From: Nitrospiraceae bacterium
Lineage (GTDB): Bacteria > Nitrospirota > Nitrospiria > Nitrospirales > Nitrospiraceae
Assembly (NCBI GenBank): GCA_035623075.1
Contig: DASPUC010000052.1
Coordinates: forward strand, 1 to 64,000
Reading direction: 5' to 3'
DNA: 64,000 bases
The position numbers and the translations under genes are program-made. The notes beneath the pieces are model-generated. The model was not told where the DNA came from. It was given only the letters and a program-made list of their open reading frames with translations, and did not search any database. Shown piece by piece: positions 1-64,000 of the stretch (positions are counted from its first letter, which is position 1; each line of letters starts with the position of its first letter).

Positions 1-648
1 GAGTTCGACGAGCAAAGCGCGCAATTCTTATTCCCGGTTGATGTCGCTCTCTATCCTGGTCGCATGCGAGCGATGATGCGGCAAGGGGTGGCAGATCCGA
101 CACCAGCCGAACAGAAGGACCGGCTCGATCGATTGACCGCAAGCGGGCTGCGCGCCCAGATCAGGACGGGGAGTCTCCTGACCGGCCAGATGTATGTTGC
201 ACTCGCCTTTTTCCCACACGTCGCACCAGCAAAAATCGATTGGACGAAAAAACCGCCGGTGTTTCCGACCGAACCAGGTGCCTTGATGGAATTGCAAGCC
301 ACCGTCATGAATATTTCGAAGAAAATCGAAAGCATGCCGCTCGATCGCATCGGCGAGGATCTACGGACGACGCTTCAATCGCTGAACCGTACGCTGCTCA
401 GTGCGGAGCAAGCCGTGAAACGGTTGGACAGAGATATCTCTCCAACGGCCAAAGCCACGTTGGAAGATGCGCGTCGCATGTTGAATACCGCGGAGCGGAC
501 CCTGGCTACTGACGCGCCGCTACAGCAGGACCTCAGAGTGTCACTGCGTGAGCTCACCAGAGCCTCACAGTCCCTCCGAACGTTGACGGAACTGCTCGAG
601 CGTCAGCCAGAGTCCCTGATTCAAGGAAAGAAGGAGACCAAACGGTGA
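1..648 (+). CDS. pqiB: PqiB-like MCE/MlaD family intermembrane transport protein, C-terminal part (5' truncated)
   Basis: The reading frame is already open at base 1, so the gene starts upstream of the window; 215 residues are visible. PqiB-type proteins carry tandem MCE domains that form a hollow tube across the periplasm for lipid traffic between the membranes. The visible part holds the end of an MCE repeat (RTGSLLTGQMYVAL, then FFP) followed by a long amphipathic, probably coiled-coil tail (from about residue 95 of this fragment), as in PqiB. The stop codon overlaps the next gene, a PqiC-like lipoprotein, by four bases (GTGA), which supports the Pqi assignment over a plain MlaD. The permease PqiA would be expected upstream but is outside the window. 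Confidence 0.75.
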   Translation, partial: EFDEQSAQFLFPVDVALYPGRMRAMMRQGVADPTPAEQKDRLDRLTASGLRAQIRTGSLLTGQMYVALAFFPHVAPAKIDWTKKPPVFPTEPGALMELQATVMNISKKIESMPLDRIGEDLRTTLQSLNRTLLSAEQAVKRLDRDISPTAKATLEDARRMLNTAERTLATDAPLQQDLRVSLRELTRASQSLRTLTELLERQPESLIQGKKETKR

Positions 649-1256
649 GCCGAAAACCCGTCCAATCAGCATTGATGCTGCTTGTTATCTCTGCCCTGGC
701 AGGATGCGGCAGCTCACCCAGGGAAAGCTACTATACACTTAGCGCCGCAGCCGTCATGAACAGCGCAGCTCCCACTAATGGAGCAGCTACGTACAGCGTC
801 GCCGTTGGACCCATTACCTTGCCAGAAGTGGTGGATCGCCCGCAGTTGGTCCTTCGAGTCGGTCCGAACGAGGTCACCTTTGTTGAGTTGCATCGTTGGG
901 CCGGCCCGCTCAAAAGCGAAATTCCTCGAATAATTGCGGACAATCTGGCCGGCTACCTGAATATCAGACAAGTTTCGGCATATCCGCAGAGCGCCGGTGA
1001 CAATGCAGATATTCGAATCCTTGTGGATGTCCAACGGTTCGACTCCACGATGAGTGAGTCGGCTATGATCGATGCGCTCTGGACGATCAAACGTCAGTCT
1101 GACGGAGTTGCACGAACGGGGCGCTCGACCGCCAGGGAATCCATCGGCGGTGGAAATTACGATGCTCTGGTCGCCGCACATAGCCGCGCACTGGCGACGA
1201 TCAGTCGAGAAATCGCCGACGGCATTCGTTCACTCAGTGCCGGATCGCCGCGTTAA
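645..1256 (+). CDS. pqiC: PqiC-like ABC-type transport auxiliary lipoprotein
   Basis: The protein has 203 residues. It starts at a GTG inside the pqiB stop, with an AAGGAG-type ribosome site about 10 bases upstream. The N-terminus is a lipoprotein signal (SALAGC lipobox, Cys at about residue 21), followed by the ESYYTLS motif typical of the PqiC/YmbA (DUF330) family. The family forms outer-membrane-anchored rings that dock the PqiB tube; an LptE/VacJ-like role is not indicated. Translational coupling to the MCE gene implies a shared complex. No terminator is obvious before the tRNA that follows about 95 bp downstream. The family call is firm; the substrate is unknown. Confidence 0.8.
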   Translation: MSRKPVQSALMLLVISALAGCGSSPRESYYTLSAAAVMNSAAPTNGAATYSVAVGPITLPEVVDRPQLVLRVGPNEVTFVELHRWAGPLKSEIPRIIADNLAGYLNIRQVSAYPQSAGDNADIRILVDVQRFDSTMSESAMIDALWTIKRQSDGVARTGRSTARESIGGGNYDALVAAHSRALATISREIADGIRSLSAGSPR

Positions 1257-1350
1257 ATCGCCGCTCAGTGTGCCAGTACTTCGCAAAGGCGCACATGCAG
1301 GAGAGCCTTCCTTGACTTGGGCTTAGGCCCAGCGTACGATTCAGTCCGGT

Positions 1351-1425
1351 GCGGGCGTAGCTCAGTGGTAGAGTCCTAGCTTCCCAAGCTAGTTGTCGTG
1401 GGTTCAAATCCCATCGCCCGCTCCA
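1351..1425 (+). tRNA. tRNA-Gly (anticodon CCC), CCA encoded
   Basis: A full cloverleaf is visible. The acceptor stem GCGGGCG pairs with CGCCCGC, the D arm has the AGTGGTA loop, the anticodon stem CTAGC/GCTAG encloses loop TTCCCAA (anticodon CCC, reads GGG), and the T arm has loop TTCAAAT. Discriminator T and a genomically encoded CCA follow. The gene stands alone between two protein genes. Confidence 0.95.
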
Positions 1426-1493
1426 AATCCAATCTGGCGAACCCGCGACAGGGGTTCCGAAGGGACGGGCCCCCGAGGGGATAAAGATCTCCG

Positions 1494-1784
1494 GTGATCG
1501 TTCATCCGAATCTGCGTACTCCGCATCGCATTCAGAGCCAACGTACTCTCTTCAATCTCTCACTTGTCTTGATGTTCCTTATGCTGAGCGGTTGTCACTA
1601 TTACGAAGAATACCGAGTCCTCAAGTCGACCGCGGATATCCAAGATGAGAAAGCGGAACTTCTCCGGGCCTACCGATTATGTCTGGAGAAGTATCAAGAC
1701 GATCCTCCAAAGGCAAAGGAATTGTGCGGACCCTATACACAGGCGTTGAGAGAAATCGAGGTCAAGCAATCACATCAGCGTTAG
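1494..1784 (+). CDS. Small putative lipoprotein, unknown function
   Basis: The protein has 96 residues with a GTG start. A hydrophobic stretch ends in LMLSGC, a good lipobox with Cys at about residue 34, followed by a short charged, probably helical domain rich in Tyr, Glu and Lys with a conserved-looking pair of Cys residues (C63 and C78). A GAGGGG element lies about 12 bases upstream of the GTG. I recognise no family. It is followed 26 bp later by another small envelope protein, with which it may be co-transcribed. Confidence 0.6.
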   Translation: MIVHPNLRTPHRIQSQRTLFNLSLVLMFLMLSGCHYYEEYRVLKSTADIQDEKAELLRAYRLCLEKYQDDPPKAKELCGPYTQALREIEVKQSHQR

Positions 1785-1810
1785 CTGTGTGATGCTGGAA
1801 AGGATGAACC

Positions 1811-2125
1811 GTGAGTCGAAATCAATTTGGCGTGGTACTTCTCGTAACGTTAATCGGGAGTTTCATCGGTGGGGTATTGGGTGGTCGCTGGACCGCCCCT
1901 TCACCTGCCGGTGCGGAAAAGGCTAATAGCGTCAATGCTGAGGAGTTCCTCCTGGTCGATCCCTCAGGGAAAGCACGGGCTGGCTTAGGCCTCGATCAGA
2001 ACGGAGAAGTGGGGTTGATATTAACGAGTCGCGACGGTAACCGAAAACTCTCCCTTACTCCGGACGAACGGACGGTTATCAAACTTACCGAGCGGAGCGG
2101 GCGGCTTCTCTGGGGCGCGCCATAG
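1811..2125 (+). CDS. Small membrane-anchored protein, unknown function
   Basis: The protein has 104 residues with a GTG start and an AAGGATG element just upstream. An N-terminal hydrophobic segment rich in Gly (residues 7-26, ending GGVLGGRW) looks like a signal anchor. The rest is a small beta-rich domain with the pattern FLLVDPSGKARAGLGLD, which resembles short repeats seen in bacterial proteins of unknown function that read VDxxGKxRAxL. It faces rpmB, which is on the other strand about 20 bp away. No function can be assigned. Confidence 0.6.
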   Translation: MSRNQFGVVLLVTLIGSFIGGVLGGRWTAPSPAGAEKANSVNAEEFLLVDPSGKARAGLGLDQNGEVGLILTSRDGNRKLSLTPDERTVIKLTERSGRLLWGAP

Positions 2126-2145
2126 GCGCCGAAAAGGGATGAGCG

Positions 2146-2337
2146 CTAGACAGACTTCTTGACTTTTCCACTCCGGAGGCAGCGTGTACAGACTCGAATG
2201 CGCTTCGGCGTGCCTTCCACCAACGCCCGCACGGTTTGAAGATTCGGATTAAAAACCCGCTTCGTCTTGTTATTGGCGTGGCTGACGTTATGGCCGCTCT
2301 GGTGCCGCTTCCCACATAGATCACATGAAAATGCCAC
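2146..2337 (-). CDS. rpmB: 50S ribosomal protein L28
   Basis: The protein has 63 residues, the usual length for L28. It begins [11 protein letters not shown] and keeps the basic core ([12 protein letters not shown]) and the [14 protein letters not shown] end. The two CxxC pairs (CDLC and CTRC) mark it as the zinc-binding (C+) form of L28. It binds 23S rRNA in the large subunit. It is a single-gene unit on the minus strand, with a purine-rich ribosome site just upstream. Confidence 0.95.
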
Positions 2338-2436
2338 GGTCTTACTCCTTCATCTAGCTAATCGAAGACTTTGTGTTCCGGATGCTATCACATGACAGAA
2401 GGGTGTGACAAGCCTCTGCCGTTGGATGTGAAAAGG

Positions 2437-3870
2437 CTATGATCGCGTTCGGCCGGCAATTGTCGAGCGGGATGAGTCTTTGGTGTCTGTCGACGTGATG
2501 GTCACCATGGCGGGAAGACTGATGTCAAAGGTGGAATCCCCTCCGTCGTCGAACCGATCCTTTCCCACGCTGTAGATTTTCTTTTGAGTTGGGCTCCACA
2601 ACATGGGCAAACCGGTAAAGGGATCGAAGTAATTCGCCCCTACTTCAGCCAGTCGATTTGGAACTGTTGTGTTGGCGCTAGGACGTCGAAGAACGATCTG
2701 CAAGAATGCCAGTCTCAGTCTTGTGTCGGTTTCAATTAATTGCTGATGGAACGGGTCCCATTCCGGTTCAAATGTCCCTGAGCTGAAGGCATTGTCGAGA
2801 AACCCTCGGCGTGAAGACCGGGAGACCTCACGAAAGGTCGGCAGGGAGCCGCGACCAGATTCGGAAGCCGTAATGATGGCATCATCATAACTCGCATAGG
2901 TATCCCACATACGCTGTGTCTGGAGGGGAAAACCAAGAAAAGAACTCGCGGCAGGGTGCTCCACTCGACGAAAACTCTGCGGCGGAAGTGCGGCCGCGTC
3001 AACCAACCATTGCTCAGTCGCTTCGTCAGTTCCTTCGCCCCCAACGACTGCCAGTCCGTTGAGACGATCTCTCTGGACTCCGAGACTGAGCTGATGCTTG
3101 ATCGGCCATCGAAGCGAATACTCGCCCGGAGTTAGAGGAGTCGCAATGCTTGCTCCGATGGGGAGAAGGGCTTTGTCGATGGCTGGACGGGCAAACACTT
3201 TTGACATGAGCTTCAGGTCATCGGCAATCATGACTTGAGCGAACACCTTCATCGGCAGTGTTCTTGCGTCACGAAGAATGATTCTCCAGGCACTGATATC
3301 CCTCTGGAGCCGGTCCATGCCAGAGGTCACCCGTTGGGAAAAACCGTCCGCGAGATAGAGACGATGTACCAACAGAATATCTTCACACCGTGGGATCGCC
3401 CGGTGGGCGAATCCTCGGTCGTCGAATTTCATTCCTAACCAATGGTCGTAGCGTGTAAGGAACAGGTTGTATTGATTCACCGATGCCCGCAATGCCGAGT
3501 CGCGTCGTCGTAATTCTGCGAAGAGATCGTCTGAATCCCAGATAGGCGAGAGAAAACTCGACACGCCGGTCAAGCGGGCGTCTGACCGGCCGGGTTGATC
3601 GTAATCAAACGTCGCCGTGAGAGGTTTTGCATCGGTCTCGTGCCATATGTCATAGCCTACCCACGCCGGATCGAGCGAAGGAGCGACGGTTAAGCCGAGG
3701 AGGTAATAATATCCGTTTTGGCGGGGATCGGAAATGTAATGGGGGGGAGGTTCCAAAAGTCGTGCAAGCGTCTCACTCGGCGGTTGTCCTTTTGAGGACC
3801 AAATCAGCCCAGAGAGCTGAAGGAATATCCAGCAAACCCCAAGTCCTATGAGAAGATATTTTATCGGCAT
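2437..3870 (-). CDS. Large membrane-anchored protein of unknown function
   Basis: The protein has 477 residues. One N-terminal hydrophobic helix (residues 4-23) is followed by a long soluble, presumably periplasmic region with many Trp, Tyr and Asp residues (NGYYYLLGL, AWVGYDIWHE). No catalytic motif or repeat is evident. The C-terminal part (DPFTGLPMLWSPTQKKIYSVG) looks like the tail of proteins annotated as hypothetical in environmental bacteria that describe a substrate processed by type II/IV secretion, but I cannot name a family. The gene is monocistronic, divergent from the riboswitch-controlled cobalamin genes. Confidence 0.7.
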   Translation of the reverse strand: MPIKYLLIGLGVCWIFLQLSGLIWSSKGQPPSETLARLLEPPPHYISDPRQNGYYYLLGLTVAPSLDPAWVGYDIWHETDAKPLTATFDYDQPGRSDARLTGVSSFLSPIWDSDDLFAELRRRDSALRASVNQYNLFLTRYDHWLGMKFDDRGFAHRAIPRCEDILLVHRLYLADGFSQRVTSGMDRLQRDISAWRIILRDARTLPMKVFAQVMIADDLKLMSKVFARPAIDKALLPIGASIATPLTPGEYSLRWPIKHQLSLGVQRDRLNGLAVVGGEGTDEATEQWLVDAAALPPQSFRRVEHPAASSFLGFPLQTQRMWDTYASYDDAIITASESGRGSLPTFREVSRSSRRGFLDNAFSSGTFEPEWDPFHQQLIETDTRLRLAFLQIVLRRPSANTTVPNRLAEVGANYFDPFTGLPMLWSPTQKKIYSVGKDRFDDGGDSTFDISLPAMVTITSTDTKDSSRSTIAGRTRS

Positions 3871-4068
3871 CTACGTACCAACTCCTAGTTGTCCCGCTTG
3901 AGTGGTAAACCGGTCTGTCTTGTTGAACAGCAGTCTTCTTTAATTTCAGCAAGGCTTATGCCGGGTGTAATCGCGGCAAGTTATCGTTATCTGGCCGATT
4001 TTGACTGTCTCACACGGTTGTTGGATTCACGAGTTGTGCAAGCACCAAGGAGGCGGACAATAATGAAC

Positions 4069-4098
4069 TTGACAAATTTCGGCGCTGTCTCCTAGAGT
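4069..4098 (+). promoter_or_regulatory. Candidate sigma-70 promoter for the first cobalamin transcript
   Basis: A perfect -35 TTGACA at 4069-4074 is followed after 18 bases by TAGAGT at 4093-4098, which matches TATAAT at four of six positions. Transcription would start near 4105, at the 5' edge of the cobalamin aptamer, which is where a promoter is expected. Confidence 0.5.
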
Positions 4099-4099
4099 G

Positions 4100-4330
4100 C
4101 CGGCACATTGTGACTCTTGGGTAAAGGGAAGAGGGTGCGATTCCCTCGCGGTCCCGCCGCTGTGAATGGGGACGAAACCCGTGAGAGCCACTGTCTGAGG
4201 AAGCTCCTAGCTATCAGCAGTTAGCAATGAGCTGAAAGCTGATCGCTGAAAAACTGAGTGCGGAGAGCTTCTGAGATGGGAAGGCACGGGGAGTAGGGTG
4301 AACCATAAGCCAGAAGACCTGCCCAAGCAG
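4100..4330 (+). ncRNA. Cobalamin riboswitch (upstream of btuF)
   Basis: The order of conserved blocks fits the cobalamin aptamer: a GGGTGCGATTCCCTCGCGGTCCCGCCGC core, GTGAATGGGGACGAA, GAGAGCCACTG, and the B12 box AAGCCAGAAGACCTGCC near 4307-4324. Between the core and the B12 box a variable arm of about 75 bases (4200-4275) carries a dispersed repeat that is also found in the second riboswitch. The aptamer lies directly ahead of the corrinoid uptake genes btuFCD, which should be shut off when adenosylcobalamin is plentiful. About 230 bases separate it from the likely btuF start, leaving room for a terminator or an anti-ribosome-site stem. I could not identify the switching helix. Confidence 0.9.
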
Positions 4331-4563
4331 ATGACTATCGTTCCCTCGTGGGCTGGGGAGCGGGTGAGGATGAAGAAGCGGGTGCAATCCTCAGGGTCTT
4401 TCCTAGGCCTTGGGGATTTTTTATTTTGAGGGCGTTGCAAACGCTTTCCAGCTGCGTTCTCGTGTCGCTCAACGCCTGCCACGTACAAAGGAAAGTACGT
4501 CTCGGCGTTTCGCTCCCTGTGGCCTTGCTCGGGAGAAGGCGAGTCTTGACGAGCCGGGGTCGG

Positions 4564-5574
4564 GTGGGTGAAGACGACAACCGTTGTGAGCGCGCTGACG
4601 GCCTGCGTTTGGTTATCGGATTGTGTTTCGTGTTGATTTTGTCCAACGTTCATGTAGCACTTTCAGAGGCTGACAGATCACCAATGAAACGACGGCAGCA
4701 AGGGATTTTGACGGGAATGCCGTTCATGGCGCACGTCTCCTCCCGGTCCTTTGTCGACGATGCCGGTCGCAAGATTTATCTCGCAAAGCCTCCCACCCGA
4801 ATTATCTCACTGGCGCCTAGCGTGACCGAGGTGCTTTTTGCAATTGGTGCTGGCGATCAGGTCGTCGGTGTCACGCAGTTTTGCAACTATCCTCCCGAGG
4901 CATTGAACAAACAGAAGATCGGATATGCCAATCCGAATCTGGAATCGTTGGTGGCGCTTCATCCGGATCTCGTCGTGGGCCCAACCGACTTTCTCAAACC
5001 GGATGTGGTCTTGAAACTGGATCAGCTAAACATTCCTGTTTTTGCGCTCAATGAAAAGAACGTCGAAGACATCTTCATCCACATCCAAACGCTGGGACGC
5101 ATGTTGGATCGAGCCACAGTGGCGAATGCCCTAGCCATGGAGCTTCGGCAACAAGTTACGCAAATCAAGCAGCGCACGGAGGAATTCCCTCCAGTCCGTG
5201 TTCTCTATGTGCTGAACAGTGAGCCGCTGATCACCGTTGGTCCCGGCAGCTACATCGATCAACTGATCGTCTTGGCCGGCGGTGTTAATGTGGCGGCAAA
5301 GAGCGGAACACCCTATCCTCGGCTGAGCATGGAAGCCGTGCTTCACGATAATCCGGAAGTCCTGGTGTTCCCGGTTGGAGAGAGTGAAGGCATCTCGGAC
5401 AGCGAACAGCAAGCGTGGCGCCAATGGACAACCATAACGGCAGTGAAGCAAGGGCGGCTCCATCAGATTTCTGCTGATTTGCTGAATCGACCAGGCCCGC
5501 GAGTAGTGCGTGCGCTCGAGCTGTTGGCCGATATTCTTCACCCCAAAACCTCTTCGCATCGTGCGAATCAGTAG
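4564..5574 (+). CDS. btuF: Periplasmic cobalamin-binding protein of the BtuFCD importer
   Basis: A class III periplasmic binding protein that captures corrinoids for the BtuCD ABC importer. The mature domain starts around RSFVDDAGRKIYLAKPPTR and shows the family signature RIISLAPSVTEVLFAIGAG, with the two lobes and linking helix of the TroA/FepB fold through to the C-terminus. The frame is open from a GTG at 4348, close to the aptamer, but that region is unlike a signal peptide. A hydrophobic segment (LVIGLCFVLILSNVHVALS) at about 4609-4665 is the probable signal, so the start is likely GTG 4564, or TTG 4609. The negatively charged n-region is odd and the start remains uncertain. The stop is followed almost at once by btuC. 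Confidence 0.85.
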   Translation: MGEDDNRCERADGLRLVIGLCFVLILSNVHVALSEADRSPMKRRQQGILTGMPFMAHVSSRSFVDDAGRKIYLAKPPTRIISLAPSVTEVLFAIGAGDQVVGVTQFCNYPPEALNKQKIGYANPNLESLVALHPDLVVGPTDFLKPDVVLKLDQLNIPVFALNEKNVEDIFIHIQTLGRMLDRATVANALAMELRQQVTQIKQRTEEFPPVRVLYVLNSEPLITVGPGSYIDQLIVLAGGVNVAAKSGTPYPRLSMEAVLHDNPEVLVFPVGESEGISDSEQQAWRQWTTITAVKQGRLHQISADLLNRPGPRVVRALELLADILHPKTSSHRANQ

Positions 5575-5626
5575 CGTGGATGCTGTGACACCCGTACTAC
5601 CACCGTCGAGACAAGTCGAATCCGCA

Positions 5627-6733
5627 ATGATTGATTCCCCTATGCTGCCACCAGCAACAGCACATGCCGTCTCACAGTGGACAAAGGCCGGAGCCATTGT
5701 GACTCTCCATCGGTGGCTGCTCGTCATAGGCGGGCTGATCGTGGCAAGTGTCGCCGTTCTTGTGATGTGCCTCCAATTCGGTGCAACCCGGGTCGAGATG
5801 AGGGCAGTGATGGAGGCCATCCTTACCGTATTCCACGGGGAGCACATTGATGCGGACGGGCTTGGAACGCCCGGCATCATCATGGTCCAGATTCGTTTGC
5901 CACGAGTCCTAATGGGTTTTCTTGTTGGGGGGAGCCTTGCGGGAATTGGGGTCACGTTACAGGCGCTGTTAAGAAATCCACTCGCCGATCCGTATGTCTT
6001 GGGTGTGTCAAGCGGGGCCGCATTGGGGGCGTCGGCGGCAATGCTGCTGGGAATTGGAACGGCGTTCAGTCTCGTGCCTGCTTTACCACTGTTTGGATTT
6101 TTAGGGGGGCTGCTCTCGTTAGTTCTGATCTATCGCCTCGCTCAATCACAGGGCCGACTTCCTGTCCATAGTTTGTTACTGGCTGGGGTGATTCTCAATG
6201 CCATTCTGACGGCGTTGATCATGTTCATTACTTCGATTATGGATCCCAATCGTTCCGCTGGACTTATGGCGTGGCTGATGGGTTCGTTGACAGCTCCCAG
6301 TTATCCCGCTCTTGGGGTGTTCGTACTCTATACAGTGGGGGTGTTGGCCATCCTGATGCACAAGGCGCAGACGCTGAACGTGCTGACGCTCGGTGAAGAG
6401 ATTGCACGATCGTTGGGAATTGAAACCGAATGGGTCAAGAAGCAACTCTTTCTGCTGACGGCGCTCTTAACCGGGGCGGTCGTCTCGGTCAGTGGAATGA
6501 TCGGGTTCGTCGGCATGGTGATCCCTCACGTCGTTCGCATGCTCATCGGATCAGACCATCGTCTGTTGCTTCCTGGGTCTGCGCTTATCGGCGGGATGTT
6601 CCTTGTCGTATCGGATACGATCGCCCGAACGCTATTGGCCCCATCGGAAATTCCCGTTGGAATTGTTACGGCATTGGCCGGGGGACCGTTCTTTTTGTAT
6701 CTGCTGTTATGCCGAAAAGATCGGATGAATTGA
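5627..6733 (+). CDS. btuC: Cobalamin ABC transporter permease, FecCD family
   Basis: The protein has about 368 residues and roughly ten hydrophobic helices. Family motifs are present: RLPRVLMGFLVGGSLA, NPLADPYVLGVSSGAALGA, and the cytoplasmic loop contacting the ATPase near GEEIARSLGIE. Two copies form the channel through the inner membrane. I chose ATG 5627; GTG 5576, just after the btuF stop, is an alternative that would add 17 residues. The start has no strong ribosome site, so translational coupling to btuF is likely. The end lies one base from the btuD start region. Confidence 0.9.
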   Translation: MIDSPMLPPATAHAVSQWTKAGAIVTLHRWLLVIGGLIVASVAVLVMCLQFGATRVEMRAVMEAILTVFHGEHIDADGLGTPGIIMVQIRLPRVLMGFLVGGSLAGIGVTLQALLRNPLADPYVLGVSSGAALGASAAMLLGIGTAFSLVPALPLFGFLGGLLSLVLIYRLAQSQGRLPVHSLLLAGVILNAILTALIMFITSIMDPNRSAGLMAWLMGSLTAPSYPALGVFVLYTVGVLAILMHKAQTLNVLTLGEEIARSLGIETEWVKKQLFLLTALLTGAVVSVSGMIGFVGMVIPHVVRMLIGSDHRLLLPGSALIGGMFLVVSDTIARTLLAPSEIPVGIVTALAGGPFFLYLLLCRKDRMN

Positions 6734-6734
6734 G

Positions 6735-7613
6735 ATGGGGAAGACAGCCGTTGAACTAGGTCATTCGGTGCTGGCTGAGGGAAATCCCGCTCTGCGAGTC
6801 GTCAATCTCTTCTTTCGATATTCTACAACATCGGAGCAAGGGAGGACCTGGACCCTTGAGCAGGTGTCGTTTCAGGTTGCGGCAGGAGAGATTCTTGGAA
6901 TCGTCGGGCCCAACGGGTCGGGGAAGTCATCGCTTTTGAAAGTCCTGGCTGGACTGCTTCGTCCGCGCAACGGAATAGTCCTCCTAGGAGGGCAACCAAC
7001 CAGACAGCTTTCCCAACACGACATCGCACGGGTTATGGCTGTGGTTCCCCAAGAATACGTACAGGTGTTTCCGTTCACCGTGGCTGAGACGGTGTTGATG
7101 GGACGATTCCCTCACCGGACACAACATTTCTGGAGCATCGGGCTTGGAAATGATACTGACAAGGACCTCGTCTGCGCTCACCAGGCCATGATTGAAACTG
7201 ACGTGTTGTCTTTGGCCGATCGACTTGTGTCGGATCTGTCAGGAGGAGAGCGGCAACGGGTGGTCATTGCCAGAGCTTTGGCTCAGGAACCTCAGATTCT
7301 TCTCTTGGACGAACCAACCGCCTTTCTCGATATCAGCCATCAGATAGAAATCTGTTCGTTGATCGCTCGACTCAGGGCCGAACGCCAATTAACCGTCGTG
7401 TTGGTCTCGCACGACCTAAACATCGCGAGTCAATATTGTGATCGTGTGCTGATGTTGAAAGAGGGAAAACTATGCCGGATTGGGACGCCAGGCGAAACCA
7501 TTAAGCCTGACGTCCTTCGATTTGTGTATGGGTGTGACGTGGTCGTTGATGCCCACCCGCAGACAGGGAGGCCCCGCGTCACCATGCCCATGGGCGTCAA
7601 TCCAACAAGATAG
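6735..7613 (+). CDS. btuD: Cobalamin ABC transporter ATP-binding protein
   Basis: The protein has 292 residues and forms the nucleotide-binding subunit that powers BtuC. The Walker A motif GPNGSGKSS lies near residue 58, the Q-loop at VVPQEY, the ABC signature LSGGERQRV near 168, Walker B ILLLDEPTAFLD near 188, and the switch His in VSHDLN. Substrate specificity (corrinoid rather than ferric siderophore or haem) comes from the riboswitch and neighbouring genes, since the sequence alone would fit any FecE/BtuD-like ATPase. It follows btuC with essentially no gap, so the two are co-transcribed. Confidence 0.9.
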   Translation: MGKTAVELGHSVLAEGNPALRVVNLFFRYSTTSEQGRTWTLEQVSFQVAAGEILGIVGPNGSGKSSLLKVLAGLLRPRNGIVLLGGQPTRQLSQHDIARVMAVVPQEYVQVFPFTVAETVLMGRFPHRTQHFWSIGLGNDTDKDLVCAHQAMIETDVLSLADRLVSDLSGGERQRVVIARALAQEPQILLLDEPTAFLDISHQIEICSLIARLRAERQLTVVLVSHDLNIASQYCDRVLMLKEGKLCRIGTPGETIKPDVLRFVYGCDVVVDAHPQTGRPRVTMPMGVNPTR

Positions 7614-7689
7614 TGTAGCATGGGTCACGTCCCTGGCCCGGGTGTCCTTCCGACAAAGGGACTGTGTCATTTTCATAGAAGAAAGGGCG

Positions 7690-7906
7690 TTTTGGAGAAA
7701 CGACGCTGGTGACGGGGAAGATGGTGCAAATCCATCACGGTGCCGCCACTGTAAGCGGGGAGTGACTCTGCTTCATGCCACTGTCAGGAGATGCTGTTAG
7801 CCGTCAGCAATGAGCCAGGGGCTGATTGCTGAAAGCTGAGTGCTGATAGCTTCTGAGATGGGAAGGCGCAGGGGAACAAAAATCCGCAAGTCAGGAGACC
7901 CAGCCG
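7690..7906 (+). ncRNA. Second cobalamin riboswitch (upstream of btuB)
   Basis: The aptamer blocks are present: GGTGCAAATCCATCACGGTGCCGCCACTGTAA, the ATGCCACTGTCAGG segment, a variable arm, and the B12 box AAGTCAGGAGACCC near 7888-7901. The aptamer ends only about 35 bases before the btuB ribosome site. A small stem CCCTT/AAGGG (7925-7929 with 7937-7941) covers the first bases of that site, which suggests translational control. The variable arm (7796-7856) is similar in sequence to the corresponding arm of the first riboswitch. Confidence 0.9.
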
Positions 7907-7949
7907 GCTGTTCGTTCGACTCAACCCTTCGAGCACAAGGGAGGTAGTC

Positions 7950-9962
7950 ATGCCGTTTCCACTCGCGTGGGGGGTTTGGTGCCTGTCGGTCCTGGGTTTG
8001 CTCCTTCCTGCCGGTACGGTTTTCGCCCAAGAGGTGGCTCTCGCCGACACGGATGAGGTTATCGAGACGCCGGAAGTCGTTGTAAGCGCAACCAAAACTG
8101 AGATTCCCGTCAAGCAAGTCACGAGTGCAGTAGAGGTGATTACCGGCGAGCAAATGCAACAACGAAAGATTAAGACCGTCGCCGAGGCTCTACGCTGGGC
8201 GCAGGGAATGGCCGTTTTTCAAAGTGGGGGACCTGGCACAGTTACCAGTGTGCAAATGCGCGGAGGCACGTCGACCCAAACCCTTGTGTTGATCGATGGC
8301 GCGATTGTGAACAATGGTGCGCTCGGCGGGTACGATTTTGCGAATTTGACGACCGACAATATCGACAAGATAGAAATTCTACGTGGGAACCAAAGCATGC
8401 TGTGGGGCGCGGATGCGATGGGCGGTGTGATCAACATCACGACGAAGCGTGGCGCTGGTACACCGAGCGTCGGTGCCTTCACAGAATACGGCTCATTTAA
8501 TACCATCCGTGAAGGGGCCAACATGAGCGGAAAGAAGGGGCTCGTCGACTTCGCTGGGTCGATCTCGAAGTGGGACACGGCTGGTTTCTCGGCGATTAAT
8601 TATCGGCGGGGGGCGTTCGAAGGGGATGGATATCACAACTGGCAAGGTTCGGTCAGGCTCGGGGTTGATCTCCCGAAAGACGGGCGATTGGAATTTAGTT
8701 TCCGCTGGCTTGATGGAACGGTGAGTTTTGATGGATTTTCGAACGCCGGCAATCCCGCCGATGTCTTCGGCGCCGGAAGCAAAGATCGACAGTACGTTTA
8801 CGCCGGTAATTACACACAGCCGATCACGAACTGGTGGTCACAAAAACTGACCATGGCGCGGGCAACCGATACGTTATCGTCTCATTCAGGTCCGACCGAG
8901 TTCGATTTGGTAACCGGCATCATAGAACCGGTCGCCGCCTTCAATATGTTTAACAGCATTTTGAGCACGACCAGTAACCGCATTGAATGGCAGCACAATG
9001 TTCAAGTCGCGAAACCTCTATTGCTGACGGCCGGATATCAATTTCGTGAACAAATGGGTACAAATACAAATCTGCTCGATTCCACGCAAAGCATTCCCAA
9101 CAAGATCATCAGCAGCAACGCAGGGTTTGCCGATGCTCAGCTGAATTTGTGGGATCGGGTGTTTGGAACGGCGGGCATTCGGCAGGATGAGTACAATGTG
9201 TTCGGGAGTGCTACGACCTATCGCGTAACGGGCGGCTATCTGCATCAGGAGACCGGTACGAAACTACGCGGAAGCTACGCGACAGGGTTTCGAGCGCCGA
9301 CGTTTAATGACTTATATTTCCCGGGTTTTGGAAATCCCAATCTGCAACCGGAGAAGAGTCAAGGGCTGGATGTCGCCGTCGATCAAAGCTTGCCCAATGA
9401 TCGAGGCACGTTGAGCCTGGGCTATTTCTGGACGAGGTATCGTGATCTAATTACAACAGTGTTTAATCCAGTTACGTGTAACGCTCCCGGTTCGTTCGGT
9501 TTCTGTGCTCAGAATGCGGGTCTTGCCAGAGCGCGGGGGGTCGAAGCCAGTGCCAAGGTAAAACTGTATCGTGATCAACCATGGATCAAGAGTTTAGACC
9601 TGCAGTTACAATACACCTATACAAGCACCAATAATCTGACAGGGGGCCAAGATACTCGCCTTGCGCAGTGGCCACTGAATAAATGGTCAACCATCCTTAG
9701 TTATCAACCGATCGAGCCCTTGCGAGTCAATCTGGAGGGCCGGTTCGTTGGCCAACGATATAACACTCAAGGGAATATTCAATCGCTCCCGTCCTTTTTA
9801 GTCTGGAATGTGTCTGCCACCTATGATGTGAACAAACGCATTCAAGTCTACACCCGCATCGACAATCTCTTTAATGAGAAATATGAGGAGGTTCTATTCT
9901 ATGGCACTCCGATCCGATCAGTTTTCGGGGGCATGAGAATGAATTTTGATATGCCGATTTAG
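7950..9962 (+). CDS. btuB: TonB-dependent outer-membrane receptor, BtuB type
   Basis: The protein has 670 residues: a signal peptide (cleaved near VFAQE), a TonB-box-like segment, a plug domain (about residues 45-160, with EVVVSATKTE, then VQMRGGTSTQTLVLIDG and GAGTPSVG), then a 22-strand barrel with the usual alternating aromatic strands. GFRAPTFNDLYFPGFGNPNLQPE is the hallmark loop of vitamin B12, haem and siderophore receptors. The riboswitch 45 bases upstream points to corrinoids as substrate. A good ribosome site (AGGGAGG) precedes the ATG. It brings corrinoid to the periplasm for BtuF, so the outer- and inner-membrane steps are encoded together but under separate switches. Confidence 0.92.
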   Translation: MPFPLAWGVWCLSVLGLLLPAGTVFAQEVALADTDEVIETPEVVVSATKTEIPVKQVTSAVEVITGEQMQQRKIKTVAEALRWAQGMAVFQSGGPGTVTSVQMRGGTSTQTLVLIDGAIVNNGALGGYDFANLTTDNIDKIEILRGNQSMLWGADAMGGVINITTKRGAGTPSVGAFTEYGSFNTIREGANMSGKKGLVDFAGSISKWDTAGFSAINYRRGAFEGDGYHNWQGSVRLGVDLPKDGRLEFSFRWLDGTVSFDGFSNAGNPADVFGAGSKDRQYVYAGNYTQPITNWWSQKLTMARATDTLSSHSGPTEFDLVTGIIEPVAAFNMFNSILSTTSNRIEWQHNVQVAKPLLLTAGYQFREQMGTNTNLLDSTQSIPNKIISSNAGFADAQLNLWDRVFGTAGIRQDEYNVFGSATTYRVTGGYLHQETGTKLRGSYATGFRAPTFNDLYFPGFGNPNLQPEKSQGLDVAVDQSLPNDRGTLSLGYFWTRYRDLITTVFNPVTCNAPGSFGFCAQNAGLARARGVEASAKVKLYRDQPWIKSLDLQLQYTYTSTNNLTGGQDTRLAQWPLNKWSTILSYQPIEPLRVNLEGRFVGQRYNTQGNIQSLPSFLVWNVSATYDVNKRIQVYTRIDNLFNEKYEEVLFYGTPIRSVFGGMRMNFDMPI

Positions 9963-10015
9963 AAACGAACACAAAACCCTTTGATTCAGGAAGAAACGAG
10001 ATCGAAGGAAACGTT

Positions 10016-10222
10016 GTGAAAGGCCCTATTCAAAAGATCTGTGAACGGTGCCGACGAGCATTTGAGTGCGGGCAATATGAGTGTTGGTGCGGGACAATCG
10101 GCATCACGGAACAGCAGATGGATTGGATTTCGGCTCGATTCGGAGACTGTCTTTGTCCTGACTGTTTGGGCCTGGTGCTTCGAGGAGAGGCAGGATCGTT
10201 CGAGTCATCGTCGATTCCTTGA
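10016..10222 (+). CDS. Small cysteine-rich CWC-family protein
   Basis: The protein has 68 residues with a GTG start and an AAGGAAACG element upstream. Eight Cys residues in CxxC-like arrangements (CERC, CGQYECWCG, CLCPDCL) match the cysteine-rich CWC family, presumed metal-binding with no known activity. It sits inside the cobalamin operon, 54 bp after btuB and 14 bp before the adenosyltransferase, so it may serve corrinoid reduction, metal handling or a chaperone role. The function is inferred from position only. Confidence 0.75.
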   Translation: MKGPIQKICERCRRAFECGQYECWCGTIGITEQQMDWISARFGDCLCPDCLGLVLRGEAGSFESSSIP

Positions 10223-10235
10223 GGAGGGTGTAGGG

Positions 10236-10832
10236 ATGCGGATTACAAAGGTCTATACCAGAACGGGAGATGGCGGGAAAACCCGTCTCGCCGGAGGCCA
10301 ACAGGTATGGAAGGACAGTTTACGCGTCGAAGCCTACGGCACGATCGATGAAGTCAATGCTTCAATTGGCCTGGTGCGGGTGATCAATGCCGAAATGATG
10401 ACGAGATGCGTGCAGGCTCGGCAGCTTGAAGAAGAGTTGCGATGGGTCCAAAACAAGCTCTTTGACGTTGGGAGCATTCTTGCGACTACGCCAGGACAGA
10501 TTTTTAAAAATATGCCGCAGGTGACTGCAAAAGACGTCACACGATTAGAAAAGCTGATTGATCGGTGCCAGGAAGATTTGGAACCCCTGAAGGAGTTTAT
10601 CCTGCCAGGCGGAGGAAAAGTGTCCGGCTTTCTTCACTACGCACGGACGGTTTGCCGAAGAGCAGAGCGACTGTGCGTGCGACTTTCGCGTGAAGAGTCC
10701 GTGGATGCGACGATTGTCAAGTTCGTGAACCGACTTAGCGATTGCCTTTTCGTGTTGGCGCGGTGGGTCGCCAAGACTCAGCAGGAGCCCGAGTTCTTGT
10801 GGGAGCGGGATGTCCATTACACGGGCGCCTAA
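10236..10832 (+). CDS. ATP:cob(I)alamin adenosyltransferase, PduO type
   Basis: The protein has 198 residues and transfers the adenosyl group of ATP to cob(I)alamin. It begins MRITKVYTRTGDGGKTRL, the ATP-binding glycine-rich start of the PduO family, and continues with RVEAYGTIDEVNAS, the trimer-interface helix with CRRAER, and VKFVNRLSDCLFVLAR. I chose ATG 10236 because a strong GAGGAGGG site lies 8-14 bases upstream and it matches the family's start exactly. It overlaps the next gene by 23 bases. It is not the CobA/BtuR type, although it does the same job. Confidence 0.92.
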   Translation: MRITKVYTRTGDGGKTRLAGGQQVWKDSLRVEAYGTIDEVNASIGLVRVINAEMMTRCVQARQLEEELRWVQNKLFDVGSILATTPGQIFKNMPQVTAKDVTRLEKLIDRCQEDLEPLKEFILPGGGKVSGFLHYARTVCRRAERLCVRLSREESVDATIVKFVNRLSDCLFVLARWVAKTQQEPEFLWERDVHYTGA

Positions 10833-11370
10833 CAGGATCAACCGTCGGAGGTTTGCAGGAAGGCTTGTCTTCGTGCTCGGCGGATCGTCATCGGGCAAGA
10901 GCGAGGCTGCGATTCGATTGGCTGGGCGAAAGAGACCGAGGGCGTTTGTTGCGACGGGGCAGGAACTGGATGGGGAAATGGCAGCGCGGATCGCGCATCA
11001 TCGAGCGACACGTTCGCCGGACTGGACTACTGCTGAGGTGCCGGTCGAACTCGCAGGGTGGTTCAAGCGACAAGGAAACACCTATCGGACCATTGTCGTG
11101 GATTGCGTCACGCTCTGGTTGAGCAATCTCCATGGGCGAAAGGACAATCATGTAGCCATTACAAAACGAGTCACGGAATTGCTGCGAGCAATCAGGACCA
11201 TTTCGGCCAGAGTTGTTATCGTCAGCAACGAACTGGGCCTGGGGCTTGTGCCGGTTGAGCGATCAATGCGTGCCTTTCGTGATCTCGCTGGGCGTGTGAA
11301 TCAACAGATCGCGACAGAAGCAGATGAAGTGCATCTGGTTGTCAGTGGGATACCGCTTCAATTGAAATGA
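10810..11370 (+). CDS. cobU: Adenosylcobinamide kinase / adenosylcobinamide-phosphate guanylyltransferase
   Basis: The protein has 186 residues and activates cobinamide by phosphorylation and then GMP transfer, giving GDP-cobinamide for lower-ligand attachment. The P-loop GGSSSGKS is at about residues 24-31, followed by the family blocks AFVATGQELD, HRATRSPDW (with the guanylylated His), VDCVTLWLSNL and VSNELGLGLVP. It starts inside the 3' end of the adenosyltransferase gene, so translation is coupled. Length and motifs are typical. Confidence 0.93.
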   Translation: MSITRAPNRINRRRFAGRLVFVLGGSSSGKSEAAIRLAGRKRPRAFVATGQELDGEMAARIAHHRATRSPDWTTAEVPVELAGWFKRQGNTYRTIVVDCVTLWLSNLHGRKDNHVAITKRVTELLRAIRTISARVVIVSNELGLGLVPVERSMRAFRDLAGRVNQQIATEADEVHLVVSGIPLQLK

Positions 11371-11385
11371 AAGGCAAGGTGTGCA

Positions 11386-12438
11386 ATGTCGTTGTGTGAA
11401 ACCCTCGGTCGGATTCAACCACCCAATCGCCGCTTGCTAGAACAGGCGCAGTCGCGCCTGGATCGTTTAACGAAGCCGCTGGGTAGCTTGGGACGACTGG
11501 AAGAATTGGCGGCTCAGTATGTCAGGATCAGCGGGGAGTTGAAGCCTTCTGTGCCACGGGGAATGGCGGTGACATTTGCGGCCGATCATGGGGTGACGAT
11601 TGAAGGAGTCAGTGCCTACCCACGAGAGGTAACGGCACAGATGGTGTTAAACTTTCTCCGCGGTGGGGCTGGTGTCAATGTGTTGGCGCGCCACGCAGGC
11701 ATCGCTGTACGAGTGGTGGACATCGGTGTGGCGTATGAGTTTGGACAGGTCCCCGAACTTATACAGAAGAAAATCATGTGGGGAACCAAGAATCTTCTGC
11801 TGGAACCGGCAATGAGTCGTGAACAGGCGGAACAGGCCGTAACGGTGGGCATGGAAATGGCGACGATCGCTTCGCAGGAAGGGATTGGACTGATTGGGAC
11901 AGGCGACATGGGAATCGGCAACACGACCCCCAGTGCCGCGATTACTTCTGCGATGACAGGGTTACCGGTGGATGCAGTGACGGGGCGGGGAACCGGTATC
12001 GACGATGCCGGGCATGCTCGAAAGGTTTCTGTAATTCAGCGAGCGCTAGATCTTCACCGTCCGGATCGGGCTGATGCACTGGATGTGTTGAGGAAAGTCG
12101 GTGGCCTGGAAATCGGCGGTCTCGCCGGATTGATCCTCGGGGCGGCGGCGGCACGGATTCCAATCGTGTTGGATGGCTTTATCGCTGGCGCCGCGGCGTT
12201 GATTGCGGTGGGATTGCAGCCACTGTGCCGAGATTACCTGATCGCGTCGCATCGGTCCGTGGAGCGTGGCCATCAGGCAATCTTGGATCATCTGCACTTA
12301 AAGCCTCTGCTGGATCTTGGCCTTCGCCTTGGTGAGGGAACCGGAGCCTGTCTCGGGATGAGCCTTGTGAGTGCCGCCATCAAGATCTATATGGAAATGG
12401 CCACTTTCGGCGAGGCAGGTGTCTCAGAAAAAGGTTGA
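11386..12438 (+). CDS. cobT: Nicotinate-nucleotide--dimethylbenzimidazole phosphoribosyltransferase
   Basis: The protein has 350 residues. It makes alpha-ribazole phosphate from a benzimidazole base and nicotinate mononucleotide. The characteristic blocks are DRLTKPLGSLGRLEELA, TFAADHGVTIEGVSAYP, GTGDMGIGNTTPSAAI and, near the end, LRLGEGTGACLGM with the catalytic Glu. It begins 15 bp after cobU, and its stop overlaps the start region of cobS. It provides the lower ligand used by CobS, so the operon can remodel imported corrinoids. The base preference cannot be read from sequence. Confidence 0.95.
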   Translation: MSLCETLGRIQPPNRRLLEQAQSRLDRLTKPLGSLGRLEELAAQYVRISGELKPSVPRGMAVTFAADHGVTIEGVSAYPREVTAQMVLNFLRGGAGVNVLARHAGIAVRVVDIGVAYEFGQVPELIQKKIMWGTKNLLLEPAMSREQAEQAVTVGMEMATIASQEGIGLIGTGDMGIGNTTPSAAITSAMTGLPVDAVTGRGTGIDDAGHARKVSVIQRALDLHRPDRADALDVLRKVGGLEIGGLAGLILGAAAARIPIVLDGFIAGAAALIAVGLQPLCRDYLIASHRSVERGHQAILDHLHLKPLLDLGLRLGEGTGACLGMSLVSAAIKIYMEMATFGEAGVSEKG

Positions 12439-12443
12439 GCGTC

Positions 12444-13208
12444 ATGATCACGATTGCCAGACCGTTTGTCTTTGCATGGCATTTTCTTACTGCCATCCCC
12501 TTGAGTCGTGCACTTCATGAACCGACGACGCAGGAACTCGCAATGTCGATGGCCTGGTACTCTACCGTCGGTCTCCTGATCGGCGGCGTGTTGGTCACAG
12601 CCGATTTTGTGATGGCGTCGCTGCTAGCGTCCGAGGTAGTCAATGCCCTCTTGATTGTGCTGCTGGTTCTGTTGACACGCGGGCTCCACCAAGATGGTTT
12701 GGCAGATACATTAAATGGATTGGCTGGTGGCCGAACACAGGCCGAGCGGTTATCGATCATGCGTGATCCACGGATTGGGGCCATCGGTGCCACCGGCCTC
12801 TTCGCGTCATTAATTCTTCGATATGCCGGACTCATCGCGCTGCCGGATGAATTCAGGTTCCCCGCCCTTCTCTGCATGCCGGCTGTTGGGCGTTGGGCGA
12901 TGGTCGTAACGGCTTGGTCGTCTCCTTACGCGAGAACAGAGGGGGGGCTCGCTGCGCCTTTTCTCACGCACCTGTCCTGGCCACACATAGGAGTGTCGAC
13001 TTGTATCCTTGCCCTAGCCCTTGGTCTTGGATTTGGTCTGAAGAGTACATTGATGATGTTCATGATCGGACTTGGTGTGGTACTCGTGGCGCGGGCTGGA
13101 TGCCGTGTTTGGTTTGGTGGGATTACCGGAGACACACTTGGTGCGACGAATGAACTGATGGAAATCCTCTTTCTTCTGGCTCTTCCGTTACTTGTGTTGC
13201 TGCCATGA
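12444..13208 (+). CDS. cobS: Adenosylcobalamin-5'-phosphate synthase
   Basis: The protein has about 254 residues and is an integral membrane enzyme that joins GDP-cobinamide to alpha-ribazole phosphate. The start FAWHFLTAIPLSR and the motif HQDGLADTLNGLAGG define the family. The third acidic residue of the usual DGxxDxxD pattern is Asn here, worth noting although the first two Asp are intact. About six hydrophobic helices follow. ATG 12444 is preferred over TTG 12435; both lie at the end of cobT, so translation is coupled. The stop overlaps the cbiB start by four bases. Confidence 0.92.
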   Translation: MITIARPFVFAWHFLTAIPLSRALHEPTTQELAMSMAWYSTVGLLIGGVLVTADFVMASLLASEVVNALLIVLLVLLTRGLHQDGLADTLNGLAGGRTQAERLSIMRDPRIGAIGATGLFASLILRYAGLIALPDEFRFPALLCMPAVGRWAMVVTAWSSPYARTEGGLAAPFLTHLSWPHIGVSTCILALALGLGFGLKSTLMMFMIGLGVVLVARAGCRVWFGGITGDTLGATNELMEILFLLALPLLVLLP

Positions 13209-14161
13209 CAGGAAGCGATCTTCTGTTAGCTGCCGGTTTAGACATTGGATTGGGCGATCCTCGCTGGCTTCCCCACCCAGTCCGCGGCATGGGCCGTGTG
13301 ATCTCGTGGTGCGATAAATACGTCAGGTCCTTGTGCCATGGCACTTGCACTCTCCGTTTGGCCGGCATCAGCCTCGCCGTCGGTCTACCGATTTTGGTTT
13401 ACGCCCTCGGAGCAGTTGTGATCGAACAGGCTGGGGCCCTTTCCACATGGCTTGGGAATCTCGTCACGGTTGGGTTGGCGTTCACGACGTTAGCGGGGCG
13501 AGATCTGTTGGAGCATGTGCGCACTGTCAATCAGGCACTACTTGGCAAGAACCTGGCGGGGGCGCGCGATGCTGTGTCTATGATTGTGGGAAGGGACACC
13601 GAACAGTTGTCGGAGTCTGAGGTTGTCCGTGCGACGGTCGAAACGATTGCGGAGAGCACCTCCGACGGAGTCATTGCTCCGCTTATCTACCTGACGGTTG
13701 GAGGAGCACCGCTTGCTTTGGCATATAAGGCTATCAATACACTCGACTCTATGGTTGGGCATCGCGACGCACAGTATGTAGATTTTGGTTGGGCTTCGGC
13801 CAGACTTGACGACCTCGCGAACTGGATTCCTGCACGTGTGACTGCCGGTCTGATCGTACTTGCCGCAGGGCTGGTGACAGGGCGGTGGACTCGGACCAAG
13901 ACGAGTTGGCGGATTTTGTGTCGTGATGGTCATAAGCATGCGAGTCCGAACAGCGGAAGGCCTGAAGCGGCGATGGCAGGCGCGCTGGGCCTGCAACTGG
14001 GTGGGATCAATTTCTACGACGGTCTTCCTCTTGAGCATCCGACGATAGGTGAAGGATTCAGAGTGGCGATGCCGCACGATATCGATCTTGCCGTCCGTAT
14101 CATGGTGGCGACAAGTGGACTCGGGTTATTCCTGGCCGTCATGTCTTTGTGGGTCGCATGA
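13205..14161 (+). CDS. cbiB: Adenosylcobinamide-phosphate synthase
   Basis: The protein has 318 residues and is a membrane enzyme that attaches aminopropanol phosphate (or ethanolamine phosphate) to cobyric acid. The opening LDIGLGDPRWLPHPVRGMG is the family signature, followed by helices and the cytosolic loop RATVETIAESTSDGVIAPL and YKAINTLDSMVGH. It overlaps cobS by four bases and the next gene by a few bases. Its presence with CbiZ means cobinamide can be cut back to cobyric acid and rebuilt. Confidence 0.93.
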   Translation: MTGSDLLLAAGLDIGLGDPRWLPHPVRGMGRVISWCDKYVRSLCHGTCTLRLAGISLAVGLPILVYALGAVVIEQAGALSTWLGNLVTVGLAFTTLAGRDLLEHVRTVNQALLGKNLAGARDAVSMIVGRDTEQLSESEVVRATVETIAESTSDGVIAPLIYLTVGGAPLALAYKAINTLDSMVGHRDAQYVDFGWASARLDDLANWIPARVTAGLIVLAAGLVTGRWTRTKTSWRILCRDGHKHASPNSGRPEAAMAGALGLQLGGINFYDGLPLEHPTIGEGFRVAMPHDIDLAVRIMVATSGLGLFLAVMSLWVA

Positions 14162-15264
14162 AGGCGAACGGTCATGGGGGAGATGTGTATGCGGCATCGC
14201 GTGAGCTGCATCGTGGTCTTAACCGTCTGATCGATTTTAGCGCCAGCATCAATCCGCTCGGGCCATCGCCCGCTGCATGGCGCGCAATCACCAAGTCTCC
14301 GCACCTGCTTCAACACTATCCTGATCCCACATGTTGGGCACTTCGCAATGTTCTTGCGTCTCGATGGCGACGACCTCCGGATCACATCGTTGTCGGCAAT
14401 GGCTCGAGCGAGTTGATCTATGCGCTCCCGCAGGCGCTCGATCTTCATCATCTCCTCGTCATTGGTCCGACCTTTTCCGAGTATGCCAACGCCATGACAC
14501 GCTGTGGTGGACGAGTTACGATGATCCTAGCCGAACGGCAACAGAACTATTCTCCGCCTTTGGCTGAGGCGCTACGGCTGCTGAAGGGCGTTGGTAGCAA
14601 TAGCCCAAGACGTGAAAGAATCGATGGGGTCATCCTCTGCAATCCCAACAGTCCGACCGGGCAAGGCTGTGAAGCCGATGCTGTTATGCGAGTGGTTAGT
14701 GCCGCCGAGCGGCATCGACTATGGATGATCGTGGACGAAACCTTTGCCGAGTTTTATGAGAGTGGATCGATCCTCTTACGTGCGGCTGCGTCGAGACGCG
14801 TGATCGTCTTACGGAGTTTGACGAAGTTCTATGGACTGCCTGGGCTGCGAGTGGGGTACGCGGTAACACACGATCATGTCTCTCGTCAACTACGCCAGCA
14901 ACTCCCACCATGGTCCGTCAATGCGGTCGCGCAAATTGCGGCTGTGGCGGCATTACAGGACGACGGCCATGCTCGAAATACCCTGTCGTTTGTGACAAAG
15001 GAACGGTCGCGATTCACGAGGTTACTCGCAGAATTGCCAGGGTGCGTGGTGTACCCTTCGGTCGCAAATTTCATTTTTATGGAACTACCCGTCGGATGTC
15101 ATGCAAAGAAAGTCGCCGCTATGCTCCGAAAAGATGGTCTCTTGATTCGTGATTGTTCTCGCATATCGGGTCTCCATCCTCGTTCCATCCGAGTAGCCGT
15201 GACATCAATGCAGCAGAACGATCGCTTGGTGAAGGCACTCTCACGAGTGCTTATGCATCAGTAA
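14158..15264 (+). CDS. cobD: PLP-dependent threonine-phosphate decarboxylase / aminotransferase-like protein (CobD type)
   Basis: The protein has 368 residues in the class I/II aminotransferase fold, closest to the L-threonine-O-3-phosphate decarboxylase CobD that makes aminopropanol phosphate for CbiB, rather than to HisC. It shows DFSASINPLGPSP near the N-terminus, CNPNSPTG, the VDETFAEF block and the PLP-Lys in LRSLTKFYGLPGLRVGYA. ATG 14158 was chosen over GTG 14149 and overlaps cbiB by four bases (ATGA). HisC-like activity cannot be fully excluded by sequence, but the operon position next to cbiB decides the call. Confidence 0.88.
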   Translation: MKANGHGGDVYAASRELHRGLNRLIDFSASINPLGPSPAAWRAITKSPHLLQHYPDPTCWALRNVLASRWRRPPDHIVVGNGSSELIYALPQALDLHHLLVIGPTFSEYANAMTRCGGRVTMILAERQQNYSPPLAEALRLLKGVGSNSPRRERIDGVILCNPNSPTGQGCEADAVMRVVSAAERHRLWMIVDETFAEFYESGSILLRAAASRRVIVLRSLTKFYGLPGLRVGYAVTHDHVSRQLRQQLPPWSVNAVAQIAAVAALQDDGHARNTLSFVTKERSRFTRLLAELPGCVVYPSVANFIFMELPVGCHAKKVAAMLRKDGLLIRDCSRISGLHPRSIRVAVTSMQQNDRLVKALSRVLMHQ

Positions 15265-15267
15265 GAG

Positions 15268-16104
15268 ATGAGAACGGAGAATTCACTGAAACTACGTACG
15301 AACTTCCGAGTGACGAAGAACACACTCGTCATTGATCTTCACCGTTCCGTAAAAGTACTCTCATCTGCTCCGAAAGGCGGAGGACTTCGATCTGCCCGCT
15401 ACATTTTGAATCATCAGGTTAAGGCACGTGCTGGTTCGGACTCTGGGAGAGCCACAGCCGCGAAAGGACGGCACCCCGAATGTGGTGATCCTGCGCGGTA
15501 TCTTCGCCGACAGGCGACTATCGTGGGGGTCGACGATAATTGTGTTGCTCTCATGACCGCCGTACCCATGAACCAACTCGTGGTTCATCATGAGGAATCT
15601 CACGGGGTCTGGGTCGAGTGTTTCGCAACGGTCGGAATTACGAATGCGGTTCGCGCCGGAGAGTGGCCAGTCGTTGAATCTGATCCAAAGAGGGGGACTG
15701 ATCTCGGGACGATTAATCTCATTCTCGTAACGAACGCTGCCCTTTCCACCGCGGCCATGGTTGGAGCGGTGCAGGTGGCGACGGAAAGCAAGGCCGGAAT
15801 TTTACGCGACCATGCCATTCCGAGTTGGACAGGTGTGCCCGGGGCAACGGGAACTGGGACAGACGCGGTAGTCGTTGCCTGTGAGCTTCGAGGAAAGGGA
15901 GCCCGAGTGTCCTACAGCGGAACACATACCAGTATCGGCGCTATGATTGGTCGGGTTGTGGCCGCGTGCGTGACGCAAGGTTTAGCTCGTGCAGACCACT
16001 GGTTTGCACGAGCTGCTAGACACGCACGGTCCGCTTCAACAGAGAAATCGGGCGACACGCGCTCACAAACCAACGACAATATCGATTTCCAAGACTGGCT
16101 CTAA
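15268..16104 (+). CDS. cbiZ: Adenosylcobinamide amidohydrolase
   Basis: The protein has 278 residues of the CbiZ family, which hydrolyses the aminopropanol side chain of adenosylcobinamide or of pseudocobalamin to give adenosylcobyric acid for salvage. Family blocks seen are LSSAPKGGGL near residue 32, ECFATVGITNAVRAGE, NLILVTNAALSTAAMVGAVQ, and SWTGVPGATGTGTDAVVVAC. It is the last gene of the operon, three bases after the CobD-like gene. The final 25 residues look disordered. CbiZ near BtuFCD is a known salvage arrangement. Confidence 0.9.
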   Translation: MRTENSLKLRTNFRVTKNTLVIDLHRSVKVLSSAPKGGGLRSARYILNHQVKARAGSDSGRATAAKGRHPECGDPARYLRRQATIVGVDDNCVALMTAVPMNQLVVHHEESHGVWVECFATVGITNAVRAGEWPVVESDPKRGTDLGTINLILVTNAALSTAAMVGAVQVATESKAGILRDHAIPSWTGVPGATGTGTDAVVVACELRGKGARVSYSGTHTSIGAMIGRVVAACVTQGLARADHWFARAARHARSASTEKSGDTRSQTNDNIDFQDWL

Positions 16105-16777
16105 CATCGACAGGAGTGCTATGGCTCATGGGTTTGGGCCGTTGTTGATTTCTACAAGGTAAAAGTAGGCATGATGCCGGTCAAAGGTATGACGGGCTCG
16201 ACCCCTATGTTGGCCGCATTCACACCCACCTGAATATAGCGCCGTCTCTGAAAGATCTTCCGCGTCACTTTCTCTCACCCTATAAGATCCCCATGTCCTA
16301 CCTCGAATCAATCACGAAAACTCGTGCAACTCGTGTGTGTGCTGGGTTTCCTGTGGAAATAGGCTTCTGTTGTCGCCAACGGCATGAAGTCCAAAATTCG
16401 GCTGAATCGCACATCTGTGCACAAATGGGAAGGTGATGGTCAGAGTTATGACAGTTAGCAGCGTTTCCGACAGTTGTTGTTGATTTGACAGCATTTGTGT
16501 ATGGCTACCGGGCGAATGCTAAAACCTTCTTGTGGGCAGTACGTAGAGTCGGCACGTAAGTTGCTGGACTTGTGCGCGGAACATAGGGCGCGATGTGCGC
16601 CGCTGCGGAGATCGTCCGTGCGCTGCGAGGGTCGCGAGGTGGGAAGGGTTCGAGAAGGAGAGGACTGCAGATTCTGTTGATTCACTTGCCAATAGAGAAT
16701 GAAACGCTACACTCAGGTTTACGCAACAATGTCGTGAGTTGCATCGCGGCTGTTGATCCGACGAAGGAGGAAGGGTT
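16105..16777. other. Non-coding stretch between the cobalamin and chemosensory loci
   Basis: This stretch of about 670 bp holds no convincing gene; the few short open frames lack a ribosome site or coding character. A TTGACA hexamer occurs at 16485-16490, but no good -10 follows it. The block may contain the end of the cobalamin transcript and the promoter of the haem-protein gene. A clear terminator was not found. Confidence 0.5.
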
Positions 16778-17509
16778 ATGCGAAAACTCGTGGTGGGGCT
16801 GATAGGCATAGGAATGGTAGGGCTTTCGTTTGTGTGGGCGTCGTCGGCGACAGCTGGAGATGAGGCAGAAACCGCCGAACTGTTGATTACATTGTTGAAA
16901 TCGGGACGCGCAGTCGTATCTGAGAATCAAGGACTGATCAACGATCCTTCCAAAGGCAATAAAGGGTTCACCGACGATTTCTTTGCGCAACAAGCCATGG
17001 AGAAATTCAAAGCTAAAACCAAAATTGATCTGGCTAAAGCGAATAATCTCCCGCAAGGCCCGCTGCTGAAGGCTCTTCTCGATTCGGGAAAAGAAGTTGT
17101 TGCAGAAGCGCAAATGGTAATCAACAAGCAGGGCATCGCATTCAAGGGATTCCTTCCGGCGGTCTTTGGCAGAAAAACCGGGGAGAAGTTTTATCAGAAA
17201 ACCGGTGTGAAACTGAGACTTACCGGGTTGGACTATCGGAACCCGGGCAACAAGCCGGATGACTTTGAACAGGAAGTCCTCCGGATGTTTGCTGACCCTC
17301 GTCATCCGAAAGGCCAACAATATGTGAAGACCACAATGCTGGCCGGGAAACCTGTTTTGCGCGTGATGGATCCGGAATATGCAGGAGCCACCTGCCTATC
17401 GTGTCACGGATCGCCCAAAGGGGAGCGCGACATCACAGGTATGAAGAAGGAAGGGTGGAAGGAAGGGGATCTGGCGGGAGCGATCAGTCTGACGCTTCCG
17501 ATCAAATAA
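16778..17509 (+). CDS. Periplasmic c-type haem protein, DUF3365 (Tll0287-like) family
   Basis: The protein has 243 residues with an N-terminal signal peptide (residues 1-26, cleaved near ATAGDEA). The C-terminal part has one CLSCH haem c site (near residue 207) in the context AGATCLSCHGSP. DUF3365 domains are found in redox or ligand sensors fused to kinases or chemoreceptors; here the domain is free-standing. A strong AAGGAGGAAGG site precedes the ATG. It lies 60 bp before the CheY-like gene, suggesting that it feeds a periplasmic signal to the following MCP. Its ligand is unknown; redox state, NO or CO would fit the family. Confidence 0.85.
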   Translation: MRKLVVGLIGIGMVGLSFVWASSATAGDEAETAELLITLLKSGRAVVSENQGLINDPSKGNKGFTDDFFAQQAMEKFKAKTKIDLAKANNLPQGPLLKALLDSGKEVVAEAQMVINKQGIAFKGFLPAVFGRKTGEKFYQKTGVKLRLTGLDYRNPGNKPDDFEQEVLRMFADPRHPKGQQYVKTTMLAGKPVLRVMDPEYAGATCLSCHGSPKGERDITGMKKEGWKEGDLAGAISLTLPIK

Positions 17510-17568
17510 ATAACAGAACACTACATAGTTTCCTTACAACATCAATAATCATCAGGAGGACACCGGAC

Positions 17569-17931
17569 ATGAGCAAGATTCTAGTCGTCGACGATTCATA
17601 TGCAGAATTGCAGATGATCGAGGGCTATCTGAAAGGAGCGAGCCACACAGTCGTTTCCTTTCCCAATACGGAGAAACTCGAGGATAAGGTCGTTGCTGAA
17701 AAGCCTGACCTGATCGTCATGGATGTTGTGATGCCGGGACGCAATGGTTTTCAGGCCTGTCGTGATCTTAAGAATGACGATCGAACAAAAAACGTACCGA
17801 TCGTGCTATGTACGTCCAAGGGCAACGAAAGCGATAAGTTCTGGGGACAACAGCAAGGGGCGAACGGTTATGTGACAAAACCCTTTAAGGCAGAAGATTT
17901 GCTTGCCGCAGTCAAGCGCGCCTTAGGCTGA
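17569..17931 (+). CDS. CheY-like response regulator (PilG/PilH type)
   Basis: The protein has 120 residues and is a single receiver domain. It begins MSKILVVDDSYAELQ (acidic pair DD), has the phospho-acceptor in VMDVVMPGRNG (about D52), the Thr/Ser switch in VLCTSKG and the Lys in YVTKPFKAEDL. No output domain follows. A very good AGGAGGACACC site precedes the ATG. The gene order receiver, CheW, MCP, CheA copies the start of type IV pilus (Pil-Chp) clusters, and this gene has the PilG/PilH place. Confidence 0.92.
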   Translation: MSKILVVDDSYAELQMIEGYLKGASHTVVSFPNTEKLEDKVVAEKPDLIVMDVVMPGRNGFQACRDLKNDDRTKNVPIVLCTSKGNESDKFWGQQQGANGYVTKPFKAEDLLAAVKRALG

Positions 17932-17960
17932 CTCAACTCTGCTTTCGTCATCGGAGAGCA

Positions 17961-18455
17961 ATGGACCATCAACAGGAACTCACAGCGCAGCGGTTGTTAG
18001 AGACGGACCACCAACCGACGGGAAGGAACGCCTCCCGTATGTGCCTCATCAGCCTGGGTGGTGAATTGTTCGCGATGGACCTCGGCCACGTGAGTGAGGT
18101 TTTTGAAGTCGACTCGATCACGCCGGTTCCCGGAGCCCCACCATCACTCGTTGGTGTCGCCAATCTTCGAGGAACGGTCATTCCGTTGGCCGATCTACGT
18201 CCCTCGTTGGGACTGTCGGCAACGGATTCGTCGCTCAAGTACGCCGTGGTCGTGCGACATGGGAATCAACAGATCGGTATTCTCGTGGACACAGTACCTG
18301 AGATCAGGACAGTCCGACAGGATGAATTTCTTGCTGCACCGGCGCAAGGATCTGCGAACGCGCAACCATTGGTCTCCGCTCTGTTGCGTGTCGAAGAGCG
18401 AATGGGTGGGGTGATGGAAGTCCCACGCTTATTGACCACAGTGGGGTTGGGGTAA
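17961..18455 (+). CDS. CheW-like coupling protein (PilI type)
   Basis: The protein has 164 residues. A CheW domain spans about residues 24-160, with CLISLGGELFAMDLGHVSEVF, then TPVPGAPPSLVGVANLRGTVIPLADLR, the canonical CheW core. It couples the MCP to the CheA hybrid kinase in the cytoplasmic array. It starts 30 bp after the receiver gene. The downstream gap of 105 bp contains a ribosome site for the MCP but no obvious terminator. Confidence 0.9.
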   Translation: MDHQQELTAQRLLETDHQPTGRNASRMCLISLGGELFAMDLGHVSEVFEVDSITPVPGAPPSLVGVANLRGTVIPLADLRPSLGLSATDSSLKYAVVVRHGNQQIGILVDTVPEIRTVRQDEFLAAPAQGSANAQPLVSALLRVEERMGGVMEVPRLLTTVGLG

Positions 18456-18560
18456 AGACGGTAGCACCGATTGTTGAACATGTCGATAGCATAGTTAATC
18501 GAGAAGGATCCGGTTGCTCGCTGCGACAGCGAGACATACCTCGGGAGAAGGAGGAGTGCA

Positions 18561-20459
18561 ATGGCTAAGGCAGATTCTAGGATCGAGTCCAAGGGATCAC
18601 ACTTCAAGGGGAGATTTTATAATCTCAATACCAGGACGAAGCTGATTTCAAGCTTCGGTGTTGTCAGTCTCATCATCCTCGTCATGTCGAGCGTCGGTGT
18701 GTTGACGCTTCGTCAGTTGAGCTCTCAGTCACAAACGGTCTACACGGACTATACGGTCATGCTGGCAGAATTCGCTGATATGGGGACCGCACTGACGACC
18801 CATCACCAAGTTTTAACCAGCATGGCCACCATCACGCGGCAAGCGGACTTCGCCGCCGAGGTTGCTAGATTACCGCAGTATCGGACGAAAGCGAAAAAGG
18901 TTCTTGCCGACTACGAAGCCACTGAGTTTCGAGTCTCTCGTTCGGGTCGCGACGAAGCAAAGGACTATGCGCTTCTCAAGTCGGCCCTGCAACAGTACTT
19001 TCAGGAGGCTGATGGCGCCTTGAGCGCCATGGCCGACAGCTTCGACAAATCACTGACCGCGGAACAGGCTGAAAACATGCGAGGTCTCGGTGTCTTGGCG
19101 TTAACAGTGAATTTGCAACCGACATTCGACAAGACCGTTAAGTATCATAGTCAACAGATCTTGGATATGCAGGATGTCGCCAAAGATCTGAACGACGATG
19201 CACAAAAGGTTTCTGAGAATGGAACGCTCATTCTTATTGGTGGCGGGTTCATCGCCGTTGTACTCGGACTCGGCATCGGTTATTGGATGGCAGGCTTCTT
19301 TTCAAAAGGCCTGACACACATTGCTCAAGTTGCATCGCAGGCCGCTGCGGGCAACTATCAGGCCCGTGCCAAGGTTTCTACAAAAGACGAACTCGGTCAG
19401 ATGGCTACTTCGTTCAATGCCATGTTGGATCGTATTACCGCGCTTGTGACATCGGAAGAAGAGCGCGACCTGATGCAAAAGCGTCTCATGAATTTCTTGG
19501 TTTTGGTGTCGGATGTCGGTAAGGGCGACTTGACGAAGCGCGGCGAGGTGACGGCTGATATGTTCGGGAACTTGGCAGACGGATTCAACCTCATGATTCA
19601 GCGGTTCGGCCAACTGCTAAAACAAGTTCGAGAGGCTGCGGAAAGGGTCAATAAATCAGCCGGGACATTGAGAGAAAGCGCGGGTCAGATGGCTGGTACA
19701 GCAAAACATCAGGCCGATGAATCGGTCAAGACGCTGGGCGCGGTCGAGCAACTCGCGACGTCGATGCGTCAGGTCGCGGAAACAGCCGGCGCATCCTCAG
19801 AATCAGCCAAGCAAGTGTTGCAAGCCACCGAGCGCGGTCGCGTGGCCGTGCAAGAAACTGTGCAAGACATGCAGAGCATCCGGGCCGCGGTGCAACGGAT
19901 GTCTAAACAGGTCAAGGCACTCGGCGATCGGTCGTTGGAAATTTCGCAAATCGTGTCGACGATTCGTGACATCGCCAATCAAACGAACCTGCTCGCGCTG
20001 AACGCCGCCATTGAGGCGGCCGGCGCAGGTGAAGCCGGGGCACGATTCGCGGTCGTCGCCGATCAGGTCAGAAAACTGGCTGAAAGCTCAACGCAGGCGA
20101 CACGTGAAATCGCCGATCTTGTGAAAGTCATCCAAACCGAGACCCAGGATGCGGTCGTAGCGATGGAACATGAAACACAGGCCGTGGAAGCTGGGTCGGC
20201 CTCGGCACTCCGTACGGGCGACGTGTTTAACGAAATTTCAACAATCGCACAGCGATCTTCCGAGCTGGCCCAAATCATTGCGAGTTCCGCTGCGAACCAG
20301 ACGGCATCGACAGACCAAGTGGGCCGCTCGATTAAGGATTTCACCGGCGGCGCAGTTGCCACACAGAAAGCAACGGATGCTGCCCGAGTGACCGTCGAAG
20401 ACATGGCCAAGCTTGCGGAAGGTCTAACGTCATCGGTGTCGCAGTTCAAACTGGCCTAG
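18561..20459 (+). CDS. Methyl-accepting chemotaxis protein (PilJ-like receptor)
   Basis: The protein has 632 residues. TM1 lies near residues 33-53 ([17 protein letters not shown]), followed by a periplasmic four-helix-type sensor of about 170 residues, TM2 near 222-245 ([20 protein letters not shown]), HAMP near 247-300, a second HAMP-like stretch around 310-355, and a signalling coiled coil with the hairpin tip near 471-505 ([18 protein letters not shown]). The tip differs slightly from the canonical AIEAARAGE. A GAAGGAGG site precedes the ATG. The periplasmic sensor would be exposed to the same compartment as the haem protein encoded two genes upstream. Confidence 0.93.
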
Positions 20460-20508
20460 GTCGGTGAGCCGGGACGCCGATACGGCATTCCGGGTATGAA
20501 AGGACGGC

Positions 20509-23500
20509 ATGAGCTCTGAGCTGGACCGACAGGCCCTCATCGACATCTTTGTCACCGAAGCCTCGGAAGCGATGGCAGCCCTCACGTCCGCGCTGAATCC
20601 AAGCGACGGATCGATCCCACAACCCCAGCAACTTCAAGAACAGTACATGTGGGCCCACAAAATTCGTGGGGCGTCCGCTTTATATGGATTCAACGGACTT
20701 GCCGTATTGGGCGCCCTCCTTGAGAGCACCCTCGAACAGGCATCCTCCATTGATGAAGGGATATGGCCGAAAGTCGTGGGAGCTTTGCGAGGGATGGTGG
20801 AAACGTTTCAAGCTCAGTTAACGGCGATTAGGAATGGGGGAAACGAAGACACAGCTGCCTGCGAACATTGGCGAACCGAGACTGACGGATTCCTCCCACA
20901 ATCCTCCGAGGTAGCGTCGTCGGCACCGTCGTTTGGGCGATTGTCACAAGATTACCTGGTTCCTACCATCGACCCGGACGTCCTTTCATATTTCTCTCCA
21001 GAGGCCGACGAATATCTACACGCCATGGAATCGTTCCTTCAAAGACTCCAGGAGAATGCCAACGACCCTGACAATATTCAGACCCTCGTCCGAACCGCTC
21101 ATACGCTCAAAGGCTCAGCAAAAACCATCGGGTTCCACGCGATCGGCGATATTGCTCATCCGATCGAAGACTGCATGGTCGCCGTACGTGAAGGACGTCT
21201 TGCCGTAACGTCGGATCTCGTAGGCGCGATTCATCAAGCGGTGGCGGTTATCCGCCTCCTGATGAAGCGAGATCCGGCGAGAGTCGCGCAGCTTGAGCAA
21301 GATGTGCCGCATGTCACCCAGACCTTGGAACGGCTGCGTGATGGCAAGCCTGTCGACGCGACCCACTCGGTCGCCTTGGAGATGGCACCAGTAACTCAAG
21401 TGGCGACGGCCGTGATGGATCCTGCTTCCGTGCCTGAGCAGAGTGCTGAGCAAAGCGACGCGGATATCGTACGGCTGACCGACGCCTATTTGCTGCCTCA
21501 CCTGGATCCCGAAGTGCTGTCCTACTTTTCACCGGAGGCTCAAGAATATCTGGAATCTTTAGAGGCGCAGCTGCTCCGCCTTGAGAAAGAGCCTCAGAAC
21601 CCTGAACTGGTTAACCAGCTGTTCCGAACCGCGCACACCCTCAAGGGGTCTGCCTATACAGTCGGTTTCCAATCAATTGGCGATCTAACGCACTATGTCG
21701 AAGACTTTATGGGATCGGTGCGCGATGGGCGAGTGAAAATTCTTCCTGGTCATGCTGATGTGCTGCTACGAGCGGTCGACGTGGTTCGATTGCTGTTGCG
21801 GCGCGATCCCATGCTGCTCGGTACCGTTCGACAACGTTTCAGCGCCTCCATGGCTGAATTGAAGCGTCTCGAGAATCCCACGGCAATGGAAATTGCGCCC
21901 ATGGCGCCGGTGTCACAGTCGGGCATGGCCTCTGCCGATGCGGAGAACACCAACCAACAAGATGCCGATGCGTCCAAAACGAATGAGGCCAGAGCAGCTG
22001 ATGCGAAAACTGGAGAAGAGCGTGAGGTAATTCGCGTCAGCCGTGACCGGTTGGAGCGATTACTCAACCTGGTTGGTGAGCTGGTCATCGGTCGAGGCCG
22101 GCTCGAACAGCGGCTCTATGTCCTGGAACAACTGTCGCAGCAAGTGTTGGGTTGTAAAAATCGACTGGTGGATTCGGTTCGTTCTTTTGAGGACAAACAC
22201 ACTTTTACCTTCCAAGCGGCTCCCTCCGGACCCAACAATGCTCCGACAACGGCGGCCTTCACCGGTCTGAGCGATTTCGGCACTCTCGAGCTCGACAAAT
22301 ACGATGACTTTAATATCCTGGCCCGTCGTATCAGCGAAGTGACGGCAGACATCACCGAATCGATGACTCAGTTGAGCGGGTCGATCCGGCGCTCTCACGA
22401 AGATATGAGCCAATTGCAGCAACTCACGCTGAGTATGCGGGATGAAATTGCTCGTGCCCGCATGGTGCCGGTTGGAACCCCCTTTACACGATTTCGTCGT
22501 GCGACCAGAGAAATGGCCAGGGCAACCGGCAAGGAAGTCTCCTTGGTGACCTCCGGTGAGCACACCGAAGTCGATACCGGCGTCGTTGAACGGTTGGTCG
22601 ATCCTTTGATTCATTTAGTCCGGAATGCCGTCTCTCATGGGATCGAACCAGCGGCGGTTCGAATAGCAAAAGGAAAACCAGCGGCTGGGACAATCTATTT
22701 GCACGCCGCTCATCGCGGAAGCTCCGTGCTCATTGAAGTAGAAGATGATGGTGCCGGTCTTGATATCGGAAAGATTCGTGCCAAAGCAATCGAACGAGGA
22801 CTCGTCCGTGCCGATGTCGCCAAGACTTTGCCTGAAGCGGAGGTCATTAAGTTTATCTTCATGCCGGGCTTCTCGACGGCCGACCAAATCGGCGATCAGG
22901 CTGGACGAGGCGTCGGCATGGACGTGGTGAAACGTGTCATTGAAAGCATGAATGGGCATATCGACGTTGAATCGATTCGCGGCGTCGGGACGAAATTCAC
23001 GCTGCATCTTCCACTCACCCTCTTGATCGCTACCGCGCTGATGGTCCGCGAGGGCGGTGACCGATATGCGATTCCGCTCCCGAGCGTTCGCGAGGTCACC
23101 ATGGCGACGACCGGATCATTGCAACGGATGGTGGACCGAACAGTCCTGCATCTCGGCGATGAAGCCATTGAGGTGCATCCTCTGCAGGAGTTGCTGCATG
23201 GAAGCGGCGGGATTATTGAGAATGGGAAGCCGATCGTGATCGTGCGAACGGGGATCGGTCCATTTGGACTGGCTGTGGACGAATTGCTCGGGCGACAGGA
23301 AATTGTCATCAAGCCGATCGGATCATTGAAAACATTAAAGCGGTCCTATTTCAGCGGTGCAACCATCGACCCGGAAGGCCGTGTGATTCTTGTGTTGGAT
23401 CCCGCGCGTGTCGTCATACGCGAAGCCCAGCCGGTAGAGGGCTTGCCTGAATCATCCGAGACGGCGCTCATTCCGGATTCGTCAGTTCCTCAAGATGGCG

Positions 23501-23907
23501 CACAGTCTGAACAGAGCGGGGATCAGCCGATTCTCCTGATCGATGATTCATTGAGCATTAGAAAATTTGTCGGTCGGATGCTGGAATCAGCCGGATATCG
23601 AGTCGATACAGCGGTTGACGGGGAAGAAGGGCTGCGCAAGGCATCGACGCACTCGTATCGATTGATTCTCACCGATTTGGAGATGCCCAAGCTGAACGGT
23701 TATGAAGTCATCCAGGCTTTGCGGAGTCGTCCTCAGACTCAAAAGACGCCCATTATTGTCATGACAACTCGAGCTGGGGATAAACACCGGCAAATGGCCA
23801 TCAGCATCGGTGCCAGCTCTTATATTGCCAAACCTGTTGAAGAGCGGGCACTCATTCAGGAAATCGAGCGTTGGATTGGCCGAGAATCCGCTGTCCGCAG
23901 CGTGTAG
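20509..23907 (+). CDS. CheA-type hybrid histidine kinase with three Hpt domains and a C-terminal receiver
   Basis: The protein has 1132 residues. Three Hpt domains lie at the N-terminus: His50 in AHKIRGASALYGF, His198 in RTAHTLKGSA and His376 in the same motif. Hpt2 and Hpt3 also share the preceding block (DPDVLSYFSPEADEYL against DPEVLSYFSPEAQEYL), a clear internal duplication. Then come the dimerisation helices (VIRVSRDRLERLLNLVGELV, about 505), the ATPase (LVRNAVSHGIE; GRGVGMDVVKRV; GTKFTLHLPLTLL), a CheW-like P5 domain and a receiver (LLIDDSLSIRKF, LTDLEMPKLNG). The architecture is close to PilL/ChpA and PixL. It phosphorylates the CheY-like proteins of the cluster. Confidence 0.94.
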   Translation: MSSELDRQALIDIFVTEASEAMAALTSALNPSDGSIPQPQQLQEQYMWAHKIRGASALYGFNGLAVLGALLESTLEQASSIDEGIWPKVVGALRGMVETFQAQLTAIRNGGNEDTAACEHWRTETDGFLPQSSEVASSAPSFGRLSQDYLVPTIDPDVLSYFSPEADEYLHAMESFLQRLQENANDPDNIQTLVRTAHTLKGSAKTIGFHAIGDIAHPIEDCMVAVREGRLAVTSDLVGAIHQAVAVIRLLMKRDPARVAQLEQDVPHVTQTLERLRDGKPVDATHSVALEMAPVTQVATAVMDPASVPEQSAEQSDADIVRLTDAYLLPHLDPEVLSYFSPEAQEYLESLEAQLLRLEKEPQNPELVNQLFRTAHTLKGSAYTVGFQSIGDLTHYVEDFMGSVRDGRVKILPGHADVLLRAVDVVRLLLRRDPMLLGTVRQRFSASMAELKRLENPTAMEIAPMAPVSQSGMASADAENTNQQDADASKTNEARAADAKTGEEREVIRVSRDRLERLLNLVGELVIGRGRLEQRLYVLEQLSQQVLGCKNRLVDSVRSFEDKHTFTFQAAPSGPNNAPTTAAFTGLSDFGTLELDKYDDFNILARRISEVTADITESMTQLSGSIRRSHEDMSQLQQLTLSMRDEIARARMVPVGTPFTRFRRATREMARATGKEVSLVTSGEHTEVDTGVVERLVDPLIHLVRNAVSHGIEPAAVRIAKGKPAAGTIYLHAAHRGSSVLIEVEDDGAGLDIGKIRAKAIERGLVRADVAKTLPEAEVIKFIFMPGFSTADQIGDQAGRGVGMDVVKRVIESMNGHIDVESIRGVGTKFTLHLPLTLLIATALMVREGGDRYAIPLPSVREVTMATTGSLQRMVDRTVLHLGDEAIEVHPLQELLHGSGGIIENGKPIVIVRTGIGPFGLAVDELLGRQEIVIKPIGSLKTLKRSYFSGATIDPEGRVILVLDPARVVIREAQPVEGLPESSETALIPDSSVPQDGAQSEQSGDQPILLIDDSLSIRKFVGRMLESAGYRVDTAVDGEEGLRKASTHSYRLILTDLEMPKLNGYEVIQALRSRPQTQKTPIIVMTTRAGDKHRQMAISIGASSYIAKPVEERALIQEIERWIGRESAVRSV

Positions 23908-23971
23908 CCGGCCGACGCAGGTGTCTTGGTTGATGTGATCGTATGCGGGGCGTAGACGAGGTATATGTTCG

Positions 23972-24451
23972 ATGAGCCTGCGAGGCCACCACAGGACTGA
24001 GTCGACCCACGAGCAGGGAATCAGTTTCTTAGTCGTCCGGCTCGGAAAAACTCGCCTGGCGTTGCCGGCTGATGGCGTGCGAGGTGTGTTGACGCCTGCT
24101 GAGGCAGGAGTCGGCGACTCTATCAAAGCGGTCGGGATTACCTATCAACATCTCGACCTCGTCGGTTTTCTCATGATCTCGGCTGATTTCGATACGGCCG
24201 ATACACGCGTTGTTCTGTATTCAAACGGGCGATCACACGCAGCAGTGAGAGTCGAACAGGTCTTTGGTCTGACAGAAGTCGAACCGGTCCAATGTATTCC
24301 CCTGCCAGCCCATTTTCGAGCCGACGAGCGAACATGGTTTTCAGGAATGATTCTTCATGGGGAAGGGCTCGCGCTTATCGTAAACCCGACGTGGCTCCTC
24401 GGAGAAGTCGCCGAGGTCGTGTCTATGACGCCGGGCGGCATGTTGCGATAG
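23972..24451 (+). CDS. Divergent CheW-like protein
   Basis: The protein has 159 residues with a CheW-like fold: ISFLVVRLGKTRLALPADGVRGV at the N-terminus, then a beta-rich body and ALIVNPTWLLG where CheW proteins have their final strand and helix. The central NLRG-type motif is replaced by KAVGITYQHLDLVGFL, so contact with the kinase or receptor may differ. A short gap (64 bp) separates it from cheA. No strong ribosome site is seen. It may act as a coupling or adaptor protein for a subset of partners. Confidence 0.75.
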   Translation: MSLRGHHRTESTHEQGISFLVVRLGKTRLALPADGVRGVLTPAEAGVGDSIKAVGITYQHLDLVGFLMISADFDTADTRVVLYSNGRSHAAVRVEQVFGLTEVEPVQCIPLPAHFRADERTWFSGMILHGEGLALIVNPTWLLGEVAEVVSMTPGGMLR

Positions 24452-24483
24452 CATGCAGAGCGAACCGGTGGGAGTACCGCGTT

Positions 24484-24963
24484 ATGCTGAGAGCTTCGAA
24501 GCAACAAGAAAAGTCCGTCGATATCAAACGATCGTGGAATCTTCTCATTTTTTCGATCGGGGGGGAACGATTAGCTGTTCGCACAGATGATATTGGCGGG
24601 ATCGCCCACTGGACAGACAGTATTGCAGTGCCGAGTCGGACGCCATTTGTGCAGGCTATGCTCCGACGCGAGAAGGAGTTGATGCCGGTCTATGATCTGG
24701 CCGCGCGGTTGAATCGTACGTTGGTCGGAGATCCGTTGTTGTGCCTTGTCGCGAAGCATCTCGACGGGTTAATGGCAATCTGCATTGACGGCGACATGCC
24801 ATCGCTTCACACCATCGATGCTGGTGCGCTGCAGTTCAGCACCAGGGCGGATATTGAAACGATTGGGAGTTTTAACGACGGCGACGGGGAGATTCCGGTT
24901 GTCGCACTGCAGACGCTCGGGGGATCGAGCGCGAGCCATAATGGACACGCGACCGGGTTGTAA
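24484..24963 (+). CDS. Second divergent CheW-like protein
   Basis: The protein has 159 residues. The region LLIFSIGGERLAVRTDDIGGIAHW, IAVPSRTPFVQAMLRREKELMPVYDLAARL matches the start and middle of a CheW domain, including the loop followed by the PVYDL strand. The last third is less typical. I took ATG 24484, since the upstream part of the open frame overlaps the previous gene without coding sense. It lies 18 bp before the receiver/coiled-coil gene. As with its neighbour, the kinase-binding surface is poorly conserved. Confidence 0.75.
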   Translation: MLRASKQQEKSVDIKRSWNLLIFSIGGERLAVRTDDIGGIAHWTDSIAVPSRTPFVQAMLRREKELMPVYDLAARLNRTLVGDPLLCLVAKHLDGLMAICIDGDMPSLHTIDAGALQFSTRADIETIGSFNDGDGEIPVVALQTLGGSSASHNGHATGL

Positions 24964-24981
24964 AGGAGAAAGGAAGTTCGT

Positions 24982-26304
24982 ATGCCGAAGGTGCTAGTGG
25001 CCGACGACAGTATCGCCGTTCGGAAAGTCGCAGAACGGCTGCTGACGGAAGCTGGTTTGGGAGTAACCCTCGCCGCGAATGGCGAAGAAGCTCTCACATC
25101 TCTGGCAAAAGAATGTCCAGATTTGATCGTGTCCGACGTGATTATGCCGGACAAGAGCGGGTATGAGGTCTGCGCATTTGTCCGGTCACAAGCTGCATTT
25201 GCCGCGATTCCCGTCCTGCTAATTTCTGGAATCGTGAACGATGAGGTCACCAAACAAGCCGAATCGTGCCGTGCGGACGGAGTTCTGAAAAAGCCTTTTC
25301 AAGGAACTTCGCTCAAGGATCGCGTGCTCGAGCTTTTGGCCAAACGCGAAAGCCCGGAGGCTGCGCCGCCGAAGGCGAAGGAAGAAAAAGCTCAACCTCC
25401 AAGTTCGGCGAAAATATCTCCACACCTGTCCGATGAGCAATTGGTTGCCAATCGGCAGGCGGTTACCAAGCTCAAGCAGATAGAGGATGAATTGCAGACC
25501 GAGCGGCAACGAACGGCACAACTCTCTCGTCGAGTGGCGGAATTGGAGGGCCAAGGGGGGCGCCTGAAGGAGCTGGAGTCGGCTTTGGCATCAGAGCGAG
25601 ACCAGTCCGCCCAGTTTAAAAAGCACGCTGCCGATGCCGGAAATTTGGCGACCCGGGTGCAAGAATTGGAAGCGACCGTCACGGCGGAGCGGGAACGATC
25701 GGCTCAAGCCGCAAAAAAGCTGTCGGAAGCTGCCGGTCTATCCAGCCAAGTTCAGGAGCTGGAAGGCGCCTTGAAGAAAGAACGGGAGATGAATGGACAG
25801 TATGCCGTTCGGATAAGCGAGTTGCAAAAAGGTGCGGCCCGTGCTCAAGAGTTTGAAGCAGCTCTGAATGCTGAACGCCAAGCCGCAACGCAATTGGTAC
25901 AACAAATGACGGGGCTGGAGAAAACGGCCAACAAGGTTCAGGAGATGACCCAGCAATTGAACAAGGAACAACAACAGGTAGCGGAGCTGACCCGTCGATT
26001 GAACGAGACCGAACGAGCAGCAACGCGAGCTGCTGCGCTCGAACAAGAAATTACGGAAGCCAAACGTAAAATTGGCGAGCTTACCGCCCGTCTTGGCGAA
26101 TCTGAACGAACTCAAGTCAAGATTCAAGAATCGGAAACATTGCTACAAACGGAGCGGGATCGAAACGCTGTGCTGGCACGGCGAATTACTGAAGCAGAGC
26201 AAGCCACTATTCAAGCAACCAAGCGCTTTGAAGAGATGGCCAAAAAACTCGGCGAAATTGCCGGGTTGGCATCGCAGTTGGGGAATGGGACGCGGCGGTC
26301 CTGA
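24982..26304 (+). CDS. Receiver domain fused to a long coiled coil
   Basis: The protein has 440 residues. A receiver domain fills residues 1-118 (MPKVLVADDSIAVRKVAERL, then VSDVIMPDKSGYEVC with the phospho-Asp, and VLKKPFQGTSLKD with the conserved Lys). A Pro/Lys linker (about 120-145) leads into a roughly 290-residue heptad-rich helix full of Glu, Gln, Ala and Leu, with recurrent units such as LNKEQQQVAELTRRLNETE. No DNA-binding or enzymatic output is seen. The coil may be a structural output, for example organising or positioning the array. The ribosome site AAAGGAGAAAGG is good. Confidence 0.85.
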   Translation: MPKVLVADDSIAVRKVAERLLTEAGLGVTLAANGEEALTSLAKECPDLIVSDVIMPDKSGYEVCAFVRSQAAFAAIPVLLISGIVNDEVTKQAESCRADGVLKKPFQGTSLKDRVLELLAKRESPEAAPPKAKEEKAQPPSSAKISPHLSDEQLVANRQAVTKLKQIEDELQTERQRTAQLSRRVAELEGQGGRLKELESALASERDQSAQFKKHAADAGNLATRVQELEATVTAERERSAQAAKKLSEAAGLSSQVQELEGALKKEREMNGQYAVRISELQKGAARAQEFEAALNAERQAATQLVQQMTGLEKTANKVQEMTQQLNKEQQQVAELTRRLNETERAATRAAALEQEITEAKRKIGELTARLGESERTQVKIQESETLLQTERDRNAVLARRITEAEQATIQATKRFEEMAKKLGEIAGLASQLGNGTRRS

Positions 26305-26354
26305 TCGCGAGCGATCCAGCTCCAGGTGGACCGCCGTCGCAAGGGACTGGCTTG

Positions 26355-27287
26355 ATGTCTGTCGATGCAGAAGACGATTTTCAGAAAGAGCTGGTTGACC
26401 TCTTCGTCCAAGAGGCCCACGAGTGGTTACAAAACATTCATGTGGCGCTGGACGAGTTGCAGCAGGGACCGGGTCCAGATCGTCACCAGAAGCTCATTGA
26501 GATTATTAGAGGTGGCGTAAACAATCTCGGCGGCTCAGCCGCCACAATCAATCTTCCAGTCGTCGAGCAAGCGAGTTTCGCCGCGCTCCCATTCATCGAC
26601 GCGATTCGAGACCCTCACAAGACCTTCTCCGTTCAGGATTTCCTTTCCCTGTGCAAACAACTCGGACAGATCCACACCGCATTGACGAAAACGACGGGTG
26701 TCTCGTTCGATGAGACAAGCGAGACGGCTGCTGAGACGATTCGACAGACGATCCCCATTCCAGACTTTGTTCAGGCGCTTCAACTTCTGCAACAGACGCA
26801 TCAGCTCTCCGGTCGCAACCTTGTACAGGGACTGATCGACCAGATGGAGAGCCAGCTCCGTGCTGGCGTCGATCAGGTCGACGTGCGAGCGCTGCACGAT
26901 TTCTTAGCCAGGGTTTCGGATGCGGAAGAGGCGTTTCTGCGAACAGTTCAACAATCCTTGCCCGCTCTGGCTGACAAGGTCCGCTCTCTTGTGACAGATG
27001 GGATTCCGGAGCGGCAGGATACGGAGATTATCGAGGCGTCGTTGCGCGATGTTTCTCAGCTTCGCACAGATGCGCAACAGGTCAATGCCGCTCCGGTGAT
27101 GATCTTTCTGACCGGTCTGCAGAGTCTGCTTTCCGTGGTCAATCAGCACCGGGTGCTCGTGACGGCAAAGCGGCTGGCAGCGGTTGAAGGGCGTGTTCGC
27201 TCGATGGCCGGAATCATTCAGCAATGGGTTGAGCTTGGGCAGGTTGAACGTGCGGCAATCAACAAACTCCTTCCGAACACACAGTAG
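26355..27287 (+). CDS. Hpt-like protein lacking the phospho-histidine
   Basis: The protein has 310 residues, all-helical by composition. Residues 8-90 look like an Hpt domain (FQKELVDLFVQEAHEWLQNI, then VNNLGGSAATINL), but the His of the usual AHTLKGSA motif is Asn. The C-terminal block (MIFLTGLQSLLSVVNQHRVL, then VELGQVERAAINKLLP) is closely matched in the next gene, so the two are paralogous over N- and C-terminal parts. The start ATG 26355 is likely, though a TTG at 26352 is adjacent. Its role may be to bind CheA or receivers without accepting phosphate. Confidence 0.7.
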   Translation: MSVDAEDDFQKELVDLFVQEAHEWLQNIHVALDELQQGPGPDRHQKLIEIIRGGVNNLGGSAATINLPVVEQASFAALPFIDAIRDPHKTFSVQDFLSLCKQLGQIHTALTKTTGVSFDETSETAAETIRQTIPIPDFVQALQLLQQTHQLSGRNLVQGLIDQMESQLRAGVDQVDVRALHDFLARVSDAEEAFLRTVQQSLPALADKVRSLVTDGIPERQDTEIIEASLRDVSQLRTDAQQVNAAPVMIFLTGLQSLLSVVNQHRVLVTAKRLAAVEGRVRSMAGIIQQWVELGQVERAAINKLLPNTQ

Positions 27288-27330
27288 CACTGGTGGAATG
27301 ATTCCGTGTAACGGACTCATCCCTTGACTT

Positions 27331-27345
27331 GTTCATGTGATGAAC
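27331..27345. promoter_or_regulatory. Short inverted repeat upstream of the HD-GYP gene
   Basis: GTTCAT and ATGAAC flank GTG in the 188 bp gap before the HD-GYP gene, directly after a TTGACT hexamer (27324-27329). This could be an operator at a secondary promoter, but no -10 box stands out. Weak evidence only. Confidence 0.2.
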
Positions 27346-27475
27346 GCATGCTGAAGTAAACGATACGACACGGAGGAGAATATACGCCACCGAGCACAAA
27401 CGGTTTTCCGTCATGGCAGGAATGAGGTGCCGAAGACAACGTTAATGAAGCATCACTTTTGATCGGGTCTATAGT

Positions 27476-29554
27476 GTGATCGACCAACATTCAACACAAT
27501 GGTATCAGAGCGCAGTCGAACGGCTGACGCAGGTTGCTGCAGAAATTCAGCGGCAGGACGTCCTCGATCTGAAGGGCGTGTCAGTGCTCGCGTCGAACAT
27601 CGTCGAGTCGCTTGGCAAGAGCGATCAATTGCTGGTCGAAGCCCTTGCCGGACCGAGCGGCCCACCACTTCTTACAAATCTGGTTAACGTCGGAATCCTG
27701 GCAACAAAGGTGGGAGTGGGGCTCGGCTATTACGGACGAGAACTAGAACGACTGGCTTTGGCTGGGCTTATGCACGACGTGGGCTTATTCGCTGTTCCGC
27801 AGTCTTTGGTCACCAAGTCTGGCCGTTTGACTCCTGAAGAGCGCATGCTGGTCGAACAACATCCAGAACTCGGGTACCAAGCGTTGCGCAAGCTCGGACC
27901 GACGCATGACTGGCTGGCCCAAGTCGTCCGCCAAGCCCACGAACGGTGGAACGGGCGAGGGTACCCTAACAAACTCAAAGGCCGCCAGATCACCGAGTTC
28001 GCTCAAATCATCGGTGTCGTGGACGTGTTTGACGCACTGGTCAGCCCGCGTCCGTATCGCCGACGTTTCTTTCCTCATGAGGCGGTACGCGAACTCATGG
28101 TGGTTGAGCGGACGGCGTTCCCGCGAGAAGTCATGAAGGCCTTGGTCGAACAACTCTCGGCGTATCCGATCGGTACGTCGGTTCGGCTCTCGACCGGTGA
28201 GTTGGGCACAGTAATTCGAGTCAATACACGCTATCCACTCCGCCCGGCCGTCATGATCAGGGAGACAGAACCGGAGGGCCTTGAATCACGACACGTTGAT
28301 CTGAGTACGTTACCGCTCGTAACGATCATTGAGACCGTGGAACCTCCCGATATCGCAAGACTTTCATTTCCGACACAGGCCAAAAAGACTGAGCCTATGG
28401 CATCGGTTTCGGATCAATTTTCATCCTTGCTGGAAAGTCTTGATGCAATAGCGAGCGCGATTCAGGGTGTGGTTGAGTCGGCCGGACCTGGCCGCCATGA
28501 AAGCGATAACTCTGCTCGAGATGAATCATCGCGAGCGCAGGGACGAACCGCTTCCCGAGAACTTGTCGATGCGTCTTTTGAAAAAGAAGTGGTCGGATTA
28601 TTTGCGCTCGAAGCGCATGAGTGGTTGGCGCAAATTCAGACGACGCTCAAAAAGTTGAGTGAAGGGGCCAACCAAACTGTTCGACCAAAGCTTTACGGGA
28701 TCATCCTCCAGGGAATCACCAATCTCGCGAAATCAGCCGCAACGGTTCAGTTATCGGCGATTGAGCAGATGGCGTCGAATCTCTTGCCAATCTTGCAGGA
28801 GGTCGGACGACAAGAGCCACGGGCAGCGGCTGCGGCACTGAACTCACTTCATGAAGGGCTGGCACGTATCAGCATGGCCGTTCATCGTTTGACCGGCGGG
28901 CAGGGAGACGAATATCCCGCACCAGTTCCTGTCAGTGAAGGGCCAGCAGTTGAACCTGCATCGTCCAGTTCACCGGCCAACCATGAAAAAGTGGCTGCAC
29001 CTCGGTCAGTGATCCAGGCATCGACGGCTGGTGGCCTCCCGCTTCTGACAGCTTTGCGGGAACTCCATCAGGCTAGGGCGAGGTCCGTCCAACCAACCAG
29101 AGACGTCTTGGAGGCCGTCATTCTCATGGCTGAACATGAGGGTGGCGATCTAGAAGCAACTTCAATTGATCGTATTCTCAATGAGTTAAACATCCTTGAT
29201 GAAGAGTTTGTTGAAGAAGTTCGAAAAAGGGTTCCTGTCATTATACGAGAGCTTCACAACTTGCGCAGTCAGGAAACAACCGATTTTGTGACCGCCACTC
29301 AACTTGACCCGATTGTGCGAGAGGTTGACACACTGCACGACCTGGCAAGCCGAGTTCAGGCCTCAATGATGACGATGTTTCTCCAAGGACTACAATCGTT
29401 CTTACTCGTGACAGCCTACAGAAAGGCATCAACGCTGCCGCAACGACTAGAAATGGTCGAAGCACGGATGCAGGCCCTCATTCCAATGGCAGAACAATGG
29501 GTCAACATTGGGCGGCTTGAGCGGGCCGCCATCAGCGAAATTCTGCCTGCCTAA
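27476..29554 (+). CDS. HD-GYP domain protein with C-terminal pseudo-Hpt region
   Basis: The protein has 692 residues with a GTG start at 27476. The HD-GYP domain spans about residues 65-215 (LMHDVGLF with H100/D101, EQHPELGYQ, QAHERWNGRGYP, VVDVFDAL). HD-GYP proteins hydrolyse c-di-GMP. Here the Lys after HDxG is Leu, the first His of the HHE motif is Ala (A154), and Asp before GxGYP is Asn, so catalysis may be altered. From about residue 365 a second part matches the preceding gene's protein; its Hpt-like motif reads ITNLAKSAATV with Thr in place of His. The likely role is a c-di-GMP output or scaffold of the chemosensory cluster. Confidence 0.85.
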   Translation: MIDQHSTQWYQSAVERLTQVAAEIQRQDVLDLKGVSVLASNIVESLGKSDQLLVEALAGPSGPPLLTNLVNVGILATKVGVGLGYYGRELERLALAGLMHDVGLFAVPQSLVTKSGRLTPEERMLVEQHPELGYQALRKLGPTHDWLAQVVRQAHERWNGRGYPNKLKGRQITEFAQIIGVVDVFDALVSPRPYRRRFFPHEAVRELMVVERTAFPREVMKALVEQLSAYPIGTSVRLSTGELGTVIRVNTRYPLRPAVMIRETEPEGLESRHVDLSTLPLVTIIETVEPPDIARLSFPTQAKKTEPMASVSDQFSSLLESLDAIASAIQGVVESAGPGRHESDNSARDESSRAQGRTASRELVDASFEKEVVGLFALEAHEWLAQIQTTLKKLSEGANQTVRPKLYGIILQGITNLAKSAATVQLSAIEQMASNLLPILQEVGRQEPRAAAAALNSLHEGLARISMAVHRLTGGQGDEYPAPVPVSEGPAVEPASSSSPANHEKVAAPRSVIQASTAGGLPLLTALRELHQARARSVQPTRDVLEAVILMAEHEGGDLEATSIDRILNELNILDEEFVEEVRKRVPVIIRELHNLRSQETTDFVTATQLDPIVREVDTLHDLASRVQASMMTMFLQGLQSFLLVTAYRKASTLPQRLEMVEARMQALIPMAEQWVNIGRLERAAISEILPA

Positions 29555-29656
29555 CTCGTCGAATCTTTCTATCTACTCCTTACGTAGCGTTGCCGAACAC
29601 GTCGTAATTCCAACTCGGTCGTCCCGACTGTATAATGTCCCGTCAACGTCTTCGCT

Positions 29657-30181
29657 ATGCCAAAACTGGTTACCATCTGGCGCGAAAAGGAGATTCTAGA
29701 GCAGGCTCGTCACTACGTCCGGTCATATATCCTCCTTCCAGCCGGAGTCGTGGGACTTGTCTGTATGGTCGGTGCGCTTGGAGGCCTTGGTTATCAATTT
29801 ATCGGCGCCGACGGTTACACAGGAGCAACCTTCTGGCAAAGTTCAGGGTTGATCATAGGTGGGGCCTTCTGGGGTTGGATTCAGACACGTTATCATCGAT
29901 ACCTTCTGACGAGGTTTCCTGAAATTTTTGCATCCCGCCTGCGCACCGCTGTGCGGCAGCAAGGAAAAAAGGCCAAGGGCGACCAATCCGCGCAGCCGAC
30001 CACCACTCATCCCGGTCGGCAGCTGGTTCCAATCGTCTATAGTGCTGGTTTACTCATGTTATGGGGAGCGTCAGCCGTGACGTTACGGTATGGACATGTG
30101 GACACGCTCCCCGCGCTATTGATGCCTTGGGCTGGGTTCTACTGGGCGAAATTGTTCTTCTGGCGAGGAGTGGTTTCGTAG
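29657..30181 (+). CDS. Small membrane protein of unknown function
   Basis: The protein has 174 residues with four probable membrane helices: residues 26-50 (YILLPAGVVGLVCMVGALGG), 60-78, 122-140 (VPIVYSAGLLMLWGASAV) and 150-170. A basic loop near residues 95-112 (QQGKKAKGDQ) lies between the second and third. I recognise no family. It follows the HD-GYP gene by about 100 bp and faces lpxD with 17 bp between the ends, so it is probably a separate unit or the last gene of the chemosensory transcript. Confidence 0.65.
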   Translation: MPKLVTIWREKEILEQARHYVRSYILLPAGVVGLVCMVGALGGLGYQFIGADGYTGATFWQSSGLIIGGAFWGWIQTRYHRYLLTRFPEIFASRLRTAVRQQGKKAKGDQSAQPTTTHPGRQLVPIVYSAGLLMLWGASAVTLRYGHVDTLPALLMPWAGFYWAKLFFWRGVVS

Positions 30182-30198
30182 GGTTCTGACGGCTGATG

Positions 30199-31299
30199 TT
30201 AACGCGCGCGAGATTTTCTCTTCGCCCTCTTGACCGATGGTGCGGATGGCCTGGCTTCCTCTAGCCTGTTAATTCGTTCCTCCAAGGTACGGACCAAATG
30301 CCGGAGCTCCGGGAGGCGGGGGATCACTGCCTGAGCCTTCAGCCATGTGTCGTGCGGCATGATCGGAGCACCGGAGACGATTTGATTCGACGCCACATTC
30401 CGGTTCACTCCTGCTCGCGAAGCAATAATAACCTCATCTCCAATCTGAATGTGGTTTGCAAGTCCGGCCTGTCCTCCGATCGTTACATGATGACCGGTCG
30501 TGGTACTGCCAGCAATTCCAACCTGCGCGACAAGAATGGAATGTTCACCGATGGTGACGTTATGTGCAATCTGGACGAGATTGTCGACTTTGGTGCCTTG
30601 CTTGATAGTCGTATAATCACGCGGCATTGTTGCGCGATCAACAGTTACATTGGCGCCCAATTCGACGTCATCTTCAATAATCACGCCGCCGAGTTGCGGC
30701 CTTTTGTAATGCTTGCCCTGCTCTTGGACATAGCCAAACCCGTCACTACCGACGACTGTGCCGCTGTGGATGATCACCCGGGCACCGATTACACACCCTT
30801 CGCGAACGACGACGTTGGGATAGAGGACCGTGTGGTCACCGATTGCCGAATCATCGCCCACAAAAACTCCGGGATAAATGGTGACAGAAGAGCCGATTCT
30901 GACTCGGTCACCGAGGGTAACACCAGGCCAGATTGAGACGTCGAAGCCGATCTGCACGTCCGCTCCTTTGACTGTACTTGGCGCGACCCCACGCGAAGTA
31001 GTAGCCGGGCAGAAGAATGTTCGGGTAACACGGGCAAATTCAAGTGAGGGATTGGAGAGAATGATATGAGGGCAGCGCACTTCAGTCAGACGACGATGGG
31101 CGAGGAGTGCACCGGCTTGGATTGGTTCGTTGGTCTTGAGCCAGCGGTCTTCCGCGACAAATGCTAGGTCTGTGGATCGTGCCTTATTAAGACTTGCAAC
31201 GCTCGTGATCGTCACATCAGGAGACCCAATAAGTTCTCCACCCGTTACCTGATGAATCTGGGAGAGGGAGATGGGGGTCTGTGGACGGGGAACAGCCAT
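30199..31299 (-). CDS. lpxD: UDP-3-O-(3-hydroxyacyl)glucosamine N-acyltransferase
   Basis: The protein has 366 residues in the left-handed beta-helix family, adding the second acyl chain in lipid A synthesis. The N-terminal uridine-binding domain (about 1-105) is followed by many hexapeptide repeats (IGSSVTIYPGVFVGDD, IGEHSILVAQVGIAGS) and the catalytic His region IAHNVTIGEH. The start MAVPRPQTPISL is chosen because the extra 18 residues upstream look non-coding. The C-terminal tail (VKRAKRKSRAR) is unusually basic. It is the last gene of a minus-strand lipid block. Confidence 0.92.
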   Translation of the reverse strand: MAVPRPQTPISLSQIHQVTGGELIGSPDVTITSVASLNKARSTDLAFVAEDRWLKTNEPIQAGALLAHRRLTEVRCPHIILSNPSLEFARVTRTFFCPATTSRGVAPSTVKGADVQIGFDVSIWPGVTLGDRVRIGSSVTIYPGVFVGDDSAIGDHTVLYPNVVVREGCVIGARVIIHSGTVVGSDGFGYVQEQGKHYKRPQLGGVIIEDDVELGANVTVDRATMPRDYTTIKQGTKVDNLVQIAHNVTIGEHSILVAQVGIAGSTTTGHHVTIGGQAGLANHIQIGDEVIIASRAGVNRNVASNQIVSGAPIMPHDTWLKAQAVIPRLPELRHLVRTLEERINRLEEARPSAPSVKRAKRKSRAR

Positions 31300-31306
31300 A
31301 AGCCGG

Positions 31307-31612
31307 TTACGATCGTTTCTTGCTGGATGCCTTGGAAGGTTTCCTTGATGCACTTGTGCTCTGCGTGTTGCCTAGTCGTTTATCAACATAAGCGATCACG
31401 TGCCCAACCGTGGTCAAGCCGACGAGGTCTTCATCTGGAATCTGAATATTGAATACCTCTTCAATGCGATAGAGCAGTTCGATCACGGCCATTGAATCAA
31501 GACCCAAATCATCCCGCAAATGATGGCTCTCGATGATCGAACTGGGATCGCGCTTGAGGTATTCGGCAAGAGCGGTGCTGATCTTGACCGCGGTCGTTGT
31601 CGAGGTGGCCAT
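31307..31612 (-). CDS. Acyl carrier protein with basic tail
   Basis: The protein has 101 residues. The ACP core carries the phosphopantetheine site LGLDSMAVIELLYRIEE with Ser near residue 40 and the usual helices (EVFNIQIPDEDLVGLTTVGH). Beyond about residue 80 there is an extra Ser/Lys-rich tail (SRKPSKASSKKRS), not found in AcpP. It stands between fabF and lpxD with gaps of 10 and 7 bases, so it probably carries acyl chains for lipid A or a dedicated fatty acid. It is distinct from a housekeeping acpP, which would normally sit next to fabG/fabD. Confidence 0.88.
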   Translation of the reverse strand: MATSTTTAVKISTALAEYLKRDPSSIIESHHLRDDLGLDSMAVIELLYRIEEVFNIQIPDEDLVGLTTVGHVIAYVDKRLGNTQSTSASRKPSKASSKKRS

Positions 31613-31622
31613 GGCGTCTTTT

Positions 31623-32879
31623 CTAAGTAGTAACTCGTTTCAATACTACAGCAGCGTTGTTGCTGCCAAATCCAAACGCGTTAAGGAGCGCTGTGTTCAC
31701 ACGACGTTCTTGCCCGGATCGTGAGATGCCTGGCAAGGCGCAGGCTGGATCTGGATCAGCATAATTGGCGGTTGGATGAATCCGTCCGGTGTGAACGGAG
31801 AGGATCGAAGCAATGGCACCGATCGCCCCTGCAGCTCCGAGGGTGTGGCCGATCAGCGACTTGGTGGCGTTGATGGCGATCTTCTCCACGCGGGCTTTAA
31901 ATACGTGCCGGAGGGCCTTCGCCTCGACGGCATCACCGATCGGTGTCGAGGTGGCATGGGCATTAATGTAATCCACCTGGGCTGGTGTGATACCCGCGTC
32001 TGCAAGGGCCAATCGCATCGTGGTCGCCACCTCTTCTCCATCTTCTCGAGGAATGACCATATGATATGCCTCGCTGGTGGCGGCATATCCGGCGATCTCT
32101 GCATAGACGTGGGCCTTCCGCTTTTTCGCGTGAGCTGCCGACTCAAGAATCAGCGCTCCTGCCCCTTCGCCCATCACAAATCCGTCACGGCCCTTGTCAA
32201 ATGGGCGGGAAGCCTGGTCAGGCCGGTCATTATATTTTGTCGAAAGAGCCCGGAGAGAACAGAAGCCGGCGAATACCAACGGCGTGATGCTGGCGTCGGC
32301 GCCGACTGTTATGACGACATCTGCACGGCCTTCTCGAATGCACTGAAGTGCCTGCCCGAGCGCATGGGCGCTCGAAGAGCAGGCGGTCGAAATAGTTAGA
32401 TTGGGACCTTTGGCCCCGTAAGCCATCGCGATGATGCCAGAAGCAGAGTTCAGCGTAATCATCGGGATGAAATTCGGATGGACTCGGTGAGGTTTCTGTT
32501 GTTGATACAGTTGAGTGATTTCTCGTTCTCCCATCACCATGCCCCCCATGCCTGCTCCTACGATCACGCCGACACGATGAGCATTTTCCTGTTCCATCTG
32601 GAGATGAGAGTCTGCCAGCGCCTCTTTGGTAGCAACGAGCGCAAATTGCGCGTACCGGTCAACTCGTTCTGGAAGGACACCGGTTAAGAGCTGCTCAGGA
32701 ACAAAATTGTGGATTTGGCCGGCCACACGTGAACGATAGCCGTCCATAGGGAATGGTTCAAACGAGCTGACCGCAGTGATTCCTGAGCGACCGGCCAACG
32801 CGGCTTTCCAGAATTCTGAGACGCCGATCCCGATCGGAGAGACGACCCCCAGTCCAGTAATGACTACGCGAGCTGGCAT
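31623..32879 (-). CDS. fabF: 3-oxoacyl-[acyl-carrier-protein] synthase II (KAS II)
   Basis: The protein has 418 residues with a typical thiolase fold. The catalytic triad is present: Cys in STACSSSAHALGQ, His in NAHATSTPIGD, and His in KSLIGHTLGAAGA. It starts MPARVVITGLGVVSPIG, the standard N-terminus. It elongates acyl-ACP by two carbons, likely on the neighbouring acyl carrier protein. It lies 98 bp after lptG in the same direction, so co-transcription is possible. Confidence 0.94.
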   Translation of the reverse strand: MPARVVITGLGVVSPIGIGVSEFWKAALAGRSGITAVSSFEPFPMDGYRSRVAGQIHNFVPEQLLTGVLPERVDRYAQFALVATKEALADSHLQMEQENAHRVGVIVGAGMGGMVMGEREITQLYQQQKPHRVHPNFIPMITLNSASGIIAMAYGAKGPNLTISTACSSSAHALGQALQCIREGRADVVITVGADASITPLVFAGFCSLRALSTKYNDRPDQASRPFDKGRDGFVMGEGAGALILESAAHAKKRKAHVYAEIAGYAATSEAYHMVIPREDGEEVATTMRLALADAGITPAQVDYINAHATSTPIGDAVEAKALRHVFKARVEKIAINATKSLIGHTLGAAGAIGAIASILSVHTGRIHPTANYADPDPACALPGISRSGQERRVNTALLNAFGFGSNNAAVVLKRVTT

Positions 32880-32976
32880 GAGAGACTAATCCTTCCTCAA
32901 AACCCCAGCCTCAGTACTTACCGGAAGCCGGCCATCCAGTCAACCGGCCCGGTGAGATACAGGACCATACGCTTTG

Positions 32977-34068
32977 CTAGTAGCGTACTTTGAACATCAG
33001 ATAGAGCGCGAAGCTCAGAAAGAGGATATTGGCCGTCCAGCCGGCCATCATTGGCGCCAAGGCTCCGCCACGACCCAGAGCAATGGCGATCGAGTGAGCA
33101 GTCCAATAGCAAAATCCTACCGCGAGCGCTTGCCCGATGCCAATTGCCATGCTCCTCCCACGGACACCACTTCGCCTGAGGCTCATGGCAATGCCGATGA
33201 GCACCATGATGATTGTGACAAACGGAAACGCAATACGACCATGGTAATCCGTGAGCAATCGGGAGAGCTGTGCGCCTTCGTGGGACAGGCGGGCAGTATA
33301 GGAACGAATGTCGCGAATGGTCATGTTCTCAGACTCACTCCCAAAGCGCGATGTGAAATCCTCGGGAATCAACGGCAAGGCAATCGGCTGCCGATCAAAC
33401 TCGACGACCGAAACGGAGCCATCAGGAAGAAACCGCCGGTGCCGTCCGCGGTAGAGGATCCATTCTTCACCACCGTAGCGAGCCTCTTCAGCTTCGGTCA
33501 AATCCACGAGACGAAATCCCCGCTCGAACTGAAAAAGGCGAACACCGCCGATCAATGTGCCGCCGACGGCTCCGCTGGTCACATTCAATAAGGTCTGAGG
33601 TCCTACTCTGATCCAGGGTTGTTGAATAGTTAACGTAACAGCCGGGGGTCTTTTTTCAATCTTTGTGACGCGAATGTCTTCAGCCTTGTTGACCGCTAAG
33701 GGAATGATCGTCGAGCTGAACCAGAGGAGAATCAAAGCGACGCCCACGGCAAGTGTCAGGAAGGGGGACGCGATCCAGGGTAAACTAATCCCGCAACTAC
33801 GCATCGCCGTAATTTCGTGGCTGCGTGACAGGAGCCCCAAGGTCAGCAGCGTAGCCATTAAGATCGCCAACGGAGCAATTTGGAATGAAATGGCTGGAGT
33901 TTTGAGGGCAAAGTACGCGAGCACATCGATCAAGCTGGCATCATAACTCAGAAACCGGCGGACTTTTTCAAAAAAATCGATGACGAGATAAATCGTCATG
34001 AGACCGGTGAAGCACATCAAAAATATCCTGGCAAACTCTCGCAGAATATATCGAAAAAGGATCGTCAT
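32977..34068 (-). CDS. lptG: LPS export permease, LptG type
   Basis: The protein has 363 residues of the YjgP/YjgQ (LptF/LptG) family: three helices at each end (FLMCFTGLMTIYLVIDFFEKV; ITAMRSCGISLPWI; at the C-terminus FPFVTIIMVLIGIAMSLR) with a periplasmic beta-jellyroll in between (about 130-260). With LptF and the ATPase LptB it extracts LPS from the inner membrane. It starts three bases downstream of the lptF stop. The order, after lptF as in E. coli, supports the G assignment. Confidence 0.88.
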   Translation of the reverse strand: MTILFRYILREFARIFLMCFTGLMTIYLVIDFFEKVRRFLSYDASLIDVLAYFALKTPAISFQIAPLAILMATLLTLGLLSRSHEITAMRSCGISLPWIASPFLTLAVGVALILLWFSSTIIPLAVNKAEDIRVTKIEKRPPAVTLTIQQPWIRVGPQTLLNVTSGAVGGTLIGGVRLFQFERGFRLVDLTEAEEARYGGEEWILYRGRHRRFLPDGSVSVVEFDRQPIALPLIPEDFTSRFGSESENMTIRDIRSYTARLSHEGAQLSRLLTDYHGRIAFPFVTIIMVLIGIAMSLRRSGVRGRSMAIGIGQALAVGFCYWTAHSIAIALGRGGALAPMMAGWTANILFLSFALYLMFKVRY

Positions 34069-34071
34069 AAC

Positions 34072-35163
34072 CTATCGGCGGCTGATGGTATGAAACCACC
34101 ACAACGTGATAAGGGCAAACATACCGTTGGGGATCCACGCTCCCGCAAAGGGCGTGATAACCAAGGTCGTCACTAAGAATTCGCATCCCACGTTCAGGAC
34201 ATAATAGATGATCACGACGAATACGCCGACAGCGAACCCGCCGATCCGTCCCGACCGTTTCGACACGATGCCGACCGGTACTCCGAGGATGCAAAAGATA
34301 AGCGAGGCAGTCGGAAATGCCAGATCTTTGTAGTATTCGATCAAGCGCCGCAAGGCGGTAGAATCGCGCCAGGCAGATTGATCCAGTCGAGCCACGATGG
34401 AGTCATAGGATGGGCGCTCTTCTGTGGTCGAATACCCGCTTTGGTTCAGTGACAGCTTGAGGTCATAGCTGGCAAAGGATGTTTCTTGGTATTGATCCGC
34501 TTCATCGGGACGGCTGTGGATGACTCCATTTTGCAGGCGCAGCGCGACCTGGTTGTTCGAAGGCTCCAGAAGCACTTGATACTGTGTGGCGACTATAATT
34601 CTGGGGTCCTCGACATTACGTTCATCTGAGATGAAAATGCTGGGCGTAGCGCCAGGATCTTGAGCATCGGTAACAAAGATCACCAATCGCGGGATAGGTT
34701 CATTGAACGTACCCCGTTCCAACGCCAATACCAATTGGTCCCTCAAAAGGTTGAGTGCCACCTTCTTTAAGTTAACGGAACTCCAGGGCTGTCCCCATTG
34801 GGCCAATAAAAGAGTCAGGCTGAAAACGAACACCGCAAAGAGAAAGACCGAACGGGAGAGTCGGAACAGGCTTAAACCGGCGGCCCGCATCGCAACCAGT
34901 TCTCTGTCAAAGGACAACCGTCCAAACGCCGTAATGGACGCGATGAGACCGGCAATGGGCAACGTGAGGACGAGGAATGAAGGCAGGAGATGGACGAAAA
35001 CTTTTATGACCGCGAGCAAGCCAACCCCTTTTGCGACAAGCAGTTCGACCAGACGAAGTAACTCTTTGGTTAGCATCACAAAACAGAGCACCCCGAGGCT
35101 GAGCCCGAAAGGAGCGAAAAGCTCAGAAAAGATATAACGATCGAGCAGCGTGCGCAGAAACAT
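34072..35163 (-). CDS. lptF: LPS export permease, LptF type
   Basis: The protein has about 363 residues from the ATG at 35163, while an upstream ATG at 35196 would add 11. It begins MFLRTLLDRYIFSELFAPF, typical of LptF. The family's helix ERELVAMRAAGLSLFRLSR-like element is present as FDRELVAMRAAGLSLFRLS, and the jellyroll domain spans about 120-260. It is the first gene of the minus-strand block lptF-lptG-fabF-acp-lpxD, all concerned with outer-membrane lipids. No promoter stands out in the gap of about 300 bp to the csp gene. Confidence 0.88.
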   Translation of the reverse strand: MFLRTLLDRYIFSELFAPFGLSLGVLCFVMLTKELLRLVELLVAKGVGLLAVIKVFVHLLPSFLVLTLPIAGLIASITAFGRLSFDRELVAMRAAGLSLFRLSRSVFLFAVFVFSLTLLLAQWGQPWSSVNLKKVALNLLRDQLVLALERGTFNEPIPRLVIFVTDAQDPGATPSIFISDERNVEDPRIIVATQYQVLLEPSNNQVALRLQNGVIHSRPDEADQYQETSFASYDLKLSLNQSGYSTTEERPSYDSIVARLDQSAWRDSTALRRLIEYYKDLAFPTASLIFCILGVPVGIVSKRSGRIGGFAVGVFVVIIYYVLNVGCEFLVTTLVITPFAGAWIPNGMFALITLWWFHTISRR

Positions 35164-35260
35164 CAGAGGGGTTACTCTCCTATCGATCGATGCCACTATA
35201 GGCGAGTGAGCGGGCCTTGTCTAGAAAACTGCTGCCTGGAGATAGGCCACAAAGAATTGC

Positions 35261-35289
35261 TTGACAGGTGTGAATCGCTATGTTACATG
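35261..35289 (+). promoter_or_regulatory. Candidate promoter of the cold-shock gene
   Basis: A perfect TTGACA at 35261-35266 is followed after 17 bases by TACATG (35284-35289), a partial -10 match. It would leave a 5' leader of about 165 bases ahead of the csp start, in line with the long leaders usual for cold-shock mRNAs. The weak -10 limits confidence. Confidence 0.35.
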
Positions 35290-35459
35290 CTCCGCGATTT
35301 TTAATTGAGATGGGTTTTGTGAACGCTTCACGTCTCCTCCAGCGAGCCCGTCCTCAGGTCTTTTTCATCAGCTGTCATTCTGTCTTTATTGTTAGTCAAC
35401 GTCAGGGGTTTGGGCCGGTCACGTAACATCGCGTGACCGTTGAGGAAAGGAGGGTTTTT

Positions 35460-35678
35460 GTGAAGACGAAAGGCACTGTGAAGTGGTTCAATGATCGAAA
35501 GGGGTTCGGGTTTATTCGTCTTGACAGCGGAGAGGACGTGTTTGTCCATTACTCCGCGCTCCAGGGCGATGGATTCAAGACACTCAAGGAAGGAGAGAAC
35601 GTCGAGTTTGATATCGTCCAAGGGGCGAAGGGACCCCAGGCCGCGAATGTGATGAAGATGTCCGTCTCCGCGTCATAA
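35460..35678 (+). CDS. Cold-shock domain protein
   Basis: The protein has 72 residues. It starts at GTG 35460, with an AAGGAGGG site 6-10 bases upstream, giving [15 protein letters not shown]. The RNA-binding motifs KGFGFIRL (RNP1) and VFVHYSA (RNP2) are complete. It binds single-stranded nucleic acid as an RNA chaperone. A long leader and a strong hairpin just after the gene mark a single-gene unit. It is one CspA-family paralogue; the numbered name cannot be assigned. Confidence 0.95.
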
Positions 35679-35703
35679 AGGACGAAGTTTTCTTCAAGTT
35701 GCT

Positions 35704-35750
35704 GACGAAGGTCTGCTGCACTCTCTGTGGAGCAGACCTTCGTCGTTTCT
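35704..35750 (+). terminator. Hairpin terminator after the cold-shock gene
   Basis: A perfect 14-bp inverted repeat (35704-35717 with 35731-35744, core AAGGTCTGCT/AGCAGACCTT) has a 13-base loop and is followed by GTTTCT. The T run is weak but the stem is very stable and begins 26 bases after the csp stop. It ends the csp transcript. Confidence 0.75.
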
Positions 35751-35825
35751 CAGGGTTTCTGTTTACCCATTTCGTTGACAAAACCCATTGATACTGTTAG
35801 CGTTTGTTCGTTATGGAGGTCTGCT

Positions 35826-38063
35826 TTGGGCACTGACCGCGGGAAGGTGCTGCATAACGCCCAACTCTTTGCTTCACGAGGCCAATTTGATGCGGCCATT
35901 GCCGAATGGAAGAAGCTCATAACGGACTCTCCGGCCGACGGGAGCCTGCATAATTCCATCGGAGAGTTGCATCTCAAGCGGAACGCAAACGCGGAGGCGG
36001 TGGCGGCCTTTCTGCAGGCTGCGAACGCGTTCCGTGCAGAAGGCGCCACCCTCAAAGCCATCGCGACCTACAAGAAAATCCTCAAGATTGATCCCTCTCG
36101 TTACGAAGTGTATCGGCATCTTGGGGATCTCAACGCCGAACGGGGCTTGTTAAGCAGCGCAGTCCAGGATTATCTGACATTGGGCAAGCATTACCTGAAG
36201 GAGCGGAAGACCAAAGAAGCGCTCGACATCTACAAGAAGATAGTCAGCCAAGATCCGTCGAACCTGGATGCCCAGCAACGAGTGGCAGAGCTATGCCTGC
36301 AGCAGAACATGCAGGACGAAGCCACCAAAGTGTATTTACAGTTGGGACGGGAGCGGTCGGCTCAGCAACGGTATGCTGAAGCGAAAGATGCCTATCAGGC
36401 GGTGTTACGGATCGATCCGTCCAATAGCGAAGCGACCCAGTTTATCGAAAACCTTGAGAAGGGTGGAGGCACGCCGGCAACGGTCAAACCGAAAGCAGGT
36501 CAGGTAACCAGTTCGTCCAAGGGCTCAGAATTGCCCGATATGCTGGCTGAAGCCACCCGCCGCATTGAGCAGAAACAGTTTGCCGGAGCCGAGGCGATTC
36601 TCAATCAGCTGTTGACAAGGGAACCGGGGAATCCGCAGGTCTGTCAGCTGCTGGCGCGGATGCATCTGCATCGCGGGGATCTCCAAGTCGCATTGGGCGA
36701 ATATCGATTCCTTGCCGGCGCAGCCCTCCGCGCGCATGACCTCTCGTCGGCCGAAGCCTTGATCAATGAATACCTTGCCGTAGAGCCGAGCTCGGTGCCG
36801 ATTCTTGAGCTCTATGGCGAGTTACACGAAGCAAAGGGGAACATGGCTGCTGCCGTGGCGCAATACGCAAAGGCCGTTGAAGCCTTATTGAAGCATCCAG
36901 AACCTGGGTTGCCGACGCTACACCAGGAGATCTTCGACAAAATCAAAACATTGGCTCCCGACAGTCCGACAGTGAATCGACTTGAAATGCTCATGCAGGG
37001 GGGAACGGTCACGGAAGTACCATCCGTGGAGCCGGTCGCAGAGTCGCCGGTTCCCACCGCAGAGTCGAAGGTAAGCAGTGAAGGAACCCTACCGAAACAA
37101 TCGTTGTGGACAGGGACAGAATCTGATGATGTCTGGAAGCGAGCCTCAACGAGTCGTGCCTCGCAGAATCGGCATGTCGACTCCCAAGAGGCTACGGCTT
37201 CCGCACAGAATACATCGGCCGCTGCTGGTCCGGCAGAACCATTGGCGGTCAACGCGGCCCCTGATGCCGTCAGAGCACCTCATTCGGCAGGAATGACCCC
37301 TCCGACGGAGGAACAATTCCAAATCTTCATGCGGGATGGGAAACAAGCGGAAGCAGAGCAATGGCTTGGACGTCTGGCTAATGAACGGCCGACGGACGTC
37401 GAGGCGCGGGAACTCTTGGGCTCCTTGTTTGAACGGAAAGGCGACGGGCCTGGAGCTGCGCTGCACTATGCCCGTGCGCTCGAACTGCTGCTGGAACACC
37501 CTGATGACAAAAAACCGGAACGACCGCGTGCTCTTTACCACAAGGTGAAGGAACTGGCTCCGGCCAGTCCCATTGTAACTAAACTTGCGCCAATGTTTGC
37601 GCCAAAATCGGAAGAGCCAGAGATGGCGAGCACCACAGCCGACGATTCGAGCACGGTCGCCAATGGACTCGATCCGGACATTCATTACACGCTGGGCGTT
37701 GCTTTCAAAAACATGGGATTGCTCGATGAAGCCAAAGAAGAATTTGCTCAATCAATGGCAGGAAGTGATCTCTTCCTCGATTCCTGTCTGATGACAGCGG
37801 TCTGCTTGAAAGAGCAGGGACAGGGGAAGGCCGCAAGCGAGCAGCTCGAACAACTTTTAAACGACGCGCGGTGTCAGGGTGCCAAGGCTCAGGCCATTCG
37901 CTACGAACTGGGATTGCTTTACGAGACACAAGAACAATGGCAGAAAGCGACCGCGATTTTTGAATCCATCCCCACCTTTCACGACGTGCCTAAACGTCTC
38001 GACGCGCTGCGACATACTCAAAAACCAAAGCCAGCCGCCGGAGCCTTTCGCTACGCCCCATAG
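35826..38063 (+). CDS. Large TPR-repeat protein
   Basis: The protein has about 745 residues, made almost entirely of tetratricopeptide repeats. One block near residues 10-200 (for example AIATYKKILKIDPSRYEVYRHLG) and others near 240-360, 490-600 and 620-720 are separated by low-complexity Pro/Ser/Glu linkers. The start is a TTG at 35826 with GGAGG 6 bases before it; the open frame further upstream overlaps the csp terminator. TPR proteins act as scaffolds. No enzymatic domain or signal peptide is seen, so it is likely cytoplasmic. The partner is unknown. Confidence 0.85.
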   Translation: MGTDRGKVLHNAQLFASRGQFDAAIAEWKKLITDSPADGSLHNSIGELHLKRNANAEAVAAFLQAANAFRAEGATLKAIATYKKILKIDPSRYEVYRHLGDLNAERGLLSSAVQDYLTLGKHYLKERKTKEALDIYKKIVSQDPSNLDAQQRVAELCLQQNMQDEATKVYLQLGRERSAQQRYAEAKDAYQAVLRIDPSNSEATQFIENLEKGGGTPATVKPKAGQVTSSSKGSELPDMLAEATRRIEQKQFAGAEAILNQLLTREPGNPQVCQLLARMHLHRGDLQVALGEYRFLAGAALRAHDLSSAEALINEYLAVEPSSVPILELYGELHEAKGNMAAAVAQYAKAVEALLKHPEPGLPTLHQEIFDKIKTLAPDSPTVNRLEMLMQGGTVTEVPSVEPVAESPVPTAESKVSSEGTLPKQSLWTGTESDDVWKRASTSRASQNRHVDSQEATASAQNTSAAAGPAEPLAVNAAPDAVRAPHSAGMTPPTEEQFQIFMRDGKQAEAEQWLGRLANERPTDVEARELLGSLFERKGDGPGAALHYARALELLLEHPDDKKPERPRALYHKVKELAPASPIVTKLAPMFAPKSEEPEMASTTADDSSTVANGLDPDIHYTLGVAFKNMGLLDEAKEEFAQSMAGSDLFLDSCLMTAVCLKEQGQGKAASEQLEQLLNDARCQGAKAQAIRYELGLLYETQEQWQKATAIFESIPTFHDVPKRLDALRHTQKPKPAAGAFRYAP

Positions 38064-38067
38064 GAAC

Positions 38068-39027
38068 TCAAGCCACCCGATTCGGCGCCGGTCTACCTTC
38101 CAGGACAGCCTGAATATTCTGTAAACAGATCAATCCCATCTGGACCCTCGTCTGCATCGTAGCAGAACCAAGATGCGGCAAGAGGACTACCTGTTTCAAC
38201 GAAGGCAGTACTGGATGGACCATCGGTTCCTCTTCATACACGTCGAGGCCGGCGCCGGAGATCGTGCCGGATTGCAGAGCGTGGACCAGCGCAGCTTCAT
38301 CCACAACAGCCCCGCGACTGGTGTTGATCAGTATCGCTGCGGGACGCATGAGCGAAAGTTCGCGCGTTCCAATCAAGTGACGGGTCTCGGAATTCAACGG
38401 AACGTGCAGCGTCACGAAATCCGACTCCTGTAACAATGCGTCAAGAGAACGCCGCGCCCAGGCTTCGGGCAGTGCCGGATTCACTCGGTGATTGTAGTAG
38501 CGGATCACCATGTGAAATCCCTCGGCTCGTTGTGCCACCGCGTGGCCGATACGTCCCATCCCGATGATGCCCAGCGTTTTCCCCGATACTTCACTGCCTA
38601 ATAATTGAGTCGGCGTCCAGCCGGTCCAACGATTCGAACGAATCAACGTGTCGCCCTCGATCACCCGACGCGCGGCCGCCAACAGAAGCGCCCAAGCCAG
38701 GTCAGCCGTGGCGTCCGTCAGGACATCGGGCGTATTCGTAACGACAATCTGGTAGCGTCGAGCGGCGTCGAGGTCGATGTTGTTGTAGCCTACCGCAAAG
38801 TTGGCCAGGATCTTTAAGTGCGCGGCGGATGACAACAGATCGCCATCTACTATGTCCGTCAGTGTACAGATGGCGGCCTCAGCTCGGGCAAATCCTTCAC
38901 GGAAAGCAGCCGGAGTGGGGGAGGTCTCAGTGGGATCCTGCACCAATCGAAACCGTTCCTCAATCAGTGCCATCACGGCGTGAGGCATGAGACGTGACAC
39001 ATAGAGCAGGGGACGAGTCGTGGACAT
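38068..39027 (-). CDS. D-2-hydroxyacid dehydrogenase (glyoxylate/hydroxypyruvate reductase-like)
   Basis: The protein has 319 residues. The NAD(P)-binding Rossmann motif GIIGMGRIGHAVAQR lies near residue 150, and the catalytic Arg (NTSRGAVVDEAAL), Glu (DVYEEEP) and His (LLPHLGSAT) are all present, as in GhrB/GyaR. The start MSTTRPLLYVSR is chosen over longer options because family members begin at this point. It is divergent from a flavin/Fe-S dehydrogenase gene. Both act on 2-hydroxyacids or their oxo forms, which suggests a shared pathway for glycolate, glyoxylate or D-lactate. Confidence 0.9.
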   Translation of the reverse strand: MSTTRPLLYVSRLMPHAVMALIEERFRLVQDPTETSPTPAAFREGFARAEAAICTLTDIVDGDLLSSAAHLKILANFAVGYNNIDLDAARRYQIVVTNTPDVLTDATADLAWALLLAAARRVIEGDTLIRSNRWTGWTPTQLLGSEVSGKTLGIIGMGRIGHAVAQRAEGFHMVIRYYNHRVNPALPEAWARRSLDALLQESDFVTLHVPLNSETRHLIGTRELSLMRPAAILINTSRGAVVDEAALVHALQSGTISGAGLDVYEEEPMVHPVLPSLKQVVLLPHLGSATMQTRVQMGLICLQNIQAVLEGRPAPNRVA

Positions 39028-39202
39028 CGCGCGAGTCCTGTATACCATCTTACTGTGTCCCGGATCATGGCTCAACCGAAGCCAGGAGCCTGCCCGAGCA
39101 ATGCCATTCAACGGCGGTATGCGATCCGCTGGCGTTGCACCGAGGGATTGCGAGACAGGCTCCTAGCGGACTTTTCCAACATCCTGCTAGAATGCGGAAG
39201 CC

Positions 39203-42031
39203 ATGACATTGATACTTCCCGACCGCTCTCGCGCAGTCGCACGTGATCTTCGCCATCTCCTTGGGTCTGATCTTGTGAAAGACGATGATCCGACAAAAAC
39301 GGCCTACGCGGTGGACGCGAGCATCTATCGCATGGAACCCCAGGCGGTCGTGCTCGTTGAGTCCGAACACGACATCGCCGCCACGGTGACCTATGCGGTA
39401 CAGCGAGGGATCCCGCTCACGCCGCGTGCAGCCGGCACGAACCTTACCGGTTCTGCCATCGGCTCCGGCATCATCTTGGATGTATCGCGTCTCAATCGAA
39501 TCCTTGAACTGAATCGGGAAGAACGCTGGGCTCGAGTCCAACCGGGCATCGTGTTGGCCGAGCTCAATAAACAAGTGGGGCGTGACGGACTGTTGTTCGG
39601 CCCCGATCCTTCCAGTGGCGACATGTGCAAGCTGGGCGGGATGGTAGCGAATAATTCCGCCGGGCCCCACACGATCCGGTATGGAGCGGTCAAAGACAAT
39701 GTGGAAGCCCTGCGGGTGTGTTTGTCTTCCGGGGAATGGCTGGATGCCCGAGTCTATGGGTTAGATGATCCTCAACTCACGGGACTGCTCGATACCCATG
39801 ACTCGGTGAAGGCCGTGCTTTCGCTGGTCCAGAACCAAACAGCACTTATCGCGCGCAAGCGACCGACCGTCAGCAAGAACAGTTGTGGTTACAATCTGTT
39901 CGGTTTGGTTGACGGGCTAGCTCAAGGACGATTCGATCTTCCCAAGTTGTTCGTCGGCAGCGAAGGTACACTGGGTGTCGTGGCCGAAGCCAGGTTACGG
40001 CTTGTCGATAAACCAAAAGCGACCGTGACTGCACTCATGCATTTTCTTCGCTTGGAAGATGTAGGGGAGGCCGTCCCCAAGTTGCTCGAGCTGAAGCCTA
40101 GTGCCTTGGAAGTCATGGATGGGAATACGCTCGATCTCATCGGGCGATCCAAACACGGCATTCCTCAGGACGCGGCTGCAACACTCTTAGCTGAACTCGA
40201 TAGCGATACGGAGGACGATGACTTACATGATCAGGCGGCGCGCATGGCAGCCATCTGTCGCCGATATCGGCTAGCGGCCGATCCCGTTGTCGCCTTCAAC
40301 CAAGAGCAGCGAGATCAGCTCTGGAAGGCCCGCAAGGCCCTCTATCCGACCCTCTATCGGTTCGATGCGAGGAAGAAACCCATCAACTACGTCGACGACG
40401 TCGTGGTTTCGGCAGACCATATCAGCGAGTTGATTCGCTATTTGGAGGAATTTTTTCAAGGGCAGCGTGTGCCGGTCGCCATCTTTGGTCATATCGGGAA
40501 TGGTAATGCCCACATTGTGCCGCTTCTTGATGTGAACGATCGGCAGGATTTCGACAAGATGGTCCTGGGCTATCACGAAATCCATCAAACGGTCCTAGAG
40601 CGATTCAACGGGTCTATCTGCGGTGAGCATGGCGATGGGCGCGTACGGGCGGAGTATGTCCGCAAGATGTTCGGTCCCGAACTCTATGGCATGTTCGAGC
40701 AAGTAAAGCGGCTTTTTGATCCATCCGGTGTCCTGAATCCTGGGGTCAAAATCAGCAACCGTCCTTTTACCGAACACATCGATTACACAAGGCTCTCGAA
40801 ATCCTGTGCAACCTGTGCGAAGTGTAACTCCGTCTGTCCGGTTTACGACGTGTTTCAATCTGAAGACATGAGTTCGCGCGGCTGGTTTGAAATTGTCACG
40901 GCCAAAGACTACAGCTATGTGAGTTCGAAGCGGGTGGTAGAGGCCTGTTTGAATTGCAAATCCTGTCGGACGATCTGCCCCGCCGGTGTCGACGTGTCGG
41001 AGTTGATTCTCCGGAAGCGAGAGGAATGTCCGAATAGGATCGCTGGGTTGATATTTAAATTACATGCAAGGCCCGCCATATTTGAGCTAATCTTAAAGCT
41101 TTTCGCGAAGTTACAATGGGTCTGGGATCGCCCCACCATTCGTCGCATGATCGAGCATCTCGCGCGACCGATTCTCCGAGGCCTCGCGGAATCCGCTCAG
41201 CTGCCGTTTGACATGGTGTTGCCTCGGTTAGCTGGGCGGCACCTTCGCGATCGCCATGCAAGATTAGTCACGAAGGAGGGGGACCGTAGATCCTCAGTGG
41301 CCTATTTCCACGGATGCGCCGCGAACTATTTCGACGACGGTGTAGGGGATGCGGTCATTGCGGTGCTGCGCAGGCATGGCGTCACCCCGGACCTGCCACC
41401 TCAGCGCTGTTCTGGGACACCGATTGACACTTATGGCCACCGTGGATTAGCCAAAGAAGGAGCGAGGGTCAATCTGAAGTCGCTGGGCGGATATGAGACC
41501 ATCGTCACTGGTTGCGCTTCCTGCACCCTTATGCTCAAAGATTATCCGATGCTCTTTGCCGGGGAACCGGAAGAGGGAGCAGCAGCGGCCATCGCAAAGC
41601 GAGTGCAACATGTCTCAGAGTTTGTGGCCCGATCAATGGTTCACCCGCCGGCTTCAGCGGGACAGGGCGGAAACAGGAAAGTGACGTACCATTCCTCGTG
41701 TCACCTACGGGCCGCGGGGGTGACCAAGGAACCACGACTGGTACTGAGGGACATCCCCGGAGTCGAATTTGTCGAGATGCAGGATGCTGATCGCTGTGCC
41801 GGCGGAGCAGGGACGTATCTCGTGAAGGATTACGACACATCCCAAAAGATCTTCGATCGCAAACGGAGGGCGATTCATCAGAGCGGAGCAGAGGTTGTGG
41901 CAACCAGTTGCCCTGCCTGTATGATTCAACTCCGAAATGGCTTGCGGGATAAGGTGGACGTCAAGCATGTTGCCCAGGTACTTCAAGAGGCCTATGAGGC
42001 GGCTGAGGAGAAGGACATCCGCACCCGATGA
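39203..42031 (+). CDS. FAD-binding and Fe-S 2-hydroxyacid dehydrogenase (GlcD/Dld fused to GlcF/LutA-like)
   Basis: The protein has 942 residues. The N-terminal FAD domain (about 20-220, PRAAGTNLTGSAIGSGIILD) and FAD-oxidase C domain (to about 520, GHIGNGNAHIVPLLD and ICGEHGDGRVR) resemble D-lactate or glycolate oxidases. Two 4Fe-4S ferredoxin motifs follow near 534 (CATCAKCNSVCP) and 580 (CLNCKSCRTICP), and then two cysteine-rich CCG-type modules (Cys near 704, 770, 832 and 902). This fusion oxidises a D-2-hydroxyacid and passes electrons out. The stop overlaps the next gene, a dihaem protein, by four bases, suggesting that it is the acceptor. The substrate is undecided: D-lactate, glycolate or 2-hydroxyglutarate. 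Confidence 0.9.
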   Translation: MTLILPDRSRAVARDLRHLLGSDLVKDDDPTKTAYAVDASIYRMEPQAVVLVESEHDIAATVTYAVQRGIPLTPRAAGTNLTGSAIGSGIILDVSRLNRILELNREERWARVQPGIVLAELNKQVGRDGLLFGPDPSSGDMCKLGGMVANNSAGPHTIRYGAVKDNVEALRVCLSSGEWLDARVYGLDDPQLTGLLDTHDSVKAVLSLVQNQTALIARKRPTVSKNSCGYNLFGLVDGLAQGRFDLPKLFVGSEGTLGVVAEARLRLVDKPKATVTALMHFLRLEDVGEAVPKLLELKPSALEVMDGNTLDLIGRSKHGIPQDAAATLLAELDSDTEDDDLHDQAARMAAICRRYRLAADPVVAFNQEQRDQLWKARKALYPTLYRFDARKKPINYVDDVVVSADHISELIRYLEEFFQGQRVPVAIFGHIGNGNAHIVPLLDVNDRQDFDKMVLGYHEIHQTVLERFNGSICGEHGDGRVRAEYVRKMFGPELYGMFEQVKRLFDPSGVLNPGVKISNRPFTEHIDYTRLSKSCATCAKCNSVCPVYDVFQSEDMSSRGWFEIVTAKDYSYVSSKRVVEACLNCKSCRTICPAGVDVSELILRKREECPNRIAGLIFKLHARPAIFELILKLFAKLQWVWDRPTIRRMIEHLARPILRGLAESAQLPFDMVLPRLAGRHLRDRHARLVTKEGDRRSSVAYFHGCAANYFDDGVGDAVIAVLRRHGVTPDLPPQRCSGTPIDTYGHRGLAKEGARVNLKSLGGYETIVTGCASCTLMLKDYPMLFAGEPEEGAAAAIAKRVQHVSEFVARSMVHPPASAGQGGNRKVTYHSSCHLRAAGVTKEPRLVLRDIPGVEFVEMQDADRCAGGAGTYLVKDYDTSQKIFDRKRRAIHQSGAEVVATSCPACMIQLRNGLRDKVDVKHVAQVLQEAYEAAEEKDIRTR

Positions 42032-42267
42032 GCTTGCGCAAGGTCGATTGGCTCTTTGTCCTATTCGCCGCGGCGGTAGTGATCGGGGTTTCGCTGCTGC
42101 CGACCCCCAAAGATCGGAATCCGTTGATCCCGATGGATGCCGACCACCAGGCGGTCAAAATCGAGAAGGACTGTCTTCAGTGCCATGCTCAAATAGGGAG
42201 AAAACCCTTGCCTGAGCGGCATCCCAAGCGGCCAGATTGTTTCCGTTGCCATGCACGCCAGACGTGA
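42028..42267 (+). CDS. Small membrane-anchored dihaem cytochrome c
   Basis: The protein has 79 residues. An N-terminal hydrophobic helix (residues 8-25, uncleaved or a signal) precedes two haem c sites, CLQCH and CFRCH, only about 23 residues apart. The start ATGA overlaps the stop of the flavin/Fe-S dehydrogenase, so the two are translated together. The likely role is to take electrons from that enzyme or hand them to the respiratory chain. A dihaem protein this small is unusual. An ordinary binding-protein role is not excluded. Confidence 0.85.
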   Translation: MSLRKVDWLFVLFAAAVVIGVSLLPTPKDRNPLIPMDADHQAVKIEKDCLQCHAQIGRKPLPERHPKRPDCFRCHARQT

Positions 42268-42343
42268 AGCGTGATTGGTGATGCGTGACGAGGTAAAGAG
42301 TCGGGAGTTAGGAGAAGGAATTCAGAAGCAACTCGTCAGTCCT

Positions 42344-42382
42344 AAATGTGAACGCTGAGTGCTGATTGCTAACCGCTTGTTG
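42344..42382. repeat. Third copy of the riboswitch-arm repeat
   Basis: This stretch contains AACGCTGAGTGCTGATTGCTAA, whose GCTGAGTGCTGAT and GATTGCT elements recur in the variable arms of the two cobalamin riboswitches (4207-4275 and 7796-7856). Here it lies alone between the dihaem gene and the MoaD-like gene. A dispersed GCTGA-rich repeat family is the simplest explanation; its extent cannot be fixed from one window. Confidence 0.45.
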
Positions 42383-42419
42383 GCGAGATACGAGCGACGA
42401 ACAGCGAAGAACGAAACAA

Positions 42420-42698
42420 ATGGTCACCGTGTTGCTGTTTGGAATAATGTTGCGGGATGCCGTTGGGGAATCTGAAGTACAAGTGGAGAGTGTCACCCAG
42501 ACGACCGTCAAGAAACTTATCGAGGCCAATCAGGATCGTCTCGGTGCGGTGCTTCCGTTTCTAGAGAAAAGTGAGGTGCTGATTATGGTGAATAAGAAAG
42601 TCGGGACGCAGGATTCAGCCGTGAAGGATGGCGACACCATTAAACTTACACACCAATTCAACCCCGTGTTCGAAGGCGCCCGCTGGCACAACCCGTAA
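42420..42698 (+). CDS. MoaD/ThiS-like beta-grasp protein
   Basis: The protein has 92 residues. The pattern VTVLLFGIMLRDAVGESEVQVE, then VLIMVNKKVGTQDSAVKDGDTIKL and a beta strand resembles the ubiquitin-like fold of MoaD/ThiS sulfur carriers. The usual C-terminal Gly-Gly is absent; the protein ends GARWHNP, so it may not be a thiocarboxylated carrier, or may be a precursor that is cut. ATG 42420 was preferred over a longer open frame. It follows a repeat-bearing gap. Confidence 0.6.
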   Translation: MVTVLLFGIMLRDAVGESEVQVESVTQTTVKKLIEANQDRLGAVLPFLEKSEVLIMVNKKVGTQDSAVKDGDTIKLTHQFNPVFEGARWHNP

Positions 42699-42779
42699 CG
42701 TGCAACATCCCCGCAACCGCGTGGCCTTCATGGGATCGTTCAGACGAGGAGCCAGGCGACCGATCTTCCCAGACGCAGA

Positions 42780-43430
42780 CTAAGAGAAGATCATTCTCCA
42801 GAGAGATCCGATCCACCCTTTGAAGGTCGAAAACCAGGACTCATCCTGCGGTTCCGGAACCGGTTTCTGACGAGTGGGTGCCGGAACTGGTTCCGGTTGA
42901 GGTGGCGGTGGAGCTGGGGAAACAGCTTGCGGAGACACAGGAATAGGTGGTGTGATCGCAGTCGGCTGACTCGCGGTTGGGCCCAGGTCTCTCGGTATCG
43001 GTGAGATAACAGGCTCCGGGGGCAGAACCGAATCTTGTAATTGACCCTTATACTTGGCGACCATCGCTTCAAGTGTCTCTTGCTCTTTCACAGCGCGTTC
43101 GGTCTCGCGGGCCAGCCAGCGATGTTGGCTCTGCAAGACGTTGAGCCTGGCTACCAATACGTCCGTTCTCTCACGAATCTGTTTCTGCCAGAGAGCCTCA
43201 GCATCTTTTTCCTTCTGAAGAGCCTCCAGCAATTCCATGGCGTTGTGTTCTTGCTCTAGCTTTACCTCTTGCAGCCTCGCCGCCTGCGCCGTCAATTGAT
43301 TCACCTCGTCCCTGGTCGTCGTGAGAGCACTCCTGTGTTCCGCGGTTTCCATTTGAACTGCTCGATATGTGCTCTCCTGTACACAGCCGGTCATCGCGAT
43401 AAGACCGGCACCACACAGGATAATCAGCAT
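42780..43430 (-). CDS. Coiled-coil lipoprotein with Pro-rich tail
   Basis: The protein has 216 residues. A lipoprotein signal ends at LIAMTGC (Cys near 15), followed by a coiled coil over about residues 30-135, a Pro/Val/Ser-rich linker (about 140-190) and a short Trp-rich C-terminus (FKGWIGSLWRMIFS). The start MLIILCGAG at 43430 is chosen; upstream residues are arginine-rich and unlike a signal. The arrangement suggests an outer-membrane-anchored spacer across the periplasm. The partner is unknown. Confidence 0.75.
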   Translation of the reverse strand: MLIILCGAGLIAMTGCVQESTYRAVQMETAEHRSALTTTRDEVNQLTAQAARLQEVKLEQEHNAMELLEALQKEKDAEALWQKQIRERTDVLVARLNVLQSQHRWLARETERAVKEQETLEAMVAKYKGQLQDSVLPPEPVISPIPRDLGPTASQPTAITPPIPVSPQAVSPAPPPPQPEPVPAPTRQKPVPEPQDESWFSTFKGWIGSLWRMIFS

Positions 43431-43586
43431 TCGTTGGTTGACGTGGCGTCGAACGCGTCGGACGCGTCGGAGCGGTCTACTCAAGCAGATCATGAAGTCG
43501 AGTCTGGAGTGGTGATCCCGACCAACGTGATTCTTACGGTGACCGTAAGAGGTCGGGCCCTGTGGGGCGGTACTGTGGCAGAAAGC

Positions 43587-44270
43587 TTACGAGGATTCAA
43601 GCAGGGAGGTCGAGAAGACATTAATTGAGGCTGTCTGTTCTTGCTCGACGTGGGCTCGGCTGTGATACTCGACCGTCAGCTTGCTGTGGCGATTACCGGT
43701 CAGTGTGATCGTAATCGTCCCTTCGAGGGTTTCCCAGGTGGCAACATAGTGCAGGTAGCCGATCATCACCGCTACACCCCAGTAATCGGGAAGTGGTTGA
43801 TAGAGGTCATTTTCCCAGAGGATCTGATCTTGGATCGGCGTCCCGTATGAATCGGTGAGGGCCTGTTTCACCGCGGCATAATAGTCGATAAATTCATTGA
43901 GTCGGTTGATCGGACGTTGCAGAAACAGATACTGGCCACGGACGAGTGAGCCGTCGCGGAAATCATAACCTTCCAAGACGCCATGGTCCGCAAGGGTGCG
44001 GCTGTAAACCATGGTGCCACTATCGTCCCGCACGAGGTCACCCGTCACCACTCCACGGAGTGCTGTCTGATTCTGGCCTCGGTAGGACTGCGCCGTCATC
44101 AAGAAGGTCAAGACTTCTTGGGCTACCAGCACCTGTGTGGTCGCTTCATCGTGGTCATCGAACGGAATGTCGTAGGTGGGAGGAGGCAAAGTGGTAATGG
44201 GTTCTGCCAGTCCTTCGTGAGCCAATCCTGGCAGGAGGAGCAACAGGATGACGGCAAGAGAGTCTCGCAT
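43587..44270 (-). CDS. Secreted protein of unknown function
   Basis: The protein has 227 residues with an N-terminal signal peptide (about 1-22, LAVILLLLLPGLAHEGLAEP). The mature part has many charged and aromatic residues (YDFRDGSLVRGQYLFLQ, DYWGVAVMIGYLHYVA) and no metal or catalytic motif I can see. It lies 156 bp from the start of the coiled-coil lipoprotein gene and in the same direction, and may belong to the same envelope function. Confidence 0.7.
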   Translation of the reverse strand: MRDSLAVILLLLLPGLAHEGLAEPITTLPPPTYDIPFDDHDEATTQVLVAQEVLTFLMTAQSYRGQNQTALRGVVTGDLVRDDSGTMVYSRTLADHGVLEGYDFRDGSLVRGQYLFLQRPINRLNEFIDYYAAVKQALTDSYGTPIQDQILWENDLYQPLPDYWGVAVMIGYLHYVATWETLEGTITITLTGNRHSKLTVEYHSRAHVEQEQTASINVFSTSLLESS

Positions 44271-44346
44271 CGTGCGTTACCATACGTGCCCCAGTAATTT
44301 TAGTTCTATCCTACGAAAGGGCGGGATGTTCTACCTCACGCTGCAC

Positions 44347-46881
44347 CTAACGCCGTCGTTGAGCCTTGGCTGTCGGCAGTGCGGTCAGGGGATTATCAGG
44401 CCAGTGGTGCTTGGGATAACGGCCGCGCAGTTCTTTCTTTATCGCGTAATAGGCGTGGGCCCAAAAGCTCACGAGGTCTTTCGTGATTTGGACTGGCCGG
44501 CGAGCGGGCGACAGCAAGTGCAACATGACCGGAACCTTACCATCCACCACCCGTGGCGTATCTCGGCAGCCGAACATTTCCTGGAGTCGCACGGCCAGGA
44601 TAGGGAGCTCGTCTGTCGCGTAGTCAAGACGAACGCTGGATCCGCTCGGTACAATCAGATGTGTAGGGGCCAGCCGCTCCAATTCCCGTTGTTGATCCCA
44701 AGAAAGCAGGGCACGCAACGCCGGCGCGATATCGATTCGCTGAATCATGTCGAGAGAGGTCATGCCCTCGAGGTACGGGCCGAGCCACTGTTCCAGCGTA
44801 CGCAGTAACGACTCATCGGATACATCGGGCCATTGTGAATCGATCCCTTGCGTTCTGCGCAGCAAACGCACGCGCGCACGCCATTGACGAAGCTCTGGTG
44901 TCCAGGCGAGCGCGTCGAGCCCCTCTTGACGAATGCCTTCCAACAAAGCGCGAACAATCGAGGAAGGATCCGGCTTCGACAAGGCCTGTTCAGATAGAAC
45001 CAGTGCGCCCAGGCGACTCTGCTTGATTGCCCGAACGGTGTGTGTCTGCACATCCCACTTCACCGTCTCGATGTGATCGATTTCCTCGGCATACAAGGAT
45101 TCAATGTCGGCTAATGACAGCGGAATTGCCAGATCGATACGAGCCCACTGCGGGCTATCGTCCAGATCAGTGATCACCAAAAACTTTTCAGAGCCGAGCG
45201 GATCGGGTTTCGCGAAGGCTGCACCCCGGCCGTTGGCCAGGAGGTAGCGGGCGTCGTCTCCAGACTGTCGACGGGCGATTCGATCGGGATAGGCCAGGGC
45301 GAGCAGTTTGCCAGCGTCATCTGGACCGTCCTTACTGTCAGCTACTTGAAGTGGTGCCAATCGTGAAAGCTGTTGTCGCCACAAGGTTGCTACCTGCTTC
45401 ACACGTTGGCAGGCCATGACATCGACTATTCCACTGTCCAGGCGACCAGCCTCTCCCTGAAGGATGTCCAGACGGAATCGGAGGTCGGCGTTCTGTCGAC
45501 CAGCTGTCCGTCGCACTATGTCACGTTCGCTCAATAATGCCGCAACCTTGCAGGCGAGACCGGTGAGGTGCAGCAGGATGGCTTTGATCAGCATGTGGGA
45601 TAGACGCGGGTGGAGAGGCAATTCAGCCATCTGTTTGCCGTGTAGCGTGATGTGACCGGCTGCGTCCAACGCTCCCAATCGCACTAATAACTCTCTGGCT
45701 TGAGCGACCGCACTCGGCGGGGGAGGCGTGAGCCATGAGAGTTCGGAAGGATTGGTCGTTCCCCACAGAGCCAGGTCGAGCAACAACGGCACGAGGTCGG
45801 CATCCAGCATCTCCGGGGGTCTCCTCTGTGCCAACGAACGATGTTCGATAGCAGTCCAGAGGCGGTAGCACACGCCTGGTCCGAGCCGGCCCGCTCGTCC
45901 CTGTCGTTGCTCGGCGGAGTCCTGTGTCACGCGAATCGTTTCCAGTCTAGACAGACCTGTCCGTGGATCGAATCGAGGCAGGCGGAGCAGACCGGCATCG
46001 ATCACGACGCGGATTCCCTCAATCGTTAGGCTTGTTTCAGCGATGGACGTCGCCAGCACGATCTTGCGCTGGCCGGCCTGCGTCGGTGCAAGGGCGCGAT
46101 CCTGCGCCTCCGGCGAGAGATCACCGTGGAGCGGCGCGATCAGGACGGCTGGGCCAAATTCCGCATGGATGAGCCTTCGTTCGACTCGCCGGATTTCTGC
46201 CATTCCCGGGAGAAAAACCAGGAGACTGCCATCATCGCGGGCGAGGGATTGCCGGATTGCCCGCTCAACGGCGATCTCAAGAGGGCCTGACAGCGGTTGA
46301 TCAAGATACCGGATCTCGACGGGAAAAAGCCGGCCCTCGCTCGAAATAACCGGCGCTTTGTTCAACAGATCTGCAACCGGAACCACATCCAACGTGGCCG
46401 ACATCACCAGGAGCCGGAGATCCGGACGAAAAAGTCGCTGTGCCTCGAGACAGAGTGCGAGTCCTGTGTCCGCCTGCAAGCTCCTCTCGTGAAACTCATC
46501 AAAGAGCACAATGCCGTATGCCTGGAGTGAGGGATCCTGCTGCAGCAGGCGCGTCAGAATGCCTTCTGTGACGACTTCTATCCGCGTCTTCGCCCCCACG
46601 TTCGTATCCAGCCGCATCCGATACCCGACCGTTGCCCCGACCGGTTCGCCCAGTGTACTAGCCATGCGACGAGCCGCCGCACGGGTGGCGAGTCGGCGCG
46701 GTTCGAGCAAAAGGATCCTTCTGCCGTTTAACCAGGGAGCATCGAGCAGAGCTAACGGGACACGAGTTGTTTTTCCTGCGCCGGGTGGGGCCGTGAGGAG
46801 CGCACTGGTGCCCTGAGTCAACGCATTGAGGAGGGCGGGCAGCACGTCTTTTATTGGCAATCGCGACATGGTAGGTTTCAT
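44347..46881 (-). CDS. hrpB: ATP-dependent helicase HrpB
   Basis: The protein has about 844 residues of the DEAH/RHA family. The Walker A motif is APPGAGKTTRVP, the DEAH box reads DEFHERS, and the motif III SAT is in MSATLD. The helicase C domain (GRAGRLGPGVCYRLW) and the HrpB-specific C-terminal domains follow. The start is MKPTMSRLPIKD at 46881; residues beyond it are unlike the family. The role of HrpB is poorly known. It is head to head with a small gene on the plus strand. Confidence 0.92.
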   Translation of the reverse strand: MKPTMSRLPIKDVLPALLNALTQGTSALLTAPPGAGKTTRVPLALLDAPWLNGRRILLLEPRRLATRAAARRMASTLGEPVGATVGYRMRLDTNVGAKTRIEVVTEGILTRLLQQDPSLQAYGIVLFDEFHERSLQADTGLALCLEAQRLFRPDLRLLVMSATLDVVPVADLLNKAPVISSEGRLFPVEIRYLDQPLSGPLEIAVERAIRQSLARDDGSLLVFLPGMAEIRRVERRLIHAEFGPAVLIAPLHGDLSPEAQDRALAPTQAGQRKIVLATSIAETSLTIEGIRVVIDAGLLRLPRFDPRTGLSRLETIRVTQDSAEQRQGRAGRLGPGVCYRLWTAIEHRSLAQRRPPEMLDADLVPLLLDLALWGTTNPSELSWLTPPPPSAVAQARELLVRLGALDAAGHITLHGKQMAELPLHPRLSHMLIKAILLHLTGLACKVAALLSERDIVRRTAGRQNADLRFRLDILQGEAGRLDSGIVDVMACQRVKQVATLWRQQLSRLAPLQVADSKDGPDDAGKLLALAYPDRIARRQSGDDARYLLANGRGAAFAKPDPLGSEKFLVITDLDDSPQWARIDLAIPLSLADIESLYAEEIDHIETVKWDVQTHTVRAIKQSRLGALVLSEQALSKPDPSSIVRALLEGIRQEGLDALAWTPELRQWRARVRLLRRTQGIDSQWPDVSDESLLRTLEQWLGPYLEGMTSLDMIQRIDIAPALRALLSWDQQRELERLAPTHLIVPSGSSVRLDYATDELPILAVRLQEMFGCRDTPRVVDGKVPVMLHLLSPARRPVQITKDLVSFWAHAYYAIKKELRGRYPKHHWPDNPLTALPTAKAQRRR

Positions 46882-46936
46882 ACTTGCAGCGCCGACTGTA
46901 ACAGACCATACCCAACGACGAAAAGGACTGTCAGGC

Positions 46937-47137
46937 ATGCCGGCTTATCACTGGACGAAGACGAAACCCACCGAAGCTGGCTGGTATTGGTTCCGGGGAC
47001 CAGCACATGAAGCAGATCCGTTCATCGTGCAGGTGGACGAGGCGGGACAGTTTCAGTGGCCGGATGGGGGGTATCAGGAAGTGATGCTGGCAAACGGCGA
47101 GTGGGCAGGACCGATCGAACTACCGGAAGAAGAATGA
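46937..47137 (+). CDS. Small Trp-rich hypothetical protein
   Basis: The protein has 66 residues. It starts MPAYHWTKTKPTEAGWYWFRG and is acidic and rich in Trp and Gly. Proteins of this kind (KPTEAGWYWYR start) are short uncharacterised proteins often related to phage or DUF551-like domains. A GACTGTCAGGC context precedes the ATG, without a clear ribosome site. It is convergent with the next small gene. Confidence 0.65.
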   Translation: MPAYHWTKTKPTEAGWYWFRGPAHEADPFIVQVDEAGQFQWPDGGYQEVMLANGEWAGPIELPEEE

Positions 47138-47190
47138 AAGGAGACAGGGAATGATCTTTTGATTTCCTGTGCGACCGAACACTCAGCCAA

Positions 47191-47430
47191 TCAGGATCGG
47201 GTGTGATGCCCAGAAGATGCCGCTTTGGGGCTCGGCAGCCGAATCATATAGCGGCCTCCGCTCCCAAACGTCACCAGCACTTGTCCCTGTCGGCTCAGTC
47301 GATCGATCTCGAGGAAGACCTGGTTCCAGGTGAGATCGGGGAGACTATTCGCGAGCGTATCGAGATCGCAGCCATGCATCCGTTTCACTTCCCCGAGAAT
47401 GCGATGGGTGACGGGTGATTGGGAAACCAT
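47191..47430 (-). CDS. Small protein with winged-helix-like sequence, unknown function
   Basis: The protein has 79 residues. It is helical with the pattern LDTLANSLPDLTWNQVFLEIDRLSRQGQVLVTFGSGGRYMIRL. This looks like a winged helix (helix, helix, wing strands) and might bind nucleic acid. There are no catalytic residues. The next gene in the same direction starts about 500 bp away. The call is based on fold appearance only. Confidence 0.55.
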   Translation of the reverse strand: MVSQSPVTHRILGEVKRMHGCDLDTLANSLPDLTWNQVFLEIDRLSRQGQVLVTFGSGGRYMIRLPSPKAASSGHHTRS

Positions 47431-47471
47431 GTGTGTGCCCTCCCTTTCTTGTCCCGAAGATCACTGCGAAG

Positions 47472-47939
47472 TCATGCACCAATCCGTACAAATTGTGACT
47501 CAACCATCGATCCAGGATAGACGATGGCAAACTCATCGGCTGGCATCGTCTGCTGTGCAAGGTCCCTCAAGTCTTCAGCTGCATCGTCCCCCAGGCCATA
47601 TGCTCGGCTCGCCAACATTTTCAGGAACACTCCCATTTCGTGTTTGACGGCCCAGCGGTCATGCCGGCTGAGGGCGCCTCGTAATCGATCCAACTCTTCG
47701 ATATACGGTGTGAAATCGTAGGAGGGATATTTCTTTTTGAGATAGGTCGACAGTCGATGGTCGAGATCATCTGCCCACGTCGGAGGGGAGGACGGTCGTT
47801 CAGCTGGTGCCCCTGGAGCGAGCAAAATTATAGGATGGTCAGCGGCCCACCCATGAGCCGCCGGGAGAAGGCAACACAAGACGACTACCAGGACGGAGAT
47901 CGATATTGGGATGAGAACCAATCGACTGGCGGCGTTCAT
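47472..47939 (-). CDS. Secreted helical protein of unknown function
   Basis: The protein has 155 residues with a signal peptide (residues 1-32, ending AAHGWAAD), followed by a Pro-rich stretch and then a helical domain (DLDHRLSTYLKKKYPSYDF, LSRHDRWAVKHEMGVFLKMLASRAYGLG). It has no Cys after the signal and no recognised motif. It ends about 40 bp from the winged-helix-like gene on the same strand, which would be downstream in one transcript. Confidence 0.65.
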   Translation of the reverse strand: MNAASRLVLIPISISVLVVVLCCLLPAAHGWAADHPIILLAPGAPAERPSSPPTWADDLDHRLSTYLKKKYPSYDFTPYIEELDRLRGALSRHDRWAVKHEMGVFLKMLASRAYGLGDDAAEDLRDLAQQTMPADEFAIVYPGSMVESQFVRIGA

Positions 47940-48362
47940 TGGGACCCCTGTTCCAAAGGATCCACATCAATGAGCTGGTCGCTCGTGATAAAAACCCTGG
48001 CGTAGGAGCGTCGGAAACTGCGCTGAGATCCACACACAGGGTGACAGGCAGGAGCGTGTGGAGGAGATCGCAGTCACCGTCACTGGAACGTCAGGCGCCC
48101 ATGCTACGCCCATCTGTGCCTTTGGTCAACTGCCGCGAAAGGGCCGGGGAAAGCCGGTTCGAAGAGTCTGCTCGTTAGATCGGTCCGAACCTTCAGTCGC
48201 GACACGACCATCGATATCTTTGTCGTTCACCGCTCTCTCCGTTGACAGTCTCGTTCTTCACCGCTACCCTGTCGATCGTTATTCTCGACACGTGAACACC
48301 ACATGGGAATTGACAGTCCATCAGAATAATGAGGACCACCGCAATGTTCAGAAGGATTAACC
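47940..48362. other. Intergenic stretch with candidate osmC promoter
   Basis: About 420 bp with no credible coding frame. A TTGACA at 48242-48247 followed after 17 bases by TACCCT (48265-48270) is a possible sigma-70 promoter for the osmC-like gene. Otherwise nothing recognisable. Confidence 0.35.
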
Positions 48363-48812
48363 ATGTCAGAACACAAGGCTACGGTTGAGTGGAAGAGGGG
48401 AACTGAAACTTTCTCCTACGAGTCCTATAGTCGAGACCATGTTGTGATGTTCGACAGCGGTATTCGAATACCTGGTTCAGCTGCGCCTGCCTACAGGGGA
48501 AACCCCGCTCGTGTGGACCCCGAATCGGCGCTCGTTGCGGCCCTCTCTAGCTGTCATATGCTGACGTTTCTGGCCATTGCTGCTAAGAAGCAGCTGGTCG
48601 TAGATAGCTATATCGATCAGGCAGTCGGGTTTCTGGAAAAGAACGCCAAGGGCAAACTGGCGGTCACACGGGTCATTCTCCGGCCAAAGGTGACATTTGG
48701 TGGAACCATTCTTCCAACCGCGGAACAGCTTGCAGCGCTCCATGAACGAGCTCATGCTGAGTGTTTTATCGCAAATTCCGTGATGACAGAGGTAACGGTC
48801 GAAGCTGGGTAA
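48363..48812 (+). CDS. OsmC/Ohr family peroxiredoxin-like protein
   Basis: The protein has 149 residues. The two cysteines of the family are present: Cys in LSSCHMLTFLAIAAKK (near residue 60) and Cys in HAECFIANSV (near 136). The N-terminal strand region and KAKG-type loop are also typical. OsmC/Ohr proteins reduce organic hydroperoxides with a dithiol partner. The gene follows a promoter candidate. The finer subfamily (OsmC, YhfA or Ohr) cannot be fixed; the pattern suits the OsmC/YhfA side. Confidence 0.9.
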   Translation: MSEHKATVEWKRGTETFSYESYSRDHVVMFDSGIRIPGSAAPAYRGNPARVDPESALVAALSSCHMLTFLAIAAKKQLVVDSYIDQAVGFLEKNAKGKLAVTRVILRPKVTFGGTILPTAEQLAALHERAHAECFIANSVMTEVTVEAG

Positions 48813-48962
48813 AGCTTCGGATTCTGGCGATGCCCAACTACAGACGCGATTGTGCATCATCGCGCGCGGCTTGACAGATGTCTACGAGGGGGATAGCCTT
48901 TTTTGATGAAGATGCGACGATTGACGGCCTCGTGATCTTTCATCTTTTTGGGAGGGCTCCTC

Positions 48963-49187
48963 ATGAATCACAAAAGACGTCTTCATGGCGCCATCGTCGG
49001 AATCGTCATCACGGCTGGGATTGCGCTGGGGTACTACGTGAGTATGTATTGGTTGTGGATTCCAGCTGTAATCGGAGTACCGTTAATTCAGAGCGGCTTC
49101 ACGGGGTTTTGTCCTGTGTACTTTCTGCTCGATCGGCTCCTGCCTTCCGAAGGCGCGATCGATGCGTCTAGCTGCTGCGCAAAATAG
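48963..49187 (+). CDS. Small membrane protein of the YgaP/DUF2892 type
   Basis: The protein has 74 residues with two hydrophobic segments (GAIVGIVITAGIALGYYVS; WIPAVIGVPLIQSGFTGFCP). IQSGFTGFCPVYFLLDRL is the diagnostic end of the YgaP C-terminal (DUF2892) domain, in which the Cys of GFCP and the helix pair form a small membrane unit. It lacks the rhodanese domain of full YgaP. Its position 150 bp after the OsmC-like gene hints at sulfur or oxidant handling. It ends SSCCAK. Confidence 0.85.
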   Translation: MNHKRRLHGAIVGIVITAGIALGYYVSMYWLWIPAVIGVPLIQSGFTGFCPVYFLLDRLLPSEGAIDASSCCAK

Positions 49188-49367
49188 GCTTCTAGGACCC
49201 AATCTGTCTATTGCAGCCCACCTTTGCTCTGTTGCTATGCACCGGCACGAGTGGCAGGTCAGCCGCATGCCTTCCATGTACCACCGTAACTCGAAAATCC
49301 CGCTTGACTCCGCCTTTCTCCACGCTTAGCATCGGGGCGAAATTCGTTCATTTGAGCCGGTACTTCG

Positions 49368-50249
49368 ATGAGGCTTCTGCTCTTCATCTCCTTCTTCTCC
49401 ATTGGGTTGACCATCACGTCACTGTCGTTCTCTGGGCAAGAGGCCCCAAGCCTTCCCGGAGCGACCGGGTTTCATCAAGAACGCATCATCTATTTGGTTG
49501 TTGAATCCAGGACGTGGCGGCCACGCGGAAGGGTGTCATTCGACATCGTTCCGTTGCTGAAGATGAAATTGGCCTCGGCGGGTTTTGTCGTGACGCAGGA
49601 TCCCGAGGGTCCGCACGAGTTGACATTCAAAGTGGAGTATCGAGAGGAACGTGGGAAGCAGATATCTCTTAACCTCTGGGGCACAGAGATCACCTGCATC
49701 ATGCTTCTCGATCATCCTGAACAAGGGCGGCTCTTCACGACGAAGATCCATGAATCACCACGGTATGCCGAATTGGTGACGGCTCCTTATGTAGAAGTCG
49801 TGGAGCAATTCCAGACAAATCCGTATTTTTATTATATCGGCGACTTAGTTCGAGGACGGATCGACGCTCATCTTGACACCACCGCTGCTCTGATTCAGGC
49901 TGTGGAACGACACTTCAATCGTGAACGACACCCTCGCGTCGCGACTCCATTGGACACACTGGAGTCACCGGCTGAGACCTTTCCTGACCTCGACCTCCAT
50001 TTTGCTACATTGGCGCAGGAGAACGCGATTGACGAACTGGGTCGAATGAAGGACGGCCAGGCGATCGGTCTCCTCAAGACGCTGATGTTCCATTCGGATC
50101 CCCGAATGAGGCTCCGTGCCGTCCGTGCGCTTGGAGAATTCAACTGGCCATCGCTTGCGCCGGCCATGACTCGCGTGGTGCGAGCGGATTCCGATGCTGA
50201 CGTACGTAACGCTGCGGCCGCTGTGCTCACACGGTACGAAGAGCAGTAA
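49368..50249 (+). CDS. Secreted protein with C-terminal HEAT-like repeats
   Basis: The protein has 293 residues with an N-terminal signal (residues 1-22, SIGLTITSLSFSG). The middle (about 30-190) has a beta-rich domain with RIIYLVVESRTWRPRGRVSFD and TKIHESPRYAELVTAPYVE. The last 80 residues have two HEAT-like units (LLKTLMFHSDPRMRLRAVRALGEF and VVRADSDADVRNAAAAVL). HEAT repeats bind proteins. I recognise no family for the middle. It has no close neighbour in the same direction. Confidence 0.75.
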   Translation: MRLLLFISFFSIGLTITSLSFSGQEAPSLPGATGFHQERIIYLVVESRTWRPRGRVSFDIVPLLKMKLASAGFVVTQDPEGPHELTFKVEYREERGKQISLNLWGTEITCIMLLDHPEQGRLFTTKIHESPRYAELVTAPYVEVVEQFQTNPYFYYIGDLVRGRIDAHLDTTAALIQAVERHFNRERHPRVATPLDTLESPAETFPDLDLHFATLAQENAIDELGRMKDGQAIGLLKTLMFHSDPRMRLRAVRALGEFNWPSLAPAMTRVVRADSDADVRNAAAAVLTRYEEQ

Positions 50250-50794
50250 ACAACCGTTTAGTGTGCTCTACCTAATATTGTTGGTCGTGTTCTGCGTGAA
50301 CACTTGCGTTCAGAAGCGTGACTTTCTAGAATGGGACATGCTGAACGGGCGGTCGGGCCATTGTTCGGAAGCTCTCACGTCGTGTGCGTTATGCCTGTTT
50401 ATGTTCTGTCTGATCCCATATCTCCTCGATGTCGCCACCTGTGACGAATTTGATACCGCTCCGTTGCATCAACCGGCTCTAGTGGATGGAGAAAAAGTCG
50501 ACCTCTCCAAAACCACCACAAGCCCTTCCTCGCATGATCATCAGCTCTCTAGACATATGCCCCTACCCCATCCTGGTGGAGATCGGGAGGGTGGGTTCAC
50601 TCTTGCTTCATTTGAACCGACGTGTGATTGTTCCATCCCTCTTCTGACCTCTCGACCGCCGCCTGTTTCCTGATCGATCACACTCGTTCCAACAATCGCC
50701 GGAGCATTACCCAGGTCTGTTGGGAACGTGTACCGGAGGCAGTCACAAGAGGGACGGTCAAGTTGATCGAACGGGTTAGGGGAGAGCATCCGAG
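50250..50794. other. Stretch without a secure gene between the HEAT-like protein and the decayed regulator
   Basis: About 545 bp. An open frame from 50338 could give a Cys-containing peptide (ALCLFMFCLIPYLL) but it has no ribosome site or coding character, and its C-terminal half is low-complexity. I see no promoter or RNA structure of note. Confidence 0.4.
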
Positions 50795-51167
50795 AGGAGC
50801 TGCAATTCTTGTCGTCGACGATGCTATCGATAGCTAGAATCGCGAAGTACGATTTTACGCGCTCATCGTTATCGACCCATGTGAGCCGCTGATGGTGTTC
50901 AGGCTGTGAGTAAAGCCCGAGAGCATCAGCCCGACACCATCCTCTTGGACCTTGGTTTGCCGGGCAGGGATGGCGTTGTCGTGCTTGAACGATTTAAGGG
51001 CAACAAACGGCTGGCGGACATTCCTTGTTGTCGCGGTAACCATTCGAGACTATGAAGTAACGGAGCAATCATCGCGAGAGTATGGAGCGCTCGCGTACCT
51101 CCAGAACCCCGTCGAACCAGACAAATTGATCGCCACCATTCGCGGAGTCCTTGAGAAGAAAGAGTAG
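50795..51167 (+). pseudogene. Decayed CheY-like response regulator
   Basis: A receiver domain can be pieced together across three frames. ILVVDDAIDS is followed at once by a stop (near 50837). PDTILLDLGLPGRDGVVVLERF appears from about 50933 in a second frame. After an apparent extra T near 51023, VVAVTIRDYEVTEQSS and YLQNPVEPDKLIATIRG continue in the first frame to a stop at 51167. The acidic pair, phospho-Asp (LLDLGLPG) and the Lys-Pro end (here QNP) can still be seen. It is a recent pseudogene; a sequencing error would have to explain at least two frameshifts and a stop. Confidence 0.8.
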
Positions 51168-51187
51168 GTGATGGAGAAGGAGGCACA

Positions 51188-51532
51188 ATGGCTGGGTTTT
51201 CGGTGCGGAAGAATCAGCGATTCAAAGAATTAATTCCCATCACGTACCGTGGGAACAGCATCGCCGGTGAAGGGATGCTCAAAGAGCTTTCGTTGAGCGG
51301 AGGTTCCATCAAAGGAAACGAGCCTGTATCGGTTGGAATGGCGCTGCGCCTGCGAATATTTGTTCCGGGAGATCCGGAGCCACTAGAGATTGATCGCGCC
51401 ATTGTGAAATGGGTCAAGGGCATGGAATTCGGGGTGGAACTCAATCCCGAGAACCGGGACGCTGAGCGCATCACAAAACTCGTCGCAGAAAGAGCAAAGA
51501 AGCAACACGGCTCACCTTCTCGCCGATCATAA
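51188..51532 (+). CDS. PilZ domain protein
   Basis: The protein has 114 residues and forms a single PilZ domain. The c-di-GMP-binding features are in part present: the N-terminal basic RKNQRFKELIPITY (RxxxR type, here RKNQRF) and the LSLSGGSIKG strand (D/NxSxxG type, here LSLSGGS). The ATG has a GGAGAAGGAGG site. It lies 20 bp after the decayed receiver gene, probably once paired with it. It is the only other c-di-GMP-related protein in the window apart from the HD-GYP gene. Confidence 0.85.
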   Translation: MAGFSVRKNQRFKELIPITYRGNSIAGEGMLKELSLSGGSIKGNEPVSVGMALRLRIFVPGDPEPLEIDRAIVKWVKGMEFGVELNPENRDAERITKLVAERAKKQHGSPSRRS

Positions 51533-51615
51533 AGAACACGACGTTCGATTACCCAGACACCTGCGGTCTTTTCGTTGGCTGGTATAGGTTTCAACGGTAG
51601 CCTCTGGGGACTGGA

Positions 51616-52305
51616 ATGGTAAGGATCGTCACTGTGGGACCACAGGGGAGGCCGTATGCCTATTACTGGCGTGCCTTGCTCCGATCTTCCCGAGCGGTCT
51701 GTCTTGGCATGCTGGTAGTGCCGTGGCTCGTCGCGACGGTGGCGTTTCCACAAGGTCGTTTTACCGATGTGTTGGTGTCGGTAATTGATAACAAGGTGGT
51801 CGCAGTCACAGGGATTGGGCAATCTGAGATCGACTTGTCGGTAGGGGAGACGGTAGTTAGCATGAAGGGAAATGGATTGACTGCGCTGGTCATCACGACG
51901 ACCAGGCTATTGGGATTCTCTTCTCAACTCCGGCGCTGGAGTGAACAGCCACTCACGACAGATGAGCATGTCAACAAATCACACGTTCTTCGAGAACTGT
52001 CCCTTGTTGCCACGGATCAGCATGTATATGGATTTCAGGAAACCATGGCTCATTGGACCGGGGAAGCCCTCAGCGGGTCTGAGCGAGTTCAGGAGGTACG
52101 TGGACAGGGCCATGTGGCGCTGGCCGTGACGACGGACCGGTTGATCGGATTTTCTGCCTTCATGAGCGGGTTTCACACGATGTCGCTTGAGGCGGACGAA
52201 CGGGTACAGGGAATTGAACACACCGGGGATGCCTACGTTGTGAGGACAAGCCGCCGCACGGTGATCTTACGGAGCAGGATCGCTGGCTGGGCCGATATGA
52301 ACTAG
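51616..52305 (+). CDS. Repeat protein, membrane-anchored, unknown function
   Basis: The protein has 229 residues. An N-terminal hydrophobic segment (SRAVCLGMLVVPWLVATVAF, about 28-50) is followed by four to five similar units of about 38-45 residues, for example ALVITTTRLLGFSSQLRRW, LVATDQHVYGFQETMAHW and ALAVTTDRLIGFSAFMSGF, then AYVVRTSRRTVILRSRIAGW. These repeats suggest a small beta-propeller or solenoid. No enzymatic residues are seen. It ends 80 bp from an unrelated convergent gene, with a hairpin between. Confidence 0.65.
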   Translation: MVRIVTVGPQGRPYAYYWRALLRSSRAVCLGMLVVPWLVATVAFPQGRFTDVLVSVIDNKVVAVTGIGQSEIDLSVGETVVSMKGNGLTALVITTTRLLGFSSQLRRWSEQPLTTDEHVNKSHVLRELSLVATDQHVYGFQETMAHWTGEALSGSERVQEVRGQGHVALAVTTDRLIGFSAFMSGFHTMSLEADERVQGIEHTGDAYVVRTSRRTVILRSRIAGWADMN

Positions 52306-52334
52306 CAAACGGCGTTAGCGCTTGTGCTGGTGCT

Positions 52335-52365
52335 CCGGTACCAGTGAGCGGGTCACTGGTACCGG
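52335..52365. terminator. Hairpin between convergent genes
   Basis: A perfect 13-bp inverted repeat (52335-52347 CCGGTACCAGTGA with 52353-52365 TCACTGGTACCGG) has a 5-base loop. It lies exactly between the ends of two convergent genes, so it can terminate both. No T run follows on either strand, so it may be a pausing or mRNA-stability hairpin instead. Confidence 0.6.
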
Positions 52366-52384
52366 CGTCCCGAGCTGAATGACT

Positions 52385-52972
52385 TCAGCGTGTGCGCTTG
52401 TTATGCTTCTCGCGGAAGATTCTTTGGCTCTGATTGTTTTCTCGATTCTGGATGCGCGCTTGTTCACGTGCGCTCACATGACCATTAGCTCCGGCGCGCG
52501 CTTCAGCCCGATCGACGCGGGCTTGACCCCGTTCCAGATTCGAGGCTTCTTTGTTGGTCAGCTGGCCTGATTGAACGCCTTGCTCGATGCGGTTCTGTTG
52601 ATTGATATTGCGCTGGACGTCGGCCTGCATGCGCTGTGAAGAGGCTGAGTTGGGATTGCCGGTCACGGCGTTGTGCTTTGCCCGATTAATGGCTTCCGAC
52701 TCCTGATTCTGCGCCCGCTGAATTCTGGCGGCTTCTTGTGGCGACAAGTTTCCATTCTTCAGAGCATTGGATTCCATCTTGTCGATTCGAGTCTCTCCCC
52801 TCTCCAATCGCGCCGCCTCACCGGTGGACAACTGGCCCGATTTCAATCCCTGCTCAATGCGATTTTCCTGGTTAATGTCGCGCTGTACCTCCGTGCCCGT
52901 AGTCTGGGCAAGGACGCCAGTAGCGAATGGGGCAGACAAGATGACTGCGATGGCGGTCAGACGGACTGTCAT
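52385..52972 (-). CDS. Secreted protein with two internal repeats of about 67 residues
   Basis: The protein has 195 residues with a signal peptide (residues 1-22, ending VLAQ). Two repeats start NRIEQGLKSGQLSTGEAARL and NRIEQGVQSGQLTNKEASNL, each running on through the ERG, ARIQ and NQ blocks. The composition (Gln, Asn, Arg, Glu) suggests helices. I know of no function; it could be a periplasmic structural or binding protein. The repeats share about half of their residues. Confidence 0.75.
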   Translation of the reverse strand: MTVRLTAIAVILSAPFATGVLAQTTGTEVQRDINQENRIEQGLKSGQLSTGEAARLERGETRIDKMESNALKNGNLSPQEAARIQRAQNQESEAINRAKHNAVTGNPNSASSQRMQADVQRNINQQNRIEQGVQSGQLTNKEASNLERGQARVDRAEARAGANGHVSAREQARIQNRENNQSQRIFREKHNKRTR

Positions 52973-53273
52973 GGGTACCTCCTCCTCTGGTTAAGAGCTC
53001 TCCATAGGCATCGTGATAGCTCTGAAAATTCTACAACGTAACCTCTGTTGAGGCTATTACTATTTGTTACTCTACTCAACGGGCAGACATGCGGGGCGTT
53101 GACAAGGATATGATCTGAAACCCCAACGACTTAGATGAGGAGAACGGGAAGGGGATATTCCCCCGGGATTTTCCCATTGATAGAATAGACTACCGGTGTG
53201 GGCCCCCCGCTAGGGGGAGTCGGTGACATCTGAAATCGCGGGTTCGTTGGATTATGTTAAGGAGCATTTTGGC

Positions 53274-54914
53274 ATGAAGGCGGCAGAGCTGCTGGTTCGT
53301 TGTCTGGAGAACGAAGGTGTCCAACTGGTTTTCGGGCTGCCAGGCGAGGAAACGCTCGAACTGATGGATGCGCTGCAAGCTTCTCGCATTCGCTTCATCG
53401 AGACTCGGCATGAACAGGGGGCATCGTTCATGGCCGACGTTTATGGACGACTTAGCGGAAAGGCCGGAGTCTGCCTCTCTACATTGGGACCCGGTGCGAC
53501 CAATCTCTTGACCGGTGTCGTCGATGCCAACTTGGATCGCGCCCCGCTGGTTGCGATTACCGGGCAAGCTTCGTTGAACCGGCGCCACAAGGAGTCCCAC
53601 CAATCCATCGATGTCATCTCGATGTTTAAACCCGTCACCAAATGGAATGCCTCGCTTCCGAAGGCAGAAGTCATTCCTGAAGCGGTTCGGAAGGCGTTCA
53701 AAATTGCTCAGGCAGAAAAACCGGGTGCAACCCATCTGGAGTTGCCGGAAGACGTGGCGGACGAACCGATCGGCGGCAATGAGAAATTGGAACCCTTGTT
53801 CGTCCAGGGACCTATCCTGCCGGAACCCTCACCCAATCAAGTTGCTCGTGCCGTTGAAACGATCGAGAGAGCGCAGCATCCTGTGCTGTTGGTCGGGAAC
53901 GGCGTAATTCGAGGAAGGGCACACGAGGAAGTCCGACGGTTCGCCCGGCGATTGCAGATTCCCGTCCTGCACACGTTTATGGCTAAGGGTGCTCTGCCGG
54001 ATAGTGATCCCCTCTCTCTGTACACCATCGGTCTCCAAGCCCGCGATTACGCAGCGGTCGTCATGGACCAGGCCGACGTGGTCGTCGCGCTCGGCTATGA
54101 TTTTGTAGAGTATGCACCCTGTTTCTGGAATTCCAATCGCACCAAGCGTATCGTGCACGTCGATGTGTCGCCTGCCGAAGTCGACGAACACTATATCGTC
54201 GAGGTAGGCGTATTGGGAGATATTCGACTGTCGTTAGACCACATTGCAGAGGGTTTAACGCCGTTCCCCTCCGCATGGGCACAAAGCGCCAGGAGAATCG
54301 TCCTAGACGGATTTGAAGCGGAATCGAGCGGTGAGGCATCCTGGCCGGTGAAGCCGCAATATCTTATGAGAGAGCTGCGCGCAGTACTCCAGCCTGACGA
54401 TCAGGTCATCTGCGATGTCGGGGCTCATAAGCTATGGATGGCCCGAATGTTTTCCTGCGAGGTTCCCAACTCTTGCATCATTTCGAACGGCTTTGCCGCG
54501 ATGGGGATTGGCGTGCCAGGTGCCATTGCGGCGAAATTGCTCCATCCCGAGCGGCGCGTGGTCGCAGTGACGGGAGACGGCGGGTTTCTCATGAACTCGC
54601 AGGAGTTAGAGACGGCCGTGCGGTTGCGTCTGCCACTGGTCATTTTGGTGTGGCGGGATGATGGGTATGGCGTGATCCGTTGGAAACAGATGGTCCGCTT
54701 CGGCCGGACTGCCTCCGTGGACTTCGGCAACCCTGATTTTGTTCGCTATGCGCAAAGCTTTGGGGCCGCTGGGTATCGGGTGACAGAACCATCCGAGCTT
54801 CGACCTATCCTCATCGAAGCGCTAAAAAGCGCAGTGACGGCAATCATCGATTGTCCGGTTGACTATGGAGAGAATCTCCGGCTGACGGAGCGCTTACATT
54901 CCCTTCCACATTAA
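53274..54914 (+). CDS. Acetolactate synthase-like thiamine diphosphate enzyme (large subunit only)
   Basis: The protein has 546 residues from ATG 53274 (MKAAELLVRCLENEGV), where AlsS-type proteins begin; GTG 53223 with its own ribosome site is an alternative. ThDP enzyme features are present: the Glu in FIETRHEQGASFMA, the GDGGFLMNSQELET metal/ThDP motif, and a central domain with VHVDVSPAEVDEH. No small regulatory subunit (ilvN) is next to it. It resembles the catabolic acetolactate synthase or a related decarboxylase and would condense two pyruvates to acetolactate. The exact substrate is not certain. Confidence 0.85.
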   Translation: MKAAELLVRCLENEGVQLVFGLPGEETLELMDALQASRIRFIETRHEQGASFMADVYGRLSGKAGVCLSTLGPGATNLLTGVVDANLDRAPLVAITGQASLNRRHKESHQSIDVISMFKPVTKWNASLPKAEVIPEAVRKAFKIAQAEKPGATHLELPEDVADEPIGGNEKLEPLFVQGPILPEPSPNQVARAVETIERAQHPVLLVGNGVIRGRAHEEVRRFARRLQIPVLHTFMAKGALPDSDPLSLYTIGLQARDYAAVVMDQADVVVALGYDFVEYAPCFWNSNRTKRIVHVDVSPAEVDEHYIVEVGVLGDIRLSLDHIAEGLTPFPSAWAQSARRIVLDGFEAESSGEASWPVKPQYLMRELRAVLQPDDQVICDVGAHKLWMARMFSCEVPNSCIISNGFAAMGIGVPGAIAAKLLHPERRVVAVTGDGGFLMNSQELETAVRLRLPLVILVWRDDGYGVIRWKQMVRFGRTASVDFGNPDFVRYAQSFGAAGYRVTEPSELRPILIEALKSAVTAIIDCPVDYGENLRLTERLHSLPH

Positions 54915-55046
54915 ATCAGAACGGTCTCCGGCCCCGATCTGTCGCTTGACTCAGAGGAACACACACCATTGATCGGTTAGTCGACCACCAACCGAAGACC
55001 GCGAGAATACCGGGCGCTTCTCCCAGGGCCGCTCGGATCGCCAGGG

Positions 55047-55271
55047 TCAGCCCGGTGGCAAGAGAAGATAGATACCGATTGCCAGGATCGGAGCTCCTAC
55101 GTACATGGCTTTTTTCCCGAACACGTCGTACAAGCCATAACAGAGGATCACCCATATCAACGTGTAATAAATCTGGGCGATGCCCCGGTAAGTGCCTCCC
55201 GCCCCTTCTGCAAGGGCGAAGGTGGGGAACCACACGGTGAGTGCGACCAGGAGACTGAACACGAGTTTCAT
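55047..55271 (-). CDS. Small membrane protein of unknown function
   Basis: The protein has 74 residues, starting at MKLVFSLLVALTVW with a good AAGGAGGAG site. A signal (about 1-20, ending FALA) is followed by two hydrophobic segments (IYYTLIWVILCYGLYDVF and AMYVGAPILAIGIYLLLPPG). No family is recognised. It stands alone. A 12-bp inverted repeat lies about 65-100 bp upstream of its start and might be regulatory. Confidence 0.65.
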   Translation of the reverse strand: MKLVFSLLVALTVWFPTFALAEGAGGTYRGIAQIYYTLIWVILCYGLYDVFGKKAMYVGAPILAIGIYLLLPPG

Positions 55272-55335
55272 CACGCTCCTCCTTTGAACGGGTGGGAATG
55301 CTTTCTTCAGCAAAGAAGGGTGATTCCATGCAGAT

Positions 55336-55369
55336 ACGCCCTCACGGCAAGACCGTACCGTGAGGGCGT
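55336..55369. repeat. Twelve-base inverted repeat
   Basis: ACGCCCTCACGG (55336-55347) and CCGTGAGGGCGT (55358-55369) form a 12-bp stem with a 10-base loop. It lies upstream of the start of the small membrane protein gene and has no T run on either strand. Its purpose is unclear. Confidence 0.5.
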
Positions 55370-55581
55370 CATGGTGTTCCTGAACGACTCAAACGTATAG
55401 GGTGAAGGAAGGCTACCCCGGCTGCATTCGCGGCCTCGCTCTAAGGCAATACCGCGTATCCTGCACTTTCTCGACTTATCTGTCAACACGAGGCACTGCC
55501 TGATCAGACTTGACGGCGTCTATTATTTTGACAAGGCCCCCTCATGATGCACATGCCAGAAAGACTTCGGTTGTAGCGTAC

Positions 55582-55971
55582 CTAGGATGGAGGTGCGCCC
55601 TGCCACAGCATATCGTATCCCAGCTCTTTTGTATCGGAGCACATAGCCGCCAACGCAGCGAACTTCTTACGAAAGACTTCATTGGCATGAGATCGTTCGT
55701 GATCCTCGAACGACCGCCAATAGGTGGCAATGACATAATGGTCGTCAGCGGTTCTGGAAGCCGAGAGCGAGCCTTCATTCGACACGAAGCCGGAAAATTT
55801 GAATACCTGCCCGGCAAGGAATCCACCTTTGTTGCCCCCATAGGTTTCTTTGACAACACTGCATAACTCCCCGACGGCTAGTTCGACATCTTCGAACGTG
55901 ACTCCGGGCTTGAGCGTCACGGTGTTGAAGAGCATTTTGGCACCGAAGGGCACGGTAATTGGACCGAACAT
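55582..55971 (-). CDS. Small protein resembling dimeric alpha-beta barrel monooxygenase-like proteins
   Basis: The protein has 129 residues, beginning MFGPITVPFGAKMLF at 55971. The pattern TVTLKPGVTFEDVELAVGELCSVVK, then an ADDHYVIATYWRSFEDHERSH segment resembles the ferredoxin-like dimeric alpha-beta barrel (ABM/NIPSNAP) fold, where an Asp/His pair may bind a ligand. No catalytic proof. A GGAGGATGAC region lies just upstream. It is a single-gene unit. Confidence 0.6.
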   Translation of the reverse strand: MFGPITVPFGAKMLFNTVTLKPGVTFEDVELAVGELCSVVKETYGGNKGGFLAGQVFKFSGFVSNEGSLSASRTADDHYVIATYWRSFEDHERSHANEVFRKKFAALAAMCSDTKELGYDMLWQGAPPS

Positions 55972-56159
55972 GTCATCCTCCTGGAAGGAGCGCCCAGCCA
56001 AGGCAGGAGCGCGGCATCGATCAACCAATGCGTGTCAACAGTACACACTATACCATTGAAAACCGAAGGGAGGGACCTTTACCTTGATCGAGACAATCCG
56101 GGACAGGAGGCAAAGGGACTGCGTCGTCGTTTCGCCAGCCGAGGAAAGGAGCTTCCCCC

Positions 56160-56630
56160 ATGGAATTTAAGACGGTGACAATGAACGCACAGAAAGCCAT
56201 CGCCCTTGTGGCACACGATAACAAAAAGCCGGATCTGCTCGCGTGGGCCAAGTTCAATCACCATCTCTTGGCCCAACACCGTCTGATGGCGACCGGTACA
56301 ACCGGCCTGCTACTCGAATCGGAATTGAAGCTACCAGTCATTCGCCTGCAGAGTGGTCCGTTGGGAGGAGACCAACAGATCGGCGCGAAAATCACGGAGG
56401 GGGAAATCGAATTTCTGATTTTCTTCTGGGACCCCCTTGAACCGCAGCCCCACGATCCTGACGTGAAGGCGTTGCTGCGCATTGCCGTCGTCTGGAATAT
56501 TCCCATCGCTTGCAATCGCGCCTCGGCAGACTTCATGATCTCCTCATCGCTGATGCCGACGGAATATGTCCGTCTGGTACCAGACTATGAAGGGTATCGC
56601 TCGCGCCGCTTGCCACCTCCGTCCGCTTAA
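56160..56630 (+). CDS. mgsA: Methylglyoxal synthase
   Basis: The protein has 156 residues. The family motifs are KKPDLLAWAKFN, LMATGTTGLLLE, VIRLQSGPLGGDQQIGAKI (with the phosphate-binding SGPLGGDQQIG), FFWDPLEPQPHDPDVKALLRIA and the IACNRASADFMI end. It converts dihydroxyacetone phosphate to methylglyoxal and phosphate. The ribosome site GGAAAGGAG is upstream. No glyoxalase gene is adjacent. Confidence 0.95.
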   Translation: MEFKTVTMNAQKAIALVAHDNKKPDLLAWAKFNHHLLAQHRLMATGTTGLLLESELKLPVIRLQSGPLGGDQQIGAKITEGEIEFLIFFWDPLEPQPHDPDVKALLRIAVVWNIPIACNRASADFMISSSLMPTEYVRLVPDYEGYRSRRLPPPSA

Positions 56631-56688
56631 TCGCTGTCGCATGTTCCGTCACCGACCCGGCCGGGGCCCAGGTCTTTCTCTGTCGTCA

Positions 56689-57987
56689 TCATGGCAACTG
56701 GTTGGAGGCAGGAGACGTCCCCGGCTGCAATCCAGTGTTGAGGGTATATGCGACCGCAAATGAGACGGCCGCGCAGAAGCTCAGGTAGAAGCTGGGAGCG
56801 TGGGTGTTACCACTCCACCCGATCAAAACGGTCGCTACAAGCGGCGCCGTTCCTCCGAAGAGGGCTGAGGCGATGTTATAGCCAAGCGAGAGACCAGTAT
56901 AGCGGTGTCGTGTGGGGAACAGCTCAGCGGTTGCAGCAAAGAATGGTCCCATGTAACACGAGACCATGATGGTTAACAGGACCTGCGCCGCGGCCATGTA
57001 GGGTAGGTCAGCGCTCGTCAACCAGAGGAACAGCGGGTAGGAGAAGATCGTGAGCCCGCCAGCTCCACCGAGCAGTAGCGGTTTGTGTCCGACCATGTCT
57101 GAACACCGGCCTGCCACCGGAATCAACAGGGCCAGAAGAGTCATGCAGCCTGTATTAAGGGCGAGGACTGCGCCGAGTGAGATTGTCGTCACCGTTACGA
57201 GATATGTCGTCAGAAAAACATACAGCAAGTAAAAGGCCACGCCGTGAAGCCAGACAAGACCGATCAGTTTCCCGAGCGGAGCACGATGATCTACGACCAC
57301 GTCTCGGAGAGGAGAAGTCGAGAGGACCCCAGACTGACGAACTAACTCGAAGGCGGGCGACTCCTTCGCTCTTGTGCGTAAGTACCACCCCGCCACGGCA
57401 ATCAGGCCACCCAGAACGAAGGGGACCCGCCACCCCCAGTGATGGAGGGAATCTTGTGGAAGGCTCAAGGCGAACAAGGCACCAATCCCGGACCCCAAGA
57501 GGGCACCGACCTGGGCACTGAACCCCGCCCAGCTTCCGACATAGCCTCGTTGCGATGGTCCGGCATGTTCCACGAGGAAGGTGACCGAGCCGGTAAACTC
57601 TCCGCCGACGGACAGTCCCTGAAGAAACCGGCAGAGCGTCAAGGCCAGCGGCGCAGCGATGCCGATCATCTCATAGGTCGGCAGGACCCCGACCAGACAG
57701 GTGGGGATGGCCATTAACAGGACCGACCAGGCCAAGGCGTCGCGCCGACCGAGGGTGTCGCCCCAGTATCCGAACAAGATGGCTCCAACAGGGCGTGCCA
57801 GGAACCCGATCGCAAAGACTCCAAAGGCGGTGATGAGGGAAAGGGAAGGATGTTCCGACGGAAAGAACAAGACGGCAAAGATAGGGGCGAAATATCCGTA
57901 CAGGGCAAAGTCGTACCATTCGAGGACATTGCCGATTGCGCCGGCGAGGAGAGTCCTGTTGATGATTGGGACGGTGCTTCTGTTCAT
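56689..57987 (-). CDS. MFS transporter, metabolite:H+ symporter (MHS) type
   Basis: The protein has 432 residues and twelve hydrophobic helices. It begins with GNVLEWYDFALYGYFAPIF, and the MHS signatures AIGFLARPVGAILFGYWGDTLGRR, LQGLSVGGEFTGSVTFLVEHA are clear, as in ProP/ShiA/KgtP. It imports small organic acids or osmolytes with protons. The substrate cannot be read from sequence. It is convergent with mgsA and divergent from the antiporter gene. Confidence 0.92.
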   Translation of the reverse strand: MNRSTVPIINRTLLAGAIGNVLEWYDFALYGYFAPIFAVLFFPSEHPSLSLITAFGVFAIGFLARPVGAILFGYWGDTLGRRDALAWSVLLMAIPTCLVGVLPTYEMIGIAAPLALTLCRFLQGLSVGGEFTGSVTFLVEHAGPSQRGYVGSWAGFSAQVGALLGSGIGALFALSLPQDSLHHWGWRVPFVLGGLIAVAGWYLRTRAKESPAFELVRQSGVLSTSPLRDVVVDHRAPLGKLIGLVWLHGVAFYLLYVFLTTYLVTVTTISLGAVLALNTGCMTLLALLIPVAGRCSDMVGHKPLLLGGAGGLTIFSYPLFLWLTSADLPYMAAAQVLLTIMVSCYMGPFFAATAELFPTRHRYTGLSLGYNIASALFGGTAPLVATVLIGWSGNTHAPSFYLSFCAAVSFAVAYTLNTGLQPGTSPASNQLP

Positions 57988-58121
57988 GCGATGATGGAAC
58001 TAGGGTGCGGCAGAACCGTACAGTTATACAAGCCTTATCTTGAACCCACCTCGTCCGATTCGACATGACTTCCGTAGAAATAGATTCAGTGAGGTGCGGT
58101 CACCGCTTTTGTTTGACGAAG

Positions 58122-58150
58122 TTGACACCGATTCCCTGCCCAAGTAGCCT
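58122..58150 (+). promoter_or_regulatory. Candidate promoter of the antiporter gene
   Basis: TTGACA at 58122-58127 is followed after 17 bases by TAGCCT at 58145-58150, a partial -10 match (T, A and the final T). It lies 50 bp upstream of the antiporter ATG, at a plausible distance. Weak. Confidence 0.3.
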
Positions 58151-58200
58151 GACTCCGCTTTTGTGCTCAGACGACTCTTCAGGGCGGACGGAAGTGAAGA

Positions 58201-59808
58201 ATGGAAAGTCTTCATCAGCTTGAACTTGTCATACTTTTGCTTGCAGTGGTCTTGGCCCTGACGACGATCGCTCAGAAGGTCATGATTCCCTATCCGATCC
58301 TTCTCGTCATTGGCGGACTGATCTTGGGAATCATACCGGGGCTTCCCACCCTGGCGTTGAGCCCGGATCTCGTCTTTTTGGTCTTCCTCCCGCCGATCCT
58401 CTGGGCTGCTGCTTATTTCACGTCTTGGCGCGAGTTTCGCGACAACCTCAGACCAATCTCATTGTTGGCAGTGGGGCTCGTGCTGGTCACGACAGCGGCA
58501 GTCGCAGCGGTTGCGCACGCGATGTTGCCCGGTATCGGATGGGCAGAAGCCGTTGCGTTGGGTGCCATTATCTCTCCACCGGATGCCGTGTCGGCGACAA
58601 CGATCGGACGACGTTTGCGTGTGCCACGTCGTGTCGTTACGATTTTAGAAGGGGAAAGTATGGTGAACGACGCCACGGCTCTCGTATTGTACCGTGCAGC
58701 TGTCAGTGTAGCGGTCGGAGGAAGCTTTACGCTCGGGCAGGCGTTTCTTCAGTTTATCGTAGCCGCCGTGGTCGGTGTCGCCATCGGTATTGCTGTCGGA
58801 ATGGCAACACGCTGGGCGCTTTGTGCGACAGACGACAGTTTTACACAGATCGCCATCACGTTACTGGCGCCGTATTTCGCCTGGGTGCTGGGCGAATCGA
58901 CCCATGCCTCTGCGGTGCTCGCATGCGTCGCAGGCAGCTTGCATGTCCGTCACCATTTTAGTGCAGCCGTCGCACCGACCACGCGTCTGCAGGCGCGTGT
59001 CGTGTGGAATCTCCTGGTTTTCCTGTTGAACGGGGTTATTTTCATCCTGATCGGTCTGCAGCTTGGTGCATTAAGCAAAGCCGTTGCCCCAGGCCAATTT
59101 GGGTCGGTGCTGATCGCCGGTACCTTCATAAGTCTTACCGCGGTTATGGTCCGTCTAGGATGGGTTCCCTTGGCGGCCGTGATTCCTCGGCTGATGAGTC
59201 CCTCACTGCGGAAGCGCGACCCTATGCCGCCTTGGTCGAACCTTCTCCTGATCGGCTGGACCGGCATGAGAGGAATTGTCACGCTGGCAGCTGCTCTAGC
59301 CTTGCCGGTCGCAACATCGGTCGGAACGCCGTTTCCATTCCGGGCCGAGATCATCTTGATCAGTTTTACGGTCATTTTGGTCACGCTGGTGCTGCAGGGA
59401 CTCTCCCTCGCCCCACTAATCCGGATGCTGCACCTCGACGAAGACCGTGGCCTCGAGCGAGAGGAAATGCTGGCACGAGAGCAGGCGGCTACGGCGGCCC
59501 TAGGCCGATTGGAGACGTTGGCAGCGGAGGAGGGGCTCACGGGAGATCATCTCAGTCGGCTTCGCATGTATTACGGCCGACAGAAGGAACGATTTGCGCA
59601 ATCCAGTCCTGTCGACTCGGACTGTTCTCTTGAGACCGGTGAAGCCTTCCGCCAGCTACGACATGAGACATTAACGGCGGAACGGTTGGCCTTGATTGCC
59701 CTTCGCAATGACGGCACGATCAGTGACGAGGTTCTCCATCGCCTGGAACATGAACTCGATATTGAGGCGCTTCGACACGGGATCGGTGAACGACGCCCGA
59801 CCAGGTGA
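58201..59808 (+). CDS. Na+/H+ antiporter, CPA1 (NhaP-like) family
   Basis: The protein has 535 residues with about 12 membrane helices in the first 420. The ion-binding region reads ALGAIISPPDAVSATTIGRRL, with ILEGESMVNDATALVLY, both standard for CPA1. The last 120 residues are a cytosolic helical region (LHLDEDRGLEREEMLAREQ). It exchanges Na+ or K+ for protons. ATG 58201 has a GGACGGAAG upstream. The antiporter is followed 22 bp later by a small C39-like gene. Confidence 0.92.
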   Translation: MESLHQLELVILLLAVVLALTTIAQKVMIPYPILLVIGGLILGIIPGLPTLALSPDLVFLVFLPPILWAAAYFTSWREFRDNLRPISLLAVGLVLVTTAAVAAVAHAMLPGIGWAEAVALGAIISPPDAVSATTIGRRLRVPRRVVTILEGESMVNDATALVLYRAAVSVAVGGSFTLGQAFLQFIVAAVVGVAIGIAVGMATRWALCATDDSFTQIAITLLAPYFAWVLGESTHASAVLACVAGSLHVRHHFSAAVAPTTRLQARVVWNLLVFLLNGVIFILIGLQLGALSKAVAPGQFGSVLIAGTFISLTAVMVRLGWVPLAAVIPRLMSPSLRKRDPMPPWSNLLLIGWTGMRGIVTLAAALALPVATSVGTPFPFRAEIILISFTVILVTLVLQGLSLAPLIRMLHLDEDRGLEREEMLAREQAATAALGRLETLAAEEGLTGDHLSRLRMYYGRQKERFAQSSPVDSDCSLETGEAFRQLRHETLTAERLALIALRNDGTISDEVLHRLEHELDIEALRHGIGERRPTR

Positions 59809-59830
59809 TGTCGGCTCCGGCGGGCGGGGT

Positions 59831-60322
59831 ATGAAAGAAATGGAAGGACACGTGAACCCTGTAATCCAGGAGGAACGGACAGGCTGTGGAATTGCCAGTG
59901 TGGCGACGGGAGTCGGCGTATGTTACCGGCTGGTGCAACGGGTAGCGCATCGATTAGGCATGTTCTCAGAAGATCCGCGACTGTGGTCTCAAACCGGTTA
60001 CGTGCGTCGATTACTTCGGCACTTCAGTATTCGGGTAGCAGGGGTTGAGGTGCGGTTTGTGTCATGGCAGACCCTGCCGCATCTCGCGCTGCTGGCGATC
60101 AAATGGCATACAGTGCACGGGTGCGAGTCCTGGCATTGGGTGGTTTTCTGGCGGGGGGCGAAGGGGGCCGTCGAGCTCGACCCTAACCCCTCGCTTCAAA
60201 GCCATCGACGTAGAGACTTCGGTCGCATGCACCCGCGATGGTTCATCCCCCTTACAAAGACCGCGCGCTCACCGGAGACGACTTGCGTGGGGGCCCGGAG
60301 GGTGGGGAAGAGGACGCAGTGA
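59831..60322 (+). CDS. C39-like papain-fold protease domain protein
   Basis: The protein has 163 residues. Catalytic-type Cys sits in TGCGIASVATGVGV (near residue 19), His in ESWHWVVFW and an acidic Asp in VELDPNPS, spaced as in the C39/C39-like peptidases that cut Gly-Gly leaders. It has no transporter domains. The start MKEMEGH at 59831 is the best of several; a longer frame overlaps the antiporter gene. The C-terminal 25 residues are basic and low-complexity, and may reflect a disrupted end. Free-standing C39-like proteins can be peptidases or inactive binders. Confidence 0.7.
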   Translation: MKEMEGHVNPVIQEERTGCGIASVATGVGVCYRLVQRVAHRLGMFSEDPRLWSQTGYVRRLLRHFSIRVAGVEVRFVSWQTLPHLALLAIKWHTVHGCESWHWVVFWRGAKGAVELDPNPSLQSHRRRDFGRMHPRWFIPLTKTARSPETTCVGARRVGKRTQ

Positions 60323-60542
60323 TAAATAGTGTTCACGGACGGGGCAGAGCGCTCGATCAGACGGTCGCATCGGAATGGATTCCCTCATGATCTAATTGGA
60401 TTCACGTTCATTGCTTCATTCCTCCTATCTCCTTTAGAAATCTCGGGAAATTCTTATCAACTGCTCGGCGCGTGTTTTGCTTGCTCCTTAGGAACAACGG
60501 ACGAGCACAGCCGTTCAACCAATCAAGATTCGATGGAGGATT

Positions 60543-61688
60543 ATGATGGGGATACGAATCCTGGTGGCCGACGACGACCCCGATATCGTCATGGGTCTGT
60601 CGGAACGACTGCGCTGGTTGGGCCATGAGGTAGTCGTGGCCGGTGATGGGCAGGCCGCAGTGACGGCAGTGGAGTCACACGCGATCGATCTAGTCTTCCT
60701 CGATATCGGGATGCCCCGGTTGGGCGGAATCGAGGCCCTCAAGCGAATCAGGAAACGGTGGCCCAACCTGCCGGTGGTTATCCTGACGGCGTACGGCACG
60801 ATTCGGTTGGCCGTCGAAGCGATGAAGGAAGGCGCCATCGACTTCATCACGAAACCGTTCGAATCGACGCAACTGGATGCGGTCGTGGCTACGGCCCTGG
60901 AACGAAGCGAACTCAAGGGAGAGGTCATGCAGCTCTTGGGAGAGATTAGCCACGACGTGAAGAATATGCTGATGCCGCTCGTCACGGGAACGGATCTCCT
61001 CGCGGAGGAAATCACCGACCTGTTCAAGGCGCTGCCCGAGATGGAATCCTCCCGCACCCAACAGAGCCACCATGTGTGTGAGGAAGTCATCCGGATGTTG
61101 CGCAACTCGTCCCAACGAATTCAGGACCGAATGAAGAGCATCGCCGATTATGTGGCGGTCACCAGCGCACCTCAAAAATTCGAGTCATGTCAAATCGACA
61201 AGATCGCCGCGAGCGTCGTCAAATCATTGCATGTGCTGGTGAAACAGAAACAGCTGGCGCTCAGACTCGTAGGGTTGGACACGCTGCCAGCGATCATGGC
61301 TGACGAAAATCGGCTCTATTCGGCCCTCTACAATCTCGTGCACAACGCCATTCCCGAAGTACCGGCGGGTGGCTCGATCACGATCCGCGGGTCTCACGAT
61401 CGGGGCGAACAGTTCATCGCGCTCACCGTCCAAGATACCGGGAAAGGGATGCCGCCGGAGGTGAGAGACAATTTGTTTACGAAGCGGCTCATCAGCCGAA
61501 AATCAGGCGGCACGGGATTGGGCACAAAGATCGTAAAAGATGCGGTCGATTCGCACGGCGGACAGATCACGGTCGACAGCCAAGTAGGGAAGGGCACGAC
61601 CTTTCACATCCGATTGCCGATCCATCAGTCAGTACCCGCTCAGAAACCCGAGTGCTCTGTCCGAGCTGAGAATAGGGCAGGATGGTAA
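60543..61688 (+). CDS. Receiver-first histidine kinase (REC-HisKA-HATPase)
   Basis: The protein has 381 residues. A receiver is at residues 1-120 (ILVADDDPDIVMGL, VFLDIGMPRLGG with phospho-Asp, LTAYG, FITKPFES). A dimerisation helix with phospho-His follows near 138-170 (EISHDVKNMLMP), and an ATPase near 230-370 (YNLVHNAI, DTGKGMPPE, GTGLGTKIVKDAV). No sensor or membrane segment is seen, so its input is through the receiver. It lacks a partner regulator next to it. A GAGGATTATG context precedes the ATG. Confidence 0.9.
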   Translation: MMGIRILVADDDPDIVMGLSERLRWLGHEVVVAGDGQAAVTAVESHAIDLVFLDIGMPRLGGIEALKRIRKRWPNLPVVILTAYGTIRLAVEAMKEGAIDFITKPFESTQLDAVVATALERSELKGEVMQLLGEISHDVKNMLMPLVTGTDLLAEEITDLFKALPEMESSRTQQSHHVCEEVIRMLRNSSQRIQDRMKSIADYVAVTSAPQKFESCQIDKIAASVVKSLHVLVKQKQLALRLVGLDTLPAIMADENRLYSALYNLVHNAIPEVPAGGSITIRGSHDRGEQFIALTVQDTGKGMPPEVRDNLFTKRLISRKSGGTGLGTKIVKDAVDSHGGQITVDSQVGKGTTFHIRLPIHQSVPAQKPECSVRAENRAGW

Positions 61689-61752
61689 CAAGGTTGCCGG
61701 AATGTGTGCATGGATGGAGCCCTCTTTTGAGATGCGGAAGCGGAACGGTATC

Positions 61753-62489
61753 TTAGTGGGACCAGACCCGCTCTGGCTCTTGTTGGAACGGATAGACGTG
61801 GAGCATCCAGCCGAAGACTTGTGAGTAGAATTTCCCGTTTGCTGCTTCGCATTCTTCCTTTGTTGCAATCGATCCCTTAAATCCAAATCGTGTCCAATCG
61901 GCCGAGGCTGTGATTCCATTTCGGGGAAAACAGAGGTTCACGTGAGCATGCCACTGCCCTATGCTCAGAGGAACACGCTTGTCCAATCGCTCTTCGCTCA
62001 TTCCCTTTGGCGCCGTATACATCGCGCCTTCGAGCTCATAGCCGTCTGCCGTCTTCTTGTACAGCAGCGACGTTGTTCAGCCGGATTGAAACGGAAGGCA
62101 GCTTTGAATCCTCTCCACTTACTGGTGAAATGGTAGTGGGGTTGTTTGACTTCCGGGTGAAATGGCTCGAACCCGTCCTCGATCGCAACGCGATAGTCCT
62201 GATATTTGACGAGTGCCTCTCGGAGCGTCCGTACGATGCTCGCCGCACGGGCTTCGTCTCCGCCAGCCAGAGGGCGGCGAGTCGTCCACTTCATAGGAGG
62301 CCCCATCCGCTGGTGTGTCTCGGTCATCGCCTCTGTCGCGCCCTGCTCGTGATGATGTTCTTCCGTCATTTCATGCTGATGAGGTCCCTGCATGTCCTCC
62401 TCTGCTCCTGATATCTGTATCATGCTGGTGCCGTGCCACAACCAGACGACCGATGCTATGAGGAACCAATATGCCATCCTAGAGCTCAA
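61753..62489 (-). pseudogene. Histidine-rich secreted protein, gene broken by a frameshift
   Basis: The N-terminal part (62489 to about 62076) has a signal (residues 1-28) and the His-rich stretch EEHHHEQG, then YDYRVAIEDGFEPFHPEV-like sequence and PHYHFTSKWRG. It ends in frame with NPAEQ, then loses coding sense. The next frame resumes with TSLLYKKTADGYELEGAMY and goes on to VWSH at 61753. Reading GCTGAACAACG as GCTGAACCAACG (one added C) joins them as NPAEPTSLLY, giving one protein of about 245 residues. So it is a one-base deletion or an assembly error. The gene overlaps the end of the nitrilase gene by 11 bases. Metal binding is inferred from the histidines. Confidence 0.7.
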
Positions 62490-63261
62490 TTCGTTGATAC
62501 GCAGGCGTGGCCAGATCCTGACTGTCGAGATTCCAATCGATCACCAAGACGGTCGACCGAGTGGACGGCACCGAAAGAAGTCGCCGTCCGTCTTTCACCA
62601 CCACACTGACGGCTTGGGTAAAATTGAGCGTCGTGTCTCGTCCGGTTCCATTGCCGACAAAAAGAGGCAGGCCTGTCTTGCGAGTGCACCGTTCCCATTC
62701 GCCGTTCGGACCATGGAGCCCCGGCGCCCAGGCGGAAGATGAGACGAGGATTCGTGCTCCCTGAGTTCGGAGACTCTCGGCGATCCCGATTAAGAAGGCA
62801 TACGCGCAGATAAAGAGGCCGACACGATCGAATGGAACGATGGGAACCGGCGTCGCCTGTTTTCCCGGCGTTGACCATGACTCCGATCCGACTTGCAGCC
62901 TGTTGATCTTCCGGCGCGTTCCGACGATCGCGCCGGCCGGTCCAATAACAAACAACGAGTTGTACAGGATGTTCATCCGTCGATCCCGCTCGGGACACGA
63001 CACGAACAGTGCAATCCGACATCGGGCGGCGAGGCGGCACACGCTCATCATCCATGCGTCCGGCTGGGGCACGATCCAGTCCGTACCGATCCGGTGGGCA
63101 AAAGTATAACCGCAAACAGCGTGTTCAGGCCTGATGATCCACGTAGCTCCTGCTCCCGCAGCTGTCGTGATGGCCGTTTCAATCAGCCGCCGGTTGTGCG
63201 TCAGATCACCCGGAAGGAGTGCGAGATGAAGCAAGGCCACTCGCAACATATGCGTCGACAT
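62479..63261 (-). CDS. Carbon-nitrogen hydrolase, nitrilase superfamily
   Basis: The protein has 260 residues. The Glu-Lys-Cys triad is present: Glu in IIRPEHAVCGY, Lys in GTRRKINRL, Cys in LFICAYAFLIG. The Cys context is unusual, since most members read CYDxxFPE. It would hydrolyse a nitrile, amide or N-carbamoyl bond; the substrate is unknown. The next gene on the same strand overlaps its 3' end by 11 bases. The start may be MSTHMLRVAL or the internal Met four residues later. Confidence 0.8.
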   Translation of the reverse strand: MSTHMLRVALLHLALLPGDLTHNRRLIETAITTAAGAGATWIIRPEHAVCGYTFAHRIGTDWIVPQPDAWMMSVCRLAARCRIALFVSCPERDRRMNILYNSLFVIGPAGAIVGTRRKINRLQVGSESWSTPGKQATPVPIVPFDRVGLFICAYAFLIGIAESLRTQGARILVSSSAWAPGLHGPNGEWERCTRKTGLPLFVGNGTGRDTTLNFTQAVSVVVKDGRRLLSVPSTRSTVLVIDWNLDSQDLATPAYQRIEL

Positions 63262-63343
63262 CGCTCAGCATTCTCCCGTCTGGGTAGCTATCCTGGAAGG
63301 ATTATAGGAGGAATCGTCCCTGGGGACCGTACCGGTTGGCCCT

Positions 63344-63613
63344 TCATTTCTTATCCTTGGAGGGGCTTTCAATAGGCTGTTTGGACGGTGCTTTGCCTGT
63401 GACTTTCTTAAAGGTGTCCGCGATGGCAGGGCCGATTTTCGGAATTTCCTTCTCTACGTTCTGCTCCGCGCTCTTCAACCCGCGGCCGAGATCGTCAACA
63501 GTAATTCCTTTGCTTCCTTCGGTCTTCTGACTCTCGGCTGATGCGGTCCCAGATCCTACCAGGAAACACCAACACAACACTGCAAGACTGCCGACCATGT
63601 TTCTTCGACGCAT
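63344..63613 (-). CDS. Small secreted protein with Lys-rich tail
   Basis: The protein has 89 residues. It starts MRRRNMVGSLAVLCWCF, a clear signal peptide cleaved after SASA-type GTASA. The mature part is highly charged with a KSAEQNVEKEIPKIGPAIADTFKKV helix and a disordered SPSKDKK end. Unknown function. It is upstream of the nitrilase gene on the same strand. Confidence 0.65.
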   Translation of the reverse strand: MRRRNMVGSLAVLCWCFLVGSGTASAESQKTEGSKGITVDDLGRGLKSAEQNVEKEIPKIGPAIADTFKKVTGKAPSKQPIESPSKDKK

Positions 63614-63827
63614 AAGCCTCTCCGCAACTGTTTCCACTATATCATGGGAGTGACTCAGGACGAGGGCATGGTGTCGGAAACGGGTTGATGAAACGGATTC
63701 TTCGGATCGGCAACATTGGGGAGAAGCTCACACGAAACGCGGCAATCTATCTTGGACGATCCAAAGGAGTGTGCTATCGTGGCGTCTCACAACGTGGTCG
63801 AAGCTGTTTGGTGGAAGGTCGTGGTCC

Positions 63828-64000
63828 ATGTCCTATGATATGCGGGTAATTCCGATCAGCGAGTTTTTGCGCACGGATGTGTCCGGAGAGATTGATCTCC
63901 CGGCAACCCGCGCCGTCTTGAAAGAACTGCTGGACATCTGTGCTCGCAGTAACATCTACCACATCCTGATCGACGGCCGAGAAGCACGTTCGCGCTCCAG
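63828..64000 (+). CDS. Partial gene, 3' end outside the window; STAS-like small protein
   Basis: 57 residues are visible: MSYDMRVIPISEFLRTDVSGEIDLPATRAVLKELLDICARSNIYHILIDGREA, running to the window edge. The alternating strand/helix pattern and the end HILIDGREA, with a strand before a conserved Asp-Gly, resembles STAS/SpoIIAA-like proteins. A GGAAGGTCGTGG element precedes the ATG. The rest of the gene is needed to name it. Confidence 0.55.
   Translation, partial: MSYDMRVIPISEFLRTDVSGEIDLPATRAVLKELLDICARSNIYHILIDGREARSRS

Follow-up and report, generated by a model that had tools for sequence, protein, structure and literature searches.

Two adjacent genes of the window (the whole stretch of DNA analyzed, 64,000 nucleotides) encode proteins, designated here A and B, that carry Hpt-type domains in which the phospho-histidine is replaced. 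We consider it somewhat better than an even chance (probability of approximately 0.55) that A and B serve as adaptors, without catalytic activity, in one CheA-based array, which most likely controls type IV pili, and that B is tied to c-di-GMP.

Both genes are intact open frames with the coordinates given in the initial annotation (Table 1). The whole length of A aligns to residues 364–691 of B with 29% identity (E = 1e-31), a similarity far above chance, and A and the C-terminal half of B are homologous by this comparison. The common blocks of two neighboring proteins that the initial annotation had pointed out were thus confirmed. A search of the genome for further relatives of A found none besides B.

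Table 1. Features of the chemosensory gene cluster in the window
Feature	Position	Strand	Characteristics
CheY-like response regulator, REC only	17401..17931	+	Pfam Response_reg; conserved cluster position; likely true start about 17569 (relatives 120 aa)
CheW	17961..18455	+	Pfam CheW, E 3e-31
MCP receptor (4HB-HAMP-MCPsignal)	18561..20459	+	Pfam; sole MCP found in genome
CheA	20509..23907	+	Pfam; three His-bearing Hpt domains, kinase core, CheW and REC domains; sole CheA found in genome
CheW-like protein 1	23972..24451	+	Pfam CheW
CheW-like protein 2	24292..24963	+	Pfam CheW; true start probably later, past end of CheW-like protein 1
REC domain + long coiled coil	24982..26304	+	Pfam Response_reg; adjoins A in every locus read
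Protein A	26355..27287	+	310 aa from ATG; two tandem Hpt-like domains (second probable) without phospho-His
A, first pseudo-Hpt bundle	26361..26696	+	Residues 3-114; AlphaFold2 helices 3-36, 41-64, 68-83, 93-114; CheA P1 profile match E 6e-5
A, second Hpt-like bundle (probable)	26883..27269	+	Residues 177-305; helices 177-211, 219-242, 246-265, 271-305; weak Hpt profile match
Protein B	27476..29554	+	692 aa; degenerate HD-GYP fused to A-like tandem pseudo-Hpt
B, HD-GYP domain	27665..28108	+	phmmer to 4mcw, E 5.5e-21; alignment of 33 relatives; own-genome controls
B, first pseudo-Hpt bundle	28541..28891	+	Residues 356-472
B, second Hpt-like bundle (probable)	29156..29542	+	Residues 561-689

Hpt-like domains of proteins A and B

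The best match of a profile of 39 A orthologues among PDB sequences was the P1 domain of the Thermotoga CheA (1tqg, E = 6e-5), and the HTLKG site of CheA P1 aligned with the block F.KE.V.LF..EAHEWL...NL..SAAT of this profile. According to the analysis in hhalign, the family also matches the Hpt domains of the CheA proteins from the same clusters (98% probability, E = 5e-13). In the alignments to CheA P1 and to the CheA Hpt profile, the HTLKGSA motif of CheA corresponds to NNLGGSA in A and to TNLAKSA in B. As for the Pfam Hpt family (PF01627), A of the window scored 16.6 bits, which is below the cut-off of 24.6; Pfam Hpt was matched by 35 of the 39 orthologues at E values up to 1, and the relatives L050, L060, L058, L048, and L051 were above the cut-off. 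A search of NCBIfam with A gave no useful name, and no FimL model was matched.

3D modeling of A using the AlphaFold2 program (pLDDT 89) predicted two four-helix bundles, whose helices follow one another in the same order. Foldseek comparison of this model indicated similarity with CheA P1 (1tqg, TM 0.77 to the target, rmsd 2.7); other matches were CheA3 P1 in complex with CheY6 and plant HPts. Small helical bundles usually give weak Foldseek E-values, and that for 1tqg was 0.13; the Hpt assignment is carried by the sequence evidence. By profile similarity and predicted structure, the first common block is a true Hpt fold. The structure prediction that the initial annotation had proposed as a check accordingly gave an Hpt-type four-helix bundle, with a residue other than His at the aligned position.

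GPCR-like Foldseek matches were dismissed (rmsd near 20). A generic four-helix-bundle artefact was also considered and ruled out; helices of the MCP ligand domain, used as the hhalign control, matched nothing.

The histidine site of the first domain is occupied by Asn56 in A (codon 26520–26522) and by Thr415 in B (codon 28718–28720), i.e., by the residues that the initial annotation had assigned to it. Among 69 aligned members of the family, this site contains Thr in 57, Ser in 6, Asn in 4, and Ala in 2; three more divergent members have Ser or Ala. Histidine at the first site was found in none of the 72 family members, which represent two families of the order, and therefore the loss is old and has been maintained. 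It is a property of the whole family and not of the A/B pair alone. The earlier suggestion that phosphotransfer was lost in the two proteins thus stands for the canonical site, and it had missed this family-wide scope.

The lysine of HTLKG is retained in only one first domain and replaced in the other 68, whereas the packing residues L58, S61, and A62 are invariant in all 69 aligned members; thus, the family has lost the residues of catalysis and kept those of packing. The first site of the relative L166 reads TNLKGSAAT, which differs from HTLKGSA only in the replaced H and T, and this sequence links the family motif to the CheA motif. A and B are Hpt proteins by fold and descent and not phosphotransfer Hpt proteins, as the defining histidine is absent from them.

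The residue after the lost histidine is Asn in 56 of the 69 members and Ser in 13; one entire genus has Ser in its A proteins. Helical-bundle phosphatases exist, and the Asn could provide an amide for dephosphorylation of a response regulator, as in CheX/CheZ or DHp phosphatases, in which case A would end the signal. The presence of Ser instead in the 13 members speaks against such a phosphatase, as does the fact that the typical acid/amide pair was not recognized, and we regard it as improbable.

Profile comparison and the model make it probable that the C-terminal block common to both proteins is another degenerate Hpt-like domain, hence two such domains per protein. The initial annotation had rightly noted the block itself and had not identified the domain. 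Analysis in hhalign showed weak similarity of this domain with Hpt (E = 0.001–0.005, probability 7–17%) and similarity with the first domain at E = 6e-4. In the L060 orthologue, two stretches were matched by Pfam Hpt, and the better one is the second domain; in addition, BRIC2, a synthetic repeat protein whose sequence resembles CheA P1, aligns to the second domain of A. In most members of the family the second domain is recognized weakly.

The acceptor-equivalent residue of the second domain is Ser234 in A (codon 27054–27056) and Asp618 in B (codon 29327–29329). Histidine at the aligned site was found in 2 of the 69 second domains, namely, in A of L060 (L060:9527-10567) and in B of L050 (L050:10921-14004), which might point to a cryptic Hpt, i.e., to phosphorylation of the second domain or of another residue and to participation of one bundle in a relay. 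In the other 67 second domains the site contains Ala, Glu, Asp, Ser, Gln, and other residues, among them the Ser and Asp of the window, and a cryptic Hpt seems very improbable to us.

HD-GYP domain of protein B

The initial annotation did not mention that B starts with an HD-GYP domain. This domain was detected with Pfam HD_5 (E = 9e-30) and with the PmGH structure 4mcw (phmmer, E = 5.5e-21). Its H100-D101 dyad, H129, H155, G162-Y163-P164, and D183 are retained, and the HD dyad and the GYP motif are invariant in 33 relatives. Among the residues that we take to be the metal ligands of PmGH, in the numbering presumed for that protein, the equivalents of H221, D222, H250, H277, and D305 are kept in B, and those of E185, H189 (Asn68 instead), and H276 (Ala154 instead) are absent. 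The motifs of B are HDVGL and AHERWNGRGYP versus HDxGK and HHExxDGxGYP, so that the full metal-ligand set is not present. Both Asn68 and the pair Ala154-His155 are unchanged throughout the alignment of 33 relatives, and the four other HD-GYP domains of the same genome, taken as controls from a six-frame alignment, have His at both sites. To judge from these residues, the domain looks like a dead c-di-GMP enzyme, and loss of c-di-GMP hydrolysis by B is likely. In several lineages, the HD-GYP protein in the position of B is unfused, and in others it is fused to the pseudo-Hpt module.

Gene cluster, distribution and history of the family

Genes A and B belong to a chemosensory cluster with the conserved order CheY-CheW-MCP-CheA-CheW-CheW-REC/coiled-coil-A-[AAA ATPase]-B. 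The three Hpt domains of the CheA have the motifs AHKIRGAS, AHTLKGSA, and AHTLKGSA, with His kept in all of them. The listed CheW ORFs overlap within 23972-24963, and the second probably starts after its mechanical ORF start. Most of the 46 other loci compared, which come from two families, show the same gene order as far as the sequence read at each of them extends; the first CheW of the cluster was not followed in this comparison. As exceptions, no CheW was recognized in L054-L056 and no MCP or CheW in L163, and L039 (G184) has the REC/coiled-coil, A, ATPase, and B genes with no CheA or MCP recognized beside A.

Several loci have features of their own. In L039 (G184) the array was either moved or lost. 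L054, L055, and L056 contain a divergent form of the cluster: CheA is shorter, no gene for an HD-GYP protein was found, and A is strongly altered, the motif of its first domain being lost. Many relatives from several genera have an ExeA-like AAA ATPase (AAA_22; TIGR03015 below its cut-off) between A and B, e.g., L033:10515-11480; this gene is missing in the window. In L050, the AAA ATPase is fused to the N-terminus of B (1027 aa), and the REC/coiled-coil gene is tandemly duplicated (L050:7923-9731; 270 and 323 aa).

Protein A was found in 128 of 197 genomes of the order, in two families. A scan of the contigs of named genomes with an alignment query revealed 112 loci with an A homologue; a single-protein query of the same contigs found none. 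Among the matches listed, nearly all bear the title Nitrospira or Nitrospirota, with N. moscoviensis and Ca. N. defluvii among them. One contig, titled Candidatus Omnitrophota (L127), has an A homologue 42% identical to A of the window; this contig is possibly mis-binned Nitrospira. Within one family (f1), A occurs together with a CheA of any type in 119 genomes and alone in 2, CheA occurs alone in 4, and neither was found in 11 (Fisher test, 2e-11, with related genomes that are not independent).

In a tree of 72 sequences, the A and B labels had to change twice, and a single change was also compatible with the tree. The same genus order recurs within the main A clade and the main B clade, which is most simply explained by one duplication and vertical descent after it; the outer lineages have A only. 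Most simply, B arose from A by a single duplication and then followed the species tree, in agreement with the initial annotation, where the two proteins were described as duplicated.

The loss of the catalytic residue might also be explained by decay of duplicated Hpt genes after loss of function, and in many genomes of genus g2 the module copy of B is gone and the HD-GYP protein stays alone in its place. Such relics would hardly be expected to have open frames, positions that are near-invariant across two families, a preserved gene order, and strong co-occurrence with CheA. This reading is already disfavored by the conservation, and we give it almost no credence.

Proposed function and comparison with known systems

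A search of the genome revealed one CheA and one MCP, two PilT-family proteins above the cut-off, and no match to flagellin. As for CheR, none was found in the genome above the cut-off, with one weak match below it. Considering the single MCP, the lack of CheR above the cut-off, and the 99.9% completeness of the genome, the array may work without methylation. No pilus genes were recognized within the cluster, and type IV pili are the most likely output of the array judging from the genome content (single CheA and MCP, PilT, no detected flagellin).

In P. aeruginosa, FimL carries a pair of Hpt-like domains, each with Gln at its acceptor site; full cAMP synthesis depends on this protein, which promotes its pathway instead of blocking it (PMC3019171). 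Together with ChpA, it recruits PilG to the pole (PMC10519157). By analogy with FimL, the pseudo-Hpt bundles of A and B may still offer a face that binds receivers or CheA. A would hold a response regulator at the array without passing of phosphate, as FimL holds PilG at the pole, and the adjacent REC/coiled-coil protein or CheY is the most likely receiver. B would use the same face to place its HD-GYP domain at the array; this domain would act as a receptor for c-di-GMP or as an interaction module rather than as an active phosphodiesterase, and B would thereby tie pilus control to c-di-GMP.

Alternatively, the pseudo-Hpt bundles could be decoys or competitive inhibitors that occupy the faces of the CheA kinase domain or of receivers and damp phosphorylation, as does plant AHP6, a pseudo-HPt inhibitor with Asn at the His position. 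A and B share with AHP6 the Hpt fold with its histidine replaced, and the plant protein provides a precedent; however, the AHP6 type is a single-domain inhibitor of the cytokinin pathway, whereas A and B have tandem domains. A scaffold accounts better than a titrating inhibitor for the tandem arrangement of the domains, the HD-GYP fusion, and the fixed one-to-one synteny, and the promoting action of FimL also argues against inhibition, which makes a decoy unlikely. The initial annotation had suggested that the two proteins may act toward CheA or the receiver proteins either as decoys or as docking partners. This was reasonable, and of the two roles the published behavior of FimL favors docking.

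Beyond the adaptor reading, it is possible, although doubtful, that dead Hpt modules in tandem serve quite generally as plugs for CheA and receivers and form a phosphate-free signaling layer. In Nitrospira, a dead HD-GYP domain would have been joined to one copy of the module (with an AAA ATPase as well in one relative), coupling c-di-GMP binding and pilus assembly to the array purely by docking.

The family offers material for studying how the Hpt fold works without His, as in FimL: the module occurs in about 130 genomes and has undergone an internal duplication as well as natural fusions and losses. With its single array, the genome of the window is also easier to read, as a flagellar system is apparently absent. 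Nitrospira are major nitrite oxidizers whose surface behavior is little studied, and the cluster gives direct access to the control of their pili. In a literature search on Nitrospira chemosensing with HD-GYP or CheA, nothing relevant was found.

With CheA P1 and other Hpt domains (PF01627; 1tqg, 2ld6, 3kyi), A and B share the fold, the arrangement of helices, and the L..SA packing motif that follows the active site, but have Thr, Ser, Asn, or Ala in their family instead of the phospho-His. HD-GYP domains with roles beyond hydrolysis, similar to that proposed for B, are represented by RpfG, which acts on pilus motors via a GYP-dependent protein complex (PMC3749722), by the inactive variant PA2572 (PMC3774798), and by DvhD, in which the HD and HHE motifs are also changed and which was solved with c-di-GMP bound (9rbz). 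RpfG carries a REC domain, whereas the HD-GYP domain of B is joined to tandem pseudo-Hpt domains. We know of no fusion of RpfG, PA2572, or DvhD to such domains.

A and B are of the FimL-like kind that is already known, and we are not aware of an earlier description of this gene arrangement or of an HD-GYP-fused paralogue of FimL. As in FimL, both Hpt-like domains of A and B lack His (Gln in FimL), with the second domain being weaker; the likeness is one of anatomy. FimL works with a multi-Hpt CheA, controls type IV pili, and holds a receiver at the pole, and a parallel role is proposed here for A and B. The systems differ in size (310 aa in A, whereas FimL matches 563 aa of ChpA), and A is encoded inside the CheA cluster, unlike FimL.

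As for the array as a whole, a multi-Hpt CheA with REC, MCP, CheWs, and CheY in one cluster, together with a pilus motor in the genome, place it with the Pil-Chp and Tfp-class clusters, with which the window shares these components and the pilus-type genome. In contrast to these clusters, the genome of the window has no CheR above the cut-off, and its cluster ends with the REC/coiled-coil gene and A and B, which in many relatives are separated by the AAA ATPase.
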